Source of the DNA: a virus | Virus record (IMG/VR): IMGVR_UViG_3300011113_000181 | Coordinates: 1 to 35,990 of that record | DNA length: 35,990 bases | Direction: 5' to 3' (one strand) | Shown here: in pieces, positions 1 through 35,990 of the stretch | How the letters are laid out: each line of letters opens with the position of its first letter | Position numbering within the stretch: the first letter of the stretch is position 1 | The notes under the pieces: model-generated | What the model was told of the DNA's origin: nothing | Databases searched by the model: none | What the model saw: the letters and a program-made list of their open reading frames with translations, nothing else | Program-made: the position numbers and the translations under genes

Positions 1-197
1 GACCGGTTACTCCTTGTGGACCTTGTGGACCTTGTGGTCCTTGTATTCCCTGCGGACCTTGTGGTCCTTGTGGACCGGTTACTCCTTGTGGTCCTTGTGG
101 TCCTTGTGGACCGGTTACTCCTTGTGGTCCTTGTGGTCCTTGTGGACCGGTTACTCCTTGTGGTCCTTGTGGTCCTTGTGGTCCTTGTGGACCAACA
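1..197 (-). repeat. Collagen-like GPQ repeat tract (partial)
   Basis: On the minus strand this reads as consecutive Gly-Pro-Gln triplets with GVTG interruptions. At DNA level it is a 9-bp periodicity (ggtccttgt / ggaccttgt on the plus strand) with a higher-order unit that ends in ggttactcc. It continues past the window edge. Confidence 0.9.
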
Positions 198-2245
198 GCT
201 TGCAACCCGTTAGCATAGAAATAATTTCCAGCAACAATATTGCCCACTACACCCAGTGTCGTACCAATAGTGGCACTGTTATTGATTGTTATAGCATTTA
301 CAGTTGCATTGCCAGATGTGTTTAATGTTTGACCTGTTAAAGATGCACCAGCATTACCAACAATAGCAGCAGATACTGTAGTAAATGTAGCAGTAGTTGC
401 CGATATTCCGTTGTTAACTACAAGAATACCTTGTGGTGTGCTTAAAGTAGTTCCGCCTATATCTATAGTATTTGCAGCAACATACAAAGTATTCCAACGT
501 TGAGTTGCGCTACCCAAATTATATGTAGCATTGGCAGAAGGCAATATGTTACCAGCTATAGTAACAGTTCCAGTTACTCCCAGGCCTGAATTAATAGTAA
601 CACTGTTGTTTACTGTTAATGCGTTGGCCGTGACGTTTGCGTTAGAGTTGATGTCGCCTGTAATCAAACTACCGCTAGTCAAAGAAGTAGCTGCTTTAAC
701 TGTCGAATTAGACACCAGCGAACTAACTGTAGCTATTCCAGTTGCACTCAATGAACTAACTACCGCAGTATTGCCCCCACCTGTGCCTAAAGTACCGTTT
801 AGTGCTCCGTTGAATCCACCGGTAGCAGTAAAAGAAGTACCTGTGTAAGTTTCACCGTTGAATGTTGCACCTGTATTACCAAAAGTTGCAGCATTTAATT
901 GTGTAAATGATCCAGAATTTGTTACAGCATTACCAATTGGAGTATTTTGTAGGCCACCGGCCACACCTAATGTGGATCCGACAGTTGCAGTGCCGTTTAC
1001 AGTTAGTTGTTGTACTGTGGCATTACCTGTAGTGCTAGTTGAACTGAATATCGCGGTATTGCCGCCAGCAGACCCAACCGGACCATTTAGTGGACCGTTA
1101 AAACTATTAGTTGCGGTAAAAGTTGCTCCAGATACAGTACCAGCTGTTACTGTTGGAGCTTGCAATGAGTTAAAATATCCAGTTGCCCAATAATTAGTTG
1201 TGCCTCCCAAAGATAAAGATGCATTACCTTCGGGTGTTATGCCAACATTACTTTGCCAACTAGTAGTAGCATTATCATATACAAAAGTGGCAATCGGAGT
1301 CCCTGCAATATTGCCTGCCCACAGACCTGCTCCGTCGGTACCAACACTGGTTGACTGATTATTGGCTAATAAAATATTTTTATCGTTAATTGTTACTATC
1401 TGAGAATCTATAGCAAATACATTACCAGTTACCCTTAGATTGCCTTCGATTATAACACTGCCGGTACCACCAGCGCCAGCTGGTTCGATTGTAATAGTGT
1501 CGCTGGTAGAAGTGATTGCATTACTGGCTATGGTAATTTCGCCTATAGACAATGAATCACTGACACTGGTTACATTTGGCTGTGCTGCTGTGGTTAATGT
1601 GCCAGTTAACAATGAACCTGTGTTACCAATTTGTGCAGCTTCAATCGTTGTGCCCGTTAGTGTTCTGGTAGAAGTCACTGCTGTATCTGACACTGTTAAT
1701 ACATTTGCAGTGCCGGCGCTGCTTACAGTAACTGGGCCATTTAGATAAACTTTTACATTACTGGTGCCATTTTGAATACTGGTTGCATCTATTCCGGTTA
1801 ACTGACTGCCGTTGCCAAAAAGATATGAACCAGAAATATTACCGCTGGTTGATAAATTTCCAACAATAGTATTTCCAGTTACTCTTAGTGTTGTGCCAAC
1901 CGTAGCAGAATTGTTCACAGTTATGGCATTCACTGTACTGTTTCCGCTTACACTTTCGCTGGTAAAAATAGCAGTGCTGGGCGTTACATTACCAATTGGT
2001 GTATTTTGTATTCCGCCTTTGGCTTGTAGTGTAGTAGTGGCAACTACGCTGGTATTAACTGTAAGACCATTTACTCTGGTATTGCCGCCCGAAACTATGG
2101 TAGTATTGCTGAATATGGAATTAGCAATAAAAACATTGGGATTGGTTAAAAGTCGTGTCCAAGCATTGTTGCTAGTGGTATACTGGTAAGTAATACCATT
2201 AACATTTGCTGTTTGTCCATTACTTGGATTGCTTGGAAACGACAT
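1..2245 (-). CDS. Tail-fibre/adhesin-like repeat protein with collagen-like tract, truncated by window edge
   Basis: The gene starts at an ATG at 2243-2245, preceded by a good ribosome site (AAGGAATAAGC), and stays open for 748 codons to the left edge, so its C-terminus lies outside the window. The N-terminus begins [20 protein letters not shown], a short leader of the sort found on many cyanophage virion proteins. Next come several hundred residues of degenerate repeats of the type [20 protein letters not shown] and [16 protein letters not shown], Asn/Thr/Gly-rich and likely beta-helical. From about position 197 leftwards it becomes collagen-like ([10 protein letters not shown] units). The boundary segment [21 protein letters not shown] also occurs in the 4576-7329 gene. 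Most likely a distal tail-fibre or virion-surface protein; the role is inferred from composition and context, and the receptor is unknown. Confidence 0.8.
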
Positions 2246-2339
2246 GCTTATTCCTTGTTATTGTTATTTAATCAAATTGATATGATGTTTTAATCTCATT
2301 TATTTTGAATTGTTTGGGTTATAGTCATTTGCTTAGTCC

Positions 2340-2945
2340 TTATTCATACATTATGTTTACTGAGCCGGCATCGAAAGTATCAGTGCCGTTGACCGTGGTT
2401 AATCGGACCCTGTCTAAAGTGGCGGCCAACGATTTTGCACCAGTGGTTGAATAAATGTATCCTGCTGCTCCACCGGTTCCACTTAAACTACCGGAACATG
2501 TCCAAGTATTTGCAGAACTTGATAGTTGTGCAATTGTAAACATACCGTGTAAAACGTGAGTGGCACCACTAATTGGTAGTCCAAATCCTGCCGTATAATT
2601 TGATCCACTAACTGTGGCACCCAGAAACGTTCCTACTCCCAAGTAACCAGTATTTTCAACCCCACTGGCAGTGCCTAATTGTATTAACCAGTTACTAGTT
2701 CCGCTGGTCGAAACCCCACTTAACATCAATGTAATTCTCTTTGCCCAACTAGGAATTCCAGTAAAATCTATACTTGTGCCGCTGGTAGTTGCTTGAGCGG
2801 TTCCTGACACAATTGGATATGTTGTGCCTGTGCTGGATGTGATAGTTCCTGAAGTAGTAAGATTACCGGTTGTAGTTACATTACCAGTAACTGCTAAATT
2901 ACCTGAACTTGATATTGCGTCTATTGCTGCTGTTCCGTATGGCAT
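2340..2945 (-). CDS. Small tail-fibre tip-like structural protein (paralogue of the gene at 4002-4538)
   Basis: A 201-aa protein starting MPYGTAAIDAISSSG, with ribosome site AAAGGA upstream. The first ~45 residues are the same GNLTTSGT-type repeats used by the long fibre proteins. From about residue 50 it carries a compact domain beginning SGTAQATTSGTSIDFTGIPS and ending LTTVNGTDTFDAGSVNIMYE, nearly the same as the C-terminal domain of the 4002-4538 gene. This domain type is recurrent at the C-termini of phage fibre and virion proteins and I infer a trimeric tip or receptor-contact role. No enzymatic motif is visible. Confidence 0.7.
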   Translation of the reverse strand: MPYGTAAIDAISSSGNLAVTGNVTTTGNLTTSGTITSSTGTTYPIVSGTAQATTSGTSIDFTGIPSWAKRITLMLSGVSTSGTSNWLIQLGTASGVENTGYLGVGTFLGATVSGSNYTAGFGLPISGATHVLHGMFTIAQLSSSANTWTCSGSLSGTGGAAGYIYSTTGAKSLAATLDRVRLTTVNGTDTFDAGSVNIMYE

Positions 2946-2958
2946 TGTTTATTGTCCT

Positions 2959-3720
2959 TTAAACCCAGGTACCTATGCTGATGTTGCTGCCCGATGCTCC
3001 TACAGGGTAAATCATTACATACGCCCCTGTTAGTGTAGTGTAGGCGCCGCCCGGTGCTGCTGTTAATTGGTATTGTGGTATGAATGTTCCACCTGCATTA
3101 ATTGACACAGATCCAGATATATACATTGCACAAAGCAATCCAGCAGTGGTAGAAGTATTAGTTACTGTAACGAATCCAGCTTGAGTTGATACTGCGCCTT
3201 GAGTGCTAGATCCTGATATTGCGCTATTAGTGCCAGTAGAAGTAAAAGTTACTCTACAATCAGAAAATATATTATTAATTGTAGCAGTTCCTCCAAATCC
3301 GAATTGTAAAGCATGGCTAGTAATTCCAGCCGACTTAGTAAAGGTAGCTCTAATTTCATAATTATAAACTGTACCAGCACTTACTGTGACACCAACTCCA
3401 AAAATATTTTGAGCGGTGTTAACATTTGATCCAACCAATGCACTATTCAATCTATAATACTGCATTCCTGGCACAACACCACGCTGTGTGCCCAAGGGTG
3501 TGAAGTATGGTACTCGACCATCATACTCAAATTCGCCGGCCGTTGCAGACCCTAGTGTCATACTACTAAAAACTAGTCCGTTGGCTGCTGTTAGTAAACC
3601 ACCCGAGCCCACAATGAGTCCAGTTGTGCCATTGCTCTGTAACTGTAGTTCACCACTAGCGTCGGCTGAGTAAACTAAGCCTGTGGTTGATGTTGTTGAT
3701 GCGTTGATAATGCTTGCCAT
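2959..3720 (-). CDS. Virion structural protein, fibre-associated, function unknown
   Basis: A 253-aa protein starting MASIINASTTSTTGLVYSAD. Residues 1-75 match the common phage motif of a sampled attribute list (LQLQSNGTTGLIVGSGG, then EFEYDGRVPYFTPLGTQRG), which is widespread in cyanophage-like fibre proteins. The remainder is Ser/Thr/Gly-rich and predicted beta; no catalytic residues or signal peptide are recognisable. It sits 5 bp downstream of the stop-to-start junction with the 3726-3986 gene and reads with it as an operon. Probably an accessory fibre or decoration protein; assignment rests on composition and neighbours. Confidence 0.65.
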   Translation of the reverse strand: MASIINASTTSTTGLVYSADASGELQLQSNGTTGLIVGSGGLLTAANGLVFSSMTLGSATAGEFEYDGRVPYFTPLGTQRGVVPGMQYYRLNSALVGSNVNTAQNIFGVGVTVSAGTVYNYEIRATFTKSAGITSHALQFGFGGTATINNIFSDCRVTFTSTGTNSAISGSSTQGAVSTQAGFVTVTNTSTTAGLLCAMYISGSVSINAGGTFIPQYQLTAAPGGAYTTLTGAYVMIYPVGASGSNISIGTWV

Positions 3721-3725
3721 AGTTA

Positions 3726-3986
3726 TTAATTTTTTGGATATTTGTCTTTGACTGCTTTTAAAGTTTGGTAAAAATCTGAGTTTTTATCTAAAGATTCTTG
3801 GTCTATTGCGTGCCAAATCATATCCAATTGATCAGAAATCAACGGATACTCAGGTTTTCTTTTTTCAATATAAGTCAGTGATTGGATACGATTGTTTTCT
3901 GCTTCTACTAACTGAGCAATTTCTTCTTCAGTAAGTTCAATGATCGTTTCTTGACCTGTTACAATATTAATTATTCTACGATGCAT
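3726..3986 (-). CDS. Small phage protein with YPxxxDQLDxxWH motif
   Basis: An 86-aa soluble protein. I chose the ATG at 3984-3986 (MHRRIINIVTGQ) because GGAG lies 8 nt upstream; the in-frame TTG four codons earlier overlaps that ribosome site. The C-terminal half carries YPLISDQLDMIWHAID and ends LKAVKDKYPKN, a pattern that recurs in small proteins encoded next to phage tail-fibre genes. The central part is a Glu-rich helix (ELTEEEIAQLVEAENN). I do not know a demonstrated function; the family is typically fibre-neighbouring, so a chaperone or small tail component is possible. Confidence 0.65.
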   Translation of the reverse strand: MHRRIINIVTGQETIIELTEEEIAQLVEAENNRIQSLTYIEKRKPEYPLISDQLDMIWHAIDQESLDKNSDFYQTLKAVKDKYPKN

Positions 3987-4001
3987 TACTTTCTCCAAAT
4001 T

Positions 4002-4538
4002 TTATTCGTACATGATGTTTACTGAGCCGGCGTCAAAGGTGTCGGTACCGTTGACTGTGGTTACACGCAGGCGGTCAAGGGTTCCAGAAAGAGTAACATT
4101 ACCCGCTACTATGTACATAGCACCTGTACCGTTTGTGTATAAGATTGACCCACTTGCAACCCAAGTATTGTTTGAAATTAAGGTGAGAACTAAATGTCCT
4201 GTGCTGACCGAGCTTGCCAATGTTCCTGCATATACAAGAAAACCACTGGTTATATTTCCTTGTCCAGTTCCTGAATTAATTGCACCATAGTTGCAAAAAT
4301 ATCCCGAAGTTGTATAACTTCCTGCACCTATTTGAGTTTGAATAAATGACGATCCATTGGTACTTACGCCACTAAACATCACTGTAATTCTCTTGACCCA
4401 ACTTGGGATTCCTGTAAAGTCGATAGTAGTTCCAGTGGTTGTTGCTTGTGCAGTGCCAGAAGTCAATGATCCCAACTGTACTCCAGTGCCAGTTCCTGGC
4501 AGTGTTAACCTATTTGTCCCATCAAGTGTTATTGCCAT
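4002..4538 (-). CDS. Small tail-fibre tip-like structural protein (paralogue of the gene at 2340-2945)
   Basis: A 178-aa protein starting MAITLDGTNRLTLPGTGTG. After ~25 residues it enters the same domain as the 2340-2945 gene: SGTAQATTTGTTIDFTGIPS at the front and LRVTTVNGTDTFDAGSVNIM at the end, with a diverged middle. The DNA at the 3' ends of the two genes is also clearly related, so this is a recent-enough duplication rather than chance composition. An AGGA ribosome site lies about 10 nt before the ATG. The conserved flanks with a variable core suggest a fixed fold with a diversifying surface; the role in receptor contact is inferred. Confidence 0.7.
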   Translation of the reverse strand: MAITLDGTNRLTLPGTGTGVQLGSLTSGTAQATTTGTTIDFTGIPSWVKRITVMFSGVSTNGSSFIQTQIGAGSYTTSGYFCNYGAINSGTGQGNITSGFLVYAGTLASSVSTGHLVLTLISNNTWVASGSILYTNGTGAMYIVAGNVTLSGTLDRLRVTTVNGTDTFDAGSVNIMYE

Positions 4539-4575
4539 TTAAAATATCCTGCCATTACTGTAAAATTTTTAACAT

Positions 4576-7329
4576 TTATAGTACCACCCATTTTTGACCT
4601 GATGCTATAGTAACTGTTACCCCATCTTGTATTGTTAATGGCCCAACACTAACTGCACTATTACCAGCTGTAATAGCCACATTTGAAGTAATAGTAGTCA
4701 AGTTGTAGGTTACAAAACTGCTTACAGGTCCACCACCGCCAGCTGGGCCGCTGGGGCCTTGTGGACCTTGTGGACCTGTATTACCAATCGGACCTTGTGG
4801 TCCTTGTGGACCAGGTACATTACTTATTCCGCTAGGTCCTTGCGGTCCTTGTGGACCTGTATTACCAATCGGACCTTGTGGACCTTGTGTGCCTATTCCG
4901 CTGGGGCCTTGAGGGCCAGTTGGTCCTTGCGGTCCTTGTGGACCGCCTGCATTTCCCTGTGGTCCCTGTGGTCCAATTACACCTTGTGGTCCCTGTGGTC
5001 CCTGTGGTCCCTGAGCACCTTGTGGTCCGCCGCCTGGGCCTATTGCTCCTTGTGGTCCCTGTGGTCCTTGTGGACCAGGCACATTACTTACACCGCTGGG
5101 ACCTTGTGGTCCTTGTGGTCCTGCTCCACTGGGTCCTTGTGGTCCTTGTGGTCCGGTTACACCTTGTGGGCCTTGTGGGCCTGCTCCACTGGGTCCTTGT
5201 GGTCCTTGAACTCCCGTATTACCGATTGGACCTGTGGGTCCTTGTGGTCCTGTAGGCCCTTGTGGTCCGGTTACACCTTGTGGTCCAGTTGGTCCTTGTG
5301 GACCACCGCCTGGGCCAATATCTCCTTGTGGTCCTTGTGGTCCGCGCGGACCTTGTGGACCAGGATCACCTTGTGGACCAAAATCTCCAGCTGGTCCTGT
5401 GGGACCTTGAACTCCTATACCAGTAGGACCTCGTGGACCTTGTAGTCCTCTAGGCCCTTGTGGTCCCTGTGGACCGCCCGCATCCCCCTGTGGTCCTTGC
5501 GGTCCTCTTGGACCAACAGTTCCAGTTGCGCCTGTAGGACCTGCTGGGCCGGACGGACCTTGTGGACCTTGTGGACCTTGTGGACCTGCTGCTGGTCCTT
5601 GTGGACCTTGTACTCCCCTAGGTCCTCTAGGCCCTTGTGGTCCCTGTGGACCGCCCGCATCCCCCTGTGGACCGCTAGGACCCTGTGGTCCTTGTGGTCC
5701 TTGTGGCCCTTCGTAACCTTGAGGGCCTTGTGGACCGATTGATCCTTGAGGGCCTGTTGATCCAGTTGGTCCTTCTGGACCAGCCGGGCCTTGCGGTCCT
5801 TGTAGTCCTATAGGGCCTTGTGGTCCTTGTGGTCCTTGTGGTCCGCCCGCATCCCCCTGTGGACCGCTAGGACCCTGTGGTCCTTGTGGTCCTTGTGGAC
5901 CAGGCACATTACTTACACCGCTGGGACCTTGTGGTCCTTGTGGTCCTTGAGGGCCTTGTGGACCGCCTGCAGGACCCTGTGGTCCTTGTGGGCCAATTTC
6001 TCCTTGTGGTCCTTGTAATCCACGAGGTCCCTGTGGTCCAACTTCTCCTTGTGGTCCTTGTGGTCCTTGTGGACCTCCTGCAGGTCCGGTATTGCCAGTT
6101 GGACCTTGTGGTCCTTGTGAACCAACTTCTCCCTGTGGACCTTGTGGCCCACGAGTTCCCCTTGGACCCTGTGGTCCAACTTCTCCTTGTGGTCCTTGTG
6201 GTCCTTGTGGTCCACCGCCAGGTCCAATGTCTCCCTGCGGTCCTTGCGGTCCTTGAACTCCTGCAGAACCCTGCGGACCCGGAGGTCCCTGTGGTCCAGT
6301 ATCTCCCAACGGTCCAATTGGACCTGTGGGTCCTTGTGGTCCTTGCGTTCCTATTCCCTGTGGTCCCTGTGGTCCCTGTGGTCCCTGTGGACCTTGTGGA
6401 CCACCTGCATTACCCTGTGGGCCTTGTGGACCCTGAACCCCTTGATCGCCAATGTCACCAATTGGACCCTCTGGACCTTGCGGTCCTCTTGGTCCTTGTG
6501 GTCCCAATAAACCTTGTGGTCCTTGTGGTCCACGTGGTCCTTGCGGTCCTTGCGGTCCCTGTGGTCCCTGTGGCCCTTGCGTTCCTATGCCTTGTGGTCC
6601 TTGCGGTCCTTGTGCTCCAGTGACTGAACTATTTCCTACTAACAAAGAACCGTTAGCTGACACACTTAAACTGGTATCTCCCAGATAAATTGTGTTTGCA
6701 GCTACATACAAAGTTCTCCACTGATTAGTAGGACTACCTAAATCATAAGTTACATTGGAAGATGGAATAACATTTTGAGTTACATTACCCAAATCAACAT
6801 TGGCCGAACCAGTGATAGTAACTGTTACTTCGGTTCCGTCTACTGTTGCGGTTACGCCAGACCCTGAAAAATCAAAACTAGATACAGTGCTGGTCAGCAA
6901 AGATCCGTTATTTTTAACGGCAATGTTAGCTGAACCAACTCCACCCGTGCCTTGGGTATAACCAAACGCAGGTCCTGTTACATCTACCCAATAATAGCTA
7001 ATACCATCAAATTGATATTCATATACAACATTGCTTGCAGTATCAAACCACTGGTCCCCAGGCACATTACCTGAAACTGGAGGCACTGTATTTGCAGTAA
7101 ATGCCTGTGGCTTACCAAATTGAGCCCCATTTGCGTAAAAATAATTATCAGTTGAAATAGATGTGACCGCAGCATTGCCTGCATTTAAATTGCCAGCAAT
7201 ACCAACACCGCCAGATACAGTTAACGCACCTGTACTGGTATTAGTAGATACGGTATTGCCATTAATCACCAAATTGGTGTCAACTGTTGCATTTCCGTAT
7301 ATTCTTGTGCCTGATAAGAGTTTTGCCAT
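4576..7329 (-). CDS. Collagen-like tail fibre/adhesin, 917 aa
   Basis: Begins [20 protein letters not shown]. Residues 1-60 are beta-type GN/TV repeats. Residues 86-120 ([20 protein letters not shown]) are a short module common in phage fibres. Residues 132-235 hold further beta modules, ending in [20 protein letters not shown]. Residues ~238-869 are an almost uninterrupted collagen-like (Gly-X-Y)n tract dominated by Gly-Pro-Gln. The last 48 residues form a small non-collagenous cap with hydrophobic alternation that could seed trimerisation. Bacterial and phage collagen-like tracts form extended triple helices, so this is probably a long rod on the virion. A few tract interruptions (ISNVPG, VSNVPG) recur at intervals. 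Adhesin function is inferred. Confidence 0.82.
4723..6618 (-). repeat. Long collagen-like Gly-X-Y tract
   Basis: About 630 residues of Gly-X-Y triplets, mostly GPQ with GPT, GPS, GPR, GDI and GNA variants. On the plus strand the DNA is a 9-bp periodic array of ggtccttgt/ggaccttgt variants. Codon choice within the triplets varies (CCT/CCA, GGT/GGA/GGC), so the array is diverged rather than freshly amplified, although several blocks of ~60-100 bp recur nearly unchanged (for instance around 5460 and 5640, and 5060 and 5890). Confidence 0.92.
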
Positions 7330-7346
7330 AGTTGTATTTATTTGAG

Positions 7347-8213
7347 TTAAATGTTATATCTTTTTCGAATGGCATTAAAGTTTTGTGCAACTTCATCTGC
7401 GGTTAAAGTGCGATTGTAAATCATTGCTTGAGCAACTGTTCCGTTTAATAAGTTTCCACCGGGACTAAAACACCCAATATTACATTGTCCTGTACCGGAT
7501 GGGCCAGTTTTTTGTGTTGTATACGTAGAATCTTGCACACCGTTAATATAAAGTACCATGCCATCCGTAGTATTAAATGTTAGACAAACATTATACCAAA
7601 CTCCAACAGAAAAATTTGCCGAAGATGGATATGTAGTTGGAAAACCTGACCATGCAGTGTGCCCGCAATATAATTTAGAGGTTCCTCCAAAAAACATGAA
7701 ATGACCACCTGTGTTGCTGCTTAATAAATTATTATCAGTGACAGCATTTAATTTAAACCAAATTGATTTGGTATATGCTGTAAGTCCAACCGGTGTTCCT
7801 GCACCTGTTCCGTATTGAGAAGATGTGTGTATAAATGTAATGGCACCACCTGCATTTGTACTGCTAAAACTTGGATTATTTACTAAAGTAAAATTAGTTC
7901 CTGTACCACTTAAATCTGTCCAAGTTGACCCCGATCCTGGATAACTTGTAGTTTGGCCGGCATCCACCCATAACGTTAAATTTCCATCAATAACAGGTGC
8001 ACCAGTGAACTCATCAAAAATTCCACTGAGTTGTACTGTGCCGTTGGCACAATCACGACGAGCAACAGATAAACCGGCGTTTGAAACTTCGTCAAACAAA
8101 GACGAAAACACAGTGTTCACATTAGCACTGATAGTGGTTTGTGTTACTTCATCTATTGTGCCATTTACCAATAATGTTCCGTTACTAGTAAGCCTGCTTG
8201 CTATTGTGGCCAT
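7347..8213 (-). CDS. LamG/concanavalin-type lectin domain protein
   Basis: A protein of about 288 aa. I start it at the ATG 8211-8213 ([18 protein letters not shown]), which has TTGGATAA upstream; an in-frame TTG four codons earlier would overlap the previous stop. Residues ~1-75 form a leader with FDEVTQ/FDEFTG-type repeats shared with other cyanophage-like proteins. From about residue 78 to the end it has the pattern of a LamG/concanavalin-like jelly roll: [20 protein letters not shown] near the start, [30 protein letters not shown] and the closing [20 protein letters not shown]. Such domains bind carbohydrates, so a glycan-binding virion protein is likely. The ligand cannot be inferred. 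Confidence 0.8.
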
Positions 8214-8217
8214 ACGA

Positions 8218-11200
8218 TTATCCAAAAATAGTATCTAAACTATTAGTGGCAGCATTATAAATTTGGTACACAGCACTTACACTATTTGCGGCAACAAAAC
8301 CAAAACGTTGACTGACATATACATTACCGGTAACACCAACACCGCCCGAAACAACAATAGCACCTGATACATTGCTAGTACTGGTAATGCCACTGTTAGC
8401 TATAATTCGTCCGTTGCCACTTTGATATGTTAGGTATGTTGCTCCGGCAAATGAACTATTGCTGTTAAATTGTAGTTGACCGTTGGTGCCGCCAGCACTA
8501 GTTGTTAATGGAGTTCCGTTAGCAAAATAAAATCCGCTGGCTAAAATGTTACCAACTGTGGCGTTTCCTGTGACTCCTAACGTGGTTCCAATTGTTGCGC
8601 TGGCATTTACAGTTAATGCATTAACTGTGACATTGCTGGTTGCGCTCAATGTGCTTACAATTGCAGTATTTCCACCTGCACTGCCTAGTGTTCCGTTAAG
8701 CGGTCCATTAAATGATCCGCTTGCTGTGTACGTTGTTCCTGTAAATACTGCTCCACTATTTCCAAAAGTTGCAGCCTGAATTGTAGTAAATGCACCAGAA
8801 TTTGTTGTTACATTACCAATAGGTGTATTCTGTATACCACCTGCTGCACGTAATGTTGTACCCACTGTGGCGCTAGCATTTACTGTAAGTGCATTTATCG
8901 TACTATTGCCGCTTACACTTTCTGTTGTAAAGATTGCGCTACTAGGTGTAACATTACCAATTGGGGTATTTTGTATACCACCTAATGCACTTAAGGTAGT
9001 AACAGCAGTAATTGAAGCATTGCTGATCAGTGCTGCTCCTGTTATATTACCACTTGCACTTACAGTGGTAAATTGAGCAGTGCTAGGTGTAACATTACCA
9101 ATTGGGGTATTTTGTATACCACCTAATGCACTTAAGGTAGTAACAGCAGTAACACTACCATTTGATGTAAGTGCTGCACCAGTAATATTACCTGTGGCAC
9201 TTACAGTTGTAAATTGACCGGTACTAGCAGATGCATTACCAATTGGTGTTGCTTGTAATCCGCCTATGTGCTGTGCAGGACCTGTGCTAACCATTGACCC
9301 TGATAGCGTTAGCCCAGACCCGTTTACATTACCTGTTACACCTAAGGTGCCGCCAATTGTTGCGGTATTATTAACTGCTAGACCGGCCACTGTTGCATTG
9401 CCAACTAGTCCCAATGTAGATCCGCCATTGATAGCACCAGATACACCTAATCCACCAGTTAATACTAATGCTCCTGTACTTGACGATGAACTTACTGTAC
9501 CAGCATCATTAAATGTAGCAACCACACAGGCGGCCAATAATCCGCCTGTGTGAATTTTAAGAGTTTTACCAACTGTGTCTGTGCCAATTGTTAAATTTAC
9601 GCCACTGGTGTACAAATATCCGTCTCTTGGACCTGATATAGTCCAAGTAGATTGATTCCATCCACTACCATTAATACCCATGTCGATGTATCTGGTAGTA
9701 TCTGTTCCATCATCTGCTGTAGCAATAAAGTCTGAACTTGCTGCTCCGCCAGTGCTTTGATTTTGTATTTGTATTTGAGTGTAAGTATTGGCTGTGGTAG
9801 TAGCAACTATTAATGGATGAGTTAAGGCTATAGCTGTTGCGTTACCAAAATATGCTACACCGTTTGCATACACGTTGCCGCTAAACGATGCTCCACCATT
9901 TACTTGTAATGCACCTGTTTCAAGACTTGTACTCGGGGTAGCATTTGCTAATATTAATTCACCAGATTTAATTGTTCCGTAATTACCAGTAATAATATTA
10001 GCGTTTACATCTTCAGTGGCCCCTGAACCTATCCATTCCAGATAACCAGTTTCGTTTTGCCAACCAAGGAATGCATTGCTATTTTCTGTTTTATAGTAAT
10101 GAAATCGGATACCTATGTCTTTACCATCGTTAAAAGTTAAATTTGCTAAATTTGGTAAAGTATGTAATTCAATAATACTGTCAGTGAAGAACGTATTATT
10201 TGATCCAGATGCAATAACGTTACCACTGACAACCAAGTTGCCAACAACTGTTAAATTGCCTGCTACAGTAGAACTAGTATTTGCATAGAAACTATTAAGA
10301 GTAGATAATCCTCCTACAGTCAACGTTGAGCCGATTGTAGTTCCATTATTAACTTGTAAACTATTAACTGTGGCTGCGCCTGTTGCACTCAAAGTACTAA
10401 CTATTGCAGTATTTCCCCCTGCACTGCCCAAAGTCCCATTATGTGGTCCGTTAAATGTGCCAGTGGCGGTGTATGTACTGCCTGTATAATTTGTTCCGGT
10501 ATTACCAATGGTTGCAGATTCTACTTTGTCAAATACTCCGTTGACTACTCTAATATTTGCGCCTACGATGTTTCCCGTGACACCCAATGTAGAACCAATA
10601 GTAGTTGAATTATTAACTGTTAATGCGTTAGCTGTAATATTACCACTTACGCTAATAGATGTAAAAGTAGCACTACTTGGTGTAATATTACCTATTATAG
10701 TATTTTGTATACCACCGTAAATTATCGCAGACCCAGTAACACCTAAAGTAGAACCAACGGTGGCTGAATTATTGACTGTTAACGCATTAACAATACTATT
10801 ACCACTCACACTTTCACTTGTGAATATTGCTGTACTAGGTATTACATTACCAATTGGTGTATTTTGTATACCACTCGCTACACTCAGTGTACCATTAATA
10901 GTTGCATTATTATTAACTGTTAGCGCATTTACTGTTGTATTTCCTGAAACAGATAATCCACTAAAAATTGGACTATCTGCAGTTCCTACACCAATATCTA
11001 CTGAATAATTTGTGCCGGCGCTAGTAAAGACTGTTAAATTACTTGTTATACTGTCATATGTTACATTATCAACACCTGCTACTGCTGTAGTAGTCAGAAC
11101 AGTGACACGCCCTTTATCGTCAACCGTAATTACTGGCACGGCGCTGGCATTACCGTACGTGCCTGCTGTTACTCCGCTATTTTCTAAACGTGCTGTAACA

Positions 11201-12747
11201 ACATTGCCATTTGAATCTATAACAGTATATCCAGCTACGTTAACAGCCAACGAACTTACTGTACCGCCAATAGTAACTAAATTAGTTGCTTTATCAAAAG
11301 TAAATCCGCTGGTGCCGTTAATCGAATTATCATCACTGAATAATACCTGAGTGTTTGCCGCAGTGCCAGTGAAGTTGCCAGTAAAATTACCACTAAAGTT
11401 GCCAGTAAAATATGGTGCGCTTACATTACCTGTGACACCAATATTTCCAGGTGCAGTTAAATTACCATCTGCGGCAAAGGTCCATAGATACGTAGTTTCA
11501 TCAGTGTTAGTGGAAATACTAATACTGTCAAGAGCACGTAATTCAACAACGGCTGCACCCATAAACAATGCTGTACTATCATCTGCTGTGGTTGTTAAGT
11601 ATGCTGTGTTAGGGCCAAAGCCAACAAGATCCAACTTACTGGCGCTTGCTGTAAGTATTGCTCCGGGCACAGTTAATTGGCCAGCAGTGTCAAAATTCCA
11701 AGTATTAGCGCCTGCGGTGGTTACGCTGACGTTACCATTTGCATAAACTTTTACGTTGCTGTTTCCATTTTGTATACTAGTAGCATCTATTCCGCTTAAG
11801 AAACGACCGTTTCCTAAAAAATAATTGCCTGTAACATTTCCTGCAATATTAGCAGAATTTGTTAAAACTAAGTTAGCAGATTTAATAGTTCCATATGTGC
11901 CAGAAACAATATTGCCTACTTCCGCAGTTACATTGGAATAGTATTCAAAAAATCCAGAACTGTCTATTCTACCAAAAAATGCAGATCTGCTTCCTGAATT
12001 ATAATAGTTTGTTTTAACACCAGAATCGTAGCCATTATTAAACGACAGCGGAGCTCCGTTGGCCCCTGTGTTTAAATTAATAATAGGATCTTCAGTGGTT
12101 AAATTTTCAACATTGAAATAAGTTACGTTACCTTCGACTCTAAGATTTCCACCAACCGAAAGATTACCACTAACGCCCAACGCTGTCAGAATGCCAACTG
12201 ATGTAATAAATGGCTGGTTTGACGTAGTTATCGTTCCGCCTAGATTGCCAGAGTATACGGGTAAAAATGCAGCTACATTTGAATTACCGTAATTTCCATT
12301 GGCTAAATTATTATTAATGTATAAATTACCATCGATTACTGTAAGATTGGCCCCAGCCAGTGTTAAGTTTGACCCTATATAAGCTTGACTAAACTGTCGA
12401 GTAACGCTACCCAACGTATATACATTTGAAACTGTTGGTATTAAGTTTGAATTTATAAATTCAAAACTACCAATTGGTACACCGTTAGGATAAAATGCTC
12501 CAGCAGTAATAACATAACCAATTGATTCTATATTACCGTATGCAAATAAATTCCCTGTTCTGACATTAGTTGAAGTAACTATGTTATTGGCAAAAATAAC
12601 GTTGGCATTTATGGTGGTTATGCCATTACCATCAAATACAGAGTATAATTCGGTAAAATTATTATTAACTTTTGTAAAAGCAACACTTACTGTGTCGCCA
12701 GTCTGAGTGTCTGGGCCCGAACCCAAATTTATTATTTGTTGTGACAT
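8218..12747 (-). CDS. Giant repeat-rich virion structural/tail-fibre protein, 1509 aa
   Basis: Starts MSQQIINLGSGPDTQTGDTV, the same opening (INLGxGPxTxTGDTxxxAFxKVNxNFTELY) as a large class of structural proteins in marine T4-like phages. The body is a long series of degenerate beta repeats ([40 protein letters not shown]), strongly similar to the left-edge gene. Two copies of a larger module occur, around residues 210-300 and 880-970, each with an 'EDPIINL / FTDSIIELHT', 'GVKTNYY / GIRFHYY', 'GTYGTIKSANLVL / GNYGTIKSGELIL' pattern. It ends with IVVSGGVGVTGNVYVSQRFG and a short tail. No collagen tract and no catalytic motif. Probably a long beta-solenoid fibre. Confidence 0.82.
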   Translation of the reverse strand: MSQQIINLGSGPDTQTGDTVSVAFTKVNNNFTELYSVFDGNGITTINANVIFANNIVTSTNVRTGNLFAYGNIESIGYVITAGAFYPNGVPIGSFEFINSNLIPTVSNVYTLGSVTRQFSQAYIGSNLTLAGANLTVIDGNLYINNNLANGNYGNSNVAAFLPVYSGNLGGTITTSNQPFITSVGILTALGVSGNLSVGGNLRVEGNVTYFNVENLTTEDPIINLNTGANGAPLSFNNGYDSGVKTNYYNSGSRSAFFGRIDSSGFFEYYSNVTAEVGNIVSGTYGTIKSANLVLTNSANIAGNVTGNYFLGNGRFLSGIDATSIQNGNSNVKVYANGNVSVTTAGANTWNFDTAGQLTVPGAILTASASKLDLVGFGPNTAYLTTTADDSTALFMGAAVVELRALDSISISTNTDETTYLWTFAADGNLTAPGNIGVTGNVSAPYFTGNFSGNFTGNFTGTAANTQVLFSDDNSINGTSGFTFDKATNLVTIGGTVSSLAVNVAGYTVIDSNGNVVTARLENSGVTAGTYGNASAVPVITVDDKGRVTVLTTTAVAGVDNVTYDSITSNLTVFTSAGTNYSVDIGVGTADSPIFSGLSVSGNTTVNALTVNNNATINGTLSVASGIQNTPIGNVIPSTAIFTSESVSGNSIVNALTVNNSATVGSTLGVTGSAIIYGGIQNTIIGNITPSSATFTSISVSGNITANALTVNNSTTIGSTLGVTGNIVGANIRVVNGVFDKVESATIGNTGTNYTGSTYTATGTFNGPHNGTLGSAGGNTAIVSTLSATGAATVNSLQVNNGTTIGSTLTVGGLSTLNSFYANTSSTVAGNLTVVGNLVVSGNVIASGSNNTFFTDSIIELHTLPNLANLTFNDGKDIGIRFHYYKTENSNAFLGWQNETGYLEWIGSGATEDVNANIITGNYGTIKSGELILANATPSTSLETGALQVNGGASFSGNVYANGVAYFGNATAIALTHPLIVATTTANTYTQIQIQNQSTGGAASSDFIATADDGTDTTRYIDMGINGSGWNQSTWTISGPRDGYLYTSGVNLTIGTDTVGKTLKIHTGGLLAACVVATFNDAGTVSSSSSTGALVLTGGLGVSGAINGGSTLGLVGNATVAGLAVNNTATIGGTLGVTGNVNGSGLTLSGSMVSTGPAQHIGGLQATPIGNASASTGQFTTVSATGNITGAALTSNGSVTAVTTLSALGGIQNTPIGNVTPSTAQFTTVSASGNITGAALISNASITAVTTLSALGGIQNTPIGNVTPSSAIFTTESVSGNSTINALTVNASATVGTTLRAAGGIQNTPIGNVTTNSGAFTTIQAATFGNSGAVFTGTTYTASGSFNGPLNGTLGSAGGNTAIVSTLSATSNVTVNALTVNASATIGTTLGVTGNATVGNILASGFYFANGTPLTTSAGGTNGQLQFNSNSSFAGATYLTYQSGNGRIIANSGITSTSNVSGAIVVSGGVGVTGNVYVSQRFGFVAANSVSAVYQIYNAATNSLDTIFG

Positions 12748-12770
12748 CCCGTACTTTTTCCGATTTTAAG

Positions 12771-12777
12771 TATTTAG
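12771..12777 (-). promoter_or_regulatory. Late-promoter-like CTAAATA element
   Basis: The minus strand reads ACTAAATACTT here, 23 nt before the ATG of the 1509-aa gene, in a short spacer after a strong hairpin. T4-type late promoters are TATAAATA and cyanophage variants CTAAATA; this is an exact match to the latter. Promoter activity is inferred. Confidence 0.5.
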
Positions 12778-12799
12778 TTAAAATCGAATATAGTACATT

Positions 12800-12827
12800 T
12801 TGGTAAAGCAGGCAACTGCTTTACCAA
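12800..12827. terminator. Perfect 12-bp inverted repeat after the 1635-aa fibre gene
   Basis: TTGGTAAAGCAG pairs perfectly with CTGCTTTACCAA across a 4-nt loop, directly abutting the stop codon at 12828. On the transcribed minus strand it is followed by AATGTACTATA, not by a U-run, so it is a poor intrinsic terminator by the usual rule. It could be an mRNA 3'-end stabilising hairpin or processing site. Confidence 0.5.
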
Positions 12828-15800
12828 TTATGTTCTGCCAACAACTATTTCAAGTATAGTAGTAGGATAATCGTCGGTTGCTGTAAAGTTTTCCAATGAT
12901 TTACCCACTACACTGCCAACGATGGGAGAACTACATGCAGTTACATGACCGTTTGGCGCAGTGACTAACATGTCGCCTTTGCCAACTGGTCCCAACACTT
13001 TAGCTGGTACTCGTCCTTGAAGTGCAATTATTGCTGTGAATTCAGACTGTAAATTTGAGTTCATCAAATAAGCAGGTTTTTCTGAAATTACTCCAGCAAC
13101 TTTTGTACTCATGTAAGTGTTACTAATAGTAACTTCTTGTTCTCCATCAAACACCATTACTGTTCCAGTTTGATAATTTGCATCAGATTTGTATATTTCC
13201 GCAAGGTCAGCGTACAAAGCAGTGGTTGCGGTTCCTACAAATCTACCACTGATAACATTACCAGTACTACCACCAACTACAGTAAGATTACCAATCGATG
13301 GAATATATCTTAATCCTGGATCATCTGCTTGGGCAGTTTGATTGGATCCCACCGCCGGAACCAGCACCGGATAAAAAGTACTTGATGCAGCCGTATCTGT
13401 AGCATTGATTGTTGTACTAGGTCCGCCAGGACCTTGTGGTCCTTGTGGTCCTGTTGGACCTTGTGGTCCTGTTGGACCTTGTGGTCCTTGAATTCCTTGT
13501 GGTCCTTGTGGTCCTTGTGGACCTGGAACACTACTAGAAGCACCATCTGGACCACGTGGTCCTTGTGGTCCTTGTGGTCCTGCTACACTACTGTCAGCTC
13601 CAGCTGGTCCACGTGGACCTTGTGGTCCTGTTGGACCTTGTGGTCCTTGAATTCCTTGTGGTCCTTGTGGTCCCTGTGGTCCTTGAACTCCACTGGGTCC
13701 TTGTGGTCCTTGTGGTCCTGTTGGGCCTTGTGGTCCTGTTGGACCTTGTGGTCCCCCTGTAGTACTAGGTGGGCCGCTTGGTCCTTGTGGGCCCTGAGCG
13801 CCTTCCGGTCCCCGCGGACCTTGTGGCCCTGTTCCCTGTGGTCCTTGTACTCCACTGGGTCCTTGCGGCCCTTGTGCTCCACTGGGTCCTTGCGGCCCTT
13901 GTGCTCCACTGGGCCCTTGCGGCCCTTGCAACCCTTGCGGTCCCCTTGGGCCTTGTGGTCCTGATGCGCCTACTGCACCATTTAAGTTAACAGACCAAGA
14001 ACTATAAGTACCTGATCCAAATGCGGAATCTACATTAACTACTAATGCACCGGTTCCGGTGGTATAACTAGTCACTGTTCCAACCATATAATTAGAACTG
14101 TCAAAACTTATTAATACATTCTGTCCTGTTGAATATGCAAGTCCTGTTTGTACTGTTAAAGTCTTAGCTCCGGTTCCAATAGCCAATGAAGTTGAACTTG
14201 TAGTGTTATATTTGTCTCCAGGGCCTTGCGGTCCTTGAACACCTTGTGGTCCTTGTGGTCCCTGTGGTCCTTGAACTCCTGTGTTTCCAATAGGCCCTCG
14301 CGGTCCTTGTGGTCCCTGTGGTCCTTGTGTACCCTGTGGGCCCTGTGGACCAGGTGCTCCATTAATATTTACAGTCCAACTTGCATAAGTACCGCTGCCA
14401 CTAGTTTCGGTTATATCTGCTACTAAAGAACCTGTTCCGCTATTATAAGAAGTAACAGAACCTCTCATTAAATTGGTACTATCGGTAGCTATAATAATAG
14501 GTTGACCTGGGGAATAAGCTAAACCAGTTCCTATAGTTAATGTTTTAGATCCAGTGGATATAGACAAAGTCGAACTACTAGTAGTTGTATATCTGTCTCC
14601 GCTTGGACCTTGTGGGCCTTGCGTACCAACACCTTGGGGGCCACTCGGTCCTTGTGGTCCCTGTGGTCCCTGTGGTCCTTGTGGTCCTCTTGCACCTTGT
14701 GGTCCTGTCGGTCCTTGTGGCCCTTGAGATCCTACTTCGCCTGTTGCAGAAAATGCCCAAGAATTATATGTACCAGCGCCCGCAATATAATCAGAATTAA
14801 TAGCTAAAGTATTACTACTAAAAGAAGTTATTAATCCTTCCATATAAATGGTTGGTGTTGTTGTATAAACTGCTCGAATTCGCTGACCAACAAAAAACGC
14901 AACCGCAGTATTTGCCAGTGAAGTAGTGAAAGTTTTGGTGCCTGTTCCTATTAAAACCGAAGATGCGGAAGTTAAGTTTGCATATCCTACACCAGTTTGA
15001 CCGGTTATACCTTGTTCTCCTTGTGGCCCTTGTGGCCCTTGTGGCCCTTGTGGTCCTTGTGATCCTTGTGGTCCCTGAATACCTTGCGGTCCTTGCGGTC
15101 CTTGCGGTCCTTGTAGTCCACGTGGCCCTTGTGGCCCTTGAATGCCTTGTGGTCCTTGTGGACCTGACGGGCCTGGTGCACCAGTTAAAGAAATGATCCA
15201 TGATGCATAAGGTCCAGGTCCGCCTGTAATTGATGTTACGTTAACTACTAAAGCACCTGTTCCTGAATTGTAACTTGTGACCGTTCCTTGCATAAAGTTA
15301 CTGACGTCGTAGACTATATTAACTGTCTGGCCTGTTGCCAAAGCTAATCCAGTTTCTACTGTCAAACTTTTGCTTGCTACGCTAATAGTCAAACTTGTAC
15401 TACTTGTAGTAGTGTATTTGTCACCAGCTAAACCTTGCGGCCCTTGTGGACCCGTTGGACCTTGAACTCCTTGTCCTTGTGGCCCTTGTGGCCCTTGTGA
15501 TCCTTGTGGTCCAGGAACAGTACTAGCGGCACCATCAGGACCAGATGGCCCTTGTGGTCCGCGTGGTCCTTGTGGTCCTTGTGGACCAGTGCCTCCTGGA
15601 CCTTGTGGTCCTGATGGTCCCTGTGGTCCCTGTGGTCCCAAATTACCAATGGGTCCTTGTGGACCTTGCGGTCCTTGAAGTCCTCGCGGACCTTGTGTAC
15701 CTACACCAGTTTCTCCTTGTGGACCTTGTGGTCCTTGTGCGCCTTGCGGTCCTTGTGTTCCAACTGGTCCTTGTGGTCCTTGAACTCCTTGCCCTTGTGG

Positions 15801-17735
15801 ACCTTGTGGACCTTGTGTTCCCACAACTCCTTGTGGACCTTGCGGTCCCTGTGTTCCTATTCCTTGTGGACCCCTAGGTCCTTGTGGCCCAATTGGTCCT
15901 TGTGGTCCTTGTGGTCCTTGTGCGCCTTCAACACCTTGTGGTCCCTGAACTCCAGACGGCCCTTGTGGACCTTGCGGCCCAATTGGACCTTGTGGTCCAG
16001 AAACTCCCGAAGGTCCTTGTGGCCCTTGTACGCCTTGTGGTCCTTGTGGTCCAGAAACGCCCGAAGGACCTTGTGGTCCCTGTGGCCCTCTAGGACCTTG
16101 TGGACCAACTGATCTGACTCCATTGGAATAAAAATAATCGGTGGCAAAAATTCCATTTGCACTAACTACAACAACGTTAGATGTTCCCCGAATACTAGTT
16201 GTTACATTGCCGTTATTATAAACAACAACATTACTATTACCATTAATTAAACTAGTTCCGCCAGGTAATCCAGATAATAAAGCACCGTTTCCTAAGAAAT
16301 AACTTGCGTTAACATTTCCGCTGACTGTTAATAAGTTTGCAGGTTTTTGGAAGGTTAATCCAGTAGACCCTCCTAAAACACCGGCATCGTTAAACATTAC
16401 TTGAGTGTTTGCGCCTGCTGCACTGGCAATAACTGTAGTCTGTCCTGCACTTAAAAATCTAATATCGACGTTCGAATCTGACACATACAAGTTAGATGCA
16501 AAAGTAATTACGTTTGTGGTAACAGTATAATCGACATTTGGCACTAAGAATCGTATTCCGCCCTGAATAGCCAAAATACCTGCAGCAGTTGCAGTTTCTG
16601 CAACTAATGGATACGATGCTGCTCCGTTACCTTGTATATTTTGTTCTGTTACTAAACCAGATACAGGAATCCACTGAGTACCATTGTAATATTCAACTAC
16701 GGTAGTATCACTGTTGTATCTTACTGCACCAGGAGTTGTAATACTCGATCTATCCCCAGTACTGCCAGATGGTAAACCTAACGCACCAACCGTTTGAATA
16801 TTAACTAATTTTGTAACTCCAGGTGCCAGATTAATATTGGCACTACTATTCAAACTAGATATAGTATTTCCACTGTATCGAATATTACCGATATTTGCTA
16901 CTACTACATTTGCACCAGGTATAGGTTGTAAATTTCCTAATACAGTGTTCTGAATACCACCGCCTGCCCATAATGTAGTACCAAAAGTTCCACTATAGTT
17001 AACAGTTAACCCATTGGCAGTTAAATTTCCGGTAACGATGACATCGTTACCAAAAAAGGCTGCTCCATTTACATTTAAATTACCACCAAAGTTTCCATCG
17101 CCATTGGCGTTTACATTACCACCAAAGTTTCCATCGCCATTGGCGTTTACATTACCACCAAAGTTTCCATCGCCATTGGCATTAATATTTCCGCCGAAAT
17201 TTCCGTCACCGTTGGCCGTAACATTTCCACCAAATATGCCGTCTCCATTGGCGCTGATATTCCCGCCGATGTTAGCATCGCCGTTTGCATTTAAGTTTCC
17301 ACCGAAGTTTCCGTCACCGTTGGCGCTGATGTTTCCACCAAATATGCCGTCTCCATTGGCGCTGATGTTTCCACCAAAAATTCCGTCTCCATTGGCTTGT
17401 ACATTTCCGCCAAATAAGCCGCTACCATTGGCTTGTACATTTCCGCCAAATAAGCCGCTACCATTGGCTTGTACATTTCCGCCAAATGATCCACCGCCAT
17501 TAACATTAATATTTCCCGATAGTCCGCCACCTTGGCTGATAAGATCTGCTATGTTAGCCCAAATACGTGCGCCATCAACATTGCCCGTTAATACATAAGC
17601 ATTACCCGCTGGTAAACCTAAATCTGGTTCTGCATTTTGCAAGTCTAGATACGTATATCTACCAGGATCAGCATTAGCACTCGGTGTTTTCGGAACTCGT
17701 CCGCTTATAATGTTGTCGCTTATCTTTTTAGACAT
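12828..17735 (-). CDS. Giant collagen-like fibre protein with interspersed beta modules and conserved C-terminal domain, 1635 aa
   Basis: The largest gene in the window; starts [20 protein letters not shown]. Residues ~75-230 are thirteen tandem 12-residue repeats (type [12 protein letters not shown]). Residues ~230-545 are beta repeats with a [13 protein letters not shown] hinge. Then come five collagen-like GPQ blocks separated by four related ~80-residue beta modules that open [11 protein letters not shown]-like and end SWxxxxxGAxG. The C-terminal ~127 residues (from [20 protein letters not shown]) are a compact domain seen at the ends of other phage fibre and structural proteins, with RVAGVIS-like and ALQGRVP-like signatures. 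A similar C-terminal arrangement in other phages acts as an intramolecular chaperone, but I see no proof of autocleavage here. Likely a long, jointed receptor-binding fibre. Confidence 0.83.
12831..13211 (-). other. Conserved C-terminal domain of the 1635-aa fibre (chaperone-like candidate)
   Basis: About 127 residues, ADLAEIYK at the start and [10 protein letters not shown] at the end, containing [32 protein letters not shown] and [12 protein letters not shown]. The order and spacing resemble the C-terminal domains attached to many otherwise unrelated phage fibre proteins. Possible trimerisation or folding-chaperone unit, by analogy with Peptidase_G2-like fibre C-termini; the analogy is inference. 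Confidence 0.5.
13422..16107 (-). repeat. Five collagen-like blocks alternating with four homologous beta modules
   Basis: Collagen-like GPQ blocks lie at about 13422-13974, 14219-14360, 14602-14745, 15003-15178 and 15430-16107. The non-collagen modules between them (about 13975-14218, 14361-14601, 14746-15002 and 15179-15429) are related to one another; three open with YTTTSS/YNTTSS-like strings and contain VTSYNSGTG-like cores, while the 14746-15002 copy is the most diverged. Confidence 0.85.
17046..17513 (-). repeat. Thirteen tandem 36-bp (12-residue) repeats
   Basis: In-frame tandem array encoding units such as [24 protein letters not shown] and [12 protein letters not shown], thirteen in total, exactly 468 bp. 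Neighbouring units are sometimes identical at DNA level (for example the pairs near 17100-17170 and 17400-17470), suggesting recent unit duplication. The Gly-Gly-Asn turn and alternating pattern suggest a beta-solenoid with one 12-residue coil per unit. Confidence 0.88.
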
Positions 17736-17738
17736 ATT

Positions 17739-18071
17739 TTACTTTGTTTCTAATAAACTTAAAGTTAACTTAAGAGCAGAATTGGCACTAGCTGAAGCTA
17801 AAAAACTTTGACCTGCCGTTAACACTAATTTTCCCACAAGAACTCCGACTGCATCTGCTACAGGAACAGAAAAATTCTTTACTAGTTCAGTGGTAACACT
17901 GGTCCCGTCATAATGACTTGCCGTAACTTCTTCTGTAGTGTTTCCAACATTTGTTACCTGTGCCATCAATACAATAGTAGATGTAATTGCAGGTGCAGTA
18001 TACATTATATTATTGCCCGATGTTGTAAGATTTGCGGTTACTGTTTTAAACGTATTAATAGGTGTTGCCAT
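17739..18071 (-). CDS. Small virion structural protein (110 aa)
   Basis: Starts MATPINTFKTVTANLTTSGN, with GAAGGATAATAAAA upstream; that ribosome site overlaps the end of the preceding gene. The whole protein is a Ser/Thr/Val-rich beta pattern (NNIMYTAPAITSTIVLMAQV, then LTAGQSFLASASANSALKLT) that resembles the 19377-19688 gene in layout: NNIMYTAPA versus PGAVYTSTG near the front, and a LxAGQSFLAS versus VQPGDTYLAS turn. Small proteins of this shape are common among fibre genes of marine T4-like phages; they are likely decoration or fibre-attachment proteins. No function is demonstrated by sequence. Confidence 0.65.
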   Translation of the reverse strand: MATPINTFKTVTANLTTSGNNIMYTAPAITSTIVLMAQVTNVGNTTEEVTASHYDGTSVTTELVKNFSVPVADAVGVLVGKLVLTAGQSFLASASANSALKLTLSLLETK

Positions 18072-18076
18072 TTTTA

Positions 18077-19363
18077 TTATCCTTCAATTGATAGAATATA
18101 TGGAGTCATTACTGCAAACAGACTTCGATTAAAATCATCGCCTTCGATTGTTCCTGTAGCTCTTACTACTGCAAGACCCGGACCTATTCTAAAATCACCT
18201 TTTTGATCTGTGCTAGTCCAATTAACTCTACCATAATTCAATTCTATTACTTCATTTCCTGGTACTGGAATTCCGCCATACTGTGGTAATGCTGTTGCAG
18301 GATTAGTGCCTGCTCCCACATATTCAAATGTATGAGCACTGGCACTGATGGTACTGACTTGATATCCGCTTACCCCAGTGCCATTTGATATAATGTTACC
18401 AGTGTTAGTACTAAATCTGGCTGAAATGTTTACATTCCATACATTGCCATAAGTGTTTCCAACTATAGCAGTAATATTGCTAAATGTGGTAATAAAATAC
18501 ATATTAGGATCACCACTAAACAATAATCCATTATTTGTTCTTGGTGGAGATGATACGTAAGCAATATTGCAACTAGTTTCCCCTACTTGAATATTACCCA
18601 ATACATTACCGGTGAATTGAGAACTAAAACCTTCTGCCTTTAGCCCAACATTACCAATTCCACAATCGCTACCGTTTAATGTTAAGAAGCTACCCGATTG
18701 TACCCATATACCAGTTTCACAAGCAATAGTGTAAACATTAACTGCTTGACTATAAGATCTATTAACCATTACTAATCCGTATCCGCCGCGATTAATGCTG
18801 GTAATAAATCCTAAGATAAATGCCCTAGTAGAATTCGTTCCTGGTACCAAATCTCCGTCTATATAAACTGTAGTTCCGGTAGTTGTAAAACTTGTTACAT
18901 TTTGAATATAGGGACTTACAAAAATTTCTCCTGCTGAGTAATCAGGAGGAAAGCTAAACGCTTTTCCTGTATAGTTTCTAACAGTGATACCCCAAACGTA
19001 ACTTCCACCTTTCATGTAAAACATGTCGCCTGTTCCGCCAGCTGGTTGAACAAACACACTACGAAGATCATCACCTAACAGTGCAACATTTGCAGGAATT
19101 ACAAAAGGCATAGCTTCAGTATATGATCCACTGGCAACTTTAACCGCAGTACCCGACGTAGCAATAGCCATTGCTCCTGCTATAGTACGTTTTGGAGTCG
19201 CTAGACTGCGACCATCATTGGAATCGTTTCCGTTTTTTGCTACATAAATGACGTTATCAAATGTACTGTTAGCCACAGTCAATACGGGACTATTGTTTGC
19301 AGTCAACACTGCTGCATTTATTGTGTTAACATCTAACTCGGTATTCTTAATTAATTGTCCCAT
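18077..19363 (-). CDS. Pectin-lyase-fold (right-handed beta-helix) virion protein, 428 aa
   Basis: Starts MGQLIKNTELDVNTINAAVL. Residues ~40-62 contain IYVAKNGNDSNDGRSLATPK, the signature that opens many right-handed beta-helix/pectate-lyase-like phage proteins, followed by coils with regularly spaced hydrophobics (VALLGDDLRSVFVQPAGG, YVWGITVRNYTGKAFS). A late segment STDQKGDFRIGPGLAVVRAT is a recurrent phrase in cyanophage structural proteins. No recognisable catalytic acid triad can be picked out by eye, so enzymatic depolymerase activity is possible but not supported. Ribosome site is weak (GATACAAGACT). Likely a virion surface or tailspike-type component. Confidence 0.75.
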   Translation of the reverse strand: MGQLIKNTELDVNTINAAVLTANNSPVLTVANSTFDNVIYVAKNGNDSNDGRSLATPKRTIAGAMAIATSGTAVKVASGSYTEAMPFVIPANVALLGDDLRSVFVQPAGGTGDMFYMKGGSYVWGITVRNYTGKAFSFPPDYSAGEIFVSPYIQNVTSFTTTGTTVYIDGDLVPGTNSTRAFILGFITSINRGGYGLVMVNRSYSQAVNVYTIACETGIWVQSGSFLTLNGSDCGIGNVGLKAEGFSSQFTGNVLGNIQVGETSCNIAYVSSPPRTNNGLLFSGDPNMYFITTFSNITAIVGNTYGNVWNVNISARFSTNTGNIISNGTGVSGYQVSTISASAHTFEYVGAGTNPATALPQYGGIPVPGNEVIELNYGRVNWTSTDQKGDFRIGPGLAVVRATGTIEGDDFNRSLFAVMTPYILSIEG

Positions 19364-19376
19364 AGTCTTGTATCTT

Positions 19377-19688
19377 TTATATATTTGTATAAGTTAAAGT
19401 AGTCGACATGGTACTGTTTGCTGTGGTATTTGCATATAGTTCATCATTATCATCCAACAACAATCTTTCTGTACTAGCCAAATATGTATCCCCGGGTTGC
19501 ACCGTTACGTTAACATACAAAATATTTTTGCTTTCAGGCACATCTCCGCTTTTTACAGCCCATAAACTAAAAGCTGCAACATTACTTGAAGAATAATTTG
19601 TAAAATAGATAGTCATTGCGGCAGTATTACCAGTGCTAGTATATACTGCTCCAGGTGACGTAGTTAATAAAGTACTTTGTAAAGACAT
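19377..19688 (-). CDS. Small virion structural protein (103 aa)
   Basis: Starts MSLQSTLLTTSPGAVYTSTG, with TTGGATAA upstream of the ATG. It is Thr/Ser/Asn-rich, about the size of the 17739-18071 protein and with the same layout (NTAAMTIYFTNYSS, then VTVQPGDTYLASTERLLLDD and an LTYTN end), so the two are probably distant paralogues. Gaps to both neighbours are under 15 bp, consistent with one operon. Probably a fibre or neck decoration protein; the role is inferred from position only. Confidence 0.65.
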   Translation of the reverse strand: MSLQSTLLTTSPGAVYTSTGNTAAMTIYFTNYSSSNVAAFSLWAVKSGDVPESKNILYVNVTVQPGDTYLASTERLLLDDNDELYANTTANSTMSTTLTYTNI

Positions 19689-19691
19689 AGT

Positions 19692-20219
19692 TTATCCAAA
19701 AATTATTGCGTATTTTTTTGCGCCCAAAGTTGTAACTAATTCAGCTGAATTAGTCCCAGCATTAACAAACAGTCCGCTGCCGCCTGTCCCTGCTACATTA
19801 CCACTGACCACCGTATATCCAACATTTCCAATAGGATTGCTAGTATTTTGATCAATTTTTACGTTATAACTGGTCAATATTGGTCCGGCATTTCCCACAG
19901 AGTTATTGGCTATCCATTGCCCTTGAAAACTACCATCTTCGTCCCAATATAAACCAACACTTGTTTCACTCCCACGAACGTTTTCAATTCCGCTAAATCC
20001 TGGTGCCGGTGTGTTAGCCACCGTTAAATTTGCATTTAGTCTAAAAATAGAAAGTGTAGTATCGTATGCTTGAACATTAGTAGTGGTTCCGGTAACTCTG
20101 AGATTACCATATACCATTAATGTGTTGGTAGTTACTTCAACATTTCCCAAAGGATTACCGTCATTGGGAAATGTCGTTATAGTATAATTACCAGTATTAA
20201 TTCTTTTGCTTGCGCCCAT
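19692..20219 (-). CDS. Virion structural protein, 175 aa
   Basis: Starts MGASKRINTGNYTITTFPND. It has beta repeats in the middle (VTTNTLMVYGNLRVTGTTTN) of the same style as the giant fibres, then a segment GFSGIENVRGSETSVGLYWD that is a recurrent phrase in fibre-like proteins of marine T4-like phages, and ends LGAKKYAIIFG. It is the first gene after a strong terminator and has its own late-promoter-like element upstream, so it probably heads the 19 kb fibre operon that follows. Function not known beyond virion structure. Confidence 0.68.
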   Translation of the reverse strand: MGASKRINTGNYTITTFPNDGNPLGNVEVTTNTLMVYGNLRVTGTTTNVQAYDTTLSIFRLNANLTVANTPAPGFSGIENVRGSETSVGLYWDEDGSFQGQWIANNSVGNAGPILTSYNVKIDQNTSNPIGNVGYTVVSGNVAGTGGSGLFVNAGTNSAELVTTLGAKKYAIIFG

Positions 20220-20238
20220 AGAGACTCTCGTTTAGAGT

Positions 20239-20246
20239 ATTTATTC
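20239..20246 (-). promoter_or_regulatory. Late-promoter-like AATAAATA element
   Basis: The minus strand reads GAATAAATACTC, 19 nt before the ATG at 20219 and just downstream of a strong terminator. It resembles the T4 late consensus TATAAATA. A plausible start for transcription of the fibre operon; inferred. Confidence 0.5.
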
Positions 20247-20270
20247 AAAATAATAATTAACTCTTTTTCA

Positions 20271-20303
20271 AAGAAAAAAATAGGCTGTTACCAGCCTATT
20301 TTT
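20271..20303 (-). terminator. Intrinsic terminator after the 20321-21070 gene
   Basis: On the minus strand AAAAATAGGCTG pairs with CAGCCTATTTTT across a GTAA loop, followed by a run of seven U (TTTTTTTC). It starts 18 nt after the stop codon at 20321. Classic Rho-independent form. Confidence 0.85.
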
Positions 20304-20320
20304 GGATTGATTTAAATTAA

Positions 20321-21070
20321 TCAAGCATTATCTACACGAACAAGAGTTACCGCTTGCCATGCAGGTTGAGAATCTAATACAGTTACACCATCAGAATATG
20401 GATTACCTAAGTAATAACGCCATTTTGTGTTGTCCCATTCCCAAACAAACTTATTGCTGATGCGAGAAACATTAAACTGTTCTGTTACTGTACCTTGAGC
20501 TGCACTCACTGTCTGTGTTGCACAGCTAACAGTGACGTTAGTTGCACTGTTTACGGCAACTATGGTAACATTTCCAGTTAATCCTGTGCCAGAAAGTTGA
20601 TGATCTATGCTAGGTGTTGTATAACCAGATACGTTAGCTGCTGTCCATGTAACATAAGCATATGCTCTATTATTGGTATAGCCTCCGCCACCTGTTCCAA
20701 TATTAGCAGTGTTGGCGCCAAGTACTGTTGCTACGTTTGCTAGTATAGTCATGGTGTTGGCTGTTGTTAGTTCTGCAGAAGTTGCATTAACCAAAGATGC
20801 TACTGTGGTATTTGCATCTGAAGAGTTATTGACTTCAAACTTACGCATACCTTTTTGGAAAATAACATATCCTGTGTCAACTGCGCCGCCTGCGTCTCTT
20901 AAGAAGCTGCAACGAATAGTTGGAACTGTTTGATCTGTGTCACCGCCAGTACCACCAATATTTGTGCCATTAATCTGTGTTGGACTTACATAACTGTCTG
21001 TAACAATAGTAGCACCAGCTTCATAACCTGCTGCCCCTGTTCTTGTGTGTTGTATTTTTAATTTTGCCAT
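20321..21070 (-). CDS. Virion structural protein, 249 aa
   Basis: Starts MAKLKIQHTRTGAAGYEAGA, with AAGGAATAAATGAA upstream. It resembles a widespread structural protein encoded near gp23 in marine T4-like phages: residues ~45-80 have IRCSFLRDAGGAVDTGYVIF and KGMRKFEVNN, and the C-terminus has FVWEWDNTKWRYYLGNPYSD. The central portion is Thr/Ala/Val-rich beta (ANVSGYTTPSIDHQLSGTGL). It is followed directly by a strong terminator, so it forms a short transcription unit of its own. Exact location in the virion is not known to me; capsid- or neck-associated is possible. Confidence 0.72.
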   Translation of the reverse strand: MAKLKIQHTRTGAAGYEAGATIVTDSYVSPTQINGTNIGGTGGDTDQTVPTIRCSFLRDAGGAVDTGYVIFQKGMRKFEVNNSSDANTTVASLVNATSAELTTANTMTILANVATVLGANTANIGTGGGGYTNNRAYAYVTWTAANVSGYTTPSIDHQLSGTGLTGNVTIVAVNSATNVTVSCATQTVSAAQGTVTEQFNVSRISNKFVWEWDNTKWRYYLGNPYSDGVTVLDSQPAWQAVTLVRVDNA

Positions 21071-21145
21071 TTCATTTATTCCTTTATGTTAGCGTTCTAA
21101 GCTACCTCGAAGTGGCAACTCCTAGGAAGTTTTTAAAAACTACAT

Positions 21146-21793
21146 TTATTTATCAGTATTGAAATATTTGACTAACCAGCCGTGATATGTTCTCTTTTTA
21201 TTATTCAATGCTCTACGCATAGTATCTAAACTCAACTGATGCTCTAAACAAAAATGTTTAAATCTTCCGGTAACAACATACTCTTTTCCGTATGGATCTT
21301 CGAATATATATGTTTTAGCTGCTGGATTCTTACTTCCTATAAATTTATTTTTAAGTGCTTCTGACTTTAATCTATTAGATTCAGCTGAGTGAGGACCAAG
21401 TTGTTTGCCTTTATTCCATGGTAATCTGCCTGTCTTCCCCTTCATATTTTTACTAACTATGTTAGCATATTCTTCCCTAATTAAAGAATATACTTTTGAT
21501 GTAATTTTAGAAGAATATCGAGATTGATTGGAATTTTTGCATTGCATTATATGCAATGCTTGTATCATTTTATTTCTAAGATCACCAGTGGTGCATTTGA
21601 TTAAAAGCCAATGGCATATAAAATGCTCCCTGGCAGTTAATTTAACAATATTTTCTTTTTTATTATTACCGCCAAAACTTCTAGGTATTATGTGATGTCG
21701 TTCAGTGTATTTTACTGTCGATAGACTACGAAGTCTTGCATTAGAGATAATTTTACAATACCAGTTATAATATTTGTTATCAATAAATAACAT
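21146..21793 (-). CDS. Free-standing HNH homing endonuclease, 215 aa
   Basis: Starts MLFIDNKYYNWYCKIISNAR, with AAGGAG 6 nt upstream of the ATG. The HNH core is at residues 32-62: RHHIIPRSFGGNN, NIVKLTAREHF, with H34, N48 and H57 as the expected metal-binding/catalytic residues. Further on, residues ~120-135 (RLPWNKGKQLGPH) match the NUMOD-type DNA-binding helix seen in phage homing endonucleases, and residues ~180-215 (TGRFKHFCLEHQLSLDTMRR) look like an intron-encoded nuclease repeat helix. gp23 upstream is intact and no intron is apparent, so this is a free-standing mobile gene inserted in the late-gene interval. Lysine/Asn-rich composition differs from its structural neighbours. Confidence 0.85.
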   Translation of the reverse strand: MLFIDNKYYNWYCKIISNARLRSLSTVKYTERHHIIPRSFGGNNKKENIVKLTAREHFICHWLLIKCTTGDLRNKMIQALHIMQCKNSNQSRYSSKITSKVYSLIREEYANIVSKNMKGKTGRLPWNKGKQLGPHSAESNRLKSEALKNKFIGSKNPAAKTYIFEDPYGKEYVVTGRFKHFCLEHQLSLDTMRRALNNKKRTYHGWLVKYFNTDK

Positions 21794-21868
21794 TGCTGTA
21801 ACTCCTTACTAGTTATAGAGCTGATGGATATTACCAGTATCGCGATCAGCATTTTTATTTTATAATTA

Positions 21869-21876
21869 TATTTATC
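21869..21876 (-). promoter_or_regulatory. Late-promoter-like GATAAATA element upstream of the HNH gene
   Basis: Minus strand CGATAAATATAATTATAAAA, 75 nt before the HNH start and just past the gp23 terminator. Would allow the HNH gene to be transcribed independently of gp23. Inferred from resemblance to T4 late promoters. Confidence 0.4.
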
Positions 21877-21885
21877 GTATAATCA

Positions 21886-21912
21886 ACAAAAAAGGGCCTT
21901 GCGGCCCTTTAG
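21886..21912 (-). terminator. Strong intrinsic terminator after gp23
   Basis: Minus strand AAAGGGCC - GCAA loop - GGCCCTTT followed by TTTG; 8-bp perfect stem, G/C-rich at the top and U-rich after it. Located about 37 nt past the gp23 stop. Expected to separate abundant gp23 mRNA from the HNH gene. Confidence 0.9.
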
Positions 21913-21947
21913 TGTCTTCCCATCCCGAGTGGTAAGTAAACTCTTGA

Positions 21948-23132
21948 TTACTGGAACGATAGGTTAGCTACGCTAATTTCGCTTAGGTAATCACCAGCAT
22001 TGCCTAGCGACGATGCTGTGTTTGTTAACTCAACATATCCGTAACGAGTCATAAAGCCTACGACTGGTTCGAATGTTGTTGGATCCAGAACAACGCCAGA
22101 GCTCATTAGAGGAATATATGGGCAGTAGAATGCTGCGGCATCAGCCTCTGAAGAACCTTTGTATCCAACTAGAACAGCTTGGCTATCGCTAGCATAGCTA
22201 TCTACGTAAATACGCATTGCTCCGTTTAATGTACCAACAAACTTTGTATTTGTTGGAGCTTCAAATGTACCTTCTGTTGTACGAGCGAAAGCACTGGTTG
22301 TTGCAGACTGAAGAACAGTCAATGCAGCTGGGCTTACAACTGCCCAGTTACCAGCGCCACGACGTGTACGCTGAGCGATCAAGTTAGCAGCACGGTTGAT
22401 AAGAACAGCTAGAGCAGCGTGTTCGTCACCAACGAATGTAGCTGTACCAGATACAGCAGCTTGGTCATAAGCAAAGTCAGTAGCAGCAAGAGCACGTAAA
22501 GAACCAAGAACTTCTTGGTCAATTTCAACTGTGATTTCTTGTGCTAGAGCAGCCATGATTTCTGCTTCAATGTCTAGGCCATGCATAGATTGTGCATCTT
22601 GTGCAGCCTCGAAAGTCCAGCGAGCGCTTAACTTACGAGTTTTGGCTTCAACAACTTGTTTTAAGATCTGTACATTGATCTTACGGCCTGGTTGACCTTC
22701 TAACGAAGATGTGCTAGAAGCACGACCAGTTGTTAAAGAACCAGAATATGCTGTAGCAATCTTGAATGGGCTTAGAGCTTCGTCACCTGCTGTTGTACCT
22801 GTGTCGAATGGACTTGGTGCAGTTACATTGGTTGTTTCAGCATAACGAACACGTAATGTGTGGATCTGTGCAACAGGTCCAGTCATTGGCTGAACACCAA
22901 CGATTTCATTAGCAATAACTGTAGGCATAACACGACGGATAACTGGTAGAATAACACGGTTAAGTGTAGCTACGTTACCTGCGCTTGTTGCTCCAGCTGT
23001 TGCAGCTTCAGCCAAATGCTTACGGGTATTTTCTAGAATAACACCCATTGTGGTTCTACGAGAACCGTTTAGACCTTCTAGCAGGGCATCTTTTGTTTCG
23101 CCCCAACGGCCTTCTAATAGTGCTTGTGTCAT
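21948..23132 (-). CDS. gp23: Major capsid protein gp23, T4-like
   Basis: A 394-aa protein starting MTQALLEGRWGETKDALLEG, with AAGGAAAG upstream. It is the shell protein of the T4-like head. T4 gp23 is 521 aa, so this is a short version, as in several marine relatives lacking insertion segments. The N-terminal pro-region ends with HLAE/AATAG around residues 39-46, matching the (I/L)-x-E/A preference of the T4 prohead protease; cleavage after E42 would release mature capsid protein. The core contains INVQILKQVVEAKTRKLSAR and WTFEAAQDAQSMHGLDIEAE, the most conserved stretch of T4-like gp23, and MRIYVDSYA. Syntenic with gp21 and gp22 upstream. Lies before a strong terminator. Confidence 0.95.
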   Translation of the reverse strand: MTQALLEGRWGETKDALLEGLNGSRRTTMGVILENTRKHLAEAATAGATSAGNVATLNRVILPVIRRVMPTVIANEIVGVQPMTGPVAQIHTLRVRYAETTNVTAPSPFDTGTTAGDEALSPFKIATAYSGSLTTGRASSTSSLEGQPGRKINVQILKQVVEAKTRKLSARWTFEAAQDAQSMHGLDIEAEIMAALAQEITVEIDQEVLGSLRALAATDFAYDQAAVSGTATFVGDEHAALAVLINRAANLIAQRTRRGAGNWAVVSPAALTVLQSATTSAFARTTEGTFEAPTNTKFVGTLNGAMRIYVDSYASDSQAVLVGYKGSSEADAAAFYCPYIPLMSSGVVLDPTTFEPVVGFMTRYGYVELTNTASSLGNAGDYLSEISVANLSFQ

Positions 23133-23155
23133 TTTTTTTCTTTCCTTATTAGGGT

Positions 23156-24256
23156 TTATTTAAGCCCTGCTAAACGTTTAATCTCAATGACATTATTATC
23201 ATTATTTTCAACGCTGACCTTAGCAGATTTATCTCCTGTCACTTCTACTCTGGACTCAACTAACACGTGAGCTTTTTCAGCTTTTGGTGCAGCAGAGTTA
23301 TTTAGAACTGCGGGTAGATACTTTTCATATGCAGATTGCAACTTGCTAGTCTGCACTGTTTCAAGAAGTTGGCTCATTACAGCCTGCTTCTCTTTATTCA
23401 ATGGTTTCATTAAGTCACTCATTACTTGTTGACGTTCTTGAGATTCTTTAATGATACGGATTTCACGGTCTTTTGATTCAACTAGAGCAGATTTTTCAGC
23501 AGCAGCTTTTTTAGCTTCTGCAATCATTGCTTCTTTTTGTTCTAATGCTTTTGTTAGTTTAGCAATTTGTTGATTCTCATTTAAATGAGTAATTGCAAAT
23601 TCGCTGGCAAAAGCTTCAAATAGTCGACGACCAAAATTGTTCTCACGAGCAGTTTGGATGTCTTCTTTTAGTTGAGTCAATTCTGACTCTAGCTTGTTAG
23701 CCACAGATTCTTTTACAAGAGCAGCAGATTTTGTAACAAAAGATTTCTGTAATTGGTCAAGCTTGGTTTTTGCTTCACGAACTAATTTAACTTTTGTTTC
23801 AACTACATCTTGTTTATCTTTAGCAAATTCTTGAATTTCTTCAGCAAGAGCACGAATAACAAATTTCTCAAGACGGCTTACGCTTTCTTTTTGAACTTTG
23901 CGGTCGCTACGCAATTCTTTGATTTCTTCAGCTAGTTTTCCAACTAGGAATTGATCAAATTTTCCAGCACTTTCTTGCATACGCTTGTTAAAACGTACAC
24001 GATCAGCAGCTAGTTGCTCTTTTTCTTCTGCAAACTCACGAATTTCTGACTGTAGACTTTCTGTGACCATTTTGTCTAGAGCTTCGACCATTACACCTTT
24101 GTCGTGTTCATAGCGGTTGGCAAACTCTTCACGAATTTCTGCGCGAAGTTGTTCACGTGCTTCATTTAACTTAGTTTCCCAAGCTTCGCTGATAGCTTGC
24201 TTGGTGTCTTCGTTAATGATACCACTGTCGATTAATGGCTTGATAGCATCAAACAT
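23156..24256 (-). CDS. gp22: Prohead core scaffold protein gp22
   Basis: A 366-aa protein starting MFDAIKPLIDSGIINEDTKQ, with AAAGGAAA upstream. Highly charged, Lys/Glu-rich and almost entirely coiled coil (residues ~25-280; for instance RLEKFVIRALAEEIQEFAKD), matching the T4 prohead scaffold that is degraded by gp21 during maturation. The N-terminus DAIKPLIDSGIINEDTKQAI is typical of marine gp22. The C-terminus ends VIEIKRLAGLK after an acidic, Asn-rich stretch. Between gp21 and gp23 as in T4. Confidence 0.93.
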   Translation of the reverse strand: MFDAIKPLIDSGIINEDTKQAISEAWETKLNEAREQLRAEIREEFANRYEHDKGVMVEALDKMVTESLQSEIREFAEEKEQLAADRVRFNKRMQESAGKFDQFLVGKLAEEIKELRSDRKVQKESVSRLEKFVIRALAEEIQEFAKDKQDVVETKVKLVREAKTKLDQLQKSFVTKSAALVKESVANKLESELTQLKEDIQTARENNFGRRLFEAFASEFAITHLNENQQIAKLTKALEQKEAMIAEAKKAAAEKSALVESKDREIRIIKESQERQQVMSDLMKPLNKEKQAVMSQLLETVQTSKLQSAYEKYLPAVLNNSAAPKAEKAHVLVESRVEVTGDKSAKVSVENNDNNVIEIKRLAGLK

Positions 24257-24270
24257 GGATCATTTTCCTT

Positions 24271-24909
24271 TTATATTTTTAAGTCTTTTATGAGGCGTTT
24301 TACTTCCTCTTGAAAATACTTCTGGACTTTTTGATTTGCACCGGCATCTTTTGCCATTTCGAAAACTTTGTGTCCGTGACGCATGTTCATAAGCCCTTCG
24401 TAAACGGCTTTCGGATATGCATTTGGAGCACTAGGTTGTGCAACTATATCAACTGTGACTATTTCAAAGTCACTAACATGGCCCGAGCTTTCGTTAACGT
24501 TGCCGCTACCTCTGCTGGACACTCCTAACTTCACTCCTGAGGTTAACATGGCTTCCACCAGTTTACCCATTGGAGTTGGAAGAATCTTTAATTTACCAAA
24601 ACCATTTGGTCCATCCATCCACATTTCTGTGATCATATGGCACACACGGTCTAAGTTAATTTTTAAATCATCGGGATGGTCTAGTTCGCCTAAAACGCTA
24701 TAACCTTCCTTAAGTTGTTTATTAATAGAATCTACTGCTTGCGATATTTCTTGTACAGGGTATACTCGTTGATTAGCATTTTTAACACCGCCTTGAACGA
24801 ATATACCTTTCATATAGAGATTCTTACCTTGACCGTCAGCACTAGCTTCTGCTAGAACTTCCATTCTAGCATTGTCAAACGATAAATGTTCTCTTATTAA
24901 TCCGCGCAC
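24271..24909 (-). CDS. gp21: Prohead core protease gp21
   Basis: A 212-aa serine protease of the T4 prohead protease family that cleaves capsid, scaffold and core proteins during head maturation. Start is a GTG at 24907-24909 (MRGLIREHLSFDNARMEVLA), with AAGG 8-9 nt upstream. Catalytic features: GELDHPDD at residues 74-81 (H78), and GVSSRGSG at residues 129-136 (S131/S132), the conserved His-Ser pair of the family; VDIVAQPSAPNAYP (154-166) is the conserved C-terminal segment. Only 10 bp separate it from the preceding prohead core gene. The C-terminus is a Lys-rich helix. Confidence 0.93.
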   Translation of the reverse strand: MRGLIREHLSFDNARMEVLAEASADGQGKNLYMKGIFVQGGVKNANQRVYPVQEISQAVDSINKQLKEGYSVLGELDHPDDLKINLDRVCHMITEMWMDGPNGFGKLKILPTPMGKLVEAMLTSGVKLGVSSRGSGNVNESSGHVSDFEIVTVDIVAQPSAPNAYPKAVYEGLMNMRHGHKVFEMAKDAGANQKVQKYFQEEVKRLIKDLKI

Positions 24910-24919
24910 AATATTTGCC

Positions 24920-25927
24920 TTACTTTGCTAAAGGACTTTTATCGTTGGTACCGCCGGCTTCTGCTTTAGTTGCAGCAGGAGCTTTGCTCTTATAAGCTGT
25001 TTTACCAGCATTTGCGCCAGGACTATTTTGTACTTTTCCGATTAAATCCGAACCGCCTTTTAAAAGGCCGCTTGGCTTTTTATTTGGTGTCCCGCTTGGG
25101 TCAGACTCTGCGCCACCTTTAGCAATATTGGAAGCGGTGCCGCCCATATCATTTTTACCAGCAACAATAGATTTAGTGTTCAAGCTAGCTGTACCGCCTG
25201 CACCAACTTCACCTGTTTCGGTGTTTTTGCCAGGAAAAGCATCACCAATTTTTTCCACATATTCGCGGATCCATTCAGCTTCGGTCATCTTTTTGGCTTT
25301 TTTGTCTTTGTCTTTAAGCATTTCTTCTTTTTTATCTTTTTTAGCTTCATAGACTGATTCTTCATATTCTCCCATACCTTCAGGAGTTGGTTTACCTGTA
25401 GGGACTACAATAAGATTTTCACCCATATCTTCGTCGCCTTCATCGTTGCCCATGCCCATGTCGTCACCGCTGTCCATGCCCATGTCGTCACCGCTGTCCA
25501 TGCCCATGTCGTCGCCACCGCCCATTAAAGCATCAAATTCTGCTTTAAGTTCATCTAATGCATCTTCAAGGTCCATGACGCGATTTTCCATGTCATCGCC
25601 ACCGTCCATGCCCATGTCGTCATCACCGCCCATGTCGTCGCCGGCGTCCATGTCTTCTTCGTCACCGCCTATGTCGTCTTCTTCGTCAGAATCGATTTCG
25701 ATATCTGCTTCTTCGTCCTCAGCTTCTTGCATTCCTTCTTCGTCGCCGGTGATTTCATCTACCATAGATTCGACTTCATTTCCACCAACTTCTTCAAGAT
25801 CCTGCTCGTCGATTAACGACTCGTAGATATCACGCGATTTTTCAACCACAATTTGGTGGAAAAGTTCGCGAGCTTTATCTTCTTGCTCGTTAATGATGTA
25901 TTCAATTAGTTGCTCATATTTTGACAT
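24920..25927 (-). CDS. Prohead core protein (gp67/gp68-like) with long acidic Asp/Met repeats
   Basis: A 335-aa protein starting MSKYEQLIEYIINEQEDKAR, with AAAAGGAAC upstream. Residues 1-40 match the N-terminal helix of small T4-like prohead core proteins (RELFHQIVVEKSRDIYESLI). Residues 45-200 are extremely acidic, with Asp/Gly/Met repeats (DDMGMDSG three times around residues 141-164). The C-terminal half is Ser/Thr/Gly/Lys-rich (DMGGTASNIAKGGAESDPSG), low complexity. T4 gp67 is 80 aa and also acidic, so this is an expanded version in the expected position between gp20 and gp21. Probably part of the assembly core and a gp21 substrate. Confidence 0.8.
   Translation of the reverse strand: MSKYEQLIEYIINEQEDKARELFHQIVVEKSRDIYESLIDEQDLEEVGGNEVESMVDEITGDEEGMQEAEDEEADIEIDSDEEDDIGGDEEDMDAGDDMGGDDDMGMDGGDDMENRVMDLEDALDELKAEFDALMGGGDDMGMDSGDDMGMDSGDDMGMGNDEGDEDMGENLIVVPTGKPTPEGMGEYEESVYEAKKDKKEEMLKDKDKKAKKMTEAEWIREYVEKIGDAFPGKNTETGEVGAGGTASLNTKSIVAGKNDMGGTASNIAKGGAESDPSGTPNKKPSGLLKGGSDLIGKVQNSPGANAGKTAYKSKAPAATKAEAGGTNDKSPLAK
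25448..25520 (-). repeat. 24-bp tandem repeat in the prohead core gene
   Basis: Three near-identical 24-bp units (tccatgcccatgtcgtcaccgctg on the plus strand is the period) encode the 8-residue unit DDMGMDSG/DDMGMGN. A likely source of length variation in the acidic region. Confidence 0.8.
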
Positions 25928-25958
25928 ATTTGTGTTCCTTTTAAAAATATGTTTGTGA

Positions 25959-25982
25959 ATTCTGTATAGTTATTTACAGAAT
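25959..25982. promoter_or_regulatory. Inverted repeat with an embedded GTAAATA element upstream of the prohead core gene
   Basis: attctgta and tacagaat form an 8-bp perfect inverted repeat with an 8-nt loop. On the minus strand it contains GTAAATAAC (25971-25977), resembling the TAAATA elements near other structural genes, about 44-50 nt before the ATG. It could be a promoter or an RNA hairpin at the mRNA 5' end. Confidence 0.4.
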
Positions 25983-26034
25983 ATGAGCATTTAATGGGTT
26001 AAATGGGCGTTTTTTGAATGTTTTTAAAAAATAA

Positions 26035-26256
26035 TTAAAGCCCAGGAGCCGCGGCTGCGGCCTTATACTGAGTGGAGACTTTTTCTAGCTTCTTTTCATG
26101 TTCTAATTTTCTAGTGTCATTCATGATTCGAAGTTTATTTAATCGATCCAAAGTTAATCGTGTTTTTCTAGTATCATCAATTTTAATGACACTATTATCG
26201 TCTTTTTCACTACGATAACCATCTGGGATCGCATTATAAAGTTCTAAGAGCTGCAT
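26035..26256 (-). CDS. Small virion-region protein, 73 aa, function unknown
   Basis: Starts MQLLELYNAIPDGYRSEKDD. Lys/Arg/Asp-rich and probably helical: TRKTRLTLDRLNKLRIMNDT and KLEHEKKLEKVSTQYKAAAA. It lies between gp20 and the prohead core gene, the position of gp67 in T4, but I see no gp67 signature in it; gp67-like features are in the next gene instead. Small helical proteins in this interval are common in marine T4-like phages. No motif lets me assign a function. The ribosome site is unclear; a GGTAAATATCTG element sits immediately before the ATG. Confidence 0.7.
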   Translation of the reverse strand: MQLLELYNAIPDGYRSEKDDNSVIKIDDTRKTRLTLDRLNKLRIMNDTRKLEHEKKLEKVSTQYKAAAAAPGL

Positions 26257-26260
26257 CAGA

Positions 26261-26267
26261 TATTTAC
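26261..26267 (-). promoter_or_regulatory. GTAAATA element (copy of GGTAAATATCTG)
   Basis: Minus strand GGTAAATATCTG ends at the start codon of the 26035-26256 gene; the same 12-mer occurs at 28007-28018 before gp20. It overlaps the ribosome-site position, so a late-promoter role here would leave almost no leader. Treated as a candidate only. Confidence 0.3.
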
Positions 26268-26280
26268 CAATTTATTAAAA

Positions 26281-27990
26281 TCATAGGGTACCACTGGGTG
26301 CTGCCGCTGCTGCCGCTGCTGCCCCGGGTGCTGGTGCTCCTACATCTGCTGGTGGTGCAGCACCTGCTTCGCCTTCTGCTGGCGGAGCTGCTGCTTCTAA
26401 ATCAGCATCTAATCCGCCTGGACTAATGCCAATACTACGTAGACCTGCTTCGCCCGGCGGCGCTTTGTCTACATCTCCTTGCTCTTCAGCCCACATACGT
26501 TCGTTGTCGGCCATTTCTTCTTCAGTTAATCCAAGATATCTTGTCAATAAGAAACGTTTGCTCAAATATGGAAAAGCTTCTAATTGAGTAAACGATCCGA
26601 TACGAGACTGATCCACTTCTGCTTGACGATAACTGGCAAAGTTTTGCGGTTCATTGAACTGTAATTCAAACAAATTACTGTCAATGTTAATACCTCTCCA
26701 ACGCAAGAAAAGTTTGAATTCTTGATCTAATTTTTCACAGATCATACGCTGTAAACGCATACAATACTGATTAAATCTCCATTCTTGAATCAATGCAGTA
26801 CCCACTCTGCCGTCACTGAACGAATTTGGGTTACTGGTTCCGTCATCTAGTCCTGTTGGCAAATAACTGCTGGGAATTCTTAGTCCGCGGAATAGTTTAT
26901 TAGTGAAGAAATGTAGGTCAGTAATTTCTCCTAAATTACTGCCGCCTGGCAGTGTATCAACTTTACTACCACGCCCTTCTGCTGTTTGTGGAAAGAAATA
27001 GTCTTCATTGGTGCTCAATGGATTATATGTGGCATCCATCATGTTTTGGCCGCCACCTGTTTGTGTGGGTATACGGCGTTGATGCACTTCATTTTTAACT
27101 CGTTCAACAAAGGCCATGGCCATGTGACTGGGCATATTACCTACGTCGATATAGAAAATACGACGTTCTGGTGCTCGTTGTACACGATAGATAATAATAG
27201 CATCTTCCAGCAATTCTTTTTGTTTGAATACTTTAAATACATTTTCTAATACGCTGTTACCAAAAGGCCAACTAAAATCTAAACCTTCTGTCAATGTTAA
27301 ATGTACAATATGTTCAGAATTTACTGCTGCTTCGTTTTGAGCATGACTGAATCTTGATCCGCCCCCGATTGGATTTTTTGGTTGAATGTATGCGCCACTG
27401 CTGCCGCCTACTTGTGGATGATTAACGTTTACATCACTGGTATTGATAGTTGTGGCTGTTAAATTTTCAAAATTTGGAGCTATATCTTTGAGAATATACT
27501 GTTCGGGCTTTTTACCTTCTGCTTCATTAACAATAACTTTGACAACTTTGCTGACTTCTACCCAAAATAATTTAAATGTTTCTGGATCACGAATAAACAC
27601 TTGATCCCCATACTTGATAGTATTTCGGAACATTTTAAATATTCTTTTGTTAAGCTCGTTTAAGCTAACCCACTGTGTTAACTGCTCACGGATAATTTTG
27701 ACTTCGTTGTCTGTGGGCTGTTCTTTCCAATAAAATTTAAAAGCAGTGCCATTTTCTTCGTTGGTTTGAGTACTAAATTCAGCCAGAATGTCCAGTGCTG
27801 CATTGACTTCACTGTCCATGTCCATTTGCTCATACTGGTTATAGCGTTCAATTCTGTTAGGATGTCCAATATAAACTTCAGGCAAGTTGCTTTGATAATT
27901 TCTATAGGTCATATTTTGAGCCTGCGATCCATTGATAGGACTTACTGCTCCAGCTACATTTGCTACCCTAAAATACTTTTTCCAAGACAT
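26281..27990 (-). CDS. gp20: Portal vertex protein gp20
   Basis: A 569-aa portal protein, starting MSWKKYFRVANVAGAVSPIN, with CTGGAGAAA upstream. It forms the dodecameric ring at the DNA-packaging vertex. The T4-like gp20 family signature is clear: LPEVYIGHPNRIERYNQYEQ and DSEVNAALDILAEFSTQTNE (residues ~33-80), KMFRNTIKYGDQVFIRDPET (~120), ERRIFYIDVGNMPSHMAMAF (~285), GEITDLHFFTNKLFRGLRIP (~355) and YLPTGLDDGTSNPNSFSDGR (~378). The C-terminal ~60 residues are a Pro/Ala/Gly-rich tail (GAPAPGAAAAAAAAPSGTL), a disordered extension not part of the conserved ring fold. Directly adjacent to the tape-measure-like gene. Confidence 0.95.
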   Translation of the reverse strand: MSWKKYFRVANVAGAVSPINGSQAQNMTYRNYQSNLPEVYIGHPNRIERYNQYEQMDMDSEVNAALDILAEFSTQTNEENGTAFKFYWKEQPTDNEVKIIREQLTQWVSLNELNKRIFKMFRNTIKYGDQVFIRDPETFKLFWVEVSKVVKVIVNEAEGKKPEQYILKDIAPNFENLTATTINTSDVNVNHPQVGGSSGAYIQPKNPIGGGSRFSHAQNEAAVNSEHIVHLTLTEGLDFSWPFGNSVLENVFKVFKQKELLEDAIIIYRVQRAPERRIFYIDVGNMPSHMAMAFVERVKNEVHQRRIPTQTGGGQNMMDATYNPLSTNEDYFFPQTAEGRGSKVDTLPGGSNLGEITDLHFFTNKLFRGLRIPSSYLPTGLDDGTSNPNSFSDGRVGTALIQEWRFNQYCMRLQRMICEKLDQEFKLFLRWRGINIDSNLFELQFNEPQNFASYRQAEVDQSRIGSFTQLEAFPYLSKRFLLTRYLGLTEEEMADNERMWAEEQGDVDKAPPGEAGLRSIGISPGGLDADLEAAAPPAEGEAGAAPPADVGAPAPGAAAAAAAAPSGTL

Positions 27991-28006
27991 TAAACTTTTC
28001 TCCAGT

Positions 28007-28018
28007 CAGATATTTACC
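28007..28018 (-). promoter_or_regulatory. GGTAAATATCTG element upstream of gp20
   Basis: Minus strand GGTAAATATCTGAC lies 17-28 nt before the gp20 start, and the same 12-mer occurs before the 26035-26256 gene. It contains the TAAATA core of T4-type late promoters. Candidate promoter; not verifiable here. Confidence 0.4.
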
Positions 28019-28024
28019 TAAAAA

Positions 28025-30109
28025 TTAAGCCAATGCATTGAATATGCTTCTATTAGAATCTATCAGTTCACCCATTTTATCATTTAGTGTTGACATTAAT
28101 CCATTCTGATCAGTCAGTGCCGCTACTACTTGTTCGTTGTTATTATTTGCAGTAACCAATGATGCAATTTGTGTTTGTAATCTGGTAATATCAGCCGCTA
28201 AATTACGAGATTCATTTTCAGTTGATAATGATGCCAATTTTGTAGCAACTATATCAGAAGCAGCAGGTGCTTGAGATACTGATGTACCAGGTGGAGTGGC
28301 CGGGGCAGCAGGAGCTGCCGACGATGAATTAGAAACCACAGTCACAGGAATCGGCGATTGGCCTGGATTCACTGACACTGGAATATTTCGATTTCCTGAA
28401 AAAAGGTCTCGCAGTATTGATAGAGCGTCTGATCCCGATCCACGCTCTGATCTATTAGGAGGAAGATCGAATCCCATTCTTTTAAAAATGTTATCCACCA
28501 TAGCCCCAACGGCGTCGTTAAATTTTTGTGCTTCCATTGGCATTTTTTTAAGATCTTCCAATAGACTATTAATACCTTTCTGTGTTTGTACTATAGACAA
28601 AGTCATTTCATTTAAATATCTTATAGTACCTCCAATATTTTGCATATTAGTTAATACCGTTGAATCAATTTCTCTTTGAACTTTAGCTCGATCTCTTTCA
28701 GCATCAACAAATGCTTTAGTAGCAGGGTCAGATACTGCACCTCGTAAATTTGTTCCTTCCTGTATCATTCTTTCTACAGTGGCCGGCAAATCTTCAAAAA
28801 ATCCCATATTTGCAATCAGTGAAGCGCCCTGTTTTGTCATAGATTGAACAAAAGGATTCATTAACTGGGGCGGCAATTCTGCTAAATCTTCAATGCTTTC
28901 AGCAAATCCTCTATAACTATCTATGTTTGATTTTATAAATCCTGCATATGTTCGTCGGAATTCGTTTTTTCCTAAATTTATATTGTTTGCAAACATTTCC
29001 ATGGTTTGAGCAACTTCTTGATTGCCATTGGCAAACGCTATCATTGCAGGATCTGTTACTTTACCTTGAGTTCTAATATATTCTTTTAGGTATTGTGCAG
29101 CTTCATCACCAAATTTACTTTGAGCAATTCCGAATGCTTCACTGACATTTGCCTGAGCCTCGGTGCTCATCCTGCTAACTTTCATTTGATAAGCCAGATC
29201 TCTTCTACGTTCTTCTTCTGCTTTTTTAGCAGCATCGGCACTTTGTCCAGTTATTGCTGTTAATTCTTTTTGTCTAATCAAATACTCTTTAATTGCGTTC
29301 CGTTGTCCGACATAGTCAAGGGTCGTAGCTTTGCCTATACTAGCTTGCAAAGCCATGAAATCTGCTGCTCCAGCACTTATATTTTCTATGCTGCCGTATA
29401 AAGCCAGTAAACTGTCCTCTTGATCGTAAAGATCCATGCCAAAACTAACTACTCTAGCTCCCGCATCAGTTATTGAACCTCCTAATTTACTCAATGATTC
29501 TATGTTACCGGTAATGACTTTACCAAACTGTAATAAAGGTATACGTAACTCTGCTGCAACTGCACCCATTGTTCCTATACTGCCGCCAAATGTTGCACCA
29601 ACTTTGGCCAGTTCTTGAAATTGATCAGATACTTTTTGAGCACTTTCAATTTGAAATTTAATAACATCCGACAAAATTTCGGCTGTAGCTGCTATTCCTG
29701 CAGCCGCTGCCTCACTGGCTCTACCAAAACTAAAACCTTTAATAGAAAAACCACTCAATACTGTACCAGCTGCTGTAACACTTTTAGTAAAAGTATTAGT
29801 AATGAAATTTAAAGTAGGTATAACACTGGAAAAAGCTTTGTCTGCACCGTAGATGCTGGCTGTTAAACTTGTTAAACCACTTACAAAACCAGTGCCCACA
29901 CTTAAAGCAGCACCAAAACCCGATGCGAGTCTACTAGAACTACCCTGCAATTGTTGTAAAGATTGTGCAGTCAACGTGGCTGCATTAGTTTGATTGTTAC
30001 TGGCTGATGCAGTTTTACTCAATGCAGACATTAACTGCTGCATTGCACCAGTGGTGTTATTGGCTGTTAACCCAAGTTTTTCCAGCAGTTGTTGTGTTCT
30101 TTCATCCAT
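28025..30109 (-). CDS. Tape-measure-like tail protein, 694 aa
   Basis: Starts MDERTQQLLEKLGLTANNTT. A long helical and Ala/Ser-rich protein: an N-terminal helical region, a hydrophobic Gly/Ala/Ser-rich stretch at residues ~60-160 with likely membrane-inserting potential (LASGFGAALSVGTGFVSGLT, AAAAGIAATAEILSDVIKFQ), then helices with charged heptads (DAAKKAEEERRRDLAYQMKV), and a C-terminal Pro/Ser/Ala-rich region (APAAPATPPGTSVSQAPAAS). This layout is that of phage tail-length (tape measure) proteins such as T4 gp29, and gp26 lies next door. It is shorter than expected for a long tail, so another structural or membrane-perforation role is possible. Confidence 0.6.
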   Translation of the reverse strand: MDERTQQLLEKLGLTANNTTGAMQQLMSALSKTASASNNQTNAATLTAQSLQQLQGSSSRLASGFGAALSVGTGFVSGLTSLTASIYGADKAFSSVIPTLNFITNTFTKSVTAAGTVLSGFSIKGFSFGRASEAAAAGIAATAEILSDVIKFQIESAQKVSDQFQELAKVGATFGGSIGTMGAVAAELRIPLLQFGKVITGNIESLSKLGGSITDAGARVVSFGMDLYDQEDSLLALYGSIENISAGAADFMALQASIGKATTLDYVGQRNAIKEYLIRQKELTAITGQSADAAKKAEEERRRDLAYQMKVSRMSTEAQANVSEAFGIAQSKFGDEAAQYLKEYIRTQGKVTDPAMIAFANGNQEVAQTMEMFANNINLGKNEFRRTYAGFIKSNIDSYRGFAESIEDLAELPPQLMNPFVQSMTKQGASLIANMGFFEDLPATVERMIQEGTNLRGAVSDPATKAFVDAERDRAKVQREIDSTVLTNMQNIGGTIRYLNEMTLSIVQTQKGINSLLEDLKKMPMEAQKFNDAVGAMVDNIFKRMGFDLPPNRSERGSGSDALSILRDLFSGNRNIPVSVNPGQSPIPVTVVSNSSSAAPAAPATPPGTSVSQAPAASDIVATKLASLSTENESRNLAADITRLQTQIASLVTANNNNEQVVAALTDQNGLMSTLNDKMGELIDSNRSIFNALA

Positions 30110-30149
30110 AATCTATTTTTTTGTAAATTTACCAAGATAAGTATTAATA

Positions 30150-30157
30150 TATTTATT
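30150..30157 (-). promoter_or_regulatory. Late-promoter-like AATAAATA element in the divergent spacer
   Basis: Minus strand CCAATAAATATATTAATACT, about 41 nt upstream of the tape-measure-like gene, in the 58-bp spacer shared with gp26 on the other strand. Resembles TATAAATA. On the plus strand I see only a weak TTGGA ribosome site for gp26. Confidence 0.45.
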
Positions 30158-30167
30158 GGAATAAAAT

Positions 30168-31010
30168 ATGGTTAATAGTGCTAATCCTTTGGCTAAACAT
30201 TTTAGACAGCCTCAATTATATCTTAAATTACCCAGTCATGGACGTTGGTACCCACCGGGCAGTTTAGAACTACCAGTCACTGGAGAACTACCAGTTTACC
30301 CAATGACTGCCAAAGACGAGCTAATCTTAAAAACTCCTGATGCACTGTTAAACGGACAAAGCACAGTGGAAGTTATACAAAGTTGTGTGCCTGCTATCAA
30401 AGATGCATGGAAAATGCCTGCCATTGATTTAGATGCAGTGTTGATAGCTATACGTCATGCAACATATGGTCCTGGCATGGATTTTGTCAGTGTTTGCCCA
30501 CATTGTCAAAGAAAAAATGAAAGCACTGCGGATCTTGGCGCACTATCAGCGCAGATAACCTGTCCCGATTTTGATTCCACTATAAAAGTAGAAGGGCTTG
30601 AAATTTATATCAAGCCTCATGATTACCAACAATTTAACAAAGCCAGTTTAGAAAACTACGAGCATCAACGATTATTATCTGTGGTGGGAGATGACTCGTT
30701 GAGTGAAGAAGAAAAATTATCAAAATTCAATGTTGTTTTTCAAAGATTATTAACTCTAACAGTTGAACAAATCAGTAAAAGTGTGGCTGGGGTTAAAACC
30801 GAAGAAGGTGTTCTAGTAGAAAATCCGGAACAGATTTATGAATTCTTTCAAAATTGCAACAAAACAGTGTGGGACTCAGTTAAAACAAAACTAGAAAGCT
30901 TTGGAGAACAAAGCCCACTTAAAAAAATTCCCATAACTTGCGAATACGAAGATTGCAACAAACCCTACGAAACCCCATTAGTTTTTGAGCAAGCAAGTTT
31001 TTTCGGATAA
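30168..31010 (+). CDS. gp26: Baseplate hub protein gp26-like
   Basis: A 280-aa protein starting MVNSANPLAKHFRQPQLYLK, the T4 gp26-type baseplate hub protein. The family signature runs through KHFRQPQLYLKLPSHGRWYP (residues 10-29), GELPVYPMTAKDELILKTPD (39-58), LLNGQSTVEVIQSCVP and DLDAVLIAIRHATYG (88-101). Two zinc-ribbon half-sites are present: CPHC at residues 110-113 and CEYEDC at 258-263, suggesting a metal-bound knuckle. The C-terminal part is helical. It is on the plus strand, opposite to the head genes, as gp26 is in T4 relative to its neighbours. Confidence 0.88.
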   Translation: MVNSANPLAKHFRQPQLYLKLPSHGRWYPPGSLELPVTGELPVYPMTAKDELILKTPDALLNGQSTVEVIQSCVPAIKDAWKMPAIDLDAVLIAIRHATYGPGMDFVSVCPHCQRKNESTADLGALSAQITCPDFDSTIKVEGLEIYIKPHDYQQFNKASLENYEHQRLLSVVGDDSLSEEEKLSKFNVVFQRLLTLTVEQISKSVAGVKTEEGVLVENPEQIYEFFQNCNKTVWDSVKTKLESFGEQSPLKKIPITCEYEDCNKPYETPLVFEQASFFG

Positions 31011-31015
31011 GGCTT

Positions 31016-31234
31016 TTGAGTTTAGACAATGAATCAATTGTTGAAATGATCAAAGATTTCGACAAAGATTCAAAAGCCCTTAAGAAGAATATATTAAAAA
31101 TTTGTTGGCATATGAGGGGTGGGATAACTTATAGTGAAGCATTGGAGATAAGTTTCCAAGAAAGAGAAATCATTAACAGTATTATCGAAGACAACATTAA
31201 TACCACAAAGGAAACAGGATTACCATTCTTTTAA
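31016..31234 (+). CDS. Small gp51-like baseplate hub assembly protein
   Basis: About 72 aa, five bp after gp26. I use the TTG at 31016 because AAGG lies 5 nt upstream; the first ATG in frame is at 31046 and lacks a clear ribosome site. The C-terminal half ICWHMRGGITYSEALEISFQ, QEREIINSII and TKETGLPFF matches a small family encoded next to gp26 in T4-like phages and often named gp51 (hub assembly). T4 gp51 is 249 aa, so homology to it is uncertain; the match is to the short marine version. Probably a baseplate hub assembly factor. Confidence 0.6.
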   Translation: MSLDNESIVEMIKDFDKDSKALKKNILKICWHMRGGITYSEALEISFQEREIINSIIEDNINTTKETGLPFF

Positions 31235-31662
31235 GATGTGCTACGCACATCTATCACTTTCGCTGTCGCTCAGTGATATATTTTAATTAAAGAGCGTAGC
31301 GATATAAGTTTCATCCAGATTAATCAGTCACACTTTGCCCGCACAGGGCAAAAATGATAATGCTTCATCCGAGTAGCACAGTCATTAGCGTTAAAGCAAT
31401 TACAGAGGCGGTTGTCCGGTACCTCGAGCTCAGTTCTTATCACAACGGCAGGTTTATATCTATACGCTAACATACATATAAACCGTGTAGCATCACTGCT
31501 ACGTCTTTTCAGCCTTTATATTCCTATTCAAACAACCAAATTGCGGCATTGGCAATCTTCATCCTTTCGGGTAGTGGTTGAGTGCTCACTAGCACGGTGA
31601 GTCTTCCGTCCCTGCGATCCGAGATCCAGGTCTAGGGCACATGATATTGACTTGTGCGAGTC
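31235..31662. ncRNA. Candidate structured RNA in a 428-bp gene-free stretch between convergent genes
   Basis: No open frame of more than ~60 codons here looks like a gene; the stretch lies between the stop of gp51-like (plus) and the stop of the SegE-like gene (minus). It is dense in perfect hairpins: agatgtgc/gcacatct (31234-31252), tatcact/agtgata (31252-31278), tttgccc/gggcaaa (31334-31352), ggtttatat/atataaacc (31451-31484), gtagca/tgctac (31487-31502) and gtgct/agcac (31582-31595). The loop of the second hairpin (cgctc, 31267-31271) can pair with gagcg at 31292-31296, giving a possible pseudoknot. No hairpin is followed by a U-run on either strand. I recognise no tRNA, tmRNA or group I core. 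Transcribed strand unknown. Confidence 0.4.
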
Positions 31663-32097
31663 TTAAATGCTTAATTTATTTTTTATATGGGAGCCATGGA
31701 TACGACAATTGATTATGCCGTTGTAATATTCGTCTGATTCTAATACACGCCTGGTAAATTGTTCTCTTGCTTCAATATAACTACAAATTGCTTTGGAATT
31801 ACAATAGTAAAGTATTTCTCTGGTAAAATTGTCTGAGCCTAATGTTTGTACATCTGTTTGTAACTCAGGACTTGAGCCATAATAATCTCTCCAGTCACTG
31901 TCAACCTTTGAGCGAATTTTCTTTTTCTTTTTAGTACCGTTTTTTAATTTTACTGTTTTTTGAGTAGTCTTACTGAATTTTGCCAGTTTTTTGCCGATGT
32001 ATTTTTTGTTTGATATTTTGTTTGTGATAAGATATACAAATCCAACACAACTGTCGGGTAAATTCTCAACTTCTGAGCCTTCGAATAACCAAGTCAT
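31663..32097 (-). CDS. SegE-type GIY-YIG endonuclease
   Basis: A 144-aa protein starting MTWLFEGSEVENLPDSCVGF. It carries a GIY-YIG nuclease core in the SegE-like form: GFVYLITNK at residues 19-27 (in place of GIY), KKYIGKK at 31-37 (YIG), DSDWRDYYGSSPELQTDVQT at 67-86, FTREILYY at 91-98, and the probable catalytic acid in CSYIEAREQF (E109). This family is a single-domain endonuclease found in T4-like phages, often free-standing and mobile. It lies downstream of the SDR gene with a 37-bp spacer and is followed by the structured gene-free stretch. A small Lys-rich insert (KKKKKIRSKVD) lies between the YIG and WRDYYGSS motifs. Confidence 0.85.
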   Translation of the reverse strand: MTWLFEGSEVENLPDSCVGFVYLITNKISNKKYIGKKLAKFSKTTQKTVKLKNGTKKKKKIRSKVDSDWRDYYGSSPELQTDVQTLGSDNFTREILYYCNSKAICSYIEAREQFTRRVLESDEYYNGIINCRIHGSHIKNKLSI

Positions 32098-32134
32098 ATT
32101 GTATTTGTAGAGATTCCATGATGTGTACTTTAAT

Positions 32135-32719
32135 TTATGCCAAATAGTCTAAGTTACAATAAAATGTTATTTCTTCAATACAAGTATTTGAATTTATTTT
32201 TAATCCATAATTAATAAAATTACATACGTCAGCTAAATTAATTCCGTTACCGGTCCAATTTGGTCGACTTCTACTTAACTCGGTGTCCAGTCTATCTAAC
32301 GTAATTAATGTTGTTTTAAATGGTACTTTGTTGTGTTTAAATGCCTGAGTGCCCTGCTTACTAGCATGTTCTAATGCTGCTTTACTTACACGATATGTTT
32401 CAAATCGGGGTTCGGGCGCAACAACAGTCTTCATACCTATACTGCCAATATTAAATATATGACCACTTTTTCCAGCAGCGGCCCATGCATCATACACTGC
32501 CATATAGACATTTGTCTGTGCAAAATTTGCCCAGTCTTCCTGCGGCGGCCCGTCGAATGCATTATTAACAAATACATCGTAGTTCAAACTGATTTCAGCA
32601 ATTTGTTTATGATCTCGTGTGATATCGATGCCATCTGCTCTACTGATACTGGTTCCATTTAAGTTTTTAACTAGCTCTAATCCCAGTCCTCTGTTGCCAC
32701 CTGTAACTAACAATTTCAT
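32135..32719 (-). CDS. Short-chain dehydrogenase/reductase (SDR) family protein
   Basis: A 194-aa Rossmann-fold oxidoreductase. TGGNRGLG at residues 6-13 is the NAD(P)-binding glycine motif, VNNAF at 51-55 corresponds to the NNAG motif, S93 in FNIGSIG is the catalytic serine, and Y109-x-x-x-K113 (TYRVSK) is the catalytic tyrosine-lysine pair. All four key residues are intact, so it should be active. It is on the short side for an SDR (typically ~250 aa) and lacks the full C-terminal substrate loop. The start overlaps the end of the upstream radical SAM gene by 4 nt (ATGA), indicating translational coupling. The substrate is unknown. Confidence 0.85.
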   Translation of the reverse strand: MKLLVTGGNRGLGLELVKNLNGTSISRADGIDITRDHKQIAEISLNYDVFVNNAFDGPPQEDWANFAQTNVYMAVYDAWAAAGKSGHIFNIGSIGMKTVVAPEPRFETYRVSKAALEHASKQGTQAFKHNKVPFKTTLITLDRLDTELSRSRPNWTGNGINLADVCNFINYGLKINSNTCIEEITFYCNLDYLA

Positions 32720-33828
32720 CTAATAGATCCTCCTTGATCCCATACTTTTGTAAATTTTGTTCCGCAAGTCATTGCACACTCAAATAATCTTTTACTATTA
32801 GTAAACGAATTAATTAAATCTGTCCAAAAAACATTATCAAAAATTTCTGTCAATGATTTATGTTTAATAGATAAATTTTCTAATCCATACGATTCTAAGA
32901 ATGTTCTGACTTGATTTTTACCATCAACAGTGCTTAATGAGTTTGCCCCGGGCAAGCTATTATCCCTAAATCTGGCATCGTATAAATTATGATTAAAGAA
33001 ATTGCAAGGAAGAACTAATCCTTCTGCATTAATTGCAACTTTGTTACCCAATAATGCATCGCATTCAATTGGGGTAGTTTTGAAGTATTCTTCTATATCT
33101 GTGTATTGCTTCTTTAAGGTAGGCAATAACATCATACTCTTATTTCTGTATTCATTGTTACTCGGTGGTTCAATGACAAAGTCTGATTTTGCAATAGGCC
33201 ATGTGGCCATTTCAGTTAAATTTTGAAAATTTAAGAAACGACCAGTTTTACGAACAAGCACATTAAAAAATCCTAGTTCTTTGCCTAACTGTCGAACCAT
33301 TTCAACTTGATGTTCATTGTGTTTGAAAACAATAAAGTTCCATTGAGCTTTTCCTCCTGCAGAGATAAATGCTGTTGCATTTTCTATAACTTTGCTGTAT
33401 TTTACATTGCGCCGGTACAAATGTAAAGTATCTTCTAGTCCATCTATACCAAAATCAATTTGACCGTACCCGTTGAGAATCTTAGCAACTTCTTGCCAAT
33501 ATTTTATATCGTGTACTCCGCCGTTAGTGTGTATATACAGCCACAGCGTTGAATTTTTACGTCTGAAATCTCTGAGAATATCAAGAAACTCTGGGTGCAT
33601 GATTGGATCCCCGTAGCTTCCGCAAAAGAACACTTGTCTAAGCCCAGTGCATAATTCTGTAGTAAATGCATCATTAATAACATTACGATTTAAATGTACT
33701 AAAGGCATATAAGGATTAATACCTGTTCCTAAATTATTTCGTGGGCATTGCGGACAAGCAGCATTACAGTAGCTAGTTATCTCAATTTGATATTCGTCGA
33801 TGGTGTCTAAATTAAAGGTCTGGCGCAT
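32716..33828 (-). CDS. Radical SAM protein with SPASM-like C-terminal cysteines
   Basis: A 370-aa protein starting MRQTFNLDTIDEYQIEITSY. The radical SAM cluster motif CxxxCxxC is C21, C25, C28 (CNAACPQC). GSYGDP (70-75) stands in the place of the SAM-binding GGE motif, and YIHTNGG (98-104) fits the next strand. C-terminal cysteines C256, C275 (VLPCNFF), C351 and C355 (CAMTCGT) are arranged like a SPASM-type auxiliary cluster domain, a layout typical of enzymes that modify peptides. The start overlaps the end of the upstream gene by 17 nt. No substrate peptide is recognisable beside it, though the 180-aa gene upstream is a candidate partner. Confidence 0.82.
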   Translation of the reverse strand: MRQTFNLDTIDEYQIEITSYCNAACPQCPRNNLGTGINPYMPLVHLNRNVINDAFTTELCTGLRQVFFCGSYGDPIMHPEFLDILRDFRRKNSTLWLYIHTNGGVHDIKYWQEVAKILNGYGQIDFGIDGLEDTLHLYRRNVKYSKVIENATAFISAGGKAQWNFIVFKHNEHQVEMVRQLGKELGFFNVLVRKTGRFLNFQNLTEMATWPIAKSDFVIEPPSNNEYRNKSMMLLPTLKKQYTDIEEYFKTTPIECDALLGNKVAINAEGLVLPCNFFNHNLYDARFRDNSLPGANSLSTVDGKNQVRTFLESYGLENLSIKHKSLTEIFDNVFWTDLINSFTNSKRLFECAMTCGTKFTKVWDQGGSIR

Positions 33829-34354
33829 TTAAGAAAAAGTCTTTGGCTTCTTTTAATATATTATTACTGGTTTTAAAAATAGTATTTTCTAAATTAGGTC
33901 CTAGTTTTCTATTTTCAATAACCCACTCTACGAACGGGTTAAAAAAAGTGTATTTCCAAGTACCATTATGTCCTAAATATAAATTTGGACTTATAAATCT
34001 AGGTAATTCTTGATTTTTTGCAACTATAGTATCAATATACGATTTACTATATACAGGCCAAAATTGCCCACTTTGTAATTCTTTATCTAATAAAGTAACT
34101 TTATCGATAGTAACTTTTTTTATATAAACGTACTTATCTACTGCAATGGAGCCGTCTGGATTATATATATGATCTTCATCTGTTTTACCGTAGTGAACTA
34201 TCTTCAATTCGTGCTCGCCCAAGTTTAAATCAAACTCTCTTTCAAATAATTCAATAGCGGCACCATCGTAGAGTACAACATAATCATCAATAATAATTTT
34301 AATGGTAGGGGTTCCTAGTTTATTTCCTACTTCAAATTCTATTTCCAATTTCAT
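33812..34354 (-). CDS. Uncharacterised beta-rich protein between two radical SAM genes
   Basis: A 180-aa protein starting MKLEIEFEVGNKLGTPTIKI. The N-terminal ~100 residues alternate hydrophobic beta strands (IKIIIDDYVVLYDGAAIELF, HELKIVHYGKTDEDHIYNPD, IKKVTIDKVTLLDKELQSGQ), resembling a beta-sandwich of the carbohydrate-binding-module type. The C-terminal part carries ISPNLYLGHNGTWKYTFFNP (121-140) and a helical end (KTSNNILKEAKDFFLNAPDL). No catalytic residue is evident. The start overlaps the upstream radical SAM stop by 1 nt (TAATG) and its end overlaps the downstream radical SAM gene by 17 nt, so it is made together with both. Could be a binding protein or a substrate/carrier; I cannot name a family. 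Confidence 0.7.
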   Translation of the reverse strand: MKLEIEFEVGNKLGTPTIKIIIDDYVVLYDGAAIELFEREFDLNLGEHELKIVHYGKTDEDHIYNPDGSIAVDKYVYIKKVTIDKVTLLDKELQSGQFWPVYSKSYIDTIVAKNQELPRFISPNLYLGHNGTWKYTFFNPFVEWVIENRKLGPNLENTIFKTSNNILKEAKDFFLNAPDL

Positions 34355-35853
34355 TAGTGAATGACTCCTGCAAGTCGATTTAATCTAGATTTATAATTAT
34401 CCATCAAAACTCGTAGCTGATCATCCCCTTTCCAAAAAGTATATCCTAGTTTAATTGCATACTCTTGTGCTTCAATTCTTCGTAAAATACGTTCTTTGTA
34501 AGTTAATGTCGGATTAATTTCACAACTCCAGTCAGGGCCACTAGGACGTTGATTATTGATGCCTACAATTTTTAATTTAGGATATTCAGCCCAAATTGGT
34601 GTACCTTCTTCTATGGTTAAGGTGGTTCCTAAATTAACTCCAATAATAGTTCCATCTGCAACATACGGTTGATACCGTTTTAACATATCTAAAGTTTGTT
34701 CAAAATCTTCCCTTGTTTCGGTCGGAAATCCTACAATAATTAAAAAATACGCAGTAATGCCATATTTGCTAAACATTTGCATTGTATAGTCCAAATCTTT
34801 ACCATTAAACCCTTTACGCATATCTTGACGTACACGATCACTGCCAGATTCGACACCTATGACCATACATTCTGCACCAGCTTTGCCCATTAATTCAAAG
34901 TCGCGTTCTTTCATTTGCTGTTCGGATCTAACAATATAGTGACTACTGTACTTTAGGAACCTATTAGGCAACTCATTTGTATGATAATAATCTACTAAAT
35001 TTTTATTGAATATTCTAAAGTCTTTTACACTACCATTACACAATGCGTCATGAAAAAAATAATCTCTGACTTTATATTTTGTATAGTAATAAATTATTTC
35101 ATCAAATAAACGCTGGCCTTTTTTATAACGAAATCCGCCGTGCATAGTGGGTATATCGCAGAACATGCAACTTCGTACACATCCCCTACTAGTTTCCATA
35201 GGTAGTACGCCGTGTTGATACCCGCTGTGATACTTTAAAATATCAAAATCGTCGAAGTTCATGAATGAATGACTATTCACGTCGCTATGAATTGCAAATT
35301 GATCGCTGTCTACTCCAACGGCATCAAATGTTTCATTGACAATAGAATCCAACGTAGATTCTACTTCGCCTCGGATCCAATGGTTGATTAATCCCTGTTT
35401 TTTGAGATCGTGTGCAAATATTGGCCTTGCAGCAAAACTACCATTTTCTTCTCGGATTAGTCCCTGACCCCCCACTATAACCGGAATATCTGTTTGTTCT
35501 TTCCAATGAGTTAAAAAATCTTTGGTAAATCGTTGTCCTTGCCAGCTAAACACACTGATCATTAACCATTTTGGGTCATAAGTTTTAATTTTAACAACCC
35601 ATTCGTTTATCCAGATATTATAAACTTCTTGTTCCTTGTCAGTCAGTGTTTTTTGATCATTAAAAAAATATTCATCAATTGACCAATAAAGTTGGTCACC
35701 ATATAAATTTCTAAATTCATTATGAAAGTTTAAATTAATATCCAGTATTTTAGAGTCACGACTCCTTTCAGCCAACATAGATTTAATAATTGCAGGCGCC
35801 GCCGCCGGACGTACTGCTGCTATTCTGGGAACAGACAGAATAACTGCAAACAT
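34354..35853 (-). CDS. B12-type radical SAM protein
   Basis: A 499-aa protein starting MFAVILSVPRIAAVRPAAAP. The N-terminal ~200 residues have the fold pattern of a B12-binding domain (PKWLMISVFSW, TDIPVIVGGQGL), but the usual cobalt-ligating DxHxxG motif is not visible, so B12 may be bound base-off or not at all. The radical SAM motif is C225, C229, C232 (GCVRSCMFCD) within MEXSRGC-like context. GKAGAECMVIGVESGSDRVR (residues ~328-347) is the family's strand-loop motif. The start overlaps the gp46 stop by 1 nt (TAATG). Such enzymes methylate or rearrange metabolites, cofactors, nucleic acids or lipids; the substrate here is unknown. Confidence 0.85.
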   Translation of the reverse strand: MFAVILSVPRIAAVRPAAAPAIIKSMLAERSRDSKILDINLNFHNEFRNLYGDQLYWSIDEYFFNDQKTLTDKEQEVYNIWINEWVVKIKTYDPKWLMISVFSWQGQRFTKDFLTHWKEQTDIPVIVGGQGLIREENGSFAARPIFAHDLKKQGLINHWIRGEVESTLDSIVNETFDAVGVDSDQFAIHSDVNSHSFMNFDDFDILKYHSGYQHGVLPMETSRGCVRSCMFCDIPTMHGGFRYKKGQRLFDEIIYYYTKYKVRDYFFHDALCNGSVKDFRIFNKNLVDYYHTNELPNRFLKYSSHYIVRSEQQMKERDFELMGKAGAECMVIGVESGSDRVRQDMRKGFNGKDLDYTMQMFSKYGITAYFLIIVGFPTETREDFEQTLDMLKRYQPYVADGTIIGVNLGTTLTIEEGTPIWAEYPKLKIVGINNQRPSGPDWSCEINPTLTYKERILRRIEAQEYAIKLGYTFWKGDDQLRVLMDNYKSRLNRLAGVIH

Positions 35854-35990
35854 TACACTATCTCCACATCAGTATTGTAATTAGTAAAACCGTTTTCTTT
35901 GACAACTGTTAAAATATTGTTAACTCGACCAGCTAGCTCATCCTTATGTGATACTAGCCAAACACTTTTATTGCTTTCGCGACTCATTTT
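35853..35990 (-). CDS. gp46: C-terminal fragment of gp46-like recombination nuclease ATPase subunit (start outside window)
   Basis: The last 45 codons of a gene that enters from the right edge: visible residues include SRESNKSVWLVSHKDELAGR and ILTVVKENGFTNYNTDVEIV, then TAA. The VWLVSHKDEL string followed by a KENGF tail is the C-terminal end of T4 gp46, the SbcC/Rad50-like ATPase partner of gp47 in the recombination/replication nuclease. The stop overlaps the start of the downstream radical SAM gene by one base. Only this small portion can be seen, so completeness cannot be judged. Confidence 0.75.
   Translation of the reverse strand, partial: KMSRESNKSVWLVSHKDELAGRVNNILTVVKENGFTNYNTDVEIV

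Follow-up and report, generated by a model that had tools for sequence, protein, structure and literature searches.

A block of four overlapping genes in a large, uncultured, T4-like phage consists of two two-gene modules, one formed by a radical SAM enzyme and a small partner protein (rSAM1 and p180, module A) and the other by a second radical SAM enzyme and a short-chain NAD(P)-dependent oxidoreductase (rSAM2 and SDR, module B), and is not a single four-gene unit. On balance, we think that these are two independently inherited modules for sugar or glycan tailoring that the phage expresses together. The window, by which we mean the whole stretch of DNA analysed (35,990 nucleotides), corresponds to positions 1 to 35,990 of the IMG/VR virus record IMGVR_UViG_3300011113_000181.

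Two gene pairs at one hotspot

The block occupies a hotspot bordered by gp46 on one side and a SegE-type endonuclease on the other. As read from the sequence, the C-terminal end of gp46 (an SbcC-like recombination ATPase cut off at the window edge, 35854..35990), rSAM1 (34354..35853, 499 aa), p180 (33812..34354), rSAM2 (32716..33828, 370 aa) and SDR (32135..32719, 194 aa) follow one another head to tail, all on the minus strand. The gp46 stop codon (TAA) and the rSAM1 start codon (ATG) overlap by 1 nt, rSAM1 and p180 by 1 nt, p180 and rSAM2 by 17 nt, and rSAM2 and SDR by 4 nt, confirming the reading frames, strand and overlaps of the original prediction and, with the overlaps, its view of one translationally coupled block. 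The downstream border is a SegE-like GIY-YIG endonuclease (31663..32097, minus strand; PF19835, E 6.6e-32), which is kept in most loci and lies outside the pathway. At the other border, gp46 was identified through the close relative L003, whose complete gene matches phrog_77 (E 6e-97) and is 100% identical to the gp46 end in the window over that end. The gp46 end lies at most 50 nt from rSAM1 in 51 of 65 testable loci, with intervening genes in the others; the proposed coupling to gp46 thus holds as adjacency, but it is only positional. The window contains no exact copy of the T4-type late promoter (TATAAATA). The nearest neighbour genes in the hotspot are mostly unannotated; hotspot neighbours include an amidinotransferase-like gene (assigned by eye) and TauD-type genes.

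The block is co-conserved in other phages: 38 clusters (defined at 95% protein identity) share its gene order at identities as low as ~50%, far beyond chance, and dN/dS values of 0.04-0.13 indicate purifying selection on all four genes. Within this order, two partnerships are fixed. SDR is adjacent or fused to rSAM2 in all 62 orthologues examined (fused in 17), making rSAM2 and SDR an obligate, often fused pair with a fusion protein of 568 aa, and p180 adjoins rSAM1 in 73/73 orthologues, making these an obligate pair as well, one that is also found inverted in two loci (L167 and L209). The two pairs are separable: the rSAM2 tree shows some 16 gains or losses of module A, and most rSAM2 loci examined keep rSAM2 and SDR without rSAM1 and p180. 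The original prediction of a single accessory modification pathway survives as regards modification, but the unit is split in two. We considered whether the four genes adjoin merely by descent in one clade, an explanation countered by the purifying selection, the rSAM2-SDR fusion and the fact that module A has come and gone repeatedly. Since one or two fusion events on the rSAM2 tree suffice, we do not claim that the fusions in L007 and L072 arose independently. rSAM2 relatives occur on at least 587 viral contigs, and an SDR neighbour is absent at 10 of the 17 distant rSAM2 loci, indicating further uses within the rSAM2 family at large. Isolate phages yielded no relative of rSAM1, p180 or SDR, and we likewise found no characterised phage system of this composition, in line with what had been anticipated.

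Predicted folds and conserved residues

rSAM1 matches Pfam Radical_SAM (57 bits, cut-off 29.5), and the cysteines of its CxxxCxxC motif (C225, C229 and C232) are kept in 70/70 sequences. Its AF2 model (pLDDT 90.5) aligns over residues 1-487 with MgmA, OxsB, TsrM and AprD4, and its N-terminal part forms a Rossmann-like domain of the cobalamin type, arranged as in class B enzymes. The score against AprD4 with its aminoglycoside substrate (6fd2; Z 25.5, rmsd 3.1, 387 residues aligned) is closely followed by those against MgmA (Z 24.2) and OxsB (Z 23.9), so that AprD4 is not a unique fold match. The model thus predicts for rSAM1 the class B fold common to the sugar dehydratase AprD4 and the B12 methylases; AprD4 needs no cobalamin, although it shares this fold. 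Class B cobalamin-dependent methylases (TokK, OxsB, TsrM, MgmA and the PhpK family) resemble the predicted rSAM1 in domain order and fold, TokK W76 has its aligned counterpart in W104 (invariant in 50/50 orthologues), and several class B enzymes, like rSAM1, lack a DxHxxG motif. The best NCBIfam match is likewise the PhpK family TIGR04479, but rSAM1 falls below every curated cut-off, including that of the AprD4 family NF033070 by a wide margin (20.1 bits, cut-off 500). The AprD4/AprD3 pair of apramycin biosynthesis, a radical SAM diol dehydratase and an NADPH reductase (PMC5461906), shares with our block the overall fold of rSAM1 and the logic of a radical enzyme followed by an NAD(P)H reductase, but here SDR is tied to rSAM2 instead of rSAM1. 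It accompanies rSAM2 whether or not rSAM1 is present, and we encountered no dedicated NAD(P)H reductase for rSAM1.

The 180-aa beta protein of the original prediction, placed between the two enzymes, is indeed modelled as a beta-sandwich, but it is a fixed partner of rSAM1 only. In its AF2 model (pLDDT 89), residues 1-138 are predicted to adopt the CBM60 carbohydrate-binding fold, to which a C-terminal helical part (residues 141-175) is added. The model superimposes on vCBM60 (2xfd) with Z 10.1 and rmsd 2.6 Å over 103 of 109 residues, the next unrelated fold reaching Z 5.4, and Foldseek returned CBM60 with probability 1.00 (E 5.6e-3). CBM60 (PF16841) is also the best Pfam match to any member of the p180 family, albeit sub-threshold (an L023 paralogue; E 0.077, 13.9 bits, cut-off 28.2), and p180 itself does not match PF16841. 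Because comparison of the p180 profile with PDB sequences and, by hhalign, with the 2xfd sequence gave nothing usable, the link to CBM60 rests on structure. Three residues of p180 are invariant (K57, D73 and G131). In a by-eye alignment with vCBM60, whose calcium-ligand Asp pair we take to be D55 and D60, one ligand position seems to be occupied by K57 and the other may correspond to D73; as one Asp thus seems replaced, calcium-dependent sugar binding of the CBM60 kind is doubtful for p180. Compared with the calcium-dependent CBM60/CBM36 modules that its predicted fold resembles, p180 has no significant sequence match, carries the C-terminal helices, has apparently lost at least one calcium ligand and is a free-standing enzyme partner rather than a hydrolase module. 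Many CBM-like sandwiches bind things other than carbohydrate. The p180 alignment including paralogues was too diverse for the collection scan, and a narrower one was used; a single pattern derived from it retrieved no bacterial homologue, a weak negative. Sequence comparison detected no further p180-like domain in 16 viral records, which argues against an origin of p180 from a recognisable structural protein of phages.

rSAM2 exceeds the cut-off of Pfam Radical_SAM (39.9 bits), and its cysteines C21-C25-C28, C69, C256, C275, C351 and C355 are kept in 122-124 of 124 sequences, including those from bacteria; the auxiliary cysteines C256, C275, C351 and C355, C-terminal to the core, are kept in 123-124. 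rSAM2 had been described as SPASM-like, but it does not match PF13186 and has four invariant post-core auxiliary cysteines rather than seven, a pattern that argues for a twitch-type enzyme with one auxiliary cluster. Twitch-domain enzymes of the BtrN and MoaA type share with rSAM2 the CX3CX2C motif and four auxiliary cysteines for one cluster; they differ in that the rSAM2 profile matched no PDB sequence. SDR has the motif TGGNRGLG (TGxxxGxG), residues S93, Y109 and K113 kept in 75/75 sequences, and an adh_short match (E 1.1e-5) whose 25.5 bits fall slightly short of the cut-off of 26.6. Both CxxxCxxC motifs and the SDR catalytic residues, already judged intact, are therefore invariant across the family alignments. 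A sub-threshold match of SDR to PF19278 and a thymidylate-synthase PHROG match to the tape measure were taken as chance.

Probable glycan tailoring and its alternatives

Bacterial relatives of rSAM2 sit in surface-polysaccharide clusters, one of them beside an SDR. In the bacterial locus L143, SDR and rSAM2 (36% identity) lie within a cluster encoding a UDP-sugar dehydrogenase, a Gfo/Idh/MocA protein, a hexapeptide acyltransferase, a DegT aminotransferase and glycosyltransferases; in L142 (Bacteriovoracales), one small gene separates rSAM2 (42%) from SDR (46%); and in L232, rSAM2 is flanked by nucleotide-sugar-dehydrogenase-like and GT2-like proteins (identified by eye). Among phages, L200 and L203 have the order epimerase-rSAM2-SDR, and Nol/NodU-type carbamoyltransferases occur in long contigs of the phage clade. 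Peptide, nucleotide, glycan and cofactor had been listed as targets; glycan is preferred to peptide or nucleotide on the grounds of the predicted CBM fold, the location of the bacterial relatives among polysaccharide genes and the sugar-gene neighbours seen in other phages. The predicted enzymes most likely act on a sugar or glycan, peptide or DNA modification being less likely. rSAM2, with one auxiliary Fe-S cluster, would perform radical chemistry at a sugar alcohol carbon, resulting in oxidation to a ketone or in epimerisation, as in twitch enzymes such as BtrN, and SDR would then reduce or re-set the product stereospecifically using NAD(P)H. p180, with its predicted CBM60 fold, may hold the glycan substrate or present it to rSAM1, which would C-methylate it (if cobalamin is bound) or dehydrate it like AprD4. 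The target is probably a host surface glycan or a nucleotide- or lipid-linked precursor, for example in an O-antigen change after infection, with a virion glycan as our second choice.

Were the target instead a peptide or protein, p180 or a virion protein would serve as substrate or leader-recognition protein, rSAM1 would methylate it and rSAM2 and SDR would alter it further, as in RiPP maturation. The constant adjacency of p180 and rSAM1, the close fold match of rSAM1 to the protein glutamine methylase MgmA and the below-cut-off NCBIfam matches to RiPP methyltransferase families speak for such a scheme, but we consider it unlikely, given that we found no leader peptide, no SPASM and no Pfam match to a PqqD/RRE-like domain, that p180 is predicted to fold like CBM60, to be well packed and to contain an invariant internal site, that most loci have rSAM2 and SDR without p180, and that the bacterial rSAM2-SDR pair has a polysaccharide setting. 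This setting equally opposes nucleic-acid hypermodification, in which the enzymes would act on phage DNA nucleotides or DNA-attached sugars and p180 would read the modified DNA. T4 relatives glucosylate hydroxymethylcytosine, the block lies beside gp46/gp47, and a thymidylate-synthase-family gene is present in 2/11 long relatives; such a gene is absent from the 148-kb relative G001 and eight others (fragments, and hence weak evidence), and the cassette contains no nucleotide-modification gene, leaving this reading quite improbable. We hold equally improbable the biosynthesis of a small molecule, lipid or cofactor, as a metabolite that is secreted or directed at the host, for which the CBM-like protein would be the carrier: rSAM1 has class B relatives in NCBIfam among the PhpK, ladderane and hopanoid enzymes, although every one of these matches scores far below cut-off, and the amidinotransferase-like and TauD-type hotspot neighbours would fit, but the block lacks thiolation, acyl-carrier and prenyl genes, and the predicted CBM60 fold of p180 also argues against it.

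If glycan tailoring is correct, phages make radical edits (deoxygenation, epimerisation or C-methylation) on glycans. Edits of this kind are known mainly from antibiotic biosynthesis. More tentatively, these phages might possess a mix-and-match toolkit for radical SAM glycan editing at a fixed genomic address, undescribed in any virus, in which each class B enzyme is accompanied by a dedicated CBM60-fold protein that presents the substrate, and the core radical SAM/reductase pair, often fused, redox-edits the same glycan. Radical SAM genes have been reported repeatedly from aquatic phages as auxiliary genes without an explanation (PMC7029224, PMC7150976), and pelagimyophages and cyanomyophages carry O-antigen/LPS-modifying and glycosyltransferase gene sets (PMC7029224). 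The latter are also T4-like aquatic phages with variable glycan-gene cassettes and radical SAM cassettes reported as variable, but their hotspot and gene set differ, and the available part of that report describes no rSAM-SDR or rSAM-CBM pairing (PMC7029224). Here, such genes separate into two recurring units of two genes, each with a constant partner: a predicted carbohydrate-binding fold in one and, in the other, a reductase whose homologues include members of bacterial polysaccharide clusters. This offers compact units suited to expression and a definite class of substrates to test. Hundreds of related environmental phages carry the rSAM2-SDR pair.

The four-gene block and its distribution

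The window, which spans all 35,990 bases of the virus record, is a genome fragment with T4-like capsid, portal and tail genes, and the nearest isolate relatives of its portal are PA5oct-type Pseudomonas jumbo phages (50% identity). On the minus strand, beyond gp46 (SbcC-like, matching phrog_77), the window sequence contains the gene set, order, coordinates and overlaps of the original prediction: the radical SAM enzyme rSAM1 (34354-35853, 499 aa), its partner p180 (33812-34354, 180 aa), a second radical SAM enzyme, rSAM2 (32716-33828, 370 aa), and the short-chain oxidoreductase SDR (32135-32719, 194 aa). From the end of gp46 to SDR, successive genes overlap by 1, 1, 17 and 4 nt, and a SegE-like GIY-YIG endonuclease marks the end of the block.

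An IMG/VR scan with rSAM1 as query gave 76 relatives, the full-length rSAM1 sequences forming 38 clusters at 95% protein identity. p180 adjoins rSAM1 in 73/73 orthologous loci. Of the rSAM1 loci with enough sequence, 61 of 69 have rSAM2 and 46 of 54 have SDR on the downstream side, the exceptions without rSAM2 and SDR being a single sub-clade (L063-L069, L073). All four genes show dN/dS of 0.04-0.13. Among 50,697 isolate-phage records, rSAM1, p180 and SDR have zero matches and rSAM2 has four remote ones (~24%). Between the window and the related phage locus L003, dS of the SDR gene (32135-32719 versus 5078-5659) is 0.58, 3-6 times that of rSAM1, p180 and rSAM2 (0.09-0.18), a sequence signal that points to probable recombination within the block.

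Separability of the two gene pairs

Scanning with rSAM2 returned at least 587 viral contigs, of which the best 80 were examined; where rSAM2 matched at 45% or more, SDR was either directly downstream (45/62 loci) or fused to its C-terminus (17/62, proteins of 568-600 aa), that is, 62/62 overall. A tree of 88 rSAM2 sequences requires just two changes to account for the fusion but 16 for the presence of rSAM1, some rSAM1 matches being paralogues. In L167 and L209 the rSAM1-p180 pair has the opposite orientation to rSAM2, and in L013-L015, L025, L030 and L031 it is duplicated, forming a divergent pair. Upstream of rSAM2-SDR, other gene sets take its place in L153 and L180, and nothing does so in L158, L168, L191 and L205. 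Because rSAM2-SDR stays constant while rSAM1-p180 is inverted, duplicated, replaced or missing, we conclude that the former is the core and the latter a swappable accessory. Rather than the single pathway unit originally proposed, the block is a pair of separable modules.

A conserved set of three unknown proteins (~160, 175 and 253 aa; clusters n17-n18-n19) occupies the rSAM1-p180 place beside rSAM2-SDR in L153 (4226-6017), L180 (4283-6001), L154, L177, L179, L181 and L183. In L063-L069 and L073, two related, unannotated 340-353-aa proteins (4443-5459 and 5895-6953 in L063) and a second p180 replace rSAM2 and SDR, so that a p180-like protein precedes each of the two; neither of the 340-353-aa proteins matches a PHROG, the second is also without a Pfam match, and by eye their sequences look like putative PLP aminotransferase folds.

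Folds and motifs

The rSAM1 AlphaFold model (pLDDT 90.5) has a class B fold, and its matches to AprD4 (the best; Z 25.5, rmsd 3.1, 387 residues), MgmA (Z 24.2, rmsd 3.7, 368 residues) and OxsB (Z 23.9, rmsd 3.9, 403 residues) are so nearly tied that the predicted fold favours neither a dehydratase nor a methylase. All orthologues keep W104, which some paralogues replace by Tyr, Phe or others; it aligns with TokK W76, the Trp that faces cobalamin from below.

Among solved structures, the p180 model (pLDDT 89) matches the calcium-dependent carbohydrate-binding module vCBM60 best (Foldseek probability 1.00, E 5.6e-3; VIA Z 10.1, rmsd 2.6, 103 residues; next unrelated fold 5.4), and the sole Pfam hint of carbohydrate binding in the family is CBM60 for one paralogue (E 0.077). 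K57, D73 and G131 are invariant in 66/66 sequences and N130 nearly so. By-eye comparison with the 2xfd sequence suggests that K57 may occupy the position at which vCBM60 has a calcium-ligand Asp, making classic calcium binding by p180 doubtful.

The radical SAM and SDR motifs are intact, as predicted: rSAM2 retains CX3CX2C, C69 and four auxiliary cysteines across phages and bacteria, and SDR has the classic motifs in 75/75. rSAM2 had been called SPASM-like; its four auxiliary cysteines instead fit one putative twitch-type cluster.

Genomic neighbourhoods and function

In a Deltaproteobacteria MAG (L143), an SDR and rSAM2 (36%) lie within a surface-polysaccharide cluster beside a UDP-sugar dehydrogenase, a Gfo/Idh/MocA oxidoreductase, a hexapeptide acyltransferase, a DegT aminotransferase and glycosyltransferases. 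A Bacteriovoracales MAG has one small gene between rSAM2 (42%) and SDR (46%); across its phylum, rSAM2 reaches E 1e-60 or better in 25/369 genomes, and by eye the neighbours are nucleotide-sugar-dehydrogenase-like and GT2-like at one locus (L232) and a GT-C-like membrane protein at another (L227). In other phages an NAD-dependent epimerase precedes rSAM2-SDR (L200, L203), and where rSAM2 is at ~35% a different Rossmann/SDR-like protein (cluster n24) adjoins.

Sugar or glycan tailoring is the best-supported function of the block, with a peptide, a nucleic acid or a small molecule as rival targets; we show the pairings, folds and motifs, and infer substrate, step order and product. AprD4/AprD3, a radical dehydratase and its reductase whose substrate is a pseudodisaccharide (PMC5461906), share the logic of radical enzyme plus reductase, but since AprD3 partners AprD4 whereas SDR here belongs with rSAM2, the likeness is analogy, not family membership. 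Radical SAM cassettes of aquatic phages were noted earlier with no function assigned (PMC7029224, PMC7150976), and we found no description of the rSAM1-p180 and rSAM2-SDR pairings in the open-access papers searched.

Long contigs of the clade, namely L138 (G005), L139 (G016), L140 (G002, 344 kb) and L141 (G001, 148 kb), each encode as many as 10-13 radical SAM proteins. Most of these sit in a single island of radical SAM proteins with N-terminal cysteine motifs, accompanied by Nol/NodU-type carbamoyltransferases and SGNH-like and GT-like proteins. The gp47-gp46-SegE region is an insertion hotspot in L003-L080, with a TauD-type oxygenase, SPASM-first radical SAM proteins and unannotated proteins that by eye are sulfotransferase-, SGNH hydrolase- and amidinotransferase-like.

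The Rfam Polynucleobacter-1 RNA (RF01718), a structured RNA that in 2010 was listed for Burkholderiales and freshwater/estuary samples (PMC2864571), was looked for and not found in L008, L027, L033 and L053. It occurs, at ~106-115 bits, in the window (31530-31662, minus strand) and six relatives, at most ~10 nt from the SegE stop in the window, L003 (6135-6267), L005 (2670-2802), L022 (12145-12276), L030 (13078-13210) and L048 (5061-5196) and ~1 kb further away in L037 (13150-13283), and looks like a phage element.
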